A DNA stretch of 64,000 nt from Cordylochernes scorpioides (taxonomy: Eukaryota; Arthropoda; Arachnida; Pseudoscorpiones; Chernetidae), in the NCBI GenBank assembly GCA_030710605.1, contig CP092870.1, positions 55,451,532-55,515,531 on the forward strand, written 5' to 3'. The translations under genes were made by a program, and so were the position numbers. This document shows, piece by piece, positions 1-64,000 of this stretch. A model generated the notes under the pieces. The model saw only the letters and a list, made by a program, of their open reading frames with translations. It made no database searches and had not been told where the DNA came from. Position 1 is the stretch's first letter, and every line of letters begins with the position of its first letter.

Positions 1-267
1 TATTACACGTACTGTACATATGTGGCCTAAACAAACAAGATATCTACAACAGCAAGTCATCAATATACTAGGAGGTCTGCGTGAGTTGGTTTGAGCAATC
101 AACTGATGGATTATAAAAAAAAAACGTATTTACATCCCAAACACGACACCAGCCATCTCTGTCTTGAGCTCGATGTACCATCTCGGTGATCGTTAAGCAA
201 GTGAGTTTCTCTAATTGGTACTCGAAGCGTGTTGGCGGGCGTCCAGGTATGCGTCGCTCAGACTTAT
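1..267. other. Left edge, no gene recognised
   Basis: I see no gene, RNA or repeat boundary that I can support in this stretch. It is ordinary AT-rich DNA with no long reading frame. Confidence 0.5.
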
Positions 268-330
268 ATATTGGGAGTATAAATAAGTTCGTGCGGCTTT
301 AATAAAGATGGCGCTACTAGTTTTATTGTT
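268..330 (+). repeat. Mariner-like terminal fragment
   Basis: The segment containing TTCGTGCGG and the following AAGATGGCGCTACTAG matches 53985-54030, the left end of a decayed mariner element. Only the terminus is present and it is fused directly to a Gypsy gag fragment. The identification rests on that internal match. Confidence 0.45.
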
Positions 331-416
331 GCACCTGGTTGCAGCTTGGCAGGCTCTTCAAACTTGATTCTCTCCTGCGCTGGGTCTTGCATCTTACCAG
401 AGCGTGTTTCAACCAT
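327..416 (-). pseudogene. Gypsy gag 5' fragment (second copy)
   Basis: On the minus strand this is the first ~30 codons of the same gag as at 7665-8093, beginning with MVE.RSGKMQDPAQ and ending in a stop right after PGATI. The start codon at 414-416 follows the shared leader motif ATAAATTTGTAGG. It lies immediately downstream of the LTR-like segment at 441-705, which suggests an LTR-gag junction of a second, truncated copy. It is a dead fragment. Confidence 0.6.
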
Positions 417-440
417 CCTACAAATTTATATCGGGCAATA

Positions 441-705
441 ATGAGAAAACTCTACTTTAAGTAGCCTCCAGAATAATCATTCATTTCTCACATCAAAGAG
501 AGCAGAGAAGTCACACAGTGTACTAAAATACAAAGAGTGATTTTTTTAAATACATAAATCTGTTTATAAAATATATATTCTGTTTAATAAAATAAATAAA
601 TATAATATATAAATTAGAATTTATAATATATAAATCTGAATTTAAAATATATGAAAATGAAATTACAAATTAAAATAAAATAGGTGCATTAACCATGATG
701 CAACA
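441..705 (-). mobile_element. LTR-like segment of the outer Gypsy element
   Basis: Read on the minus strand this starts TGTTGCATCATGG right after a purine tract (GGAGAGGGGGAAG, about 706-718), the expected polypurine tract and 3' LTR start. The distal limit is uncertain because the sequence decays into AT-rich DNA before the gag fragment at 327-416. No matching intact 5' LTR is present near 8.2 kb, so the length cannot be confirmed. Confidence 0.5.
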
Positions 706-828
706 CTTCCCCCTCTCCATAGGTCGTCACGTCATCGTGAGTGACCTCATCAATTCTTTCAAAATAGGGTTTGAGTCTTGAGACATGGACTATCAATGGG
801 TCTTGGCCAGGATTATATCCCGACTTAA

Positions 829-1839
829 TTAATTATTTACATTGGACAGCTTCTTTAATATTCGATATGGGCCAAAATATTTCCTCAATAGTTGTTTACA
901 TTTTCCGATTTTCCTGACTGGTATCCAAACTGCCACTAAATGTCTTGGTTCATAGATTTTCTCATTGTTGTTTTTTCCATTGTTTCTTTTCATTCTTTCC
1001 TGAGTCTTCTCTATGTTGTTAACGATTACCTGTCTCGTCCTTGCTATTTTAACTAAGTGATTTTCTATATATTCATCGTAATCGTTCATGTTACTGTCCA
1101 TTGGGATATTCTCGTCGTCTAAGAGGGGCATGGGTTCCCTCCCAAACAACAGTAAAAATGGAAAGTAGCCTGTGGTTTCTAGAATCGTGGTATTATACGC
1201 GTGGGATATAAAAGGGAGGAATTTGTTCCGGTTATTCTGGTCTGTGTTCACATACATGCTGATCATATTGATTAAAGTTCTATTTTGCCGTTCCGTTAGT
1301 CTGTTAGTCTGGGAGTGGTAGCTCGTTGTGAAGCAAAGTTTAACTCTGCATATTTTCATTGCCTCCTTCATCAAATTGCTAGTGAATTGTGAACCTCTAT
1401 CGCTAATAAGAAATCTTGGGGCCCCGTGACGTAAAATAATATGTTCGATTAAAAATGTAGAGACTTCTTTCACTGTTGCTTCTGATAATGCCTTCGTTTC
1501 AGCATTATCGGTATGATATTCAGTCAACACGATTATCCACTTCCTTCTTCTTTTCGTTAATGGCAAGGGGCCAACAAAGTCAATTCCGATTCTTTTAAAA
1601 GGGTAGTTAGCTGGGGGAATAGGTTGTAAAAGTCAAGAATGCAAATGATTTGAACCTTTCCGACTTTGGCAAAGGTGGCACGTCTTTACAAATTCTAAAA
1701 AATCTTTCGGAATGCAAGGCCAATAGTATTTATTCTTCAATAGGTATGTGGTTCTGGCGACGCCCAGATGGTCATTCAGCATATGGTTGTGATATTCACT
1801 CATGATTTTCTTCTTTCTCTTCTTTGGCACTACCAGCAA
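829..1839 (-). pseudogene. Gypsy integrase (outer element)
   Basis: Two minus-strand pieces. At 1633-1839 is the HHCC zinc domain (H..H then CHLC) with the usual YYWP motif. At 829-1566 is the catalytic core, with ISDRGSQF carrying the second Asp and NRLTERQNRTL carrying the Glu. The position normally occupied by the first Asp (TDY) reads TEY, so the DDE triad is broken. The C-terminal part keeps the GPY module (KYFGPYRILKKL). A frameshift or gap separates the two pieces. The family role is insertion of the cDNA; this copy cannot be functional. Confidence 0.85.
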
Positions 1840-2093
1840 CCTTGCCTAACTTCAGGATTTGCATTTTTCTTGTCGAGACACCCATTTTCTTCTTTAAAGT
1901 TCTGTGTAATTAAACGCTTGTTTCCACTAAGGTTCTGCTTAATATTCTCAATAAAATCCTCCTTTTATTCTACTTTTATATTCAGAAATAGTATTTCATA
2001 ATCTAGGTCTTATTCGTTTTCCGGTAAGGGTTCTCTAGATAGACCATCAGCGTCCAGATATTTTTCACCCGATTTGTGTATAATTTCGAAATT

Positions 2094-3213
2094 TTATTTC
2101 TGAATCTTCAGTGCCGATCGTGATAATCGACCGGTTGGATCTTTCAGATTCTTGAGCCAGCATAGATCATGATGATATATTACGATTTTGAAATGCCTTC
2201 CAAAAAGGTAGGGTCGTAACTTGGACATTGACCACACAAAAGTTAGACATTCTTTTTCTGTAGTCGAATATTTTTTCTCCGGTTTGCTCAGTGTTCGACT
2301 CAAATATGAGATCACTTTTTCTTTATCGCCGAACCATTGGACTAATGTTGTACTCAAGCCGATGTTAGACGCGTCAGTATGAATATAAGTAGTTGCATTC
2401 GGATCAAAGTGCCTTAAGATTGGGGAATTTATCAATTCTACTTAAGGGTTTGAAATTATTTTTCTTGATTTTCTGTCCAGGTAAAAGGCACATTCTTTTT
2501 TATATGATTGGTTAATGGATCAGCAATTTTCGAAAAACCTTTGATGATTTCTCTATAATATGAGCACATTCCTAAAAATGACTGAACTTCCTTTATCTTT
2601 TCGGGCCGAGGAAAATCTCTAATAGCCTTGATATTATGCTCCGCTGTTTTTTACCATCGAAAGCAAATTGGCTTTTTTTTGTTCAATTTTAAATTGGCCT
2701 CGCGAAGACATCTTAAAACAGCTTCTATTTATTTAGATGTGTTTAAAAATCCGAGCTATATATGATTACGTCATCCAGATAACAGAGACAAATTTGCCAT
2801 CTAAGATTGCCAAGCATATTTTCCATGTTCCTTTCAAATGTAGCAGATGCATTGCATAGTCCGAAGGGCATTATGTTGAACTCATATAGGCCTAAGGCTG
2901 TAGTGAAGGCTGTCTTTTCCTTATCTTTCTCCTCAACCTCTACTTGTCAATATCCTGATTTAAGGTATATTGCTGAACAGTATTTGGATCCTTGAAGTGT
3001 TTTCAATACTTCATCAATTCTGGGAATTGGGTAAACATCCTTCACTGTTACATCATTCAATTTTCTGTAGTCCACGCAGAATCTGTACTTACCATCTCGC
3101 TTCGTGACCAATATTACGGCGAAGGACCATGGACTCGAGGATGGTCTAATTATGCCGTCTCTGACAATTTCATTAATTTCCTTTTTATGATTATCTCGCT
3201 CTTTAGCGCTCAC
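2094..3213 (-). pseudogene. Gypsy reverse transcriptase-RNase H (outer element)
   Basis: Minus-strand fragments. At 2947-3213 are the RT fingers (DGIIRPSSSPW, KYRFCVDYRKLN) ending at motif A, where the catalytic Asp is Tyr (AIYLKSGY). The YLDDVI catalytic box survives at 2764-2781 in another frame. At 2094-2435 is RNase H ([23 protein letters not shown]), where TDHH reads IYHH, removing another acidic residue. Several indels separate the pieces. Active relatives copy RNA to DNA; this one is decayed. Confidence 0.85.
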
Positions 3214-3269
3214 CCTATACGGCTTGTGCTTGATCGGTTTCGCACCTTCTGAATCAATCCGATGTTTCG

Positions 3270-4072
3270 CTAAGTTGGATATCCTAATCCCGAAGAAAAC
3301 AAATCCGCGAGAGAGAACTTTTCCAAAACTTGTTTAAATTGCTCCTTTTCCTTATATGATAAATTTTCGCTTGTCTGAAATTGAGGTTCTTCATGTTCCT
3401 TTCGTTCAATTTCTTCCATTATATTCACTTTGGCTGGCTGGCTTCCGAAGCACAAGGTTTGTTTTTTAATATTTTTAATGGACGAGGATAAGGGTTTGTC
3501 ATCCAGATATGTTTCCTTATTCGAAACATTTATTAAGCTTCTCGCTAGTCGAAGTCCATTTGTTTGAAACATTTTATTGTTCTCCTCGATAATGTATTCG
3601 CCATCCTCTGCTTCTTCAAATGCCTCAATCAATATAATAGAAATTTCTGGTATAATGGAATCTTTTGCCCATTTTATTTACTTCTGTTGATATTTGATTA
3701 TGTCACGATTTCCTGTCAAGTCATATTTGATTATTTCACGCTCACAATCAATTTTTGCGTTCATTTTCTTAAGAAAATCTCGTCAAAGTATGAAGGCATA
3801 TTTTGGATTTAATAAAATATTTATTTTGCCAATATTTCGGCTGGCTGAACGCCAACCTTTATCGAGGCATTACATTTTTGTAACATATTTCCTGCGATAT
3901 ATAATTCTTTGCCATCGGGTCCGGAGCACATTTTATCAGGGTTTATTATTTCAAGACCTGTATTAAGAGCTGTACTAAGGTCGACCACTGAAAGATCGGG
4001 GCCTGTATTAATCAAAGCTTCGCAGATACCGATTCTATCCACGTTAATGTTCATTTTATATTTAGGGTCCAC
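3270..4072 (-). pseudogene. Gypsy protease and PR-RT spacer (outer element)
   Basis: At 3821-4072 on the minus strand the retropepsin motif ALI-DTG-ADLSVV reads ALINTGPDLSVV, so the catalytic Asp is Asn and the next small residue is Pro. The 3270-3632 piece is the acidic spacer that leads into the RT (SYKEKEQFKQVLEKFSLADLF). The frame is interrupted between 3633 and 3820. Inactive by sequence. Confidence 0.7.
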
Positions 4073-4109
4073 TTTTTTATTCCATTTATGGTCGAGTTGC
4101 TTTGATTGA

Positions 4110-4402
4110 AAGACTCAGGCGCGAAGCTTAGTTTAAATCTTCCAACGCGGCATAGCTATTCCATGTGGAGTACTCGAGTGCGTGCTATTACTTACGTCAG
4201 CGTAGAGCAGAACGTGTCCTGGCTTGTTACACTTGAAACACATTGGTCTCCCGTCTTCTGTCCTATTCTTGTTTGAATTTGGACTCTTATTGTATGTTTT
4301 CCTCGGGTAGATTGGTTTTGGTTCAGGATTGGGAGGGTAAGGTCGTTGAGGCTTGTTCTGGTAGTACCTCGGAGCTGGGGCCTGGGGCTTGGAGGTGTTC
4401 TG
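4110..4402 (-). pseudogene. Gypsy gag nucleocapsid end (outer element)
   Basis: In one minus frame a Pro/Gln/Asn-rich linker leads to a zinc knuckle reading MCFKCNKPGHVLLY, that is C-x2-C-x4-H-x4-Y, with the last Cys lost. The same frame continues across the nested element: the coding sequence at 7461 and above joins it at the TTCTG target duplication. This shows that the inner element inserted into gag. Confidence 0.7.
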
Positions 4403-4613
4403 TGCAATATATTCTAGTCAGAAGACTTGAAAATACTATTTATTTTCAATGCAAAAAACAAACATAGCTAACACGATTCAACACTAAAATACCACGAACG
4501 TCTATTTACACAAACACTATATATATACACATATACTCACAATTATCATCATTAACTCTGTGCACAAAATATTGAATAAAACAATTCTTAAATTAATTAG
4601 CTAATATATTACA
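4403..4613 (-). repeat. 3' LTR of nested element
   Basis: A 211-bp repeat matching 7247-7455 nearly base for base, starting TG and ending CA. It carries an AT-rich centre. The polypurine tract lies just beyond its high-coordinate end. Confidence 0.93.
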
Positions 4614-4624
4614 CCATCTTCCCC

Positions 4625-5473
4625 CTACATGCTTTGATATCGCACAGGAGGTCTCCGATCCCTTGGAGGGTTTCTTCTTGGCAGGGGCCTTTCCTCCATC
4701 CCGGCTTCTCTGTCTGAGGGACACGCAGATTCCCATGGATTGCTTTCAATCTCCACACCTAGGTCCCCGGACATTGGATCCTGCGGCTGTCCAGCTGTTT
4801 CCGACGAAAACGATTCTCTGTCCCTCCGACTGTTCATACTCTCAGGAGCCATCCATATTGGGTCCTCTTCCTCCTTTCTTTCCTTTTTGGCCTCATCTTC
4901 ACTTTCACCACTACTCCATCTTCTCCTTATCTGATCTCGGTGGTAGGTCTTCACCTGTCCATTTATCAAACCTGTATAGACTCGAGACCCCTTTATGCCC
5001 ACTATTCTTCCTGGGATCCATCCGACACCTCTAAAATTCTTACACCACATCTGGTCGTTCACCTCGAACTCCTCTTGGCCTTTTCCTCGGTCATACCTCA
5101 TCTGCCTGGCCTGTCGTTCCCTCACCCTATTTTCCAGACTCTGGTGTATTAATGTCAGTCTGGTCCGAAGAGACCGCCCCATAAACAGCTCTGACGGAGT
5201 CTTCCCAGTTGTCTCATGCGGCGTGCATCGATACGTGAGGAGAATTCTTGACAGTGTATCTTGAATGGTATCTTCAAACTTCCTTTTATTTTTTTCCAAG
5301 GCCATCTTTATCAATTGAACCGCTCTTTCCGCCAAACCATTTCTCTGTGGATGGTACGCTGGAATCAGAGTTTGCTTGACTCCATTTCTTTCGAAAAAAC
5401 TCTTCATCTCTACCCCTGTAAACTGTGGGCCATTATCCGACTGAAAAAAAACTAGGGGCATTTGCCAATCCAA
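4625..5473 (-). pseudogene. Integrase C-terminal two-thirds of nested element
   Basis: A 282-codon minus-strand frame. It contains the second Asp (QSDNGPQFTG) and the Glu (NGLAERAVQLIK), the KTPSELFMGR motif and a basic, acidic-patched C-terminal tail ending RRPPVRYQSM. The zinc domain and first Asp are missing because the RT sequence is joined directly upstream of SDNGPQF. The frame is otherwise open, so the break is a deletion rather than slow decay. It resembles mag/K02A2.6-type Gypsy integrases, by general memory of that family. Confidence 0.85.
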
Positions 5474-5546
5474 AAGGCATTCTTTTAAACCTAAAAAGCC
5501 CCTTATGCGTATTAATAGTCAGGAGTGGCTGGGTGCTAGGGTCTAC

Positions 5547-6668
5547 CTACAATTGAAGGTATGCATTACTCAAATCTAGTTTAGAGAAATACTTCCCTCT
5601 GGCCAAGACGGAAAACAGGTCCTGCTGAGTAGGTAGTGGATAGGCCGCAGTATCCAAGAACCTATTTAAAGTTACTTTGAAATCGCAACAAATCCTAAAC
5701 TTTTTATTCTTCTTGGGCACTACCACCACTGGAGTTGCCCACTTGCTGCTTGGTACTTGATACAAATAGCCCTTTTCCACCATTCTTTCTAGTACCTCGT
5801 TTACCGCCATTCTAATCGCAAAGGGTACTGGTCGGGCCTTATGAAATATGGGGTTCACATCCTGAATATTCACTGCAAATGTGAATCCCTTTATTGGATC
5901 TGTTGTATCCCCGAACACAGCCTGGTGTCCTCTCAATAATTGCGCCAACGTGTCCTCCAAAGGCATCTGATCTACAAAATTTCCAATTTTCAACACATTG
6001 ATCCATTCTCTCCCCAACAAGGCCTTCCTTTCTCCTCTCACCACGACAGCTCTAAGCCTAGCGATTGTTCCCCGAAAATCGACCTTAACATCTATTCCAC
6101 CCAGAATCGGTACCACAGTTCCGTCATAGGTCTTAACAATTATTCCCGCATCTTTTACCTGCACGTCTGGGATATATCTCTTGAAATCCTTCTCCGATAT
6201 TAAAGTCAGACAGCTGCCCGTATCGATTTCAAAAGTCATCAAAATATCCTCTACTCTCACCTTAATCACATAGGGAGGTTCATTCGTAGCATACTTGACT
6301 CTATAATCATACGTCCTCATGAAGACCATTCTTTGAACGGATTCTTCCTCCTCCTCCTCTTCTTGATCCTCAATCCGATGAATCTTTCTCTGGTTCAGAA
6401 ACCGGCTCACCTGTCTTCCGCTTGTATGTTCCTCACGGCTCCTGCAGATGGTTGCAATGTGGCCTCTTTTCCCCGCATCTAAAACAGGCCTCTCTAAAAC
6501 TGCATAAGTCTTTATGTAACCTCCCGCAATGTTTGCACTTTCTCTTTTGCTCTCTATCATATCTATCCCCGACTTCTGCGCGTATTTTGTCCACGTTATC
6601 TGCAGGCTCATTGAAATGGAATATTTTGGTATTTTTCTCTGCTGCCTCCATCGAAAACGCAATTTCAA
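5547..6668 (-). pseudogene. Protease-RT N-terminus of nested element
   Basis: A 373-codon open frame. Its early part repeats gag sequence in a shifted frame (zinc-knuckle remnant GHIATICR). It then gives protease with the active site FEIDTGSCLTLIS, the RT entry region (VNIQDVNPIFHKARPVPFA, KKFRICCDFKVTLN) and motif A (SKLDLSNAYLQL). A stop follows. The frame then resumes for about 25 codons (GLFRFKRMPFGLANAP) before the deletion junction. The YxDD box and RNase H are absent. Confidence 0.85.
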
Positions 6669-7029
6669 TTACTCTTGCCAACGGCACATCTCCTTCAGAC
6701 AAGATCCTCCTCTGAATTTTTGCATTTCTCAGTCCGCACACTAATTTGTCTCTTAAAGATTCCTTCAAAAATTCGCCAAATCCACAAGTTGAGGCAAGCC
6801 GTTTAATTTCCACCAGATATTCCGATACACTTTCCGTTTCCTTTTGTATTCTTCCAAAAAACATAAATCTCTCCACGATTATAGATAGCTTTGGGGAAAA
6901 ATATTCAACAAGTTTCTCTATTAATGCTTCATACTTATACTCTTTAGGTAACTTCGGACTACATAAATTTTCCAATGTATCATACGCCTTCCCGCCAATT
7001 AGCGTCAACAAATAGGCTCTTTTCTCCAT
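6433..7029 (-). pseudogene. Gag of nested element
   Basis: A 198-codon frame with the capsid-like segment LLTLIGGKAYDTLENL and KYEALIEKLVEYFSPK. A cysteine-rich tail follows (CKHCGRLHKDLC, CFRCGEKRPHC) that fits nucleocapsid zinc knuckles. A one-base shift in an A-run near 7030 separates it from upstream gag codons (MFIERLEQFLILEEANG frame). Gag packages element RNA; this copy is disrupted. Confidence 0.8.
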
Positions 7030-7246
7030 TTGCTTCTTCTAGAATTAGAAACTGTTCCAAACGCTCGATGAACATACAAAAATTTCATTTTTTCCATCAA
7101 ATTCCTTAAAATGGTAATGAGCCATTATGAAACAATTTTTTCTTATGTAAATTTCTAAAATTTCTTTCTTCTTTAATTTTAAACAAAATTCTTCCAATTA
7201 CCTCATACTATCGCTTGGGTACTTACTCTTAAATCCTCGTCGCCAA

Positions 7247-7455
7247 TGCAATATATTCTAGCCAGAAGACTTGAAAATACTATTTATTTTCAATGCAAAA
7301 CAACCATAGCTAACACGATTCAACACTAAAATACCACGAACGTCTATTTACACAAACACTATATATATACACATATACTCACAATTATCATCATTAACTC
7401 TGTGCACAAACAATTGAATAAAACAATTCTTAAATTAATTAGCTAATATATTACA
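7247..7455 (-). repeat. 5' LTR of nested element
   Basis: A 209-bp partner of 4403-4613, followed on the minus strand by the TGGCGACGAGG primer-binding-like sequence and flanked by TTCTG at 7456-7460. Confidence 0.93.
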
Positions 7456-7664
7456 TTCTGGTATGGCATTCTGAACGACGGAGCGTTCTTCCATTGCTTT
7501 TGATGATGTGGACAGGTTACACGATTCAAGAAGTTCGTTGGTATTTTTGGAGGGTTTAGGTAGAGGGCAAAATAATATTATTTCTTTAACCCTCCAATAA
7601 CCCAATTTATCTTAGTCTCTTCTTTCATTTGGGGGTCGACCTTGTAGCACAGTACAAGGATATC

Positions 7665-8093
7665 CTATGCAAACCTGAGTTCAGGTTCATTCCACTGTTT
7701 CTCTCTGTTTAGCCTCATCTTCATTTCTTCTTTGTTGGCGTCTGAGGCAAAATCCTGAATTAGGCGAATCTTGAAATTTTCCCAGCTGGAGAAACCTATC
7801 TTGTGTAGGTTCAGCCAAGTTTTAGCGCTACCAATCATATTCTTGGCAGCATAGCGGGAAATAATGCAGTCTGTCCAATGGTATAGGAAGCCAATTTCTT
7901 CAAGAGATTCAAACCATGGGCGACGGTATTCTGTTCCATCATACTTGGGGATGTCTATGTTATGATTCAAGACAACTGGATCGACACTTGCATCACGACC
8001 AATTGTTGCACCAGGTTGCGGCTTTGCAGGCTCTTCAAACTTGATTCTCATCTGTGCCGGGTCTTGCATCTTACCAGAGCGTATTTCAACCAT
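7665..8093 (-). pseudogene. Gag N-terminal region of outer Gypsy
   Basis: A 142-codon minus-strand frame beginning MVEIRSGKMQDPAQ. It contains the matrix/capsid-like stretch IPKYDGTEYRRPWFESLEEIG and WENFKIRLIQDF, ending ELRFA. It is the gag start of the outer element; related starts occur at 327-416 (minus) and 31700-31793 (plus). The distal gag lies beyond the nested insertion at 4110-4402. No catalytic role; a capsid precursor by family. Confidence 0.8.
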
Positions 8094-8195
8094 CCTACAA
8101 ATTTATGTAAGGGAATATGAATATGATTGATCAACCAAAACAGAAGAAAGTAACTTTTTCATATTTTCAATCTCTCTTTTTGGGAGAGTGCCTGC

Positions 8196-8203
8196 TTTTA
8201 TAA
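8196..8203 (-). promoter_or_regulatory. TATA box in LTR remnant
   Basis: On the minus strand GGGAGTCTTATAAAAGCAGG lies about 100 bp upstream of the outer gag start. This is the expected place for an LTR promoter. The rest of the 5' LTR is missing beyond about 8260. Confidence 0.4.
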
Positions 8204-8340
8204 GACTCCCATGCATCGGCAAGCTGATATGGTTAGACCTTTTCGTCATAGGAATGTAGACTATTTATGAATATAAAACGGAAAAGCTATAAATTCCTTC
8301 ACTCCCATTGTTATGGGAACGATCTATCACGCCTGCCGTG

Positions 8341-8463
8341 GCCGAGATACATCGAGAGAGCAAGACACTTCCTGAGCCTGGAGAACGATACTGCCCGCTC
8401 CGACTATCCTTCCTTGTCGGACCCCGGGCATTCCTCCGAGCCAGACGTCGCTCTCCTTTCACC
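8341..8463 (+). repeat. 123-bp LINE module, copy 1
   Basis: Starts GCCGAGATACATCGAGAG. It encodes PRYIERARHFL in one frame and recurs almost identically at 9211-9333. Confidence 0.85.
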
Positions 8464-9210
8464 TTCAACGACGACGACGGCAATGCCATCTCTGGTGATC
8501 AGCTTAGGTGTTTCCTTCGAGAGTGCTTAAGCAGTCGCTTCGCCCAGGTTCCAAGCTCGTCTGAGACCATCGCCGACTTTCTAGCTGAAGTGACTATCTT
8601 AGAGTTCGACGAGTGGAACCAGTTCTTTCTCGCCGATATCTCCCGCGACCAGATAGGGGTAAACATCCATTACCCTGCGAGTTTGTCAAAGCCTTTGATG
8701 ATTTCTTTGCCGAAGTACTTCGTCAAATCTTTAAAGGTTCTTGACGCCGCGGGACTTTTCTTCCGTCTTCAAGACTCAGCAAAGTCAACTTTCTCCCGAT
8801 GTCGCACGTTAGCCCGGGGTGACAGGCATTCCGTCCAATCAGCCTACTAACGACTGTCTATAGGCTCCTCTGCGGTGTGCTCATGGACCGTATGAGCCTT
8901 CATCTGCCAGAGTGTCAGACCTACGCCGATACGGAAGGGTCCGCCCGCTGAGATTTTGCGCGAGTGTCTGACAAAGTCGTTTGGGAACCTAGACATGACA
9001 CGCTGCTGGCTGTCATCTCTCTGGACCTGAAGTCGACATTCTAAAGCCTGTAAAAGAGCTACCGGTTCCACTTGTTGTAAACTTGGGACTACAATCTACT
9101 TTCCTAGGGTGGGTTGATCTTCTACGGGGAAACAGACGCCTCCCTCCGGGTCGGAGATGTCTACACCAAGGCCTTCCTGCTTCTCAACGGGGTGAGGCAG
9201 GGCTGCCACC

Positions 9211-9333
9211 GCCGAGATACATCGAGAGAGCAAGACACTTCCTGTGCATGGAGAACGATACTTCCCGCTCCGACTATCCTTCCTTGTCGGACCCCGGGCA
9301 TTCCTCCGAGCCAGACGTCGCTCTCCCTTCACC
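9211..9333 (+). repeat. 123-bp LINE module, copy 2
   Basis: Same 123-bp module, here fused right after the RT motif GVRQGC, replacing the expected PLSP continuation. This points to template switching or recombination between LINE copies. Confidence 0.85.
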
Positions 9334-9934
9334 GCTGAAAGAGGGTCCAGATCTCACTGTTCGCCTATGGCTAGTTAAGGCGATTGATCATGCTAACTTC
9401 TGTCATCTGGCTCTCACTAAAGAGAAGGAGACTAATAAGCCGATGGAAGATTGCCTCCAGCGTCCATGAGCTGTACCACCGGGTTTTGCATCCTAACATC
9501 CTGAGGTCCTTGTGTCTACGAGGTGACAATAAGTTATTGCGGCCGCTAGATCTGCTAACTCCCAGGCGCCTCAACCCTAGCGCACTCAATACATGCTGCG
9601 CTCCTAAACGCGGAGTATCTGGGAGACTTCTACAGCGTCTCTTGCAAGAATACACAAGCTCTAGATATTATGCGAAGCACGAGCCGGAGAATATCCTGCG
9701 GGGATAGGCAATGTCCATTACCCGCCTCACTGTTACCTACTTGGATTTTCTCTATTTCACTTTCAAAATAAGTGCATATAGGCTAGTACCTCCCCTCATG
9801 GACAAAATTTGAAGAAGTGGAAAGGCTTCGATATTGCCAGACCACTGATTTTTTTATGGAGACAGAGGCAATGTTTACACACATGGTTATCTCGTGTGTC
9901 TTCTATAATGGTTACTGTGTATCAAATATCTTTC

Positions 9935-10228
9935 AGAATTGGTATAAACCGTTGGTTTTCGACCGCTACGACCCGGGTTCGATTCCCGCATTGGGGACTT
10001 TTTTGATTAAAAAAAATGCTCCAATGGCCCCCGACTCTTGAAAAAGTCAAACCCCACCAAAGAGTGCAACTACCCAAACGGCGCTCTGGCACATTTTTAA
10101 GTGCAAAGTCGTACTGCTTTTCAATGTGTAGACATGTGGTGCACTTACAATAAAAGCAGTCGCCTACTTCTACCCAACATGATCATCATGTCCTGTACCA
10201 CGTGTACTAGGGATAAGCAAGAAGAAGA
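9935..10228 (+). mobile_element. tRNA-derived SINE, copy 1
   Basis: The head contains TTTTCGACCGCTACGACCC and a perfect Pol III B box (GGTTCGATTCC). The body shares AAATGCTCCAATGG and GCAGTCG with 13845-14010, 14497-14792 and 48488-48790. The tail ends near CTAGGGATAAGCA. The head resembles a tRNA 3' half. Such elements are Pol III transcribed and moved by a partner LINE. Confidence 0.75.
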
Positions 10229-10239
10229 GTTATTATCTG

Positions 10240-10525
10240 AATCTCAATATATATGCTAAAAGGTAAAACTTCCTTAAGTTTTGTCCATGATTGTATACAC
10301 AAAATTTTATATTGAAAATAATCTCTCACGCACAAATAGAAACTCTGGTTTCTCTAAGAACATAAACAATGTATTATTCTTCTTTCTTATCTCCACACTG
10401 GGTAAAGTAGAATGCGTCTGCCTTTGTCATCAAGAATGGGAGCACTACTCAGTGGCAGGCCGACTTAGCTTCAAAAAAATGCCCACCACTGTCATGAGGA
10501 ACAGACGCCATGTGCAGAAACAATG
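10240..10525 (+). repeat. Fragments of dispersed repeats
   Basis: 10240-10295 is one unit of the TACAACTTCCTTAAG..TTTTGTCCATGA family seen at 29055-29390, 34650-35215 and 57350-57665. 10380-10525 (AGAATGCGTCTGCCTTTGTC) is the inverse of 33045-33200. Confidence 0.6.
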
Positions 10526-10529
10526 TACT

Positions 10530-11236
10530 AAATGTATCAAACCCGTTTGATCTAATTTCAACAAAAGACAGATATATGAAATTCAACTCATTTTTCAGAT
10601 TTATTCTGAATTTTATAAAAGAAAACAACTAAATTTCTTTGAAACGCTTTTATTTATAAATTAACTCTGTTTAGCATAGTTTAAATTGAATAATTCTCTA
10701 ATATCTTGCATATTTTCATTCTAAATTATTCCTTAAAACTTTCTTCAATCTGTATATTGTTTTCCTCTAATACACACGTTACTTTACAATTTGATTTCAT
10801 TTAATTAAATTTGCATACAAACTCTTCATACAATGTTTAGTTTACCTTTAAAGTGAAAGTTTCCCTAGTGGGAGGGACAGAGCGCTCTAAGTATAAATAA
10901 AAAAAGTATATAAAATAACATTGTATAAATAATATTTATATTCCTCTTTAAAATACAATAGTGTTTTCAAAGAAAAACCTCCTGATACATGGAAAAACCA
11001 GGTTTCTCCTGGAGATTATCTTATATAGAAGAATTTGCATGGTTTGACAAAGTCATTAGGAATCTTTCAGCCAAAACAGAGATTTCCATTAGTAACCACC
11101 TCCTGGACACTCAAGGTTCATCCTATATTTTTACGGTCTCTCAAAACGGAGCATTAAGCGTCTCTAAATTCTTAAATAACCCTCTCTTATTTAGCGTTAG
11201 ACAAAACAGACAGTAAATAAAGTTGTAGCTCTATAT
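10530..11236. other. No recognisable gene
   Basis: AT-rich DNA with one 75-codon plus-strand frame at 10989-11216 (MEKPGFSWRLSYIEEF...). It shows no domain I know and no clear splice context, so I do not call it a gene. Confidence 0.4.
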
Positions 11237-11419
11237 TGTAGCGAAGTATTTATTATTTTACACTAGTATTGGCAGGGTATCATTTTTTCTGTTTATACTT
11301 TACTACTCTGTAAACTTCCCTAATTCCTTATCTTTTGTATACCCTTCCTAGTTTGTACTTGCCTTTAATAAATTGCTGCCTCATCCTGAAGTTTGACTTC
11401 TCTAATTTTCCACGTGACA
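11237..11419 (+). repeat. Solo TRIM LTR
   Basis: Starts TGTAGCGAAGT and ends CCACGTGACA. It matches the LTRs of the TRIM elements at 40304-40984 and 50991-51737. It is preceded by ATAT, the target sequence of the complete copies; the right flank ATTT is a degraded match. Confidence 0.8.
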
Positions 11420-11725
11420 ATTTGAATTTTTATTTTTCTTCTTTCTTATCTCCACTCAATCATATTAGGATATCAAGCTTGTAAAGCTTGAGACTTTTGA
11501 TGGTATCTGTCGGGGATGAGTAGAGCTCATCAATGGATGAGTCAATACAGTCAATAATGTGTTATATTTATATGAATTTGTAAATACTAGAGATAATTAT
11601 CACAGATTTAACCATTTTGGTAAATATATTTATGATTATTTTTCTAACCTGGGAGGATCAAATTCTTAATATATCTTATTGCTATTTTTTATTTATTTAT
11701 ATTTGTATAACATGTTTATAACTTA

Positions 11726-11786
11726 AGAAAAAGGCATCTCTTTATCGTGCAGCTGAAAGTTGCTGATAAAGAGATGTCTTTTTCCT
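11726..11786. repeat. Short foldback (GGCATCTCTTTATC arms)
   Basis: Arms AAAAAGGCATCTCTTTATC and its complement flank an 18-bp loop. The same terminal motif bounds the hammerhead-bearing repeats at 47353-47840 and 57870-58070, so this is probably a collapsed, loop-deleted member. Confidence 0.7.
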
Positions 11787-11928
11787 AATTTATTCACCTT
11801 ATCCCGGTACAATATTACATTTGTAATATTTTTTCACAATGTTCATAACTGCCCCTGTTTAAAAATGTATATCGACGCAATTTTATCCTTAGCCGGGATA
11901 TCGCGTTTTGTGTGTTGAAATAAAAATA

Positions 11929-12106
11929 TAGTTAAACCGGTCTATAGCGCCTCTTTCTTGGGACTAACCAAAATAGGGTGCTATAGAGAGGGGGTACTAT
12001 AGACAGGTTACTTTTTTTGTAAATTGCATCGTACTACGTATTTAAAATCGGGCGCTGTAGAGAGGGAGGCGCTATTTAGACGAGGTGTTATAGGCAGGTT
12101 CAACTG
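11929..12106. mobile_element. Pogo/Tigger-like MITE
   Basis: A ~178-bp element with imperfect inverted ends (right end read inward: CAGTTGAACCTGCCTATA) and TA on each side. It has no coding capacity. The CAGT-type terminus fits pogo-class transposons by general knowledge. Confidence 0.6.
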
Positions 12107-12391
12107 TATATTGATTTGTAAAAGGTAATATAAATTATAATTCACACCCATTCATTATTTAAATTTTATTAATTAAGATTTTTTACATTTTCGATAAATA
12201 TATAATATCAAAATATATCATTTTAAAACGTATATAGAAATGTTTTAAGGAACTTATATGGGGAAGAGAGAGATTGAAAGAGATAGGTTGGGATATATAT
12301 TCTCTATAGATCATTTGAATTTAATTTACATTCTTCTTTGATATATGTAAAATAGTTAATCATATTTTTTTTATAAATGAAGAGAAATCAA

Positions 12392-12577
12392 TTAAGGTTG
12401 TGTTGGATAGGGCTTCTGGGGTTGTTGTACAGCATAGGCGCCTTGGGGCTGTACCATAGGTTGGACTTGAATGGCCGTGTGCATAGGCGCTACCATGGGC
12501 GTTCTCTGGATCAGAGTTGGGGCTCCAGCTGGTCCAATCGCCTGGAAGATTATGGTTCCATAGATGCAGAAGAAAAT
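12392..12577 (-). CDS. Terminal coding exon of membrane-protein gene
   Basis: Minus-strand exon entered through an acceptor TTTGTGTCCAG in phase 0 and ending in TAA at 12392-12394. It encodes IFFCIYGTIIFQAIGPAGA, a hydrophobic helix half. A 40-residue Pro/Gln-rich tail follows (PMVAPMHTAIQVQPMVQPQ..., ending PYPTQP). The tail is probably cytosolic, by inference. The previous exon (19782-19841) ends in phase 0, so the join is in frame. I do not recognise the family; a LAPTM4- or DUF4728-like four-helix protein is possible but unproven. Confidence 0.8.
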   Translation of the reverse strand: MFFCIYGTIIFQAIGPAGAPTLIQRTPMVAPMHTAIQVQPMVQPQGAYAVQQPQKPYPTQP

Positions 12578-12619
12578 CTGGACACAAAGATCATAACAAT
12601 TTAGATAAAGGATATTATA

Positions 12620-12702
12620 CTTTTCCATATAAAATTTTAGAAAAGAATGTTCTGTAGGTTTACTATCCCCTTCTATTGAAATTTTGATTTTTAATGTGTT
12701 TT

Positions 12703-12743
<41 letters not shown>

Positions 12744-13020
12744 GCGATCTAAAAGTCTTGCATAACTTTAAAAATTAATAAATCCGCGAATATTTGCGCT
12801 AGAGCAATGCGGTATAACACCATTGTGTTCAGGATGCGATGAAATATTTTAGGGCAAATAATGAAATATTGGAAATTGATTTTAGTTACAAATCTATTTG
12901 CTAGATGGCGCTCTACCAGAATTAAAGATTCAGCGGCCAAATTGTTTAATAAATTGAAAAATATAACTGATCGACACGTATTATTCCTATTTGAATAATC
13001 CTACTCAAGTTTTTATTTCC
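12620..13020. other. Intergenic/intronic AT-rich DNA with (TA)n
   Basis: Contains a (TA)n microsatellite near 12710-12739 and a CTCF-like AGATGGCGCT at 12903-12912. No coding signal. Confidence 0.6.
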
Positions 13021-13029
13021 ATGTATATT

Positions 13030-13170
13030 CAAAGAGTTTTAAATTCACGCATGGACAAAACTTAAGGAAGTTGTACCTTTTAGCATCGGGATTCAAACAA
13101 TAACTCTGAAAGATATTACAGTGACCTTTATTGAGTACACACGAGATAACCAAGTGTGAACAAAACTACC
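13030..13170 (-). repeat. Tc1/mariner-end-like dispersed repeat
   Basis: Reads ATGGACAAAACTTAAGGAAG then GTACCTTTTAGCAT on the plus strand, the inverse of the repeated unit at 29055-29390 and elsewhere. It looks like a transposon terminus but no transposase is attached. Confidence 0.55.
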
Positions 13171-13182
13171 TCTCTCAAAATT

Positions 13183-13350
13183 CCCATCCCTGGACACTTT
13201 TATTTTTACGTTTATCATTACTCTTCACAATTCATCCTTTCATACCTCATCCCTAAGGTTAAAATATCGCTATTTCTCCTTAAAATAAAATTTGATTTTT
13301 CAGCAAAAGAAACACATGCGGGATAATTATCAAATGTTGTTTTACATCTG
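13183..13350 (+). mobile_element. MITE/SINE-like family C copy
   Basis: Shares CTTCACAATTCATCCTTTCA and TTCAGCAAAAGAAACACATG-type sequence with 19907-20243, 39558-40128 and 50180-50385. Only the right portion is present. Confidence 0.65.
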
Positions 13351-13844
13351 TCTCTTTAAATAAAAGCAGACAACCGGCGATATTAAAGACTCAATTTCCT
13401 TAAAATTTGTCAATGAGTGTATATAAAAGAAACACACCATTCTCCACAAATTATTTAACTGTCTTTCAGTTAGCTTATAAAAGTTAAGAAAACTTAGGAT
13501 TTTTTTGTGTATTTTTTGTATAGGGAAATTGTTTTGGGAGTGTAAGGTAGAAACATCCGGGATTGGTTAACTTTTGAAAAGTTCAGGGAGACAATCCTCT
13601 TGTGCAAGAACTGATAAACAATCTTCAGGTAGATGTCTTATCTGATAGTTGACAACCTTTAAGCCACGCTATCTTCACTCATAGGTTTGTCAGGGAGGAC
13701 TACAGCTCTACACATTGTACTGTCTCTACCTAAAACACTGATATTGTTGATATTTTAATCAATTTTTAAACTGAATGTTCAACCATTTCAAAATTCAATT
13801 GTAAAATATTCACACTACGCTCGTATATTCATACTTATTCCTAG

Positions 13845-14010
13845 TTAACGTGGTCATGGCCATGGTAATAAAGGTAGTCAGAAATAGGCGATTGCTTTTA
13901 CTGTAAGTACACCATATGTCTACATATATGAAAAGCAGTTCGACTTTGCACTTAAAGATGTGCCAGATCCCCGTTTGGTTACTTGCACTCGCTGGTGGGG
14001 TTGGACATCA
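13845..14010 (-). mobile_element. tRNA-derived SINE, copy 2 (tail only)
   Basis: Minus-strand copy of the SINE body and tail (ACTGTAAGTACACCATATG, GACTTTGCACTTAAAGATG). The tRNA-like head is missing. Confidence 0.65.
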
Positions 14011-14162
14011 ATTTTCAAAAATTAGGTAAATCAACTTCTAACAAAAAAATCAGAAATGCTTGAAAATAAAACCTTCAAAGAAGCCTGAAACTTACAAGGA
14101 AGAAAAGATGAAAAGGAACCTTAAACTACGGCAACTGAAAAAAAGGAAAACAAATGAAAAAA

Positions 14163-14310
14163 ATATATGTTTGATTAATCAGGAATGTGTATTTGGCCGA
14201 TTCATAAATAATTAAAAAATCAACGAATAGTTTATATTTATTCCGATAGATGGAGCAAGCCATAAGCAACTCTCAGTTGCCCGATAAGGAGATTCCTTTT
14301 TCCTATCCTA
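14163..14310 (+). repeat. Fragment of the hammerhead-bearing repeat family
   Basis: From GATTAATCAGGAATGTGTAT through CCGATAGATGGAGCAAGCC to GATAAGGAGATTCCTTTTT it matches the right arm of 47655-47840. The ribozyme segment itself is not included here. Confidence 0.6.
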
Positions 14311-14496
14311 AACATATGTATTTAATAGAATCAACAAGAAATCAAGGGTTTCTTTTTTCTCTCTCTAGCTCTCGGGATAACATGTTCTTCAACAGAAGCA
14401 ACTAGGAGTATAACTACCAGCTAACCATATACACCCGTATAAACGACTCAGCCTAAATATATTAAAGCAAAGTGTTTTTTTTTTTATGCTTATCCC

Positions 14497-14792
14497 TAAG
14501 TACACGTGGTACAGGCCATGATAATCATGGTGTGTAGAAAAGGGCGACTGCTTTTACTGTAAGTGCACCACATGTCTACACATGTGAGAAGAAGTTCGAC
14601 TTTGCACTTGCAAATGTTCCAAAGCCCCGTTTGGTTACTTGCACTCGCTTGTAGGGTTGGACTTTTGCAATAATCGGGGGCCATTGGAGCATTTTATTTT
14701 AAACAGAAAAAAAGTGCCCAATGCGGGAATCGAACTCGGGTCGTAGCGGTCGAAAACCCAACGGTTTAGACCATCCTTCCACCTACCCCCTA
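14497..14792 (-). mobile_element. tRNA-derived SINE, copy 3
   Basis: A full-length minus-strand copy. The head lies at 14690-14792 with a B box (AGTTCGATTCCC) and the poly-purine/T linker, followed by body and tail as in copy 1. Confidence 0.75.
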
Positions 14793-14999
14793 AAAGCAAA
14801 GTGATAATATGGTGAGTCGAAATGATGTAAAAATATAATAAATGTGAAAAAAATAGTATGAAAGTGAAATATTACTGGGATAAAAATTAAGAAAAGGTAT
14901 CTCTTCTGATCGTGCAACTAAAAGTTTTTTTAAATTATTTTTTTAATCAACCAGGCACGATATTGAAATATTTGCAATTACAGTGGAAACAAAATTGCA

Positions 15000-15585
15000 A
15001 ACAAATTAGAACTTAGAATTAAATATTTAAAAATTTACATGTAATTATTCTAGAGTTTATAAAATTTATATAGACAAAAGCGCTGAGGTAAAAGAGTTAG
15101 ATTATTTAAATCAGGGATAAGGTAAAGAGCAGTTTGTTCGGTTTCTCCGCAGGAACAATTTGGTGTTTCTGATAGACACCTTTTATGTGTGCAACTAAAA
15201 GTTGTAAATGGCTTTCGTTATCTGTCGGAATCAGAAACCTTTAGTTTCACATCAGGAGATACCGTTTTTTATATATGAGAAAGTTTAAGTGATAATTTTT
15301 AAAACTTTATGACACATGGAAGAATTATTACAAAGCATTAACGCGTCATATATATGTTAGGTAAATACAAATATTTTCTGTTGATTTTTAAATATTAGAG
15401 TTTTATAGAATTACCACTTGATGCTGATTATCTTGAGAATAGAGATAATTGTTGAGCATTTGCTTGATTTTGAAATCCATGACGATATTTTTCTGCAGTC
15501 GTGGTAATATTTAAATAATATTAATAAAAATAATTATCACACACACACAAAAATAGCTTTAATTGAGCTAAAGTAATATATATAT
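15000..15585. other. No recognisable gene
   Basis: AT-rich intron-like DNA. A short inverted piece (CAACTAAAAGTTG near 15191, CTTTAGTTTCACATCAGGAG near 15240) echoes the foldback arms of the hammerhead-bearing family. Nothing coding is visible. Confidence 0.4.
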
Positions 15586-15783
15586 AAAGCATAATTTGAT
15601 AAAAGTACTGCCTGGCTTAAGGCGTAAGAATAAAAAAAGTGAAAAACATATTTACATAATGTACAAAAGGTTCGAGCCGGCCATCGGGAAACAACAAAAA
15701 ATGAGTTTTTATAGGAGAAGCGTGACCTCTGGCGGTCGATTTAAAAGAGTATTTGAATCTATGAAATCAATTATTAAATAAAA
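15586..15783 (+). repeat. Left arm of foldback element
   Basis: ATAATTTGATAAAAGTACTG and the next ~15 bases are the inverse of the end of 19375-19625. The two arms enclose the LINE at 15799-19098 and the small MITE at 19150-19315, so both inserted into an older foldback or TIR element. Confidence 0.65.
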
Positions 15784-15798
15784 TAATATTTTAATATA

Positions 15799-18700
15799 CA
15801 ACAACAAACAACAAAAAGCCTTTATTTAGGGCCTCTCGCCCTATACAGGATTCGCCCGTTCACAATGGATGGGGAGAACACTGTGTGGCCTTTTTCCGGG
15901 ATATAGTCTTGTGGAATCCAAATATCGCCATCGCTATATACCTATTTTTTGATATTTCATTAATTAGTGCCGGAAATGAAGGACAAAGTTGCCCCGTTTT
16001 ATCATTTAGTTTTCGTCTTTCCTCAGACAGAGCAGCACAGTCAAATAAGTAGTGCAACATCGTTGTTATTCCTGATCCACAGAAAGTGCATTTCAGGTCT
16101 TCACGCCTCAATAAAATCAGATGGTGGTCTCTGAAAAAAATTGAAAGGGTTCTAAATTGTGCGATTAATCTGATGACAGGAAAAGGGAGTTCACTTAAGA
16201 AATATTCTTCGGTGGTAAACGTTGTATATATATCTCTATAGTGGGAATATAACTTTGATTGGGTTATTCTTGTTAAGTCATTTTGTATTGTTTGCTCTAT
16301 CGCAGTTCTTAATATTCCTGGGATAGCATTCCTTAGTGAATCAGGATCATTACAATAAGTAAGCCACGAGGATCCGTTATTATTGAGTAAATTGCTTAAT
16401 TGTTTTATAAACCCGATGGGCGCACCTATAGCACAGGATATTTGCCTCATTCTATTTAAACATATTCGAGGTAATCTATTTGTATCCATACTCAGCACCC
16501 TCAGCCAATATTTCAAGGTCAATTTCAGAGCTGTTATTATTAATGAGACGCGGCTTGTTTCTGGTCTTATTATGTATCCTGGTGTATATCTAGGCATATT
16601 CAAGAACCTACGAATAAATGTATCTTGTATATGGTCTAATAAATCTTTATACTCTGTTGCCCAAATTGGAGCAGCATACATCAAAACAGCCATCACAATT
16701 AATTCAAACAGTTTCATTTGAGAGTTTAATGAGTTAATTTTTGATTTTGTCAATATTGGGGTTGTAGCATTTATTGCCGCGAGTGCTTTTCCTTTGAAAA
16801 AGTTTGCGGCTTGAGTGGTCTTAGTTGTACTGACCAGAGGGTATCCCAAGTAATTATATCTTATTGTTACCATCAGAGGTTTACCATTCCAGTACCATCT
16901 ATCTTCTCTTGAGGGTTTACCACCATTGCGGAATACCATAACCTTCGATTTGGACTCGTTCAGTGTCATATAGTTCTATTCAAGATATTCTTTCAATATA
17001 TTAATCTTTTTTTGGAGGTTTATCCTCGACTCCCCTATAATAGCAATATCATCTGCATACATCAGCAGGTGAACATCACCAAATTCCTGCAGGTATACAC
17101 TCGTCAGATCTGAGTTATCATACATTTTAATCAGGTCCGTCATGAATAATATAAAGAGTAATGGCGATAGTGGCTCTCCTTGTAAAACGCCCGAATGTAT
17201 CTTAATATTTTCTGTAATTGATCCCCTCCATCTGACTGCCACAGTCGCCTGTTCGTAGTAATTTCTAATTGCATGTATAAATTGATAGCTCACGCCCAGA
17301 TTGGTTAATTTCTTCCAAAATAATGAGTGAGGAACTGTATCGAATGCTTTTCTCAAATCAACAAAAAATACATATAATTTTCCTCTCTTTTTCCTCAGTG
17401 AAAGTTGTATTAGAGTGGTCAATGTGAATATCAGATCCACACACGATCGACCCCTTCGGAAACCCGCCTGATTTTCTGGAATGACGTTTCTTCTTTCTAC
17501 CCATTCATTCAGTCTTGATCTTAGTATTGTCGTAAAAAGTTTCGATAAATTACTTATCAGTGCTATACCACGATAATTTGAAGGGTTTTCTTTGTCACCG
17601 CTTTTAAAGATTGGATGTATGATCGATTTAGTCCATATTATAGGATAGTGTCCCATTATCAGAGCTCTATTGTAAAATTGTTCTAATAAACCCATGTATG
17701 AGTCTGGGAGTACTTTTATTATTTCATTGGGGATGTCATCAGGTCCACTTGCCTTGTTATTTTTCAAATCTCTGATTGCCCTGCCTATCTTTCCAGAAGT
17801 TATCTCTGGATCAAGTATTGGATCGCTCGGCAAGATCCTCACTTCTATATTACAAATCTTCTCTTTTTCCTCAATACTCATTAATTCGCAATAAAATTCG
17901 TGCCATTCCTGTACAGTAATTTCTCCTTGAATTTTTGTTGCTCTTTTAAATAGCGCAATGGTCTTCCAAAAGGACTTTGAATCTTTTATATATCTCAATA
18001 TTTCTTGTTTTTCCTGAATATATTTATTTTTTTTATCATCTAATAAACCGAGATATTTCTTTCTATGGAGAGCATAGCTTTCAAGGTCTTCCTTTCTGTT
18101 GGTTCTACGGTATTCCTTCAGACTTTCTTTTGTTAGCTTTTTCATTTCGTAACAGTTTTTGTCAAACCATGGTTTAGATTGTCCGGGGGCACCCTTAGTT
18201 AAGTACATTATTCCTGATGTTGACATTGCCTCAGTAATTCTTTGAGTGAAAGTATTTACGGAGCTATCGAGATTTGATATTTTTACTACTTGCAATTCCT
18301 TTAATTCCTGTTTAAATGTATTAATTCCATCAGCTGTCCATCTGTATCTCGTAACACCATATTCTTCTACCTTAGATTTATTTTCATAGGTGTTTTGGAC
18401 TGTTATCTTCAGGATAAGAGGAAGGTGATCTGAGTACATCTGGGTTTCTATCCTGAAGTCTGATATTTTTCCAGTATTCCTTGTGAAACTATGCAGTAAT
18501 CAATAGTTGATGAGCCTCTCTCCGAAACATATGTAAAGTCTCCCTCTCTGTCTCCTGTTGATCTTCCATTGATTATTGTCAGCGAATTGTCCTCGAGAAA
18601 CTCGAGAAGTCCTTCAGCCAGTGGTGAAATTATTAGATCTCTTGCTTTTCTTTCGGAAACTAAAGAGAGTTGAAGATTTGTTGGATGATACAGTCCCCCG

Positions 18701-19098
18701 AGCCCTCCAGTTCTAATATTTAAATCCCCAATTAGAATTAGTTCTTTCCCGTCAGTTATCTGTTTTTCCATATATTTAGTTAATCTAGCTAAGTTATTCT
18801 GGTAAAGTTCGTTTGGAGGGAGATATACAAATATCAAGCAGGTGGTAGGTTTGTCGGTTCCTATGTTTTGTGATAAGAAAATCGATATCCAGATGTTATC
18901 CTTTTCTGTACTGTGCAACCTGTAATGTCCCCCTTTTTTGACACCCACAATTATTCCTCCTGATCCCCTACACCTTTCTGTGGTCTTTGTTGCCGGATGT
19001 TAAAAAAATTGGCAATCCTTTAATGTTATATTTGTGAGATTTATACACCATGTTTCAAGTAAAGCGAAGATCTCGTAATCTTTAATGTACTCGAGAAG
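15799..19098 (-). mobile_element. 5'-truncated LINE with 15-bp target duplication
   Basis: A 3.3-kb minus-strand non-LTR element flanked by exact copies of TAATATTTTAATATA at 15784-15798 and 19099-19113. The 3' end is a TTG-rich tail (TTTTTGTTGTTTGTTGTTG). The 5' end is cut inside the endonuclease domain and ORF1 is absent. This is classic target-primed reverse transcription of a single event. Confidence 0.95.
15860..19090 (-). pseudogene. LINE ORF2: APE endonuclease-RT-zinc tail
   Basis: The endonuclease starts near 19090 with ALLETW. It continues through IGDLNIRTGG and STIDYC to YSDHLPLIL, with one stop near 19010 and a frameshift near 18445. The RT (16976-18439) has FRRGRSCVDLIF, motif A FVDLRKAFDTVPH, GVLQGEPLSPLLF and the catalytic YADD. 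One TAG near 16973 separates it from the C-terminal part (15860-16969), which contains the CTFCGSG...HYLFDC zinc motif. The gene makes target-site nicks and copies its RNA. About three lesions keep it inactive. It is of CR1/Jockey type by general appearance; clade not assigned. Confidence 0.9.
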
Positions 19099-19112
19099 TA
19101 ATATTTTAATAT

Positions 19113-19147
<35 letters not shown>

Positions 19148-19149
19148 AA

Positions 19150-19315
19150 TGAAGACATTAAGACGCGAATGTTTATTTAAACAAATAAATCAAACTTCAA
19201 GTGTCCTTATTGCGATGACACATATCGCTCGATATCACAGTAAGGACAGTAGAAGTTTGATTTATTTGTGAAAAGAAACCTTCGCCACTTAATGTCTTAA
19301 TTCGTTATATATGGA
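19150..19315. mobile_element. MITE family B, internally deleted copy
   Basis: Inverted ends: the left includes AATAAATCAAACTTC.AGTGTCC and the right includes GGACAGTAGAAGTTTGATTT. Outer arms contain GACATTAAG and CTTAATGTC. The ribozyme-like centre found in 32220-32267 and 49754-49800 is missing here. Confidence 0.7.
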
Positions 19316-19374
19316 AGAATATTATATAAATATGTTATATAAACATTATATATATTTAAAATTATCATTTCTAG

Positions 19375-19625
19375 AATAAACTACTCTGTAAAGGCGACCG
19401 CTAGATGTCGCGGTTTTCTCTATATAAACCGATTGTTGTTGTTTCCCGTTGGGTTGGGCTGGGTTCAAAAATCATACACTTTGGTTAGTAGCCAGTAAAA
19501 TCATATTTTCTCTCTCTTTCCCGTTGGCCGGCTCAAATATTTCTGTAGATATGTAAATACGTCTTTTGTTCTTTTTTATCCTATTCGCCTTAAGTCAGGT
19601 AGTACTTTATCAAATTATGTATGTT
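19375..19625 (-). repeat. Right arm of foldback element
   Basis: Ends CGCCTTAAGTCAGGTAGTAC and TTTATCAAATTAT, inverse of 15586-15620. The intervening arm sequence is diverged. Confidence 0.6.
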
Positions 19626-19781
19626 GTATATTCATAAGCCCAATTAAAACTAATTCTGATATATGCTATTTGTATTAATATTTCCACGACTGAATAACAA
19701 TACCATTGACCTAATCTCAATTATATTCCAAAATTAACAACAGAAAATCTCTTTAAAAATATATATATAATTGTTTCTCAC

Positions 19782-19841
19782 CTTGACGGCCGCTGAGATA
19801 CCCAAAAAGGCAACCCAGGCATAAACTTTGGGCATAATGTC
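19782..19841 (-). CDS. Internal coding exon (20 residues) of membrane-protein gene
   Basis: A 60-nt minus-strand exon, phase 0 at both sides, with acceptor TTGTGTGCAG and donor AAG|GTGAGA. It encodes DIMPKVYAWVAFLGISAAVK, most of a transmembrane helix. It joins in frame to the 24792-24923 exon upstream and the terminal exon downstream. The frame is fully open and the splice sites strong, although the exon sits among MITEs. Confidence 0.8.
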
Positions 19842-19906
19842 CTGCACACAATATAAATCATATAACAATAGATTTATAATATAATATAATGCGGCTCATG
19901 ATTGTA

Positions 19907-20243
19907 AAACGATGTTTGACAAGTTTTACCACAAATGTTTCTTTTGAACGAAAATCGTAATTTATTTTAAGGAGAAATAACGACTTTTTCTATCCATAGG
20001 GATGAAGTATGAAAGGATGAATTGTGAAGAGTTAATGATTAATGGAAAAATAAAAGTGTCCAAGGATATTCCCATTCCTGTACACTTTTAGTTTTCCATT
20101 CATCATTAACTCTTCACAATTCATCCTTTCATACTTCATCCATAAGGATAGAAATAGTCGTTATTTCTCCTTAAAATAAATTACGATTTTTCGTTCAAAA
20201 GAAACATTTGCAGTAAAATTTGTCAAAAGTCGTTTTACAAAGC
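19907..20243. mobile_element. Family C palindromic MITE
   Basis: Two ~155-bp arms in inverted orientation (TTTGAACGAAAATCGTAAT left, ATTACGATTTTTCGTTCAAA right) around a short spacer with GTGTCC..GTACAC. Each arm matches one half of the copies at 39558-40128 and 50180-50385. It would form a long hairpin. Confidence 0.8.
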
Positions 20244-20556
20244 TTTTGTTGTTGCATATGAATACATCTAAAAAACTCTAAAATGTTATATTATATATAG
20301 TCCTAAAAGCATGCGATTATATTTCTCTTATATTAATTTACTATTATCGTAAAAAGATAGAGGCTACCTAGTCAGCATTCATAGCTTTTAAAATTAAAGA
20401 TACTTCGTCAGTAAATATTTTTATTGTCTTGACGTTTCGACAAAAATCTTTTGTACTCGCCAGGAGCGAACAGAAATTAAAACATTTGGCAAAGCGTTAA
20501 AAATTATTCTGAGGCTGCAAAGTCGTTCTCATGCGATATTTCAAATTTTGTACATA

Positions 20557-21975
20557 CACTGCGTGACATTGAAAATGGAACACCAAGAAATAGTGGCCAG
20601 AAAATTATGCAAATTTCAGGGTAGACGCGCCTAACCGAGTTATGCAAATGATGTAAAATGCGCAGCTCTCGTGCGCACATGGAGTAAGATATAAGGGAAG
20701 GAACTTGCAGAAAGGACAGTATTCGTGTCGTTATTTCTTCAAGGAAAATCATTGTAGAAATTTTGTTCTTGTGTCAAAAGACACGTGTAATAAAAGAGAA
20801 TGCCAGGTCATCGTAAACGGAGGCAGTTCAAGCAGACAGACGCTTTTACGAGGGGCATGGTGATCGGACTGAAAAGGGCAGGTTGATCCATACGTCAAAT
20901 CGCAGCTGATACACACCTTGGTGCGTCCACGGTGCACCGACTGTGGAGAAGATGGTTGGAACAAGGAAATGTGGCAATTTATAGGAATGTCGGTGCAACC
21001 AGAGTGACGTCAGCAAGTGTGGATCGGCGTATCCTTCGACAAGCAGTGGCGGCCCCACAAGCCACTTGTACCGCCATCCTGCAACATGTGCAAGACACCC
21101 TAGATCATTCCATCTCGACCAGAACCATTTCCCGTCGATTGGTTGCTAATGGCTTGCACTCATGCCGTCCGCTAAGAAGACTGCCATTGACCCCACCGAA
21201 TAGGCGCCAACGTTTGGAATGGTGCCGGGCTAGATCGACGTGGATGACGGAATGGCACAGGGTCGTGTTCTCAGATGAGTCGCGTTTCTGCTTGTCCAGT
21301 GATAGTCGCCGTGTACGCGTGTGGCGTCGACGTGGAGAAAGGTCCAATCCGGCAGCAATTGTGGAGCGCCCCACCGTGCGACAACGTGGAATCATGGTTT
21401 GGGGCGCAATCGCGTATGATTCCAGGTCACCTTTACTTCGTATTCAGGGCACTATGACGGCCCAACGATACGTTGATGATGTGCTGCGACCGGTGACACT
21501 CCCCTACCTTCAGGGGGTACCCAATGCCCTTTATCAGCAGGATAACGCCCGACCGCACACTGCTCGCATTAGCAAACAAGCTCTGCAAGATGTACAGATG
21601 CTTCCTTGGCCACCGTACTCTCCTGATCTCTCACCAATCGAGCACGTCTGGGACATCATTGGACGCCGTTTGCATGCCTTGCCACAGCCTTGTTCAGAAG
21701 ACGAACTGTGGCAAATGGTTGAGAGGGAATGGAGAGCCATCCCTCAGGACCCCATCCGCACTCTGATTGATTCTCTACCTAGACGTGTTGCTGCGTGCAT
21801 CGCCGTCCGCGGTGGTCCTACTTGCTACTAAGCCGACGCCGTTCTCGCTCTGTATTATGACTATGATTTTGAAATAAAGATCACTTATTGTTCGTCCCTG
21901 TCTCTCTCTGTCTGCCGAGTTTCATCACTTTCTGGCCACTATTTCTTGGTGTTCCATTTTCAATGTCACGCAGTG
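20557..21975 (+). mobile_element. Complete Tc1-like DNA transposon
   Basis: 1419 bp with perfect 47-bp terminal inverted repeats (starting CACTGCGTGACATTG) at 20557-20603 and 21929-21975, flanked by TA at 20555-20556 and 21976-21977. It carries one transposase gene with a single in-frame stop. The TIRs are identical, so the insertion is recent compared with other elements here. Confidence 0.97.
20800..21831 (+). pseudogene. Tc1-like transposase with one premature stop
   Basis: Reading from ATG at 20800 gives 343 codons, interrupted only by TGA at 20884-20886, where relatives usually have Trp (G-W-S motif; inference). The N-terminal half has the helix-turn-helix region (STVHRLWRRW) and a basic RRLPLTPPNRRQR stretch. 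Catalytic residues are VVFSDESRF, YQQDNARPHTA and SPDLSPIEHVWD. The spacing between the second Asp and the Glu is 32 residues by my count, against 34 in classical Tc1. It cuts and pastes at TA sites. A downstream Met at 20932 gives a 299-residue product lacking the first DNA-binding part. Confidence 0.95.
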
Positions 21976-21999
21976 TATAAAGCACCAGTCAAAAAACAA

Positions 22000-22640
22000 A
22001 TATTTAACTCACCAAAGACTATGATCTTTGTGAAATAAATTAAAATAAATTTATATATTTACTATATATTGTATATTGATTGTATATTGCATATTCAATA
22101 TATTTTTTGTAATCTTTAAAAGACTTTTTCGAACAATGCTTCTTCGTCTGAAGCGTATTCTTAAAGAGGATTAAACAAGTTTAGAAAAATGGTCAAATAG
22201 TCAAAACAATCTTACATTAATATCTATTAATAATATTTATAAGACTCACTATATATTGTCACCGAATAATCTGTGATGGCCTACTCGGTTTATCATCAAA
22301 AATCACGTGACGTCTGCATTTTATTTGTGAATATTTTGTTTATATATCATTTAGTTTTCAAAATTAAAAATAACTGTCAAAAAAAATCGTTCTGGTCTGA
22401 CTTATAATCGTGATATAGAACTGTTGTTGGTTGTTTGTTTAAAACAATCAATGACTCACGCAAAAGATTTACTTTAGAAGAACAACCATTATTTATTTTT
22501 ACTTTCGGCTGCAGGTTGCATCTATTTCAAAATAAACAAACTATCTTGAACTATATATTTTTTTATTACTTTTATAAATTTAATTACCATCTATCGTTAA
22601 ATTTATTTAAATATAGAAACTTTCTCCTTGGAATTTAAAT
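22000..22640. other. No recognisable gene
   Basis: AT-rich sequence, no repeat match recognised within the window. Confidence 0.4.
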
Positions 22641-23037
22641 ACTATAAACTAAAGTGCCGGGAGAAAATGATTTTTTATTAAAACGACTACACGAGCTTTC
22701 GGGCAGTCACGCCCTTCAACTGATAATGATACATGATGGCAATAGGCCTTAAATAGGATTCCGTTTTTAAAGAGATATTTTACATATGAGAAAAAATAAT
22801 ATAGGACGGCTAAAAAACAATTTTGTTAAAAATATTTGCAAATCTAAGCTATTATATAATATATTTATGTAACTATGCTAATCCTGTAATGCCGGTTGAC
22901 AATTAACTGGTAGGTTTGTAATTGGCTATAACATGTGACTAAATAATGACGAGAGACTAGAATTAGGATATCGACTGTTTAACCCGCCATCAGCGGCCAT
23001 ATTGGAAATATACTGGGGGAGGGGGGGGGGGGGGGGT

Positions 23038-23391
23038 TTAACGGATATTCAAGTTTCTACATATGTCCTGATATTGTGCAGGTAGATCTATATGTCGGTT
23101 AATGCTATTTTTTGATATGGATACTATGGCTTCTATGATCAGTCTTTGGTATTTATTGGAGATGTTATTGTATAATGTGGTGGGTGAAGTTATATCAAAA
23201 GAGTGGCCTGTGTCATGAATGTGGTTGTAGATGAGGGACCTGTTGTCTTTGTTATTGACGCACCTGCCATGCTCAGTCATCCTGATGGCCACGGACCTAC
23301 CAGTCTCACCTATATAGGTTGCGCTACAATCGTTGCATGAGACTGAGTAGAAATACCTGCATCTTACCGTACTCAACACAATCCGCTGCAA
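23038..23391 (-). pseudogene. Penelope-like GIY-YIG endonuclease, left copy
   Basis: Minus-strand frame with VSCNDCSATYIGETGRSVAIR, the Cx2C pair, HIHDTGHSF histidines and the IIEAI glutamate. These residues are typical of the Penelope endonuclease with its CCHH zinc site. The RT and linker domains are missing upstream. It ends CRNLNIR just before a G-run. Truncated and not autonomous. Confidence 0.85.
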
Positions 23392-23834
23392 TATCTCACC
23401 TTCTTAAGCCTCATGGCATTAACACCTACTATACAAACAATAGAAGCCTGGCCACCATCCTCAGACATCCCATTACCCGATTGCCGAGACCTGCCATTGT
23501 TCAGTCATCGGGTGGCTCGGTCTACTCAGTCACATGCAACGATTGTAGCGCAACCTATATAGGTGAGACTGGTAGGTCCGTGGCCATCAGGATGACTGAG
23601 CATGGCAGGTGCGTCAATAACAAAGACAACAGGTCCCTCATCTACAACCACATTCATGACACAGGCCACTCTTTTGATTTAACTTCACCCACCACATTAT
23701 ACAATAACATCTCCAATAAATACCAAAGACTGATCATAGAAGCCATAGTATCCATATCAAAAAATAGCATTAACCGACATATAGATCTACCTGCACAATA
23801 TCAGGACATATGTAGTAACTTGAATATCCGTTAA
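23385..23834 (+). pseudogene. Penelope-like linker and GIY-YIG endonuclease, right copy
   Basis: The open plus-strand frame starts at 23319, but homology begins near 23385. It carries the RT-endonuclease linker (LLKPHGINTYYTNNRSLATIL, LPRPAIVQSSGG), then YSVTCNDCSATYIGETG and the same C-terminus as the left copy. The domain itself is intact. The RT lies beyond the truncation. The protein family nicks DNA for target priming. Confidence 0.85.
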
Positions 23835-24249
23835 AACCCCCCCCCCCCCCCCCTCCCCCAGTATATTTCCAATATGGCCGCTGATGGCGGGTTAAACAGT
23901 CGATATCCTAATTCTAGTCTCTCGTCATTATTTAGTCACATGTTATAGCCAATTACAAACCTACCAGTTAATTGTCAACCGGCTTTACAGGATTAGCATA
24001 GTTACATAAATATATTATATAATAGCTTAGATTTGCAAATATTTTTAACAAAATTGTTTTTTAGCCGTCCTATATTATTTTTTCTCATATGTAAAATATC
24101 TCTTTAAAAACGGAATCCTATTTCAGGCCTATTGCCATCATGTATCATTACCAGTTGAAGGGCGTGACTGCCCGAAAGCTCGTGTAGTCGTTTTAATAAA
24201 AAATCATTTTCTCCCGGCACTTTAGTTTATAGTATCTATCTTTAAAATT

Positions 24250-24335
24250 TTACACAAATAAATTTACTGGCAATGCGTTTTTTTAATTTAAAAGTAACGC
24301 ATTGCCAGTAAATTTATTTCTGTGAAATTTTATAT
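24250..24335. repeat. Short palindromic MITE
   Basis: AATAAATTTACTGGCAATGC and its inverse surround an AT-rich loop. It abuts the palindrome above and has no coding content. Confidence 0.65.
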
Positions 24336-24339
24336 ATTT

Positions 24340-24790
24340 TTATATTGATGATGATTAACATTTTTATTTACATGTATAATTAGTCATTTTATAAATACTC
24401 TTAATATTTTAAATAATATTATTTATTTATTTGAAAGTTTTTACTTTTAATTATTTAATATATTTTACATTTAAATAAACAACTCTAAAATATTTAAGTC
24501 ATTATTTCAAAAAGTAGACAAAGCAGAATAAAAAAACAAAGATAATTGATGAATATATATAAGGCAAATGATGAAGTTATCAATAAGTTGTAAAGGATAA
24601 AATACTATGAATATTAATACAAAACAAACAAAGTATTTTAATTAATTAGAAAATCACAAATTTACCTATTTACAAGTTTACAGTTTATATCTCTAGCGTC
24701 CGCTACAGAACCATAGAATATTGACATGTAGCCAACATACAAGGATGGTAGAACAATTACTTTTTTTACCACCTAAATAAAGAGAACTTA
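24340..24790. other. AT-rich intron sequence
   Basis: Between the MITE and the next exon I see no repeat match or gene, only AT-rich DNA. Confidence 0.4.
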
Positions 24791-24791
24791 C

Positions 24792-24923
24792 CTGGTATGT
24801 GTACGATAAATATCTAAACAAAAAATGATAAGGAAAGCTTAAGTTAATAGCAAATGCTCCGATAAGTACGAAGAGCGAGTAGAGACTGTAGCTTAGCCAG
24901 ATTCCAAGTGCCATCTTGAACAT
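24792..24923 (-). CDS. Internal coding exon (44 residues) of membrane-protein gene
   Basis: A 132-nt exon, phase 0 at both ends, with acceptor TTTGTGTGTTTAG and donor CAG|GTAAGT. It encodes MFKMALGIWLSYSLYSL and then a second hydrophobic run (FVLIGAFAINLSFPYHF) ending SYTYQ, one long helix plus a short loop. The initial Met could serve as an alternative start but is more likely internal, because the 33231-33310 exon also ends in phase 0. It joins in frame to 19782-19841. Confidence 0.8.
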
Positions 24924-25392
24924 CTAAACACACAAATTCAAACATTCACATTTTATTAATCAATCAGGCGAAATATTCAAATATTTCGGCCTATTACATA
25001 GGAAACAAACAAAACAACAAACAAATTAAAACATATATTTATATGGTAATTTAAGCCAACAACCCCATATTGTATATAACTTATAACAATATTTTAATGT
25101 TGTATAATAGAAACACATCTGTAAATGATTATACGCATTATTGACATGTGTCATTACATCATCATTTGTATTGTACTTTGTACAAACTGAGGATAAATAA
25201 ATAAAACTCTGTAATAGATTAAGAGTTGAGCTAAAGAGAATAGAAGTCAAAAACGTCTAAATTCGAGATAGATGGAAGTCACAAAACAACAAGGTCTAAA
25301 AATGGAAACTGCCACCGCGCCAGTTTAGATTTCCACCAGACGATCCACACTCTTCACATCTGGTGAAATGCAAAACTTCCTTTCTCGGAAAA

Positions 25393-25402
25393 TATATAAA
25401 AG
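25393..25402 (+). promoter_or_regulatory. TATA box of LARD-like LTR
   Basis: TATATAAAAG followed ~30 bp later by repeated CAGTCACTT sequences. This is a plausible LTR core promoter, supported only by motif and position. Confidence 0.45.
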
Positions 25403-26399
25403 ACCCCCGTCTTTAGCCAAAAATACAGTCACTTTACAGTCACTTGGTAGTCAGTTCACCATCAGCGGAAGCCCACGTCGGTTGTCACCAAGGTCCTCCT
25501 CATCAACCATGTAGTCAGTAAGAACTCTTCGATCTCTCCATCTTTCGCTCCTAGCTTAACTTTTATCTGTTCACGGAACTTTCTTAGTGTAACTGTGTCT
25601 TCGTTTTTTGTGTATGGACAATCCCAAGCTTTCCACTCTGCCTCGACCACGACTGCCTGTACTTTGTGAGAACTGTAAAAGGTCTTCCAAGGTGCAGAGA
25701 GGTACTGGAAAACTCCCCATCCTGACTGTTCTTCTCGGTCAACACAGTATAGCGAGAGTTGACAGGGACTCACACCATAGTTTAAGTCGACTGGATACCT
25801 CATCACATTTTTAGTCGACAAGAGTCTACAAGAGTCAACAGTAACACACCACACACAGTTTTAGTCGGCAGGATTCTACAAGAGGCTACCAGACCTCATC
25901 ACATTTATAGTCGACAGGATGACCAAAACGAAGAATGACACAGCGATGAAGGTAAGAAGACTGTTCAGATAGAAGCGAGAAAGAGCGAAGATGGAGGAAC
26001 AAACCGGCCATTCCAACGAAACGACCAAGCGATCTCTCCCCAACAAGAGATATTTATGGAAGACACGACGCCCCAAGGGACCTCTGCAGACCCGCTAACA
26101 GATCGCCAACGCCGGGAGCAAGCTGTCTGACCACCCCAACGACACAGTCGAAATTCCCGCAAGTCATGGAAATCGAGGAGCAGAATGACGCAAACCCGGT
26201 GAGAAGTTCTCCACCTTCGACTTGACATCGTCGAGACAATGCTCAAAGCGACAAACCGCAAACGACTTTATAGAAGTTAAAAGCTTCTACAAGTCCTACA
26301 TGGAGCGCTTCCCACGTCAGCAGGAAAACAACCAGAGACCAAGTTTCCTGACTGAACAATCATCACACAATTGTAAGTTTTTAAAACCCTACCTTAACT

Positions 26400-27270
26400 T
26401 TATCCTCAAGTTCACAACTTGATTCCCCATAATTTTTGTATTTATATTTTCACTTTAAGCATTTTAAAATCAATTTTTACCTTTTTTATATCATTTTTTA
26501 ATACAATCTTTAAAACTTTCACACTCTCATTTATCAAATTTACTTTAATTTTCAATCTGATTATAAATTTCAAGTCATTACTCTCAATTTTATTTTAAAT
26601 AATTTCGCCAATCACACATATTTACAAATTTACCAATCTTACATGTCGTTTCCTAAATTTATCTAAAATGGTACTATTCAAATCTATAACTTAAAAAAAT
26701 CATTTAATTATTTTCAAAAATCTCTCATTCATCATAATTCTAGATTTATTTTTGTTTTTATTGAGATTTTATCATTATATATATATATATACCAAAATAC
26801 CATTATCTTAATCAATTCTTAAAATTTTGAAAATATTATTGTCATATTTACCATTTTAAGTAAACGCCACAATTCACAATATTCTCGTCACTATCACGCC
26901 ATTGTCCTTTTACAAGGATCATTTTCACGCTACCATATTCAACGATCAAAGAAATATCAATTTTTAAATATAAATTAACATAGGTGAAACGCATTTTTTT
27001 TAATTGCAAAAATCGAAAGATACAATATCTTCAAAACCACCACTAGGAAAAACAACTATCTTTCCCAAAACAAGTTTAAAATAAAAACCCATCAACTACC
27101 ACGCCAGTAGCTAAATTAAGTCACGGCCTTTCAAAACTATTACAATCGTTAAATTCCAACATAGCTACACTCCCTCGTACCTTCATTTTACATGCATATT
27201 TAATCATCAACAAATCTTTCTCAACAAACGTTACAACACCCTCACATCACTTTCTCCAATTGGCAACAAT
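26400..27270 (+). other. Internal noncoding part of the LARD-like element
   Basis: Very AT-rich and without open frames of note. 26373 has GTAAGT directly after CACACAATT, a donor-like site, but no partner exon is visible. Confidence 0.35.
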
Positions 27271-28555
27271 TATTAGTGCGCGACTTAACAAACAAATCCA
27301 ATTTCGAGCCACACAAGCTCCATAACGTCGCCCCACTAAACACTAAAAAAATTCACATTATACGTGCCATATCCACTAACAGTCAAATATTCTCGATGTG
27401 TTTCATACCACCACCACCCATGACTTTATTAAATTTGTTATTCATGGGGAAACAGGTTAGATTTGCTACCAAAACAACGACTTCACTTGACACCTTTCCA
27501 AATCACTTCTCACTTCGTATCACAGTGCCACACCACAAAACCTTTTCACTTTTCAGGCCAAAGACGCCTTCATGCCTGTGACACATCTCACCCCAAAGCG
27601 TGTCCACGTCGAAAGTCGCACTTCCACCACACATCTAAACCTGACATCACTGAATAACATTTTTTCTAAGTCTAAACTATCTTCGAAACACAACCACTTA
27701 TGAACATCGAGCAAACTATATTTTCAAATAGGCAAGAAAATCGCCAACCTCGCGACAAAAGAGAGAAAGTCAGTTTCAAGTAAATCTCAAATATAACAAA
27801 GCATCCCCATGATTGACTACCCTAAAAATAGAATTCCCGTGAAAAAAAGGAAGTGGACGCCCTTTATGACGTCACTCCCCAAATCACTGCTATCTTTGGA
27901 CTATCCTCTCTTCCCCCTCAAGGCAGATCTTCATGACCGCTAACTTCATGATCGCCATTTTTTTTAAACACATGTTTCACACTAACCATTTAGGTTTTCT
28001 TACAAATCTCACCAACGCCTTAATCACAACACAACATATATTAAACATTTTACATGTTAATTGATATCACAAATTAAAACAATTTGGTTAAGTCTTATAT
28101 AGACTTTAGGACGCAAAAGAGAAATCATTCTCTACATATCACCATTTTGGAAAAATGAAAATGTCATTTCACTTATTCCCAGCTTCAGAGAGTCATAAAA
28201 ACACCGATGTTTACCAATGGGATATGATCTAGTTACACACCACAGTTGTAACTTTTCTTCAAAAGAGACAATTTTTGTTCAATTTTCCACTACCCATCAT
28301 TTACCCAATCATTAATAACCTTTAATTACATTCAAAATTTTGTATAAAATCTTTAAATTTCAATTATTTATTTTTTTTACCTTTCAATTATATAATCAAA
28401 TTTTTAATCCAACATGATTTTTAATCCAACAACTTTTATTTTTCATGATATTATTTTAGTATTGCAAAACATTTAATTGTTTAAAAAATCATTTTTAATT
28501 CTTAATTATTATATCTTTTATTAACACCTGAACAATTTTTATCCTGGAACCTATC

Positions 28556-29045
28556 ATTAAATATAAAGGTTTACATTACCCAAACAAGAATCGCTTCGAC
28601 TATACTAAGAGAAAGTCACACTCAAATAATTAAAAAGTAAAATGTAATTTGTAAATTCTGCAAAACTGAAAGCATTGAAGAAATGACCCACTACATCTCT
28701 GAATTCATTATTGTTAAAGAGGAACGGAATATGATCTTAAAGAACATTATCCAAGTCTACGTGAACCCCTTTCAGCTAATCAGAATAATGTCCGAGAAAA
28801 AATAGTTAGCGATAGAATTGTTTAATTTTCATAAAGCGTTAGAGAATAAGGTAATCTCTAAGAACTAACATTACAGAACAATTACCTTCCATAGTTAATT
28901 TGTATAGTTATGTTGAATGCTATGATTTCCTTTCATTTTCCCATTTCTTCTTTGTTTATGTTTTTTTCCTCTTTCTTCATGAAAATGATATATGGCGAGT
29001 CCTTACAGGACGGAAATGCCCTATTAAAGCAGTTGTTGTTGTTGT
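28556..29045 (+). pseudogene. LINE 3' end fragment
   Basis: Plus-strand reading gives a decayed zinc-tail (FCKTESIEEMTHYISEFI) and a short C-terminus like that of the 15.8-kb LINE. A 3' UTR with GTCCTTACAGGACGGAAATG and a (GTT)n tail follows. It is a different copy of a related LINE, strongly 5' truncated. Confidence 0.6.
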
Positions 29046-29054
29046 ATCAAATAT

Positions 29055-29390
29055 TTTCCAGAGTTATTGTCTGAATACCGATATACATGATAACAGGTAC
29101 AACTTCTTTAAGTTTTGTCAATGAGTATATACACATTAGGTTATCTCGTGTGTCTTCAATAAAAATCAAAGTGTATCAAATTTCTTTCAGAGTTATTGTC
29201 TGAATACCGATATACTACAACTTATTTAAGCTTTGCCCATGAGTGCATACACTTCTGGTTATCTCGTGTCTTCAATAAAGAGAGATCACTGTGTATCAAA
29301 TATCTTTTAGAGTTATTGTCTGAATCCCGATATACATGCTAAAAGGTACTACTTCCTTATATTTTGTCCATGAGTGTATATAAGAAGAAA
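29055..29390 (+). repeat. Tandem ~115-bp repeat units
   Basis: Three or more units of GAGTTATTGTCTGAAT.CCG, ATATACATGCTAAAAGGTAC, TTTTGTCCATGAGTGTAT and GGTTATCTCGTGTGTCTTC. The same unit appears at 34650-35215 and 57350-57665. Confidence 0.75.
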
Positions 29391-29394
29391 AAAT

Positions 29395-29877
29395 ATTTAG
29401 AAAGTTTAGCCCCTCAGTGATTGAAAAGAAAAAAAAACTCTGTTAATTTAATTCCAGTGTAATCATAAGAAATGTTTCAGAAATTTCCTATGCTATATAG
29501 ATAGTCTCCTGACATAGCGATAAGAATCTATTGAGTTATTTTCTTTGATATTAGGCATTATATTGTTAGAGAATTGTAAACGTTGTTGAATACATTTGTA
29601 AGTCAGATTATTGATGTTCAGTTTCGGTTCAACATGCAAAATAGGAATGAGGCTGAAATACAATTTAGTATATTTCATGGAATTATGATGCTAATGTCCA
29701 GTGTGGGGTCTGATAGTTACCCCCATCGGGTGCCTCCCCAAGTGGTGGATAGAGGAATGTCTCCCAGAATGGATGGTACCGGTGAAATTCCCGGGGTGGA
29801 CTGTTGCAGTTTCTTGGGGCACAGTATCAGATCCAGAGTAACACATGGTTTTTGGAGATGAAGAGAATGGCAGAGGA
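29395..29877. other. No recognisable gene
   Basis: A unique-looking stretch leading into the minisatellite. The frames seen there are extensions of the repeat reading frames. Confidence 0.4.
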
Positions 29878-30635
29878 AGTATGGAAAGACCATGTGGCCC
29901 ACCCTTAGTAGAGGAAGACACTGAAGGAGGGAGATATGGAGAGACCATGTGGCCCACCCTCAGTAGAGAGAAAGGCACTGAAGGAGGGAGATATGGAGAG
30001 ACTATGTAGCCTACTCTCAGTAGAGAGGAAGGCGCTGAAGGAGGGAGATATGGAGAGACCATGTAGCCCACCCTTAGTAGAGGAAGACACTGAAGGAGGG
30101 AGATATGTAGAGACCATGTAGCCCACCCTTAGTAGAGGAAATCACTGAAGGAGGGAGATATGGAGAGACCATGTAGCCCACTCTCGGTATAGAGGAAGGC
30201 ACTGAAGGAGGGAGATATGGAGAGACCATGTAGCCCACTCTCGGTATAGAGGAAGGCACTGAAGGAGGGAGATATGGAGAGACCATGTAGCCCACCCTTA
30301 GTAGAGGAAGACACTGAAGGAGGGAGATATGGAGAGACCATGTAGCCCACCCTTAGTAGAGGAAAGCACTGAAGGAGGGAGATATGGAGAGACCATGTAG
30401 CCCACTCTCGGTATAGAGGAAGGCACTGAAGGAGGGAGATATGGAGAGACCATGTAGCCCAATCTCGGTATAGAGGAAGGCACTGAAGGAGGGAGATATG
30501 GAGAGACCATGTAGCCCACTCTCGGTATAGAGGAAGGCACTGAAGGAGGGAGATATGGAGAGACCATGTAGCCCACTCTCGGTATAGAGGAAGGCACTGA
30601 AGGAGGGAGATATGGAGAGACCATTTGGCCCACCC
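29878..30635. repeat. 55/57-bp minisatellite, about 13 copies
   Basis: Units run GGAGAGACCATGTAGCCCA then CTCTCGGTATAGAGGAAGGC (57 bp) or CCCTTAGTAGAGGAAAGC (55 bp), then ACTGAAGGAGGGAGATAT. Two length classes alternate. The minus strand is open in more than one frame with Pro/Ser-rich repeats. That follows from the lack of stops in the unit and is not evidence for a gene. Confidence 0.92.
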
Positions 30636-30654
30636 TCCAACTTCCGGGCTAACA

Positions 30655-30785
30655 TGCCCTACAAAACGGAGATCCAGAAGTACAACTTCTAGCCAAATAT
30701 AGCAAGTGTTATAATTGGCTATAGTTATAGCAAGTGTTATAATTGGCTATAAGTTGTACTTCTGGATCTCCGTGTTGTAGGGCAT
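30655..30785. repeat. Hairpin next to the minisatellite
   Basis: CTACAAAACGGAGATCCAGA and GTACAACTT are repeated inversely at the other side of two direct AGCAAGTGTTATAATTGGC repeats. The arms are ~45 bp. Confidence 0.7.
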
Positions 30786-30789
30786 GCTA

Positions 30790-31157
30790 GCCTGCAAGCT
30801 CGAAAAATAAAATAAATTAGAAAAGAAACTAAACCCTTGATTACTTATAGATAGTGTCAAAATAAATTATTTAAAAAATATTTTAAAATGCCCGAGAATT
30901 TATTTTAGTATGTTTGGTGAGGAAAATGTACAGGAACGCCAACCTTTTTCAAGGTATTAAAACATATTAATATATTAATTAATTAACTGAAATATTGATG
31001 AATAAATTATATTTTGGTCTAAAATATATGCCTTTTTATAAAATATTTATTTATTGTTAATATTTTATTTTATTATTTATTCATTCACGATATTTCAATT
31101 TTAATTTTTGCCCACAATTGTTCGCAATATTAATAGTTTCTGCTTTTGCCATCATAT
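30790..31157. other. No recognisable gene
   Basis: AT-rich sequence without recognised repeats. Confidence 0.4.
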
Positions 31158-31308
31158 TGAAACAAAGTATTTATTATTTTATTAACAGAGTATCATTTTT
31201 ATGTCTATATTTTGTTACTCTGTAAACTTCCCTCATTGCTTATCTTTTGCTTATCATTCATAGTTTATTCTTGTCTCAAATAAATTGCTCTGTCTTTCTG
31301 AAGTTGTC
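31158..31308 (+). repeat. Partial TRIM LTR
   Basis: Begins TGAAACAAAGTATTTATT and contains GAGTATCATTTTTATGTC and ACTCTGTAAACTTCCCTCA, as in the TRIM LTRs. It stops before the CACGTGG end. Confidence 0.65.
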
Positions 31309-31699
31309 ATTTTTTTCGTTTTCTATAATATCTTTATGGTTAAAATTATATGTTCGTAAATTTATCCATAAAGATATTATAAATACGAAAAACAAAAATC
31401 AATGATAAATAAAAATGAATAAGTATATTGTTGCATCAATTTTAATGCGCCCTACATTTATTCAAAATATTCTATGATATTTAATATTTATTTAAAATAG
31501 ATTATTTAGATTATCATCATTCCTTTTTATAGTTTCATTCCTTTTGTAATATTTTATTGTACCATTATCTTGATTGGTTTTTGGAGCGAGAGAGGACTGA
31601 GAGGAAGACTGCGGATCACGACCTACGAGGAAGACAACGAATAAATAAACAATAGCTTAAAAAGTAATTTTTTATTTTACTCTTATTTATTTGCTTTGA

Positions 31700-31793
31700 G
31701 TATGGAATCCCGCTCGGGAAACGTGTATAGCACCAAGAACGAGGAAACCAAGGTCGACGACCCTGCAAAGCTGCAACTTGGTGCAACAATATA
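31700..31793 (+). pseudogene. Gypsy gag start fragment
   Basis: Plus-strand MESRSGNVYSTKNEETKVDD and PAKLQLGATI, related to the gag starts at 7665-8093 and 327-416. It ends in a stop at the same place as the 327-416 fragment. It is preceded by a leader with ATTTGCTTTGAGT. Confidence 0.55.
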
Positions 31794-31972
31794 AATAAAA
31801 TAATTTAACCCTACCATCATTTCCCTGGCTGCTCTTGTGCATGAACTTGTAACTGTATTTTAGCTCTAATATAACCTTCCAATTTATACTTTATAAAACT
31901 ATTTTAGAGGCGTAATATTCTTTTTTTAAATAAAACAATTTCTACTGTCCTTACTGCGATAGAAAAATTAAA

Positions 31973-32020
31973 GGGAGGGCCTGGCTCATCAGTGGTGAAC
32001 CCTCCCAGCGGTTTCGCCAG
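31973..32020 (-). ncRNA. Hammerhead-core-like pseudoknot motif, minus copy
   Basis: Exact inverse of 32220-32267; see that entry. Presence in both arms means either transcript strand carries one sense copy. Confidence 0.4.
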
Positions 32021-32219
32021 TTTAATCTACCATACCGCTATTATATTGCATTTTTGGAACTTCCTTTTATAGGTGACTGTTGTAAGACTCTTGGAATGGG
32101 TATTTTAGAAGAACTATGGACATAAGCTTTTAGGACAGCAGAATTAAATATAATTATAAATATAATAAATAATAAGGAAGTTCCAAAAATGCAATATAAT
32201 AGCGGTATGGTAGATTAAA

Positions 32220-32267
32220 CTGGCGAAACCGCTGGGAGGGTTCACCACTGATGAGCCAGGCCCTCCC
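32220..32267 (+). ncRNA. Hammerhead-core-like pseudoknot motif
   Basis: Order: CTGGC, GAAAC, GGGAGGG, TTCACCA, CTGATGA, GCCAG, G, CCCTCCC. The CUGAUGA and GAAA boxes flank the CUGGC/GCCAG stem exactly as stem II of a hammerhead, in permuted (type II) order. A second stem GGGAGGG/CCCUCCC crosses it. Both stems covary: at 49754-49800 they read TTGGC/GCCAA and GGAGAG/CTCTCC. I cannot draw a convincing stem I, so self-cleavage is unproven. Confidence 0.45.
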
Positions 32268-32463
32268 TTTAATTTTTCCATCGCAGTAAGGACAGTAGAA
32301 ATTGTTTTATTTAAAAAAAAAAAAAAGAATATTACGCCTCTAAAATAGTTTTATAATTTGATAACAGATGGCGCTCTAGTACATCGTAATTTATACTTTC
32401 ATAACCTTTCTTTAGCTATCTGCTCACTACAGTATATATAACCTGTACATATCGGGGACTCAC

Positions 32464-32605
32464 CTCTTGACTTGCTCTCATTATCAGATCCCCCATTTTC
32501 ACTGAACCTTCTTCAGATGACCCAGGATAAGTCCTCAGATGGTCATGAGCGTGCGATGCAAGTTTACCCGTCCAAAATTTGGGCGGATGTTGTTGTTGTG
32601 TCATT
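32464..32605 (-). other. Possible alternative exon with LTR-derived acceptor
   Basis: A minus-strand open segment from an ATG at 32602-32604 (MTQQQHPPKFWTGKL...) to a strong donor GAG|GTGAGT in phase 0, which would join in frame to 24792-24923. The AG acceptor and the ATG fall inside a 45-bp remnant of a TRIM LTR (32595-32639), and the pyrimidine tract is poor. If spliced after 33231-33310 it reaches a stop after 13 codons. It may be an alternative first exon or a chance frame. Confidence 0.25.
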
Positions 32606-33044
32606 CTGAAGTTTTTCTTTCCCTAATTTTCCACGTGGCAATAGAATCTCACTTCGAAACTCTTCATTTTCATTACTTTCGAACTAGCTTAACTCAATTT
32701 CCCAACTAATGTTTCAATTATACTAAATGGTCTGCATAATGTGTATTTATTAGAATACAATAGCCACATGGATTGTTCAGTTGTAGAAATAGATTTTAAA
32801 AGAGCTTAAGAATACCCAGGAGAAAACTACTTAGTCTTATTCCATTATATTGATGAATATTCGCAATACAAACTCCGCCTTTGCCGGTCCCAAGCCCGGC
32901 TGAAAAAGGAGGAGGGGGAGCAGTAACAAGCTTGCTAAAAAACCTGGGCTCAGCTGGTCCGGCTGATAGTACCCTGTAAGGGCTCCTGGTCCAGGGATAC
33001 AAGATGAGCAGCGTTTGTACTCCATGTTAGGAGTGGCGGTACAT

Positions 33045-33200
33045 GGCGTCTGTTCCTCATGTCAGAGGCGGTCATCTCTTTTGGACCTTTGTCGGCCTGC
33101 CATTGATTAATACTCCCAGTCTTAATGACAAAGGCAGACGCATTCTACTTCACCTAGTCATGATGGTTGTAAAATTACCCTAATTTGATTGAGTGGAGAT
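33045..33200 (-). repeat. Dispersed repeat, inverse of 10380-10525
   Basis: Shares AAGGCAGACGCATTCTACTT and TCGGCCTGCCATTGA. It ends GAGTGGAGATAAGAAAGAAG, the same end as the units at 52880-53400. Confidence 0.6.
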
Positions 33201-33230
33201 AAGAAAGAAGAAGATATTTGCAATACTTAC

Positions 33231-33310
33231 AGGTCGTCGTTTTGCTGTCAAAGTCCATATACTGAAACCTATTCCAAATCCAATTGAAACGTCCATTACG
33301 ATTTCAATTA
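33231..33310 (-). CDS. Internal coding exon of membrane-protein gene
   Basis: An 80-nt exon with acceptor GATGTGTGTTTTCAG and donor CCT|GTAAGT. It enters with two bases of a split codon (phase 1 from the 35273-35333 exon, giving Val) and leaves in phase 0. It encodes IEIVMDVSIGFGIGFSIWTL ending TAKRRP, a transmembrane helix and a basic cytosolic-side stop-transfer by inference. Phases match both the preceding 35.3-kb exon and the 24.8-kb exon. Confidence 0.78.
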
Positions 33311-33719
33311 CTGAAAACACACATCAAGTTTTCAAAATGTAAATTACACAGCAGAGTAAGGTTTAATTTTTCACATTAAACAATTTTTAAACTGTTTTTT
33401 TTTTTAACTTCTTTTTAAATTATATATTATTGATGAAACATCTTTTCTGTTCCTATTTAATTATTCGTGAAAATTTCTAAATTCATAATGTAATATTGCC
33501 AAAAAAACGGTGTTTTATGGTGATGTCTTGCCAAAGAAGCAGATCAGATCGGTCCATGCACCCTGATCACAATACCGGCCAACTGAAGTATCTTGTCCAT
33601 ATGGATGTCATCTTCTGGATTTCCATGGAAAGGGGGGGGGGGGGGGAGGGTGCCATTGCCTCGTTAGTCAGCCCCATTTCAGAGTTCCCTGTTCACGGTT
33701 ACCGTAGCGGCTAGAAGCT

Positions 33720-34645
33720 CACAACACCGTACTTCGCTCTACAGGGCAGTCCTTTACTTGTGCTGCTTCTCCCGCCCGCCACTTTAAGCTATCAAAAGAA
33801 ATTATTGGAGTTCTTTCATTGAATTAAAAATATATATATATTTAAATGTCGATTAATTATAATTCCTCAATTCATCAAAATATGTATTTGGCCAATTATC
33901 TTTTGTTATATTATATTGACAAACATTTCACTTTTATCTTTTTTAGATTTTTATCGGAAAGAAAGTTGTTTCTGTTCGTTAAGTAAACCGATTTCTCAAG
34001 AATTCTACTTGAATGAATTAGGGCATGTTTGTATATAAGAGGGTGCTAAGGGAATGCGAGAGGCCAATGTGGTGGATTATCGTGTGGAGACGCTTAAAGT
34101 GTTCTCTGCGTGCTCTATCCGTGTCTGGCTATCTCTTCGCATACCTGTGCGACCCCGGTCCGATCCCTACCAACACTACAATAAAGATGAGTACTGTTTT
34201 TATTTTATTTTACAAATCGTGAGCTTTTATTCACTTCCTTTTTGTTGTTGGTGTTGTACTCTTGAGTGTACGCTTTTCTTCGTATTAAGTTACTCTTACT
34301 TTAGGGCCTAGTATATTGTATTTTTCTGTGATAACCCGTAATAGTAACCTTTGTCACTTTGATGCTGATAAAGTCATCTAGGGAATAAAATAATATAACT
34401 AATATCATTTGAGAAATTTCCATTATTTGCGATAAATATCCCTTTTTAATTGTGAGCATAATTATGTTTATAGCATTTCTATGGCGCATATATTCGTGTA
34501 CATATTATTTTTATATTTTTGCAAAATATTTTTGAATCATGATACCTGCGTTAAATTATAAAAATATGAAAAGATATAAGTCTAGTATTTTTGCACTTAT
34601 GGAAAAAACCAAAGAAAGTTTAATATGTTGATGTATTCGGTCGTC
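33720..34645. other. No recognisable gene
   Basis: Intronic AT-rich DNA. A G-run lies at about 33627, just before it. Frames at 34025-34311 show no domain. Confidence 0.4.
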
Positions 34646-34649
34646 TTTC

Positions 34650-35215
34650 TGTTTATACAGACAAAGAGGCAATTTTGTTCACACTTGGTTATCTCGTGTG
34701 TCTTCAATAAAGTCAATTGTGTATCAAATATATTTTCAAAGTTAATGTCTGAGCGCCGATAAACATGCTAAAAGGTACAATTTGATTATCTCATGTGTTT
34801 TCACTATAAAGGTCACTATGTAACAAATATGTTTCAGAGTTAATGTCTGAATCCCGATATACATGCTAAGAGGTACAACTTCCTTAAGTTTTGTCCATGA
34901 GTGTATCTTTCAGAGTTATTGTATGAACCCGATATAAATGCAAAGAGGTACAACTTCCTTAAATTTTGTCCATGAGTGTATTCAGAGTTATGTTCTGAAT
35001 CCCAATAAACATGCTGAGAGTTAAAACTTCCTTAATTTTTCTTCATGAATGTATCTTTCAGAGTTATTGTCTGAATCCCGATATATATGCTAAGAGGTAC
35101 AACTTCCTTAAGTTTTGTCCATGAGTGAATCATTCAGAGTTATTGTCTGAATACCGATATACAATCTAGTAGGTACAACTTCCTTAAGTTTTGTCCTTAA
35201 GGGTAAATGCAATTA
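34650..35215 (+). repeat. Tandem ~80-115-bp repeat units
   Basis: At least five degenerate units of the TACAACTTCCTTAAG/TTTTGTCCATGAGTG family, some lacking the ATCTCGTGTGTCTTCAATAA half. The array ends just before the 35.3-kb exon. Confidence 0.75.
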
Positions 35216-35272
35216 CATTTATCAGTGTTAATGTGAGGTGTATTATTCCAATTTATGTGTTTGAATACTTAC

Positions 35273-35333
35273 CAATTGTTATGAGCGTCGCATACTTGAT
35301 GAAGCTGCCGACTAAAAGTATGACATCAAGGAC
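35273..35333 (-). CDS. Internal coding exon of membrane-protein gene
   Basis: A 61-nt exon with acceptor GATGATTTTTCAG and donor TTG|GTAAGT. It is phase 0 on entry and phase 1 on exit. It encodes VLDVILLVGSFIKYATLITI, a transmembrane helix. The exit phase fits 33231-33310. The entry phase does not fit the best donor of 48019-48098, which leaves 2 bases; see that entry. Confidence 0.75.
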
Positions 35334-35561
35334 CTGAAAAATCATCATATTCTTTGTAAGCTTCCAATTTGAATAACTATAAGTTATTATATTGGTTCTG
35401 AAGCCACCTTTATTATATATTCTTATATGATAAGACATTATTTAGGAAAGTTGATTTACAGCGGAAGGCAATAGAGGCGATTATTGGGGCGTCGGACCTG
35501 GAGGCTGTTGTTGGGTTCTGAGCTGCCTGGAGTATAGGAGCTGCATCTATGCTTCCTTCCT

Positions 35562-36500
35562 GTGGTGAATTTGTATAAGACCGTTGGTCTTAATAAAGTT
35601 GTGTGTATTCTGTTTAAACGTCGGACCGGGAGGCTTTTGCTGGGTTCTGTGCTACCTGGAGTACCTGCGGTGAATTCCTTCGCCCGGAAAGATCATCTCT
35701 TAGAGAAACTAAAAACTCGAGCTCAGCGGAAGGAGGAGACCAGTGATTCCTACATTCAAGATGTTCTCCATTTGTGCAGAGAAGTGAATCCGGCTATGAT
35801 GGAAAATAAAATAGTTGTCCAGTTGACGAAATGAATATCTGAGGAGATATATAGGTCAGTCCTCATTTTAGACATTGCAACTACCGATGAGTTCATCAAA
35901 TGGTGCCAAAAAATCGAGTTTTCACATAAACAACCTGTAAATAAACGTGTAGTATTCGACAGACTACCGAATGTTGCCGCCATCGATTTAGCAGACTCTG
36001 AATCAATGAAAGACTTAATCCGACGAATCGTGCGTGAAGAAGTTCATCGCGCACTAAATCCGGAGTCAGCTACCCCTGAACCATCTTCTCTGGAAGAAAT
36101 TATTCGAGAAGAGAATGAAAAAACGTAGCTGCAATTTCGAAGCCTATTCAAAGGCCTTCGCCACAACAGTCGTACCCGAACCAAACACGTACATTCAACC
36201 AGGTTCCACGACGTGAGACCCTACCCAAACACCCATATATAACCAGATGCCACTACAACGAAAAACGGATGAATGGAGGACGAATGACAACATCCCAATA
36301 TGTTTTAATTGCGGCCGCCCCAGGACTGGAACCAAGCACCCAAGAACCTCAAATGGGTGACCACCAATCCATAAGAAGCCAAATCTACCGCATACAATCG
36401 CCATATCCAAACAGAGTAAGATCCCCAAGACGCCAGTCCATTTCCCCAAGCCGTCATTCAAGCCAATCCCCACGCCGACAAAATCTGGGAAACTAAATTT
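35562..36500 (+). pseudogene. Gag of plus-strand Gypsy
   Basis: Starts near ARKDHLLEKLKTRAQRKEET, then SDSYIQDVLHLCREVNPAM, a stop at 35832-35834, then ISEEIYRSVLILDIATTDEF, RVVFDRLPNVAA and a Pro/Ser/Arg-rich end. The capsid-like region is typical of arthropod Gypsy gag by general memory. A separate duplication of GGGTTCTG-type sequence precedes it. Broken by stop and shift. Confidence 0.7.
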
Positions 36501-36554
36501 CGCGACCTAAAACAAGGGTGAGGCCTCGAGTTTGAAAAGCCTTCCATCGTCGAC

Positions 36555-36745
36555 AGCCGCTAAATTACAACAAAATTATGTCTAAATCATCATTGATGAC
36601 ATTGCATTTTCTGCTCTGGTCGATTCAGGTGCTTCTTTTTCAGTAATCTGTGATGAATTAAGACGACAATTAAAAAATACCATGTTCAAGAATAGCGGAA
36701 TGACTCTGAAAGTTGCTGATGGCAAAAAGGTTTCATCGATCGTCC
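36555..36745 (+). repeat. Protease segment, original copy
   Basis: CAGCCGCTAAATTACAACAA to GAAAGTT.ATGATGGCAAA is repeated at 37607-37785 inside the RT. Confidence 0.8.
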
Positions 36746-37071
36746 TATTCACAATCAGCTTGAGCATCAATGGATGGAAACAGCCGCCTGAGTTTATTGT
36801 CCTCCCTAATTATAACCCAAGTATTATCCTCGGATGGGATTTCCTAGAGGCAACAAACGCCGTGATTGATTGTGGACAGGCCGAAATATTATTAAAAGGG
36901 GCCAAAGATGTACTAAATTTACCAGCTTCCATGGGAAAGGTTGTGGCTAGCAGAAGCGTCGTAATCCCAGCCGAATATACCAAACTAATAAATGTTATGA
37001 GTGAAGAGCTTAATGGACAAAATCAGGTACTTTTTGAACCTTCGAAAAAGGTATTAATAGAAATGGGGTAA
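36591..37071 (+). pseudogene. Protease of plus-strand Gypsy
   Basis: In the frame of the open stretch starting at 36682, the upstream codons give ALVDSGASFSVI, an intact DSG active site. The flap and the IILGWDFLEATNAVID motif follow. A stop precedes the block at about 36585. The frame ends at 37071, after which the RT spacer is decayed. Confidence 0.75.
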
Positions 37072-37489
37072 ACACTTCCCTGTGCATTATTCAGGCTTTC
37101 CCATAATAAAGAAAAACGTTGGATCGTAAATCCTAGCACCACAACTCGAATAGGCCCTAAGGGAATGTCCTTGTGAAAAATTCAAGAGGTTGAAGAAAAT
37201 AACTTGACGGGTATCTCAGAATGTTCTGAATTTAATTAAGAGGTGAAATTTCGAATCGTGCCAGTCATGCTGATAAAAGTGACATTTCATTTTTACTAAT
37301 TTTAATTAGTGATGATTTATCAGAAGAGCAGAAGTCTCAAATCTTATCAATTTTAAAACGTTATGGAAAAATATTTGATAAAAAAATGAGCCGGTGAGGC
37401 AGACTTCAGTAACCAAACATAAAATTTAAACTGGAAACCATCAGCCCATTAAGCATAGACCATATCGAGTCTCTCCTACAGAACGCCAA

Positions 37490-38830
37490 GCAATCCAAAT
37501 GGAAGTGAACAAAATGCTAGACGCCGGGTTATACGCCATTTAGAAAGTCCGTGGTCATCGCCGGTTATTCTAGTAAAGAAAATGGATGGTAACCGGCGTT
37601 TCTGTGTCGGCAGCCGCTAAATTACAACAAAATGATGTCGAAATAATCATTGATGATATTGAATTTTCTGCTCTGGTCGATTCAGATGACTCTTTTTCAG
37701 TTATCTCAGATGGATTAAGTCGACAATTAAAAATACCATGTTCAAGGATAGCGGAATGACTCTGAAAGTTTATGATGGCAAATAGAAGTCGACGAAGCAG
37801 ATAGAGATAAAACTTCCTTTATTACCCCTGACGGACTCTACGAATTCCTAGTCATTCCCATTAGCCTGTGCAATGCTTCTGCAACATTCGACGCATGATG
37901 GACAAGGTATTTAAAGGCCTGAAATGGATGATGGCCCTCTGTTATTTACGACATCGTGGTGTATTCCAGTCGTTCAACGAACATTTACACCGACTTGAAA
38001 TCATATTACAATGTCTCAACAAAGCGGAGTTATCCCTCAACCCAAAAAAGTGCCTTTTCGGAACCAAACGAATCAGAGTGTTTGGACACCTCGTCGATAG
38101 TAAAGGTATTTATCCCAATCCAGAAAAGATTGAAGCTATCGCCAAGTTTCTGACCCCAAAATCTATATCAGATGTGAGAAGCTTCATTCGCATAGGCTCC
38201 TATTATCGTAGATTTATCGAAAATTTTGCTGGGATAGCTGCTCCTTCTCATGAGGCCCTCAAAAAAGATAAGAAATACACGTGGAACTCTGACCAACAGG
38301 TTGCTTTTGATTACATGTTAAAAGTATTGATGTCTGAACCTATTCTCGCCTCTTTCGAAGAAAACCTGCCGACCGATCTTCATATTGACGCCAGCGGTTA
38401 TGGAATTGGAGCTGTCCTCGTACAGATCAACGATGGGAAAGAGCGGCCAGTTGGTTATGCTTCAAGAACTTTATCTAAGGCGGAGAAAAATTACTCAACA
38501 ACGGAAAGAGAATGCTTGGCCGCAATATGGGCCATCAACAAATTTCGACCGTACCTTTTTGGTCGTGAGTTTGTCATCGTTACTGACCGCCACGCTCTTT
38601 GCTGGTTATCTAACCTGAAGGACCCGACAGGAAGACTAGAAATATGGGCTTTAAAACTCCAAGAATATAATGTAACGGTTGTTTATAAAAGTGGACGCAA
38701 ACACCAAGATGCCGACTGCCTTTCTCGAAATCCTCTCCAACTTGAATCGGAAGAAGCATACAATGATGAGGATGATGATATACCCTCAATAACTGCTCTG
38801 ACGTGCTTCGAGGCTGAACAAAGAAAAGAC
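37490..38830 (+). pseudogene. Reverse transcriptase-RNase H of plus-strand Gypsy
   Basis: RT begins near KKMDGNRRFCV, is interrupted by the protease duplicate, and resumes at QIEVDEADRDKTSFITPDG. The YLDD box is destroyed by a short deletion (TATTTACGACATCG). From 37868 a 366-codon frame continues through the RT thumb (FGTKRIRVFGHLVDSKGI) and RNase H with HIDASGYGIGAVLVQ, TTERECLAAIW and TDRHALCW, ending HQDADCLSRNPL. RNase H residues look intact. The RT is dead. Confidence 0.88.
37607..37785 (+). repeat. Protease segment duplicated into RT
   Basis: Second copy of 36555-36745 placed between RT codons GNRRFCV and QIEVDEADRDK, replacing RT motif A. In this copy the DSGA active site reads DSDD. 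Template switching during cDNA synthesis is the simplest explanation. Confidence 0.8.
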
Positions 38831-38984
38831 CCTAAAATTATTAAATTGATAGAGGAAACAGAAAAACCAGCACCTTTTAGTTATTCCCAACCACCTACGC
38901 TTAGAACTACTGAAAGGTTTACACGACGCTCCCACAGCAGGTCATCTTGGATTTTCGATGACCTATGAGAGAGTTAAAAACATT

Positions 38985-39470
38985 TTTTTCTGGCCAGTAC
39001 TTATAGGGACATGCGGAAGTATGTTGCTCATTGTAAAGAGTATCAAAGAAAGAAACAATCAATTCAAAAGCCACCCGGACTACTTAAGGCCATTCTTCCT
39101 GCTACTTCCCCTTTTCAGAGAGTTGTAATGAACCTCCTTGGAAGATTTCCCAAGTCTGATAATGGTAATAAGTGTATCATAGTCTGTACAGACTATTCAA
39201 CCCGATTCGCTATTACCAAGGCCTTACCCACTGGAGAAGCAAAAGAAGTTGCCAAATTCTTGATTGAAGATGTTATCCTCAAACACGGAGCCCCCAGAGA
39301 AATCATTACGGACCGTGGGCGAGTATTTCAATCAAAGATGTTAATGAAATTTTCTAAACAGTTTTCTTCCATACACAGGTTTACAATAACCTATCATCCC
39401 TAGACGAATGGATTAATGGAAAGACTCAATAAAACATTAGCTAACATGCTGGCAATGTAGGTGGACGTCG
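38985..39470 (+). pseudogene. Integrase of plus-strand Gypsy
   Basis: The zinc domain remains as HCKEYQRKK, with the second Cys replaced by Tyr. The core has VCTDYSTRFA, IITDRGRVFQ and, after a stop at 39401-39403, TNGLMERLNKTLANML, so all three acidic residues are recognisable. A second stop follows shortly. The C-terminal domain is missing. Confidence 0.82.
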
Positions 39471-39557
39471 AGCAAAGAGACTGAGATGTTATCCTTCCCT
39501 ACGTCACTTTTGCCTGAAACACGGCCAAGCTGAAGAAGACAGGTTTTACCCCTTTTA

Positions 39558-40128
39558 AACCCCTATAATACAATATAATGCGGCGTATTATATGATATTT
39601 ACGAACGGAAAAGCGGAACACTGTGTGTTCGTTTCCCATCCTCTGGACACTTTATTTTTCCGTTTATCATTACTCTTCACAATTCATCCTTTCATACTCA
39701 ACCATAAGGTTAGAAATAATCGTTATTTCTTCATAAAACGAATTTCGATTTTTCGTTCAAAAGAAACACGAGGGATAATTTTCAATGTCTTTCTTCAATT
39801 ATAAGCTGCATTATATTGTGTTATATAAATTACTTTATATAATATTTATGAACGGAAAAATATGTCGAGTGTAGCCTTGTGGACATGGCATCTGCTCGGT
39901 AAACGGAACACTGTGGATTCGATTCCCATTCCTGGACACTTTATTTTTCCGTTTATCATCACTCTTCACAATTCATACTTTCATACTTCATCCTTAAGGT
40001 TAGAAATAATCGTTATTTCTTCATAAAAATAATTTCGATTTTTCGTTCAAAAGAAACACATGAGGAATTATTTTCAATGTCGTTCTACAATTATAAGCCC
40101 CATTATATTGTATAATAAAAGCTTTTTC
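39558..40128. mobile_element. Two tandem family C MITE copies
   Basis: Each copy is bounded by ATAATACAATATAATGCGGC-type ends and contains CTTCACAATTCAT.CTTTCA and TTCGTTCAAAAGAAACAC. The right copy also contains GTGTAGCCTTGTGGACATGG and GATTCGATTCCC, resembling Pol III A and B boxes. The class could therefore be a tRNA-related SINE captured by inverted ends. Confidence 0.75.
39885..39945 (+). promoter_or_regulatory. Pol III box A/B-like pair in family C
   Basis: TAGCCTTGTGGACATGG and, 38 bp on, GATTCGATTCC match tRNA promoter boxes loosely and closely, respectively. No complete tRNA fold is present. Confidence 0.4.
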
Positions 40129-40303
40129 AAAGTATTCCGTCTCTTGGCATTATTAATAGTTCTTTAAAATTTCCTGTCCTTGGAATCCTTCAATTTATAA
40201 AACTCTGTCATATATGGGCTGTAACACCATCGTTCATTTGAATTTATTGTTTTTGGAATCATTCAATTTACATATCTCTGTCATATATAGGCTGTAACAA
40301 TAT

Positions 40304-40984
40304 TGCTTCGTGAAAAATTAGGAAAGACAAACTTCAGGATGACACAGAAATTTATTTAAGGCAAAAACAAACTATGAATGATAAACAAAAGATAAGCAAT
40401 GAGGGAATTTTACTGAGTAGAAAAATATAAACATAAAAAAATGATACTCTGTTATTAAAATAATAAATACTTCGCACATAGATCCTTCCCTATGGGAGCT
40501 GTGTCCCACAGCTTTCAAATATTGTGGATACTGACAGGGATCTGACGTGCTTCTGCCAAGGATTCCATCGAAGTCTTGGAACTTTGTCCCTAGTACCTTT
40601 GCGTCTTTTTTCTTGCGGCGTGAAGAGCGTCTTTGTCGTCGTATCGTCTATAGGGACATCGTCATTATGTAGGGAAGTATTGGGTTTGAAACGGCGGTTG
40701 AATCCTGGAGCCAGTCTCTGAAAATGTAGATCACAGCACCCATGGCCTCTAGGTCTTCTCGGCGAACTTCAGTTTGTCTTCCCTAATTTACCCAGCATCT
40801 CCACCAAAATGCCACGTGGAAAATTAGGAAAGACAAACTACAGGATGGACACAGCAATTTATATAAGGTAAGAACAAATTATAAATGATAAACAAAAAAT
40901 AAGCAATGAGAGAGGTTTACAGAGTATCAAAATATAAACAAAAAATGATACTCTCTGTTAATAAATAATAAATCCTTTGCTACA
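40304..40984 (-). mobile_element. TRIM retrotransposon, complete copy
   Basis: 681 bp with 175-bp LTRs at 40304-40478 and 40810-40984 and 4-bp target duplications ATAT at both flanks. Next to the 40810 LTR the minus strand reads TGGTGGAGATGCTGGG. This is complementary to a tRNA 3' end CCCAGCATCTCCACCA, as in tRNA-Ala(UGC), so it is a primer-binding site. The internal ~330 bp has no gag or pol. Such elements depend on another element's enzymes. Confidence 0.93.
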
Positions 40985-41032
40985 ATATTAATCATACGTT
41001 GGAACCTATTGTTCTTATAATCATTCAATATA

Positions 41033-41904
41033 TGTAATATATCCAAAGTTATTACACTGCAATATTTGATGTATTACACTGTTGTAGAATCCTGTCGACT
41101 TAACCGTTCTGTGACAATATTGTTGCGGAATTTCTTGTTGTTCGATTTGAATGGTGAGGATTGGTTGAAACGCAGTCGTTTGAGTGGAAGTTTAAGCATA
41201 CAGTTAGGAATAATCAGGACACGTGATGGGGTTTGAAAATAAAAGGCAACTGGGTTGGAGGGAAGAAAGCTTGAGAAGGCGGAGCGAGTTTTGATTGTTA
41301 ATTATCTGATCACATGGTGGTGATTGTACTTAGCTATGAGCTGAGCGGAGAGGTCTAGAGCAGATGTTACCTTGTTGGAAGCGAAGGAGCAACTGTAGGT
41401 GTTGTTCCTATGGGAGCCAAAGCACAAATGACAATTCTTGCTTTTCGATTTAACACCACGAGTTGTCTTCCTTCCCATTGGTCGAAGGATGGAACGTGCC
41501 CGTTTTTCTATTGGTTGACCTACTTAGTTATTGCTCCCTAATTGGACCGGCGACTTTCTTTGGTGCTGCTTTTGTCGGAAGATATCCGGCCTGGTCAGGA
41601 AGTATCGGATGTTAGTTCGGCTCTATTACTTCCGCGGTTATCAAATACGACCGGTTCTGTCAGGAAGTATTGGGTGTTTCTTGACTAATATAACTTCTGC
41701 AGTCACCAAATACGTCCGGCCTTCTGTCAGGAAGTATTGACTGTACAAGTTATTTATAATTGTGCCCGCTTTAAACCTATTTCCTATGTTTTGTTGCTAC
41801 TTTCTTTCCTCCAGTTACCTTATTCTTTATTAAATCTTTGAAAATCATACATTGTACATGCATAGTGGGTCGGGGGTGCATACAATTATATACAAATTAT
41901 GACA
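41033..41904 (-). repeat. 3' LTR of LARD
   Basis: 872 bp, TGTAATATATCC...AATTATGACA on the plus strand. It carries three ~60-bp internal repeats around CAGGAAGTAT(C/T)G. On the minus strand a TATAAATA lies near 41750. Confidence 0.95.
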
Positions 41905-42164
41905 GATGCGCCCCCTACATGTGAAGAATTCAAGAAGGGGTTAGCCTGAGAGAATTCTGTAAAGGAAAAAATAATTTTGTGGGAAAATTAGTTGTGGGTA
42001 TTGAGAGGCTATATACAAGCATTGGTGGTGATATAAGAAGTATAATAGAATGGTGTTGATGATATAGGTTGAGTATAATTAATAGAAATCTAAAAAATTT
42101 TTTAATTGTAAGAAATCAAAATGAATGCTATGGTACATAGTGGATTAAAAAAAAAGAAAATGCG

Positions 42165-42730
42165 CCTAACTAATTTCTACTCGAAATTGGAAAAAAAATC
42201 GAGGGAGTTCTATTAGGGCTTTTGAGAAATCAAAAATAATATAAAAATAAAAAGTTGGACGAAATCAAAGTAAATGCTTGGTTGCATGGTGAGGAAAAAA
42301 AATGCTTTGTTGCATGGTGAAAAAAAAGAAAAGTGCTTGTTGCATGGTAAAAAGAAATGCCTAATTATATTTTACTCGAAATTGGGAATGGAAATCGAGG
42401 GATTTTTATTAGGTCTTTTGAGAAATCAAAAATAAAAAATAAAAATAAAAAGTTGGAATAAATCAAAGTAAATGCTTGATGCATGGTAAAAAAAAAAGGA
42501 AAAATGCCTAACTATCCTCTACTCGAAATTGGGAATGGAAATCGAGGGAGTTCTATTAGGGCTTTTGAGAAATCAAAAAATAAAAATAAAAATAAAAAGT
42601 TGGAAGAAATCAAAGTGAATGCTTGGTTGCATGGTGGAGAAAAAAAAATGTTTTGTTGCATGGTGAGAAAAAAAAAATGTTTTGTTGCAGGGTGGAAAAA
42701 AAAGGAAAAGAGAGAATGTTTTTGTAAATA
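42165..42730 (-). repeat. LARD internal tandem repeat
   Basis: Three degenerate units of CTACTCGAAATTGG, AAATCGAGGGAGTTCTATTA, GGGCTTTTGAGAAATC and GGTTGCATGGTG. The units differ in the number of short GCATGGTG-A(n) sub-repeats. Confidence 0.8.
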
Positions 42731-43559
42731 AAAATAAAATATAATATTTAATTTTAAAAGAAAACCAGTGAGTTTTCGTTGATTTGAAATTATGATAATA
42801 TAAACAAATTGGTAAATAAAATGATAATTAATGATTAAAAGTGATAATAAGTTGAATAAATTGATAAATTGATTAAATATTTACATTTTTAATTGAGAGA
42901 AAATAATGAAAATGATTAATACGAACAATAAGGTGTATTGGTTTGAACCCCTTTTGTGTATCTACATGCCCTATAAATTTTTTAATTGCTCAATTATGCC
43001 CTATAAATTTTTTTGTCTTTGTGTGTGTTGTGGAAAATGTTAGAAGTCTGTTGTGTAAGAAATGTGTGTGCGGAATTGGATGGTAAAAATCGATACGCAG
43101 ACTCGAGTTGGAATCCAAAATCGGTGGCATAGAGAGGTTCCCAGTTGACCTCAATAGGGGACCTTCTCATTGTAATTAGAGATACGGAAGTGGGGTGTGT
43201 CGGGCAAAAGAGAGGGAATGAAATTGGAGATCGGACGAGGCGCTCCCCTTTGTTTGCATAGGCCGAATTTATCGCCACGGACTACACTTCCTGTCGCGGT
43301 GTCTCAAAATTATCTCTTCCTTCCGCTTATTTATTTTTGGGTGCGGCTCAGATCTTGTTTTTGGAGTGTGACTTATTTTGTGTACGAATTGTTTTACGTA
43401 GTGTTGGTTGGATTCGTCGATACGTGTAGATAATCGGCAGGTGGGACAGGTTTTTACCTGTTTTTGTATTGTCGTGTGTTATGTTCTGCCAATACATTGT
43501 GAAAAGATGAGTGGTGTAGTTTCGGCATTATTTGTATTTTGAAAATCCGGACGTTGTAT

Positions 43560-43880
43560 CCATTTATTAAATCGAATGGTCGTTGTGACTTTAGTAAAGA
43601 ATGCTATTCGGTGACATTAGGGTGGAATTGAGTGAAAAATGAGGTTTACGACGTGAACACGCTTTGAGTGGAGACGTGTCACAGGTGTGGTGAAAGGCGT
43701 CTGTGGCCTGAAATGAAAAGTTTTGTGGGGTGACCTGTGACACGAGTCGAAAAAAAAAAATTGTGAATGAAAAGGTGTCACGCGAAGTCCTTGTTTGTAC
43801 AAAATCTAACCTGTTCTCACTATGAACAACAAATTTATTAAAGTCATATATCGAAATTTCTATTGTTAGTGTATATGGCA
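43560..43880 (-). other. LARD conserved internal block
   Basis: Homologous over ~320 bp to 27276-27660 in the older copy, more conserved than the surrounding interior. A minus-strand frame at 43591-43881 exists, but the frame does not stay aligned between copies. A structured or cis-acting RNA role is therefore as likely as coding. Confidence 0.6.
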
Positions 43881-44352
43881 CCTTTTAAGGTGAACATTTT
43901 TTTTAGTGTTTTGGGTAGACGAGATGATTGTTACTAACGACGGTGCATGCGTTTGTTGGTTGTTGTCGTCTTTTGGCGCGAGTGTCGCGCTTGTTGGGCG
44001 GGCTGTGCGTGTTTGTTAGCGTGACGACGTATGGTTACATGAACTTTGTGGTAAGTGTGAGCTGTACTGACACGTTTTTTTTTGGCATGGTGATGGTTGA
44101 AGCCTTTGTGGCTTGTATTTGAGGGCATATAGTACTGGTAATTGGGTTGAGTGATAAACATGGTGGTGGGGTCAATGAATGCAGGCAAGGGTTGTCCTGT
44201 GTGACAAATTTGATTGCAGTGCAAGTCCTTTCGGACAGGTTTGGCCTAGCCCGTGCGTGCATTCATTGAGTACAAGGTTAGATTCATGATTAAAGAGGTA
44301 TGTAGGTGAGGTAGAAGTCCAAAGTCAATTCTTGACGCCATAGGGTGGGTGC

Positions 44353-44783
44353 CTACCTCAGTTCAACAGGTCTCCTCTGGGACGTCTTGGTTTGGGGTGG
44401 TTGGCTTGGCTCGGGACTGCTCGCACCGTCCGCGAAATTGAAGTGATGTCCGGTACTGGAATATCGTTTTGGGATCGTTTGTGCTGTCCCGGGTCGCGCG
44501 GATTGGTTTCGGGGGCGGTGTACGGCATGGCGGTGGATGACTCCTCGGTGGTCGGTGTCCGGCCTCGGTGACACTTGCCTGGGGTGGTGGCACGTGCGTC
44601 GGCTGCCGCGCTCATCTCGCCTTTCGGTCGGCGGGGGGTGTGGGCTGCTCCGGGGGTGGCGCTACGGAACGTCGTTTGTAGTTGAGTGGACCTTGCTCCT
44701 TGAAGTGTGGCGGTCAGCTGCCATATGATGGCCGCTAGAAGGCGCCTGGTCGCCTCGCCGCTTCTTTCCTCTGGGTTTGTCAT
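44353..44783 (-). CDS. Hypothetical LARD gag-like frame (141 residues)
   Basis: The first sizeable frame after the 5' LTR on the minus strand, markedly GC-rich compared with the rest. It encodes MTNPEERSGEATRRLLAAII then a Thr/Pro/Arg-rich, low-complexity sequence ending RRPRGDLLN. The position is that of gag. I recognise no zinc knuckle or capsid motif. It could be a remnant gag N-terminus or non-functional sequence. Confidence 0.35.
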
Positions 44784-44866
44784 TGTCGTTTGATTTGCTG
44801 GCGTCTGGGCTAATTTCCATCTTGATCCTGATTAAGCTCCATAATATCTTTATCCTGTCGACTTAT

Positions 44867-45738
44867 TGTAATATATCCAAAGTTATTACACTGCAATATT
44901 TGATGTATTACACTGTTGTAGAATCCTGTCGACTTAACCGTTCTGTGACAATATCGTTGCGGAATTTCTTGTTGTTCGATTTGAATGGTGAGGATTGGTT
45001 GAAACGCAGTCGTTTGAGTGGAAGTTTAAGCATACAGTTAGGAATAATCAGGACACGTGATGGGGTTTGAAAATAAAAGGCAACTGGGTTGGAGGGAAGA
45101 AAGCTTGAGAAGGCGGAGCGAGTTTTGATTGTTAATTATCTGATCACATGGTGGTGATTGTACTTAGCTATGAGCTGAGCGGAGAGGTCTAGAGCAGATG
45201 TTACCTTGTTGGAAGCGAAGGAGCAACTGTAGGTGTTGTTCCTATGGGAGCCAAAGCACAAATGACAATTCTTGCTTTTCGATTTAACACCACGAGTTGT
45301 CTTCCTTCCCATTGGTCGAAGGATGGAACGTGCCCGTTTTTCTATTGGTTGACCTACTTAGTTATTGCTCCCTAATTGGACCGGCGACTTTCTTTGGTGC
45401 TGCTTTTGTCGGAAGATATCCGGCCTGGTCAGGAAGTATCGGATGTTAGTTCGGCTCTATTACTTCCGCGGTTATCAAATACGACCGGTTCTGTCAGGAA
45501 GTATTGGGTGTTTCTTGACTAATATAACTTCTGCAGTCACCAAATACGTCCGGCCTTCTGTCAGGAAGTATTGACTGTACAAGTTATTTATAATTGTGCC
45601 CGCTTTAAACCTATTTCCTATGTTTTGTTGCTACTTTCTTTCCTCCAATTACCTTATTCTTTATTAAATCTTTGAAAATCATACATTGTACATGCATAGT
45701 GGGTCGGGGGTGCATACAATTATATACAAATTATGACA
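44867..45738 (-). repeat. 5' LTR of LARD
   Basis: 872 bp, partner of 41033-41904; the two visible changes are T/C in GACAATAT(T/C)GTTG and G/A in CCTCCA(G/A)TTACC. Directly after it on the minus strand is TAAGTCGACAGGAT, a 14-mer also present inside the LTR end. Confidence 0.95.
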
Positions 45739-46214
45739 TATACATGTCTCTGTAATATCTGGGCAGTGACATTATTCGTTGTTCATTCAATTATTTTGTT
45801 TTTGGAATCATCCCATTTACATATCTTTCATATATGGGCTGTAAAATTCTTCATTGTTTTCATACAAATGTATTTTTATTGAATCCATATTATTTACATA
45901 TCTCTGTAATATCTAAGCTGTGACGTTATTTACTGTTCATGCAATTATCTTGTTTTTGTAGAGAAAATCATTACATTTATTATCGGATCTAAGTTGTAGT
46001 AGCATTCATCACGCATGATAAAGAGATGCCTTTTTCTCAAGCATTCATCGTGTTCATTAAAATATCTTGTTCTTGTAATTATCCATTTACATTTGTACTA
46101 TCTAGGCTTTGACATCATTCATTGTTCAATGTTCATCGTGAAAAAAATAAGAGAAAAAAAATAAAAAATCTATGTCAAACCTATGGCTAAACTAATGTTT
46201 AGTTGATTTCTTTT

Positions 46215-46228
46215 CCACCAGATGGCGC
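46215..46228 (+). promoter_or_regulatory. CTCF-like site
   Basis: CCACCAGATGGCGC agrees at every position with the published CTCF core CCASYAGRKGGCRS. It lies in a repeat also present at 49330-49440. Binding is not shown. Confidence 0.4.
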
Positions 46229-47477
46229 TCTGCCTTCTGTAAAGCACATGTGCTTCTGGTAAGGATATGCCATTTTTATTTTTAATAATTATTCATCGTG
46301 TTCATTAAAATTTCCTTTTCTTGAATTTATTCAATTTACAAATTTATATAATATCTAGGCTGTTATATTATTCATTGTTCAATCATTCATCTTGTTTTTG
46401 GAATCATTCCATTTATTATCTTTATCATATTTAGATTGCAACATCATTCATCTTTTATTCAATTACCTTGTTTTGATATCATCTCATTCTCATATCTCTG
46501 TCCTATCTTGTTTTCAACATCGTGCATCGTGTACATTAGAATATATTGTTCTAGGAATCATACCATTTGCATATCAGAGTCATATCTTAGCTGTAACATT
46601 TTCTATTGCTCATTCAAATATATTGTTCTTGGAATCATGCCATTTACATATCTCTGTCATATCTGTTCTGTAACAATTTAAATCGTTTATACAATTATAT
46701 TGTTTTTTGAATTATACCATTTACATATTACAGTCATATCTTAGCTGTAACAATATCTATTTCTCATTCAATAATTTTGTTTTTGGAATCCTTACCTTTA
46801 ATTATCTGTGTCATATCTGCTCAGTAACAATTTAAATCGTTTAGTCAATTATATTGTTTTAGGAATCATACCATTTACATATCACAGTCATATCTTAGCT
46901 TTAACATTATCTATTGTTCATTCAAATGTATTTTTCTTGGAATCATGCCATTTACATATCTCTGTTATATCTGTTCTGTAACAATTTAAATCGTTTATAC
47001 AATCACAGTCATATCTTAGCTGTAATATTATCTATTGCGCATTCAATCATTTTGTTTTTGGAATCCTTCTCTCTACCTATCTGTGTCATATCAGGGATGT
47101 AACATCCTTCATCATCTATCCAAATATTCTTATCTTGGAGTCATTCCATCTAAATATTTCTGACACATCTGAGGTGTAACTTTAATCAACCCTTATCTTA
47201 TGTCACTCCTGCGCCATCATTTTATCTACACAGTGCAACTGTATCTACGATAAATAATTATTGAAAGCCATATATATTTTCTCTAACATTTATTAATTCT
47301 ATGAAAAGAATAGTAAAAATGTGATATTGTACTTGGATAAGGTTCATAAATTATGAAAAAGGCATCTCCCCTTATCGTGCAACTAATAGTAGCTGATGGC
47401 TTGCGCCAAATATCAACTATTCTCATTGACTTTTTAATTATTCCAGAATTGGCCAATAACCCATTATTGATCAAGCT

Positions 47478-47518
47478 AACCACGTACGCGTTTCGGGCTG
47501 TTGTCTCTCATCACCTTA
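47478..47518 (-). ncRNA. Degenerate hammerhead copy
   Basis: On the minus strand it keeps GAAACGCGTACGTGGTTAG and a GTGATGA core (first C changed to G). The 5' strand of stem I is lost and stem II is mismatched (AGAC/GCCC). Probably inactive. Confidence 0.55.
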
Positions 47519-47654
47519 TCCCAGTACGATATCACATTTGTACTATCTTTTCACATTGTGTCGCGGTCTCGCGCAATTCTGGCCTTAACTACCCGTTTCA
47601 TGATTTTTCAGGATGCCTAAATGAACAGTTTTTGGTCGTTGAGGTACAGCTTGC

Positions 47655-47696
47655 ACCACGCTGATGAGGGCCAACAGCCCGAAACGTGTACGTGGT
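47655..47696 (+). ncRNA. Miniature hammerhead ribozyme
   Basis: ACCACG | CTGATGA | GGGC-CAACA-GCCC | GAAA | CGTGTA | CGTGGT. Stem I (ACCACG/CGUGGU) is 6 perfect pairs and stem II (GGGC/GCCC) 4. The core boxes CUGAUGA and GAAA are intact, and GUA precedes the expected cleavage after A47690. Stem III is minimal (ACGUGU, self-complementary with two wobbles), so it could form between two molecules. This matches the small hammerhead variants described for Penelope-like elements, which cleave as dimers. Confidence 0.8.
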
Positions 47697-48018
47697 TAGA
47701 TTTTCTTGATTAATCAAGAATGGGTATTTGGTCAATTCTGTAATAATTGAAAATCAATGAGAATAATTTATATTCATTCCGATAGATGGAAAAAAGCAAT
47801 CAGTAACTCAGTTGCACGATAAGGAGATGCCTTTTTAATAATTTATTCATTCTGTTATACATTTTTGGAGGTCCATGTATAATAATAATTTATTTAAGTT
47901 CTATTATATTTCTGCTATAATCGCCGTTAGATTTGCGATTCTAAATACTCTTTGATCATTAAGACTTTCTATTTCAAAGAAATTTGATGTAGAGAGAATC
48001 GTTTCACGCTATACTAAC

Positions 48019-48098
48019 CAAAGTGCATCATTTCCGAGCCCAAAAATGAATGTAGCAAGCAGACAAGCCGTAATACAATATAGCAAAGTACCAACGTG
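48019..48098 (-). CDS. Second coding exon of membrane-protein gene
   Basis: Acceptor GGTGGTGTTCAG, phase 0 after the first exon. It encodes HVGTLLYCITACLLATFIFG then LGNDALW, the first transmembrane helix. The best donor is TTTG|GTTAGT (80 nt, leaving two bases). A weaker one four bases later, TTA|GTATAG (84 nt), would give phase 0 and join directly to 35273-35333. So either an exon of length 3n+1 lies unseen in between, or the weaker donor is used. Confidence 0.75.
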
Positions 48099-48099
48099 C

Positions 48100-48487
48100 T
48101 GAACACCACCAAGGTGGTTCAAAAAGGTTAGATTCCCCAGGCCAGGGAAGATAAAAGAAAGACAGGTGTTGATTAGATAAGAAGAGTAAATAAAACTGGA
48201 ATAATTCAACAGGTGCTGGGAAAATATAGATTCTCTTTTTGTAGAAATAAAAAGTAAAAAAACTTTTAGGTAGCCTTTTCAAAAATGTCTTTTAAAATGT
48301 TGGCTATATATACAAAAAAAAATCGATATTGAAGTCTTTTATCAAGGATTAATAGTGAGTGTACCAGTACTAAGACAAATTTGATGTATAAATGTTATAA
48401 TATTTTCATAATCTTTCTCCTTCGGTGGAAACAGCTACAAAGTATAGTATACATAAAGATATATCTTAAATAAATATTTCATTTTGT
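48100..48487. other. Intron sequence, no gene
   Basis: Between the second exon and the SINE I see only AT-rich DNA. Confidence 0.4.
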
Positions 48488-48790
48488 GGGGTCGGTGGAA
48501 GGATGATGTAAACCGTTGGTTTTCGACCGCTAAGACCCGGGTTTGATTCCCGCATTAGGCTCTTTTTTCTGATAAAAAAATGCTCCAATGGTCACCGATT
48601 CTTGCAAAAGTTCAACCCCTCCAGCGAGTACAATCAATCAAACGGAGCTTTGGCACATTTGTAAGTACAAAGTCGAACTGCTTTTCACATGTATAGACAT
48701 GTGATGCACTTAGAGTAAAAGCAGTCGCATACTACTACCCACCATGATTATAATGGCCTTTACCCCGTATACTAGGGATAAGCAGAAAAG
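48488..48790 (+). mobile_element. tRNA-derived SINE, copy 4
   Basis: Full-length: GGTCGGTGGAAGGATGATG, CCGTTGGTTTTCGACCGC, a B box with one change (GGTTTGATTCC), then body and tail ending CTAGGGATAAGCAG. Confidence 0.78.
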
Positions 48791-48799
48791 AAAATTAAT

Positions 48800-49249
48800 T
48801 TTGCCTTATAAACTCTAATTCAGTACGAATGTATAGATCCCTTTTCAAAATACCTAGAAGTTTCAATCTAAGCCTAGGTGAATTTCATTACAGACGACGT
48901 AGCAATCTCCAGGATATCGCCAACAAAACATAATGTTATCATCAGGGGAGTTTCAGGAGAGATAACAACCGGTACCATCTGTGTGCTGATCTTTGTTTGA
49001 AACCAATAAAATGGTTGATTCGACACATGTAACTTGGACTGTTTCACCTCAGGATGAAATTTATTCTAAAGCCATTTAGAACAAGTTTTATCCCAATATA
49101 TTTATCGATATCATTTTTCCTTTTTTGTTCGACTTTCCTTCGAGAATAATTGTATTTATATAAGGTTGTGTTAAAAAAAATCGTAATATTATTATTTCAT
49201 TCTTTCTCAGGAAGCTTCTGAGACCAAAAGTTTTTTGATCGCAGTTGTA
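48800..49249. other. No recognisable gene
   Basis: AT-rich intron sequence without a recognised repeat. Confidence 0.4.
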
Positions 49250-49254
49250 CAGCC

Positions 49255-49440
49255 TTTACACGCTCTCGAAGGCAACAGTCCGAAACGCGTTCGTGGATGG
49301 CTTTTCTTGATTTATGAATAAAATGGGTTGGCCAAATATCAGGGAACAGGCTGATTCAACGTTTAGTTGATTTCTGTTCCAATAGATGGCGCTCTGCCAT
49401 CTAAAAAGCACATGTGTTCATGGTCAAGATATGCCTTCTT
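49255..49440 (+). repeat. Degenerate hammerhead-bearing repeat
   Basis: 49255-49297 keeps GCAACAGTCCGAAACGCG and CGTGGATGG, but CTGATGA has become CTCTCGA. The rest matches 46180-46290, including the CTCF-like CCAATAGATGGCGC at 49379-49392. Confidence 0.6.
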
Positions 49441-49620
49441 TGTTTTTAATATTATGATTTATATTTTGCAAGTGTTTACGAACTTTTGGGAATACCTTGT
49501 AATTCTGAAACTTGGCCCACCTTCTGGTTGGCTACTCTTGATATAGGACATCAGAGATTAAAACATTATTCTATAAGAATTCTGTTATATTTAATTTCAC
49601 CAAGGTTACAAATATTGCCA

Positions 49621-49862
49621 TTTTTACAAATAAATCAAACTTCTACTTTCCTTACTGCGATGAAAAATTATAGTGGAATGGCTTAGATCATCATAAAAGA
49701 AGAATGATACAATACAGTTTTAGAACTCTAAAGAAGCAGTTCGGTGGATTAAATTGGCGAAACCGCTTGGAGAGTTCACCACTGATGAGCCAAGCTCTCC
49801 CGATATTATTTTTTATCGCAGTAAGGACAGTAGAAGTTTGATTTATTTATAAAATAAACATT
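49621..49862. mobile_element. MITE family B, single-core copy
   Basis: ~34-bp inverted ends (left TTCTACTTTCCTTACTGCG, right CGCAGTAAGGACAGTAGAAG). It carries the core motif at 49754-49800. ~242 bp, no coding. Confidence 0.85.
49754..49800 (+). ncRNA. Hammerhead-core-like pseudoknot motif, variant
   Basis: TTGGC, GAAAC, GGAGAG, TTCACCA, CTGATGA, GCCAA, G, CTCTCC. The boxes are unchanged from 32220-32267, while one pair in each stem changed on both sides, keeping the pairing. Confidence 0.45.
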
Positions 49863-50179
49863 CGAGTTTTGGTGTTTTACTTTGTATGATCCTAATATAT
49901 TTACAAACTTTTGGGACAACATTATTACTCTGATTTTTGAGCAGATAGAATAAAATAATAAATTCCTACAATCAAAATAATAAGCCGTTTGTACTGTAAT
50001 ATACGTTTCTTCAGTTTCTATTCTCTTGATCGTGTCCTGGCTTCTATAATGTCTTCATCCTTTTCTATCTTATTATATTTATTTATTTTTCATGCTTATA
50101 CTCCCTATCCTGTTTATTTAGTCAATCCTTTAGCGCTTTCTTTTTAATTACTAGATCCTCCATATTTTTATTTGTATCA

Positions 50180-50385
50180 ATCATTTTATAATACAATATA
50201 ATGCGGCTTGCCCATCCCTGGACACTTTATTTTTCCGTTTATCATTACACTTTACAATTCATCCTTTCATACTTCATCCTTAAAGTTAGAAATAATCGTT
50301 ATTTCTCCTTAAAATAAATTTCGATTTTTCGTTCAAAAGAAACACATGCGGGATAATTTTCAAATGTCGTTCTACAATCAATCAT
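50180..50385 (+). mobile_element. Family C MITE copy
   Basis: Starts ATAATACAATATAATGCGGC. It contains CCATCCCTGGACAC, CACAATTCATCC-type sequence and GAAACACATGCGGGATAATT, ending GTCGTTCTACAAT. Confidence 0.75.
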
Positions 50386-50389
50386 TTTC

Positions 50390-50990
50390 CTTATAATATA
50401 TGTGCCATCCAATTCCTTTTGTATTTTTCTCACTCAAGGATTTATTCTTACTGATCCTGCAAATCACATTATTTTATTTCCATATTTTATAGTTACGCAC
50501 GACATTTTTTAAAAATAAATAATTGATATTTCTATTGGATATTTAAACGGGATATTTATACAAACTTAAAATTCTGAGATTAAGAGATTTTGATATCCAG
50601 AAAGTTTATCATATACAGTAATGTTATGAGATCTAGCAATATAATACGAATGAATAGAATATTAATTTCACAGAATTCTCTAGTTATTTGTCGAAAGAGA
50701 ATAACCTAGAAAAAATTATAATTAGACGGAACACTTAGACAAAAGATAGCGTTCATTATAATCTGCATAAGCATTATTCCATATATAATTGCATATATAT
50801 ATGATTACATTTTATTAATATGAAACAATTTCACCACATACTCAAAGATACAAATGCCACTTATTTATATATGATTTTTATTTATAAATATAATTTTATT
50901 ATATTAAAAGCGCGGATTGGATACACGACGTTTTTCAAAATGTATAAATATATATATAACGTATGTATTTGTCAACATTTTTTTAAATAT
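50390..50990. other. No recognisable gene
   Basis: AT-rich intron DNA; the plus-strand frame at 50820-51038 has no recognised domain. Confidence 0.4.
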
Positions 50991-51737
50991 TGTAGCGAAT
51001 TAATTATTATTTTACATGCATTTATTATTTTACACTAGTGTTAACAGAGTATCATTTTTATGTTTATATTTTACTACTCTGTAAACTTCCCTCATTCCTT
51101 ATCTTTTGTTTATCCTTCATAGTTTGTTCTTGCCTTAGATAAATTGCTGTCTCATCCCGAAGTTTTGTCTTCCCTAATTTTCCACGTGGCATTTTGGTGG
51201 AGATGCTGGGTAAGTTAGGGAAGACAAACTGAAGATCGCCGAGAATAATTTGAAGCCATCGGTGCTGTGATCTACATTTTTAGAGACTGGCTCCAGGATT
51301 CCACCGCCGTGTCAAAGCCAAGACTTCCATCCAAGATGATGATGTCCCTATAAACGATACGACGCAAAGCCGCTCTTCACGCCGCAAGAAAAAGGACGCA
51401 AAGGTACTAGAGACAAATTTCCAAGACTTCGATGGAATCCTTGGCAGAAGCACCTCACATCCATATCAGTATCTACAATAATTGCAAATGTGAGTCCCAG
51501 CTCTCATAAGGAAGGAGCTATGTAGCGAATTATTTATTATTTCACAAGCATTTATTACTTTACACGAGTATAGTTTCATTTTTCATTTTAATATTTTACT
51601 ACTCTGTACACTTCCCTCAATGTTTATATTTTGTTCATCCTTCATACATTACATCATACATTCTGTAGTTTGTTCTTGCCTTAAATAAATTGCTGTCTCA
51701 TCCCGAAGTTTTGTCTTCCCTAGTATTCCACGTGGCC
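50991..51737 (+). mobile_element. TRIM retrotransposon, second complete copy
   Basis: LTRs 50991-51191 and 51521-51737 (TGTAGCGAATT... CACGTGGC). TGGTGGAGATGCTGGG just after the first LTR is the tRNA-Ala-type primer-binding site. AAGGAAGGAGCTA before the second is the purine tract. ATAT precedes and follows the element. The interior is homologous to the 40.3-kb copy (CTTCACGCCGCAAGAAAAAG) and noncoding. It is older than that copy, since its LTRs differ by indels. Confidence 0.92.
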
Positions 51738-51739
51738 AT

Positions 51740-52200
51740 ATGAACACGTGAATCAATAAATTATGGAATGGTTTTAGATGTTTGATTCATTTTAAACGCT
51801 CATGGATTTTTTATGTATTAACCTTTTGCATTTTATTATAATTATATGTGAGAACAATGAAGTTTGTTTCTATGAATTCGCAAAATTTTGGTCATAATAT
51901 TTAAATCAGTTTTTTCAAGTCAATTCTATGGAACTTTGAAACGTTAATGTATTTATTTTTGGTGTTGCGCACAAAATATAAAGGTATTTTGAAAGGTTAT
52001 TAATATTTTATTGAAATGTGTAAATTTATGTGTGTGAAAATAATTGACATTATACAGGAGTTGTTTTCATTGTGAAATGTGTAAATACAATCCTAGCCAA
52101 TTTGTAGAAAGAAAGGTAAAATAGAAAATATAATTTTTGTGTCTATTTTTTTTATTTTCAATATTTTTTCATCTTCAAAAATCTCGTTAAAACATTTTAA
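51740..52200. other. No recognisable gene
   Basis: AT-rich intron DNA without recognised repeats. Confidence 0.4.
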
Positions 52201-52203
52201 ATA

Positions 52204-52376
52204 CAGGAGAACCTCCATTAAAGGACATTCGCGCTAGAGGACACCTCTCCATAAAGGACCGTTTTCATTTGAAAAATTTCAATTTTCACTATTTATCAAC
52301 TCTCCGGTAAGAAGACATCTCTCTATAGAAAACTTTGTCTCTGCAATTAAGTGTCCTTTACAGGGAGGTTCTACTG
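52204..52376. mobile_element. Pogo/Tigger-like MITE
   Basis: Imperfect inverted ends CAGGAGAACCTCC and (inward from right) CAGTAGAACCTCCCTGTAAA. ~173 bp, noncoding. TA lies at the left edge; the right TA is displaced by TG. Confidence 0.6.
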
Positions 52377-52879
52377 TGTATGTGTGTGTGCATTTTAAAT
52401 TCTAAGTGTTTTTAAATTATATAAACTCTTTCTATAAATATATACTCCAATACTATATATTTATCATCTATAATATGCTTTTTGTGAAGTCTCATGTCCT
52501 TCTTTTAGAACCGTTGAAGAATCTCAACTCAAAACCTCGCTTTTCATACTCTACAATTAACTGGTTTCTAATCATATTCTCATATTATTCATATTTAACC
52601 TATCTCTCTAGTTATTAATATCACCTAATAACAAAGCGTCATATAGAAATTTTACTTTAAAAAATATTTTTGAGTGAAATAATATGTAAGTGAGTATAAA
52701 AGAGTGAGAGAGATATATAATATTAGGCCTATCAACAATGTTGGCTTTGCCTCCTTTCATAATTATCGCTAAATTCTGGTAACACAGCGGTCACTGTTCC
52801 ATTCAGGGAAAGAATATAAAAAGTGCAATTCTCAACCTACAATCCCAAAAACCATTGATGACTGTATTGACTCATCTAT

Positions 52880-53400
52880 TGATGAGCTCTACTAATCCTC
52901 AGCAGACACCATCAACAAGCCCTAGAAGCTTGCTACTCTGATATGATTGAGTGGAGATAGGAAAGAAGAAGAGACTCATCCCCAGTCACAGACACCATCA
53001 ACAAGCTCTACACATTGATATTCTAATATTATTGAGTGAAGATAAGAAAGATTAAGAGACTCATTCCCAGTACAGACACCATCAATAAGCTCTACAGACT
53101 TGATACCCTGATATGTTGTTGAGTGGAGATAAGAAAGAAGAAGAGACCCACCCCCAGTCACACACTATAAACAAGCTCTACAAGCTTGATACCCTAATAT
53201 TATTGAGTGAATATAAAAAGGAAGAAGAGACTCATCCCCAGCAGACACCATAAACAAGCTCTACAAGCTTGATACCCTAATATGATTGAGTGGAAATAAG
53301 AAAGAAGAGACTCATCCCCAGTCACAGAAACCATCAACAAGCTCTACAATCTCAACCCTGATTTGATTGATTGGAGATAAGAGAGAAGAAGAAGATATAA
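52880..53400 (-). repeat. Tandem ~88-bp repeat, about six units
   Basis: Units of GAGACTCATCCCCAGTCACA, GACACCATCAACAAGCTCTA, CAAGCTTGATACCCTAATAT and GATTGAGTGGAGATAAGAAA. A reversed single unit lies at 11440-11545. Confidence 0.82.
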
Positions 53401-53968
53401 AAAACATGAAATCGTGCGGCGAAAGGTTTCTTTTAAGAGAACTTATTTGCTCCAGGAGAATATATAACCTAGGAAGATTTTAAAATTCCATGGATTTTTG
53501 AATATTCGGGGATAGGTATATTCGAGGCCGATTCCACGCAAGTTGTTTCCATGGTGTACTTCGGGTTTTCTCTTTCCTCACTGGTCTACTTCCCACAGGT
53601 TCTTTCTTCTTGGTTATTGCTCCTAGATTCTGTCTCCTGTGCGTCCTGGGATGGTAAATCTTCCACCTCGACTGCTCGGTACTCATCAAATATATGTACC
53701 ATAAAAGACATCTCTCCCTTTTAAAAAATACATTGAAACAATCCATTCTGTTTATCCCTCTTGTTCAAAATGTAATGGTGGTTAAAATATGTGCTATAAC
53801 ACCCTTTTTGGAATATTAAGGCAAAAGCCAATTTGTGTAGTATAGTATCATGCGCATTATATTAATTCAATTTTATTGGAGAAGTGTCTCTTTTCTGGGG
53901 GTATATGAATACCATCCTCTCGCACAGCTATATGTTATATTATAAATATATTGAAATAGACTCTTTAT
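53400..53968. other. No recognisable gene
   Basis: A minus-strand frame at 53480-53746 (with a Lys/Arg-rich middle) has no domain I recognise and no clear splice sites; not called. Confidence 0.35.
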
Positions 53969-53969
53969 T

Positions 53970-54435
53970 TTAGAATTTGGGAGTAAAAACAAATTCGTGC
54001 TGTTTTAATGAAGATGGCGCTACTAGTTTATTATTCCATTGTTTTTTTCTGGCAAAACCCTTATTTTGAAGCGTCATCATAAGGCTTCCTTTTTCAAATA
54101 CCGTCATTAAAACGTACTAAGAAACGCTCAAATGGAAAGTCCTACCCCTCCCGCCGTATAGCCCTGACATTGCTGCTTCTGATTATTATCTCTTCCGATC
54201 AATGCAACATAGCCTGGCTGACCAGCACTTCTCCAACTACGACGAAGTAAAAAAATAGATTGATGAATGGATAGCGGCCAAAAAGCCGGCCTTTTTCCGC
54301 GAAGGATCCCGTCAATTACAATAAAGGTAAATAAAAGTGGCTAGCGACGTACAATACTTTGAATTGAATGTCAAACAATATTTAATAAGGAAGATTCAAT
54401 TTTCAAAAGAAACCGCACGAATAAGGTCATGAATA
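53970..54435 (+). mobile_element. Decayed mariner element
   Basis: Left end with AAATTCGTGCTGTTTT and right end with GAAACCGCACGAAT are inverted. Between them only the transposase C-terminus remains (54130-54320). Confidence 0.75.
54130..54320 (+). pseudogene. Mariner transposase C-terminal fragment
   Basis: Plus-strand SPDIAASDYYLFRSMQHSLA then FSNYDEVKK, a stop, IDEWIAAKKPAFFREG. SPD..ASDYYLFRSM contains the third catalytic Asp of DD34D mariners. The first two Asp regions are deleted. Confidence 0.8.
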
Positions 54436-54632
54436 AGGACAACTCTTTAAAATAAGTTCAAACCAAATAACTAGAAAGATGAACTGATTAGACGATGAGA
54501 TCGGTCAGAAGACTGACTCTATACAATAATATTTTAGGAACAATATAACACGGTCATTATCTAATCATTACTATATATAGTCACGACCGTCTTTCCTCAT
54601 CGGCCTCTGTCACGGATGCGCGCGCATCTACC

Positions 54633-54646
54633 AAAAAAAAAAAAAA
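54633..54646 (-). terminator. Pol III terminator of tRNA-Tyr
   Basis: On the minus strand a 14-T run begins two bases after the tRNA 3' end. Confidence 0.85.
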
Positions 54647-54647
54647 C

Positions 54648-54736
54648 TCCCTCGAGCCGGATTTGAACTAGCGACCTAAGGATCACCGCTTAATTACATC
54701 TACAGTCCTCCGCTCTGCCAACTGAGCTATCGAGGG
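54648..54736 (-). tRNA. tRNA-Tyr(GUA) with 16-nt intron
   Basis: Minus strand. Acceptor CCCTCGA/TCGAGGG with A discriminator; D arm GCTC..GAGC; anticodon arm GAGGA-CTGTAGA-TCCTT with anticodon GTA. A 16-nt intron (ATGTAATTAAGCGGTG) sits after position 37, the usual place in eukaryotic tRNA-Tyr. T arm GCTAG-TTCAAAT-CCGGC has one A-C mismatch. Box A TAGCTCAGTTGG and box B GTTCAAATC are present, and a T-run follows. The T-stem mismatch could make it weak or a young pseudogene, but all else fits a working gene. It lies within the first intron of the protein gene, same strand. Confidence 0.92.
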
Positions 54737-55094
54737 ATACAAACCGATGAATAAGTTTACCTTATAAAGTAAACTAATCCTATTTCTACACAAAATGTAC
54801 TCATACCTAACTAATAAATTAAGATTTAGAACAAATACTTATATCATTTCTCACATATTAATATAGATATATTTATATTTTGAAAATAGAACAATCCAAA
54901 TTTAAAATCATTAGATTAAAAAAAGGCAAATATTGGCAAATACATCTCTTATTCAATTCAATATATATGCCTTTTTATTATTACTATATATAACGCCAGC
55001 TTTGCCCACCCTCCCCCCCCCCCCCCCCCCTCATCATGCCTGCCCCACTCGCTCTTTCGTTTTTGTAACTATTGGTTTGGAGCGGGTCGCTCTT

Positions 55095-55243
55095 TAAATA
55101 AATGCATATATTAGTTAATAACTAAATGGAATCCTCTCTTTCCTTTTCCCAGTATGAGACGCCTACGGAAGCCAACAGTACATAGACAGATAAAGCACAT
55201 AGGCTATAGTTATTAACTAATATATGCATTTATTAAAGGCGCC
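55095..55243. mobile_element. Small inverted-repeat MITE
   Basis: TAAATGCATATATTAG-type arm AAATGCATATATTAGTTAAT and its inverse TTAACTAATATATGCATTT at the other end; ~149 bp, noncoding. A C-run lies at about 55010-55031 to the left. Confidence 0.7.
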
Positions 55244-56174
55244 AAATTTATAATTGTAACAAATAGTATTTGAATAAAAACATTCAATCGGGTAAAACAC
55301 GGGCGTTGCCCGGGTCATTCGGCTATATATATATAAAAGTCAGTGTATGTTTGTATGTTTCCTGCCCTCCTTTAAGGTTCGGGGGGCCACTCCAGCATTA
55401 CAACTCGCCATGTGTAAATAATCTGGACAAGGTGACTCGCGAGCTGTGCTCGAATGTAACACCTGCAAATTGAGATGAAATAAATAAATAAATGTATATT
55501 TGTTTGTTCCTCTGTCGGCTATACACGTCCACAATACGTAACTAATCTGACTGAAATTTTAACAGTATAAAGAGTAGAATCTGGAAAAACTTCTAGTGCA
55601 AATTTCAGGTCTCTATCCCGAATATTCTTCAGTTATTTGCAAATTGCGTTGCAAATTTGACTTTTCGCTCGCAAGCAGCGCCTCTAGCGGTGAAGATGGA
55701 AGTAATATCAGCTGACCTAATGTACATGTAAAACGTGTTTAGACAGGACATAGAGAAAATCTGGAAAAGATATTCATCGGGTTTTTAGCCAATAAAAAAT
55801 AAAAATGACAGGTTCTGGGCAAAAATAGTTGTTTTTTTCAGTCAGAAAATGATTATGACAATATTGCTGTATCATGTTTGATTATCAGATACAAAATTAT
55901 ATCGGGAAGAATTCCAAAAAGCAGAGACCACGGATGAAGCCAGTTCATTTTTAGTGTGCAGGAACAAAATTCTAACAGAAAAACATTCATTCGAGCAGAA
56001 GACACAAAGCCAGATCATCTCTTTAAAAAATTTCGCTTTTCTGACAAAAGGTTTGGAGCGGGACGTTTCACAAGAGTGACATCCACGGCGCCAATTTATA
56101 ATTGTAACGAATAGTATTTGAATAAAAACATTTAATCGGGTAAAACCTGGGCGTTGCCCGGGTCATTCGGCTAG
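55236..56174 (+). mobile_element. Helitron-like element(s) with repeated 3' ends
   Basis: Two ~85-bp copies of a 3' terminus occur at 55236-55325 and 56088-56174. Each has ATAGTATTTGAATAAAAACA and a GGGCGTTGCCCGGG hairpin. The second ends CTAG before T. The body between starts TATATATATAAAAGTCAGTG, typical of Helitron 5' ends. It has no helicase. The hairpin plus CTRR end is the Helitron signature. Confidence 0.65.
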
Positions 56175-56179
56175 TTGAT

Positions 56180-56685
56180 TTCTATCCGAAAGATAGTTAA
56201 CACGATACTGGATTGTTCGACATGTGAATCAAGCAACCCTAAACATCCGACGCACTTTTTTATTTCTAATCCTCGTTAATATTTGAAATTCGTCTGATTT
56301 AAATAGTTAAATTTCTCAAAATCAGCTTAATTCTATTATATTTTACCTCAACACTTTAAAGAAAACGTATCGTCAAAAGATATTTACATTTGTAGTTATT
56401 TCTGTCTGACTTTTAAAATTTTCTTTTACGAAGGCGAAAACCATTTTTGAGCAACTACAAATAATGTTACAACTTCTCATCTCTATACATTGAGAAAATA
56501 AAAGGATGACTTGAAGAGAAAATCAAAGAATAATGATTAAATAAATTATTAGAGAGATTCGAATATCAATCTGTAATTGTCAGTTAATAATTGGAAATGT
56601 TTTATTGCGATTAAACCTAAACCATTCAAATTGTTGAAGTTTATTATATGTAGTTTGAAATTCTCGTGTAGTTCAATGTCTAGAC
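56180..56685. other. No recognisable gene
   Basis: AT-rich intron DNA. Confidence 0.4.
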
Positions 56686-56689
56686 ATGT

Positions 56690-57217
56690 ATTTGTTGTGC
56701 CCAATAAAGAGCCTCAGATGTCTCCATACATCTCTATCACAGCAACAGCAGTCGCAATTTCCTCTAACTTGTGTTTTTAAACTGCTATTCTTGGTCAATT
56801 TTCTGCTGTTGTCGTGTCCAATGAAGAACCTCAGATGTCTCCGTACATCTCTATCACAGCAGTTACAATGTCCTTTATTTTGGGAGTGTAAAGCTGCTGT
56901 TCTGAGTCAATTTTCTGTTGTTGTCGTGTCCGAAAAAATGCTCAGATGTATCCGTACATCTATATCATAGAATTCGCAATGTCCATTAATTTAGGTGGGT
57001 ATAGCTGCTGTTCTGGGCTCATTCTAATTTTCTGCAAGGCTGAGGCTATTGCTGAACATGAGACTATGTGGGTAGGTGTTAGTTCCACACCAGGATAATT
57101 GTTACATGTCCTATAGGTTCTCTTGTTTAATCTTGTGGCAGAAATAAATTCAGGTATTTTATAATTAGTGAAATACCTATCTTTTCTGATATCCATACTC
57201 AACATGTCTACTAACAT
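56690..57217 (-). pseudogene. LINE ORF2 C-terminus with tandem-repeated 3' end
   Basis: Minus strand frame 56960-57217 has the zinc-tail TCNNYPGVELTPTHIVSCSA and then SPEQQLYPPKLMDIAN. Downstream, ~115-bp units (CAGATGT.TCCGTACATCT, TGTTGTCGTGTCC on plus) are repeated three times, each repeating the end of the coding region and start of the 3' UTR. Confidence 0.6.
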
Positions 57218-57349
57218 ATGGTTTTACTTATGTAGAGAAAATATTGTGTGTAAATGGACGTCTTTTCCATAGGGTAGCACCGCTTCTCAAATCTACGCTC
57301 ATGAACAAAGTTCAAGGAAGTTTCATATTTTTATTTCGCCTTTGTCTTT

Positions 57350-57665
57350 TTTTTTTAAGTAAACAGGGACACATTTTCACACTTTGGTTAACTCGCGTGT
57401 CTTCAATAAAGATCACTGTGTGTCAAATATCTATCAGTGTTATTGCCTGAACTCCTATATATTTGCTAAAATGTACAACCTATTCAAGTTTTTTTCATGA
57501 GTGTATTTTTCGGAGATATTGTCTGAATCCCGATATACATTCTAAAAAGTACAACTTTTTAAAGTTTTGTCTATGAGTATATCTTTCGGAATTATTGTCT
57601 GAATCCCGATATACAAGCTAAAAGGTACAAAACGTCCTTAGGTTTTGTTCATGAGAGTGTATGTA
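57350..57665 (+). repeat. Tandem repeat units (TTTTGTCCATGAGTG family)
   Basis: Three diverged units of the same family as 29055-29390 and 34650-35215. Confidence 0.7.
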
Positions 57666-57699
57666 TAAAATATATGGTTATTATGAAAGAATGTTTCTT

Positions 57700-57840
57700 T
57701 CCCAAATTAAACAAAATTCTACTGCCGTTATTGCGATGCATTAATTCGGCAAAATCCCAAAGAGGAATCACAATGATGAACCAATCCCTTCCGACATTTG
57801 TTCATCGAGATATGGACAGTGAAATGCTTATTTTATTTGA
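57700..57840. repeat. Decayed MITE family B copy
   Basis: TTCTACTGCCGTTATTGCG end and a weak core (CGGCAAAATC...ATGATGAACC). The boxes are eroded. Confidence 0.5.
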
Positions 57841-57869
57841 ATAAGAAAATAATATAAAACTGAAAGGTA

Positions 57870-58070
57870 CATATTGCACTACGCTGATGAGGATCAACGG
57901 CCTTAAACGCGTACGTGGTTAGCTTCTCTTGATTAATCAAGAAAAGCTATTTGACCAATTATTTTTTAATAATAAAAATTCAACTATTAGTTGTGATATC
58001 AATTCCGACAAATCGCGAAATCCATTAACCACCTTTAGTTGCACGATCAGGAGATGCCATTTTCATAGTT
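57870..58070 (+). repeat. Hammerhead-bearing repeat, degenerate ribozyme
   Basis: 57878-57919 has ACTACG/CGTGGT stem I and an intact CTGATGA. Stem II is broken and GAAA has become TAAA. ACGCGT in stem III is a perfect palindrome. The rest matches the right arm of 47655-47840 to GATCAGGAGATGCCATTTT. Confidence 0.65.
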
Positions 58071-58244
58071 TTCTCTTTAGGTTATTAAAATAATAATGAT
58101 AAATTACATTTTTCATATTTGCATCGCGCAAAAGAGCGATTAGAACTTGTTTTGTCATCACATACAAATCTTGGACAAATGTACTTTTAAAATACTAGAA
58201 TTTTATGAAGAACGGTTGTATATTCTAGATTTGTGTGTACCTAC

Positions 58245-58322
58245 CAAGCTAGAAATGACGATTCCTTGAATCGTCTGCTTTTTGGAAGGCGGCAGTCCCA
58301 GAGGCGTGTTCACCGAGGACAT
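58245..58322 (-). CDS. First coding exon of membrane-protein gene
   Basis: ATG at 58320-58322 (minus), 26 codons: MSSVNTPLGLPPSKKQ then TIQGIVISSL, ending phase 0 at donor TTG|GTAGGT. There is no signal peptide; the end begins the first membrane helix that continues in 48019-48098. The start is chosen because a TATA box lies ~100 bp upstream and the frame joins the next exon in phase. A longer overlapping frame (58249-58479) is in another phase and is ignored. Confidence 0.75.
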
Positions 58323-58418
58323 GTTGGAGAGTGGAAGGATAGGGATAAGATAGCGGCTGGAGATAGTCTTGTGAGAGAGAGGATAGGTGGCCGAGAGAGG
58401 CGCTGTCAGAGCCTAACT

Positions 58419-58428
58419 TGATATATAA
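58419..58428 (-). promoter_or_regulatory. TATA box of membrane-protein gene
   Basis: GGTTATATATC on the minus strand, about 100 bp before the start codon, leaving a GC-richer 5' UTR (CTCTCTCGGCC). The transcription start is not visible from sequence alone. Confidence 0.45.
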
Positions 58429-58479
58429 CCAAATGGACTCTATCTGGATGAACTCTTGCAATATTTCCATATGTTGCAC

Positions 58480-59160
58480 CCGTTATTGTTAACTCATTTC
58501 AACAACTCGTGGCGAAACTTCATTCAAAAGAGAGAGTTGAAGTCACAATATTTGATAACTGAATTCTACATATATTGATTCGTCTAAAGGACGTTTTAAT
58601 GAACTCATTAAAATACCTTTGATATGCTTGATATATACAGAATGTGTACTATTTTATCATAATTATCGATTAAACTTCGATTTTTTAAAGAAACCAAATT
58701 TTTTCAATGGAAATCGTTTTACTCTTACTTTAAATTCACAATATACTAGAGCTTTGAATTCTTTATTAACGATACAAGCCAAACTTCTCGGAAGGCTATG
58801 AAACGCCTTTATTTTTTCGAGGGGAAAAAGAAATTATCTTAAAATTTAATAATGGAACGACTTAACTTCAGATGAAAGACCTGAATTGCTAGCTGACATC
58901 TGCGAAAAACAATTCAGCCCTAATTCTCTCGTACCTTCTTTGCCAAACCTACACTCACGCAAAAAAGAGTCGTGAACTAATATTTCCGAGTGAACAAATA
59001 AACGGGACTTTAGTGTAAAAATATCTAAGAAATTATATATTTTATTGACATACAAGAAAATAGAAAGAGTCCCAGAAATAATTTAAATACGAAGTAAAGC
59101 AGTAAAACTACTTCTAAATCATATTCTGACTGAATTCTCATAAATTTATTATTACAAAGG
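58480..59160. other. Upstream region, no gene recognised
   Basis: AT-rich sequence 5' of the gene. I find no second gene; regulatory elements cannot be named. Confidence 0.4.
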
Positions 59161-59164
59161 ATTG

Positions 59165-60205
59165 AAGATATCGACAAATTGCAAAATAATCATAGGACTC
59201 CGCGTCGTGAGGCGTTCATCATTTATCGAAACGGTGTGAAGCTCTCCCATATCACAGCCCGTCTGGAAATGAAATCTAAAGAAGTGACCAGTCACGTGTA
59301 CGTGACCTATGGCATCAAGTACTCTATGTGCTATAAACACGGGAACAAGCACTCCAACTGCCCCTGGAAGACTAGCGTTCAAGAAGCTAACCTGCTTCTA
59401 TACCTGGATCCCCCTGCTGGTCCAAATAACGCCGGAGGAAAGCAGCCCTCTTCTTCGAACTGATGTCGGCTCTAGTACTAAAAACAGACGCAGGTTCAAC
59501 AACGACTGCAGCACCAATTCTATCAGCATTACCAGCACCATCCGCTGCACCAACTCCAGGTTCATCACCAGCCCCACCTGCAGCTCCTACATCTGCTGCC
59601 CAGACCTCACCTACTGCTACTGTGGATCCAGCCCCTCCTATATCAAGGGCTATCCAGTGGTTCTCAGAAGATCCAATCATTTTTACAGAACAAGTCCAAC
59701 ATGGCCCAGAGCCAAATAGACGTTCTGGAGAAACCCAAGGCCTTGGTAGCACTGGAAGAAATGGAAGAGGAGGAGATCCTGGTGTCGACTCCCTCAGGCA
59801 CCCCTTCCAAGAAACCGCAGCAGCTCAGCGATATCCTTGAGCGTATCTCCAACAACATCTGAGACGAGTTTGATTTCGAAGAGTTTGAAAGAGGCGAAGT
59901 CTTGGAGACGCTAGCCTCCAGCGACGGGTCGCTGACCCACATATATTGGAGTTGCCGAGCCGTACGACCCCTGCTACGGGATGAATTCGCCTCCTTCGAA
60001 GTGCCCCTGGATATGCAGGCCCGGCTGTTTGGCGTCTGCCTCCATCCCGAGGCAATGACAAGTGAAGCGAAGGCTACCATCTACAAGTACCATCTTGGTA
60101 TTGAGTTGGGTAACACCAGCCATCTTATCAACTTACTCACTCTGTGGGAAAGAACTCTCACATTCGTTCGGTGGAAGAATCTTTCCCCGGGTTGGCGCCA
60201 CCAAT
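59165..60205 (+). pseudogene. Deleted LINE: ORF1 part fused to ORF2 C-terminus
   Basis: The plus-strand first part (59179-59463) reads TPRREAFIIYRNGVKLSHIT and has a Cys/His cluster CYKHGNKHSNC, like an ORF1 zinc knuckle. A Pro/Ala/Thr-rich stretch follows to 59840. After a stop, 59880-60205 reads VLETLASSDGSLTHIYWSC and ends LSPGWRHQ, like the ET..H..W.C tail of Tx1/L1 ORF2. The RT between is missing. GC-rich relative to flanks. Confidence 0.6.
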
Positions 60206-60295
60206 GACCACATTGTATTTATATTTTATATATATAATATTTATCCAATATTAATCCAATAATTTTCATTATGTATCCTTATTCATTCTATATAT

Positions 60296-60782
60296 TGTCG
60301 CGTATAAAGCCTCAAAACACCTACCATCTCCGGCAATAGATGGCGCTTTCGCCTTTTTCCGTATGGAACTAATTGGATATCGCTGTGTTCCTGTTTCCTA
60401 GAGCAAATAGTTGTAAATATGTGTTTATATTAGCTCTGGTGTGTAAATAAAGGTAAATACCCGTTGAGTGTTATTTTAGTTACATGTAATGTGTAGTAGG
60501 AATGACAATAAAAAAAGTAGTGATTGAAGTCTCGGTGCCGGTTGCTGTTGTTACTCTCGCCATCGCCACATCGCTGCTGCTACTCTTCTGGTAAGTCTCT
60601 CGTGTCCCCCCACCAGTGGTAAGGCCGAGAGATACTGCCAGAGGAAAGGAGTTACACTTGAGCGGTGGTTCTGGGACGTCCTTGGGTGCTCTGCAGGGTA
60701 TAGCTGCAGAGGGAGAGCAACGAGAGCCCGGGTAGGTGAGGAAGCGGCGTCGTCGCTAAGAACCGGAGGGCAAGCCGCGACA
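60296..60782. mobile_element. Solo LTR, 487 bp
   Basis: Starts TGTCGCG and ends CGCGACA (inverted termini TG...CA), flanked by ATAT on both sides. It contains AATAAAGG-type polyadenylation signals and a GC-rich 3' half. No internal region remains, consistent with LTR-LTR recombination. A CTCF-like AGATGGCGCT lies at 60338-60347. Its family is unknown. Confidence 0.75.
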
Positions 60783-60789
60783 ATATTTA

Positions 60790-61385
60790 TTTTGATTTAC
60801 CCTTATATGGACGATGAAATAAAGAAGTTTCAATCTCTATCTATATATGCCTGTGGTATTACTATAATGTATGAGACAGAAAACTTCCTACTAAATTGAT
60901 AATTTAAAGTGAAGGTAAGAGATGTATTTTGTCAACAATTATATAGAAAAATCTTAGCTGGGGTCTCTCAAAGTACTTTGGCCGGCCAATATTATTTTAC
61001 ATATACATGAATTAGTTCATATTCTTCTAGATTGCCAACACTGTACTGTACCGACGATACCGCAACCTTAGCCACGGCATAGACATCCAATGGAATTCAA
61101 ATAAAGCTCCAAGAGGCTTGAATCTCTGCTGGACCTTTGTGCGAAAAATTGCATCTTTCAAAGAATCCTAATATCTGACAGTTACGATAGCTTTACCTGC
61201 AACCTGGTGGCTTTCATTGGGTTCCAGTCGGGTGCTTTAGAGAGCATCGGTTTGGAGGACAGTGAATAGCTTGATCGATCAGTTACTTCCTTATGTAGGT
61301 TGGAAGCTGCCACCCGCCGCAAGTAAAACGGCTGGTTGGGATAGCTTCTCCTGCGAGCTAGACAGAGACTTCAAAGACTTCTTCG
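60790..61385. other. Unclassified moderately GC-rich sequence
   Basis: 61010-61385 has a different composition from its flanks (CCACGGCATAGACATCC, GCCACCCGCCGCAAG). It may be a decayed transposon, but I recognise no domain. Confidence 0.35.
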
Positions 61386-61570
61386 CCTAATCTACCATAC
61401 CGCTGTTATATTGTATTTTTCTATCTTCCTTTTATAGTGATACTGATGTTAGACTCTTGGAATGGGTATTTCAGATGAACTATGGACGTAAGCTTTGAGG
61501 TAGATCAAACTGGCGAAATCGCTGAGAGGGTTCACCACTGATGAGCCATGCCATCTCATTAATTTTTCCA
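61386..61570. mobile_element. MITE family B, half copy with core motif
   Basis: Contains ATCTACCATACCGCTGTTAT and the core at 61510-61558: CTGGC, GAAAT, TGAGAGGG, TTCACCA, CTGATGA, GCCAT, CCATCTCA. Stem 2 retains TGAGA/TCTCA; stem 1 has lost its terminal pair. Only one family end is present. Confidence 0.65.
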
Positions 61571-61572
61571 AT

Positions 61573-61818
61573 TCCAGTAATCGTTGTCTAAAATAAAGTT
61601 AATTGCTTCTTTTTATGATTAATTGTTGTAATTAAAGTAATCGTAGTCTTAAATGAATTTAATTCTTTCTTTTTATGATTCATTGTTGTAATTAGAGTAA
61701 TCGTTGTCTTAAATTAAGTTAATTGTTTCTTTTTATGATTCATTGTTGTAATTAAATTAGTCGTTGTCTTAAATGAAGTTAATTGTTTCTTTTTATGATT
61801 TATTGTTGTAATTAAAAT
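61573..61818. repeat. 60-bp minisatellite, about four copies
   Basis: Units of AGTAATCGTTGTCTTAAAT, GAAGTTAATTGTTTCTTTTT and ATGATTCATTGTTGTAATTA, exactly 60 bp apart. Confidence 0.9.
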
Positions 61819-62640
61819 CGGCATTGTTGGGGTTATAGTAATCATTGTTGCGTATAAATTAGTCATTGTTGTTTGAGTAAAATTTCATTGCAACTCTTTA
61901 ATTTTCATTATTGTAATTAATTGTTGTTGTATGTCGATAAAATTCCATTTTGTTTTTCATTATATTTTAGTGTTGTTGTTTTGGATATAGTGACATTGTT
62001 GTGTTTAAAATAGCATTGTTCTGGAAAGTCTAGTAATTGTTTTTGTTGAGTCAGTGTTATGGATGAAGTTTTATTGTTGCGGATAAATTAGTCATTATTT
62101 TGGCTGAAGATTCATTGTTACGGCTAATAAAGACAATTTGGTAAATAAAGGTTAAATAAAGTTAATTGTTATGTAGAAAGTTTTATAGTGTGTGTTGAGG
62201 GTTAAGATTCATCATTTGGTAATAAACTTTCATTTTTGCGGGGGCAACGTTTTATTATTGCTGGTGAATAAATCATTGTGTCATTAAAGTTTCGTTGTTT
62301 CATTAAAAGTATGCATTGTTGTGGGTTTCATTTTTGAATATAAAGTAGTGATTGATTTAGATAAAATTCAATTTTTATTTAGTTTCATTGTTATAGATCA
62401 AGTTTCAATTTTGCAGTTAAAATGTCATTTTTGTTAGTAAACTTCCATAGTTTATATAAATATATAATTGTTCTTCCTAGTGTTTATTTGTTGCCATTAA
62501 TTTCACGATTGTGATAAAGTAATAATTGCTGTGGCTATGGTTTGATTGTTGTTAATATAATCGATTGAGATAAAGTACTAAGTGATGTCGAAAAAATTAT
62601 GGTTGTTGATAGATTAGACCATTGGTTTGTGGATAAAATT
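61819..62640. repeat. Degenerate ATTGTTGTG-type repeat
   Basis: Continues the minisatellite with loose TTCATTGTTG-like words and no fixed period. Confidence 0.6.
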
Positions 62641-62661
62641 TAATTGACATATATAGAGATA

Positions 62662-63601
62662 CTAGCGGATGTGTACCCGGCTTCGCCCAGGTTTTATCGA
62701 GTGAAAGTTTGCCTAACAAATATTGATAATAATATTCTGGAACACACAGAATATTATGATAATAATGTTAATAATATTCGTTACATTATCTATATTAATA
62801 AAATGCAAATTTCATAAGTGTACATCACTAAAAACTTTCGTTACAATGCATCAATTTCAACCAAATTTTCAACATTTATGTAAAACGAGATGGAGCAGGT
62901 TTTGCTTAACATCGAAATATTTTTCCCTAACATTAACATGCGTAACTTCGCTGTTATCGATTAAATACAAAAAAATCAACAGAGTTAATTTTATTTATAT
63001 ATAAATACAAAATTAAATTTCAACAGAGTTAATTTTTTTACATACTAGCTAATAATCTCAATCTAAAAAAATATTCAAAACAAGCAATTTTAAGATAACA
63101 CCATATGTAAAACAGTCGGCCAAGAAAACAAATAACGTGTAATATATATATAATATAATATATATAATAAAATCTTAAATATTATTTATCAAAAGTAAGA
63201 TTATCTCAGGATGACACGGCAATTTATTTGAGACAAGAATAATGATACAATTCCAAGGCGAAGATACTATTCCTTTAACTTCCAATTACCGAGGGAACCA
63301 ATTAATATTGATTTTATTCAACTTATCGAGCATTTTTCAAGGGACCGGAAAAAATGTTCACTAGATAAAACGATGATTTTGTAATGTAGAAAATTAGGAA
63401 AGACAAAATTCAGGATGACACGGCACACAGGGACCGGGAAAAAAATGTTCACTTTATCGAGAGATTCAAATTTACAAGTTTCAAATTATCAAAATATATC
63501 TTCTTTTTTTAATAAGTTTATAGAGAATTGTTTTAACAAATGTTCGTTAGACAAACCTTTACTCGGGTAAAAACCCGGGCGAAGCCGGGCACATCCGCTA
63601 G
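62662..63601. mobile_element. Helitron-like element with inverted CTAG ends
   Basis: Both outer ends read (outward) GGGCGAAGCCGGG hairpin then CATCCGCTAG followed by T, at 62662-62705 (minus) and 63553-63601 (plus). The 940 bp between is AT-rich and holds two TRIM LTR scraps (63203-63250 and 63386-63428). A single Helitron has only one such end, so this is an inverted pair or a TIR element with Helitron-like ends. Confidence 0.6.
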
Positions 63602-63700
63602 TGTATTTATATAATATATAAAATATATTTTTCGAGCGAACATATCCTCTCTCTTTACTGAATAGATTTTTAAAAAGATATATATAAATAAAAATATCTA

Positions 63701-63742
63701 GAGATATACTACATGATCTTAGCCAAAAGGCCGAGAAACGAT
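63701..63742 (-). pseudogene. U2 snRNA 5'-end fragment
   Basis: On the minus strand ATCGTTTCTCGGC and TTTTGGCTAAGATCA match the first ~30 nt of U2 snRNA with one change. GTAGTAT follows with a small deletion. The remaining ~150 nt are absent. Likely a truncated retro-copy or a U2-derived repeat head; not a functional gene. Confidence 0.75.
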
Positions 63743-64000
63743 ATTTTATATATAGAGATGACCTGGCTTCGTGTGTTTTCTGCTCTAGTGAATGTTTCGC
63801 TGGTAGAATTATGTTCCTGCCTACTAATAATTATTATCTGGCTTCGCCCGTGGTCTGCTTTAGTGAATATTCCCCTAAAAAATGTTTTATGTCAATCAAG
63901 CATGATACGGCAATATTGTCATCATCATTTCTGACTAAAAAAATATTGTTGCTCAGTACTTGGTTAATTATAATTTTTCTTGGTTAAAGTGCGACAAAAA

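What the first reader, a model, noticed from the sequence alone, without database searches (positions are those of the whole stretch)
32220..32267. Conserved crossing-stem motif with permuted hammerhead boxes in a MITE family
Three copies (32220, 49754, 61510) keep GAAA(C/U), UUCACCA and CUGAUGA unchanged. The two stems that cross each other change in compensating pairs: CTGGC/GCCAG to TTGGC/GCCAA, and GGGAGGG/CCCTCCC to GGAGAG/CTCTCC. Conserved boxes with covarying stems suggest selection on an RNA fold. The fold is not a standard hammerhead because stem I is missing and a pseudoknot is implied. It may be an undescribed self-cleaving or protein-binding RNA.
Basis: seen in the sequence. Interest (0 to 1): 0.82.

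Follow-up and report, generated by a model that had tools for sequence, protein, structure and literature searches.

The report
Scrambled-order hammerhead ribozyme in transposon-like repeat
A repeated, transposon-like piece of DNA in a genome of eukaryotic type carries what looks like a self-cutting RNA of the hammerhead kind whose three pieces come in an unusual order; that form is already described, and its carrier here is the unusual part.

Summary
With 32201-32219 included, copy 1 (32201-32267, +) has every core part of a hammerhead ribozyme: cleavage-site block, GAAA block and CUGAUGA block, with stems I (4 bp), II (5 bp) and III (6 bp), in the non-circular order S-G-C, plus a 7-bp helix (GGGAGGG/CCCUCCC) joining the stem I and II sides. 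This is the published type-SGC hammerhead (Eckert et al. 2023, PMC10085705), some members of which were shown there to self-cleave. Cleavage is predicted between 32207 and 32208. An identical copy lies inverted in the other arm of the same palindromic element (31973-32039, -). Copies at 49735 and 61491 have broken pairs, the latter also a dead cleavage site; 57732 is a relic. Three of 22 pairs change on both sides across three distinct sequences; slid controls show none. None of 7316 shuffled windows gave such a core with the extra helix. What may be new is the vehicle: an inverted-repeat element with outward-pointing SGC ribozymes. A second inverted-repeat family here carries a type I hammerhead. 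Cleavage and any role are untested.

The parts
31891..32356 (.). Element A, copy 1: near-perfect inverted-repeat (palindromic) element; arms 31891-32070 and 32169-32356
   Evidence: no stop-to-stop ORF of 130 aa or more listed in it; folds to one long hairpin, -320.6 kcal/mol
32201..32267 (+). Type-SGC hammerhead, complete copy
   Evidence: descriptor scans; model hit 101.4 bits, but the model was built from it
32201..32211 (+). Block S: stem III 5' strand AGCGG plus U16.1 (32206), position 17 = A32207, predicted cleavage 32207|32208, stem I 5' strand UGGU (32208-32211)
   Evidence: sequence; cleavage inferred by analogy with PMC10085705
32220..32233 (+). Block G: stem II 3' strand CUGGC (32220-32224), GAAA (32225-32228), stem III 3' strand CCGCU (32229-32233)
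32234..32240 (+). 5' strand of the extra helix joining the stem I and stem II sides (GGGAGGG), directly after stem III
32244..32259 (+). Block C: stem I 3' strand ACCA (32244-32247), CUGAUGA (32248-32254), stem II 5' strand GCCAG (32255-32259)
32261..32267 (+). 3' strand of the extra helix (CCCUCCC)
31973..32039 (-). Identical inverted copy of the ribozyme in the other arm; predicted cleavage between 32033 and 32032 on the - strand
49735..49801 (+). Copy 2 of the ribozyme; cleavage triplet GUU; three unpaired positions (one each in stem III, stem I and the extra helix); two compensated pairs relative to copy 1; does not meet the 4/4/4 descriptor
61491..61557 (+). Copy 3; blocks G and C kept, block S altered (position 17 is G, two breaks in stem III), one break each in stems I, II and the extra helix; one compensated pair; does not meet the descriptor
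57732..57790 (+). Copy 4, decayed relic (CUGAUGA reads AUGAUGA, GAAA reads AAAA)
31942..31960 (+). Outer terminal-repeat box CTACTGTCCTTACTGCGAT; with up to 3 mismatches 7 matches in the window (also 32280-, 49643+, 49815-, 57719+, 19198+, 19234-)
   Evidence: 7 matches against 0.03 expected
19099..19348 (.). Related inverted-repeat element with the outer terminal repeats but no ribozyme

Best explanation
The motif is a type-SGC (non-circularly permuted) hammerhead ribozyme carried near the ends of a short inverted-repeat, presumably mobile, element. The RNA forms two neighbouring hairpins: stem III, whose loop holds the cleavage site and GAAA, and the GGGAGGG/CCCUCCC helix, whose loop holds CUGAUGA. 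Their loops pair twice, as stems I and II, and so build the hammerhead core. The RNA is predicted to cut itself after A32207, leaving a 2',3'-cyclic phosphate and a 5'-OH. Because the element is a palindrome with the ribozyme pointing outward in each arm, a transcript of either strand carries one sense ribozyme in its last arm. The most likely role is trimming the element's RNA away from downstream host RNA. Shown here: blocks, stems, order, copies, some covariation. Inferred: cleavage and the role. The confidence given is for the identity as a type-SGC hammerhead; activity of copy 1 about 0.7, a role in RNA processing about 0.4.
For: All core features are present in copy 1: CUGAUGA, GAAA, a U-A pair next to the cleavage site, A at position 17, stems of 4, 5 and 6 bp, and a 7-bp extra helix. 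Chance: stems I>=4, II>=5, III>=6 in S-G-C order in 7 of 7260 shuffles and, overlaps excluded, 2 of 7316; with a 7-bp Watson-Crick extra helix 0 of 7316. Covariation on 3 distinct sequences (22 pairs, 66 cells): 87.9% of cells pair, against 36-51% at six slid registers; 3 pairs changed on both sides, against 0 at every slide. Simulation: P = 0.011 for the compensated pairs of copy 2 over all columns (0.0009 for columns 12-67) and 0.05 for copy 3. The unconstrained fold already contains stem III and the extra helix. Block order, extra helix and its direct joining to stem III match what is told of published type-SGC ribozymes, five of which cleaved as expected. A second inverted-repeat family in the window carries a type I hammerhead in the same outward position.
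Against: No cleavage has been measured. Only copy 1, with its identical inverted twin, has every pair: copy 2 has three unpaired positions, copy 3 five and a dead cleavage site, copy 4 is a relic. Covariation rests on three sequences, with no compensated pair in stems I or III; the 3'-letter shuffle control is weak (19 of 500 shuffles reach the observed values) and further pair types are at the shuffled mean (390 of 500). With a loose search for the extra helix (G-U allowed, 6 bp) 40 of 7260 shuffles had an S-G-C hit with one, so only its full 7-bp Watson-Crick form is telling. The stem I-II linker is 8 nt where 3 is typical. In the free fold the loops hold small competing pairs, and in the full palindrome the antisense arm would pair with the ribozyme (-320.6 kcal/mol) and probably block it. 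No relative was recognised outside the window; these are collections of viral, phage and prokaryotic sequence, where a eukaryotic element is not expected.
Confidence: 0.85

Rival explanations
1. Fossil passenger: a real type-SGC hammerhead was once captured by the element and is now only copied along with it, under no selection and with no use to the element.
For: Of four loci only copy 1 keeps every pair; copy 3 lost a working cleavage-site block and copy 4 is decayed. In copy 2 one arm's ribozyme is ruined while the other is better kept. A related element at 19099-19348 has the terminal repeats without any ribozyme.
Against: Three compensated pair changes between copies, with the boxes unchanged, suggest selection on the fold for some time.
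Confidence: 0.35
2. Retrozyme-like life cycle: self-cleavage frees RNA that is circularised and copied back by a Penelope-like reverse transcriptase.
For: Animal retrozymes and Penelope-like elements use hammerheads (passages of PMC7761336 and PMC7229834). The window holds an ORF that resembles, from memory, a Penelope GIY-YIG endonuclease (23286-23834; no Pfam match at 0.001).
Against: Animal retrozyme hammerheads usually lie in tandem repeats. Here the two copies are inverted, so one transcript carries one sense ribozyme and cannot release a unit circle.
Confidence: 0.12
3. A DNA-level signal: the interlaced inverted repeats are transposase binding sites in the subterminal region of a DNA transposon, and the hammerhead likeness is chance.
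For: The motif lies just inside the terminal repeats.
Against: A protein site would conserve letters, not swap pairs; three pairs change on both sides. The core with the extra helix came up in 0 of 7316 shuffled windows. The related element without the motif also exists as an inverted-repeat element.
Confidence: 0.04
4. The RNA acts from the opposite strand as an HDV-like ribozyme (P1 = GGGAGGG/CCCUCCC, P2 = CUGGC/GCCAG, P3 = UCAUC/GGUGA).
For: The strand order P1, P2, P3, P1', P2' fits that of HDV-like ribozymes (recalled), and the reverse strand closes a 5-bp hairpin that on the + strand has a C/A mismatch (read).
Against: The stretch between P1' and P2' (AGCGGUUUC) has no P4 hairpin and no catalytic C followed by A's, as recalled for HDV-like ribozymes. 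Rfam on 31880-32380 at E up to 10 gave 9 matches, none of the HDV kind. The hammerhead reading also explains the boxes and stem III.
Confidence: 0.02

Closest known systems
Type-SGC hammerhead ribozymes (HRIMA-1 motif and type-SGC variants), Eckert et al. 2023, PMC10085705
   Same: Block order S, G, C; core nucleotides; stems I, II, III; an extra helix joining the stem I and II sides; direct joining of that helix to stem III, reported for a few of theirs
   Different: Linker between stems I and II is 8 nt (3 typical there). Theirs came from contigs with hairpin ribozymes and from metagenome, metatranscriptome and RefSeq searches; ours sits in a genomic inverted-repeat element. Their main text has no word beginning 'transpos'. 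Supplement not readable here, so this element could be in their list.
Minimal type I hammerheads of Penelope-like elements and Terminons (passages of PMC7761336, PMC11167929)
   Same: Hammerhead core in a eukaryotic mobile element; the window's second family (47655-47696) has such a minimal type I form with about 2 bp of stem III
   Different: Circular order C-G-S, no extra helix of this kind; those elements encode a reverse transcriptase and are arranged in tandem or partial tandem
Non-LTR retrozymes of animals (passages of PMC7229834, PMC7761336)
   Same: Short non-coding repeats with hammerheads
   Different: Tandem repeats, type I; here inverted repeats and type SGC
Miniature inverted-repeat elements (MITEs)
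   Same: Short, non-coding, long terminal inverted repeats, several copies
   Different: A ribozyme in the subterminal region; target-site duplication and matching transposase not established

Membership tests
Type-SGC hammerhead ribozyme | Conserved CUGAnGA, GAAA and a UH cleavage site (H = not G) | tested here: met
   Copy 1 and its inverted twin: CUGAUGA, GAAA, U32206-A32207. Copy 2 has U then U; copy 3 fails at this position (G).
Type-SGC hammerhead ribozyme | Blocks in the order S, G, C | tested here: met
   Descriptor scan in six orders, stems >=4: SGC at copy 1 (both arms) and one CGS hit at 47661; copies 2 and 3 do not reach 4/4/4
Type-SGC hammerhead ribozyme | Stems I, II and III all able to form | tested here: met
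   4, 5 and 6 bp in copy 1. Not met in full by the others: copy 2 has one break each in I and III; copy 3 one each in I and II and two in III
Type-SGC hammerhead ribozyme | Helix joining stem I and stem II sides, 0-44 nt after stem III | tested here: met
   GGGAGGG/CCCUCCC, 0 nt after stem III; published range seen; 0 of 7316 shuffles had such a helix with the core
Type-SGC hammerhead ribozyme | Linker of typically three nucleotides between stem I and stem II | tested here: not met
   8 nt (32212-32219). 'Typically' in the paper, so not taken as a strict requirement
Type-SGC hammerhead ribozyme | Covariation in the stems | tested here: inconclusive
   3 compensated pairs (1 in stem II, 2 in the extra helix), none in stems I or III, from 3 sequences; R-scape not run
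Type-SGC hammerhead ribozyme | Self-cleavage at the predicted site, abolished by a core mutation | not testable with these tools
   needs in vitro transcription
HRIMA-1 subgroup of type SGC | Five perfectly conserved base pairs in stem I | not tested
   The letters are in a figure that is not held; only the statement was read
Classic hammerhead types I-III | Cyclic order S-C-G | tested here: not met
   Order is S-G-C; no Rfam hammerhead match in 31880-32380 at E up to 10
MITE / DNA transposon | Terminal inverted repeats, short, non-coding | tested here: met
MITE / DNA transposon | Target-site duplication and a matching transposase | tested here: inconclusive
   The outer ends are A+T-rich palindromes (TTATAA), so no duplication can be read by eye; the terminal-repeat box occurs only at the copies listed; no systematic search for a transposase partner

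The most novel reading that the evidence does not exclude
A eukaryotic family of short inverted-repeat mobile elements uses non-circularly permuted (type-SGC) hammerheads as working parts. Placed outward in both arms, they let a transcript of either strand cut itself, while the antisense arm can fold over the ribozyme and switch it off. Two families without shared sequence outside the core in one 64-kb window, one with type SGC and one with type I, would mean that subterminal ribozymes are a convergent feature of such elements.
Probability: 0.3. Interest if true: 0.75.

Novelty: new member of a known kind. Interest (0 to 1): 0.58.

Why it matters
Type-SGC hammerheads were reported in 2023, and the parts of that report read here say little about what carries them in nature. 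A genomic family with related copies gives a natural mutation series for asking whether the permuted fold is under selection. It ties this fold to a transposon-like element, and the inverted twin arm suggests a simple way of switching it off. A passage of PMC3088659 says that the vast majority of repeat-associated hammerheads in eukaryotes are type I, so a type-SGC one is an exception worth testing.

Tried and rejected
Rejected readings. (1) Type II hammerhead with an open stem II: stems I and III cannot form between GAAA and CUGAUGA (by eye). (2) HDV-like ribozyme on the opposite strand: order fits, catalytic joint as recalled does not; no Rfam HDV match. (3) Known Rfam family: no ribozyme family among the 9 matches at copy 1 at E up to 10; the microRNA-precursor matches there (e.g. 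MIR4208, 61.8 bits against a cut-off of 140) reflect the long palindrome. (4) Twister: one sub-threshold twister-P1 match lies about 600 bases away, at 32866, and shows no relation to the motif.

Searches that led nowhere. Own genome: none held. The 132 loci then held (L001-L132) were put through the SGC descriptor (stems >=3, total >=13): 1 hit, L081, which leans on G-U pairs by eye and was not followed. Genome contigs: one hit, L133, a chance match inside a bacterial ORF; a model search of the genome it lies in gave 0 of 1, which the tool says shows nothing. Model R1 also gave a sixth window match, 13627-13675, E 0.45, taken as chance. Host species: not identified. Target-site duplications: not readable.

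Limits of the scans. In some searches strand overlap was not checked for the five other orders (nor for SGC), so those counts are upper bounds, and the 'stem III 6' of the CGS hit at 47661 counts overlapping pairs; its real stem III is about 2 bp, under the descriptor's own limit. The type I reading there rests on the layout and on related copies.

Dropped rows. The c1_5arm row is identical to c1 and was counted once by the tool. Copy 4 was left out of the alignment because it is decayed and gapped. Columns 1-11 were left out of one copy 2 test and of the copy 3 test, because copy 3 appears to have a deletion that reaches the S block (read); the copy 2 result with all columns is given as well.

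Full report
Observation. The three copies are as described. In all three, GAAA, TTCACCA and CTGATGA are unchanged, and the quoted pair changes are real. The short boxes on their own are at chance frequency in the window (14 TTCACCA against 10.0 expected; 9 CTGATGA against 8.8), so the case rests on their arrangement. Hammerhead position numbers used below (15.1, 16.1, 17) are recalled standard numbering.

Surroundings. The window looks eukaryotic by content (inference). Of 26 stop-to-stop ORFs of 130 aa or more, 7 were put to Pfam: they include a reverse transcriptase, RNase H, an aspartyl protease, a Tc3/DDE-type transposase, an endonuclease domain and an integrase match below its cut-off; one of the 7 had no match. 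No whole genome is held for it. Copy 1 lies in a palindromic element, 31891-32356, with arms 31891-32070 and 32169-32356. The other arm carries an identical inverted copy of the motif (31973-32039, minus strand). Copies 2 and 3 lie in diverged relatives, and a decayed fourth copy is at 57732-57790 (E 0.011, rough). A terminal-repeat box, CTACTGTCCTTACTGCGAT, has 7 matches in the window with up to 3 mismatches, against 0.03 expected. One relative, 19099-19348, has the terminal repeats without the motif. Copies 1 and 3 share part of their central region (68 of 107 bases, 87% identical).

What it is. A hammerhead core is made of three strands: the cleavage-site strand (S), the GAAA strand (G) and the CUGAnGA strand (C). 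With it, stem III (AGCGGU with ACCGCU, 6 bp), stem I (UGGU with ACCA, 4 bp) and stem II (CUGGC with GCCAG, 5 bp) can all form. A 7-bp helix, GGGAGGG with CCCUCCC, lies between stem III and stem I on one side and after stem II on the other.

Chance. A descriptor scan of the window with stems of at least 4 bp, in all six block orders, hit S-G-C at the two arms of copy 1 and C-G-S at 47661, nothing else; copies 2 and 3 do not reach it. Shuffled windows: at the loose limit (4, 4, 4) an S-G-C hit in 1 of 150 and 74 of 7260; at lengths met by copy 1 (4, 5, 6) in 7 of 7260 for S-G-C, and at most 35 of 7260 for the six orders added up. With overlapping strands excluded: 52 of 7316 at the loose limit and 2 of 7316 at copy 1's lengths. 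The extra helix, searched loosely (6 bp, G-U allowed), was found beside S-G-C hits in 40 of 7260 shuffles, so that loose form means little; as 7 Watson-Crick pairs it was found in 0 of 7316.

Fold. The plain minimum-energy fold of 32190-32275 contains stem III and the extra helix as two neighbouring hairpins (-28.4 kcal/mol, z -2.1, 4 of 200 shuffles fold as well). Stems I and II are then two loop-loop pairings between them. The same fold has a few small pairs inside both loops that would have to open.

Covariation. On the three distinct sequences, 87.9% of 66 cells pair. Three of 22 pairs change on both sides; with the partner strand slid by 1 to 3 columns either way, none do. The tool's shuffle control is less decisive: 19 of 500 shuffles reach the observed values, and the number of further pair types is at the shuffled mean (390 of 500). 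Placing the same number of changes at random gave P = 0.011 for the two compensated pairs of copy 2 over all columns, 0.0009 over columns 12-67, and 0.05 for the one compensated pair of copy 3 over columns 12-67; the share of pairs kept was not unusual in those simulations (P 0.57, 0.57 and 0.81). Stems I and III show no compensated pair. Breaks: in copy 2 one each in stems III and I and in the extra helix; in copy 3 two in stem III and one each in stems I and II and in the extra helix. Copy 3's position 17 is G, which should be inactive (recalled rule). So only copy 1 looks ready to cleave; copy 2 may be impaired.

Comparison with the known. Eckert et al. 2023 (PMC10085705; read: outline, sections 4, 13, 14, 15, 16, part 1 of 2 of section 18, and passages) describe non-circular permutations of the hammerhead. 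Their type SGC has the order found here, with an extra helix joining the stem I and II sides. They predict 583 such sequences and show cleavage at the expected site for five, with disruption and rescue of all four helices in one. In a few of theirs the extra helix follows stem III directly, as here. Differences: our stem I-II linker is 8 nt (typically 3), and the carrier is a genomic inverted-repeat element. Their main text has no word beginning 'transpos' and uses 'eukaryot' once, about another permutation. Their supplement could not be read, so this element may be in their list. Searches of the held library listed no other report of a type-SGC hammerhead or of one in such an element: searches listed all their papers (1, 3, 10, 3, 14 and 14), only 20 of 98 and 25 of 1,272. 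Titles and abstract starts were seen, and passages of five other papers.

How it may work. By analogy, RNA from 32201-32267 should cut itself between 32207 and 32208. As the ribozyme points outward in both arms, a transcript of either strand has one sense ribozyme, in its last-made arm. That suits trimming of the element's RNA from downstream RNA, my favoured but unproven role. The same palindrome folds into a hairpin of -320.6 kcal/mol, in which the antisense arm would cover the ribozyme, so an intact palindrome may be self-silencing. A circle-forming retrozyme cycle is less likely because the copies are inverted, not tandem. A passenger with no present role is a serious rival.

A second family. 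Element 47346-47846 is another inverted-repeat element; against element A its arm aligns only over 15 bases around CTGATGAG. One arm carries what reads as a minimal type I hammerhead (47655-47696: stem I 6 bp, stem II 4 bp, stem III about 2 bp, predicted cut 47690|47691; read). The inverted copy in the other arm has lost the first C of CUGAUGA. Relics lie at 57865-58085 and 49247-49328. Rfam scores it 18.9 bits as Hammerhead_HH9, below the cut-off of 52. Minimal type I hammerheads are known from Penelope-like elements (passages of PMC7761336).

Verdict. Ribozyme identity about 0.85; activity of copy 1 about 0.7; a role in processing the element's RNA about 0.4. The ribozyme is a new member of a known kind; its carrier is the unusual part.

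Noticed in passing
window 47346-47846 (ribozyme 47655-47696, +): A second inverted-repeat family carrying a minimal type I hammerhead in one arm and a ruined copy in the other; relics at 57865-58085 and 49247-49328, partial matches at 14171-14301 and 11718-11842.
   Followed up: partly
window 32866-32920 (+): Sub-threshold type-P1 twister ribozyme match (45.6 bits, cut-off 67.2; E 6.7e-7 for the window), outer stem P1 partly unpaired. A passage of PMC7761336 mentions truncated twisters at the 5' end of RTE retrotransposons, which this may be.
   Followed up: partly
window 63562-63742 (-): Match to U2 spliceosomal RNA just below the family's cut-off (41.4 against 46 bits), possibly a pseudogene.
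   Followed up: no
window 54648-54736 (-): tRNA gene match, 89 bases against a 71-position model, so probably with an intron or insert.
   Followed up: no
window 23286-23834 (+): ORF that by eye resembles the GIY-YIG endonuclease end of a Penelope-like element (recalled resemblance); no Pfam match at 0.001.
   Followed up: no
window 61558-61816 (+): A 60-bp tandem array (4.3 copies) starts immediately after the ribozyme of copy 3, where the outer terminal repeat lies in copies 1 and 2.
   Followed up: no
L081:11736 (+): The only S-G-C-like descriptor hit reported among 132 viral-contig loci (stems 5, 4, 4); looks weak by eye, leaning on G-U pairs.
   Followed up: no
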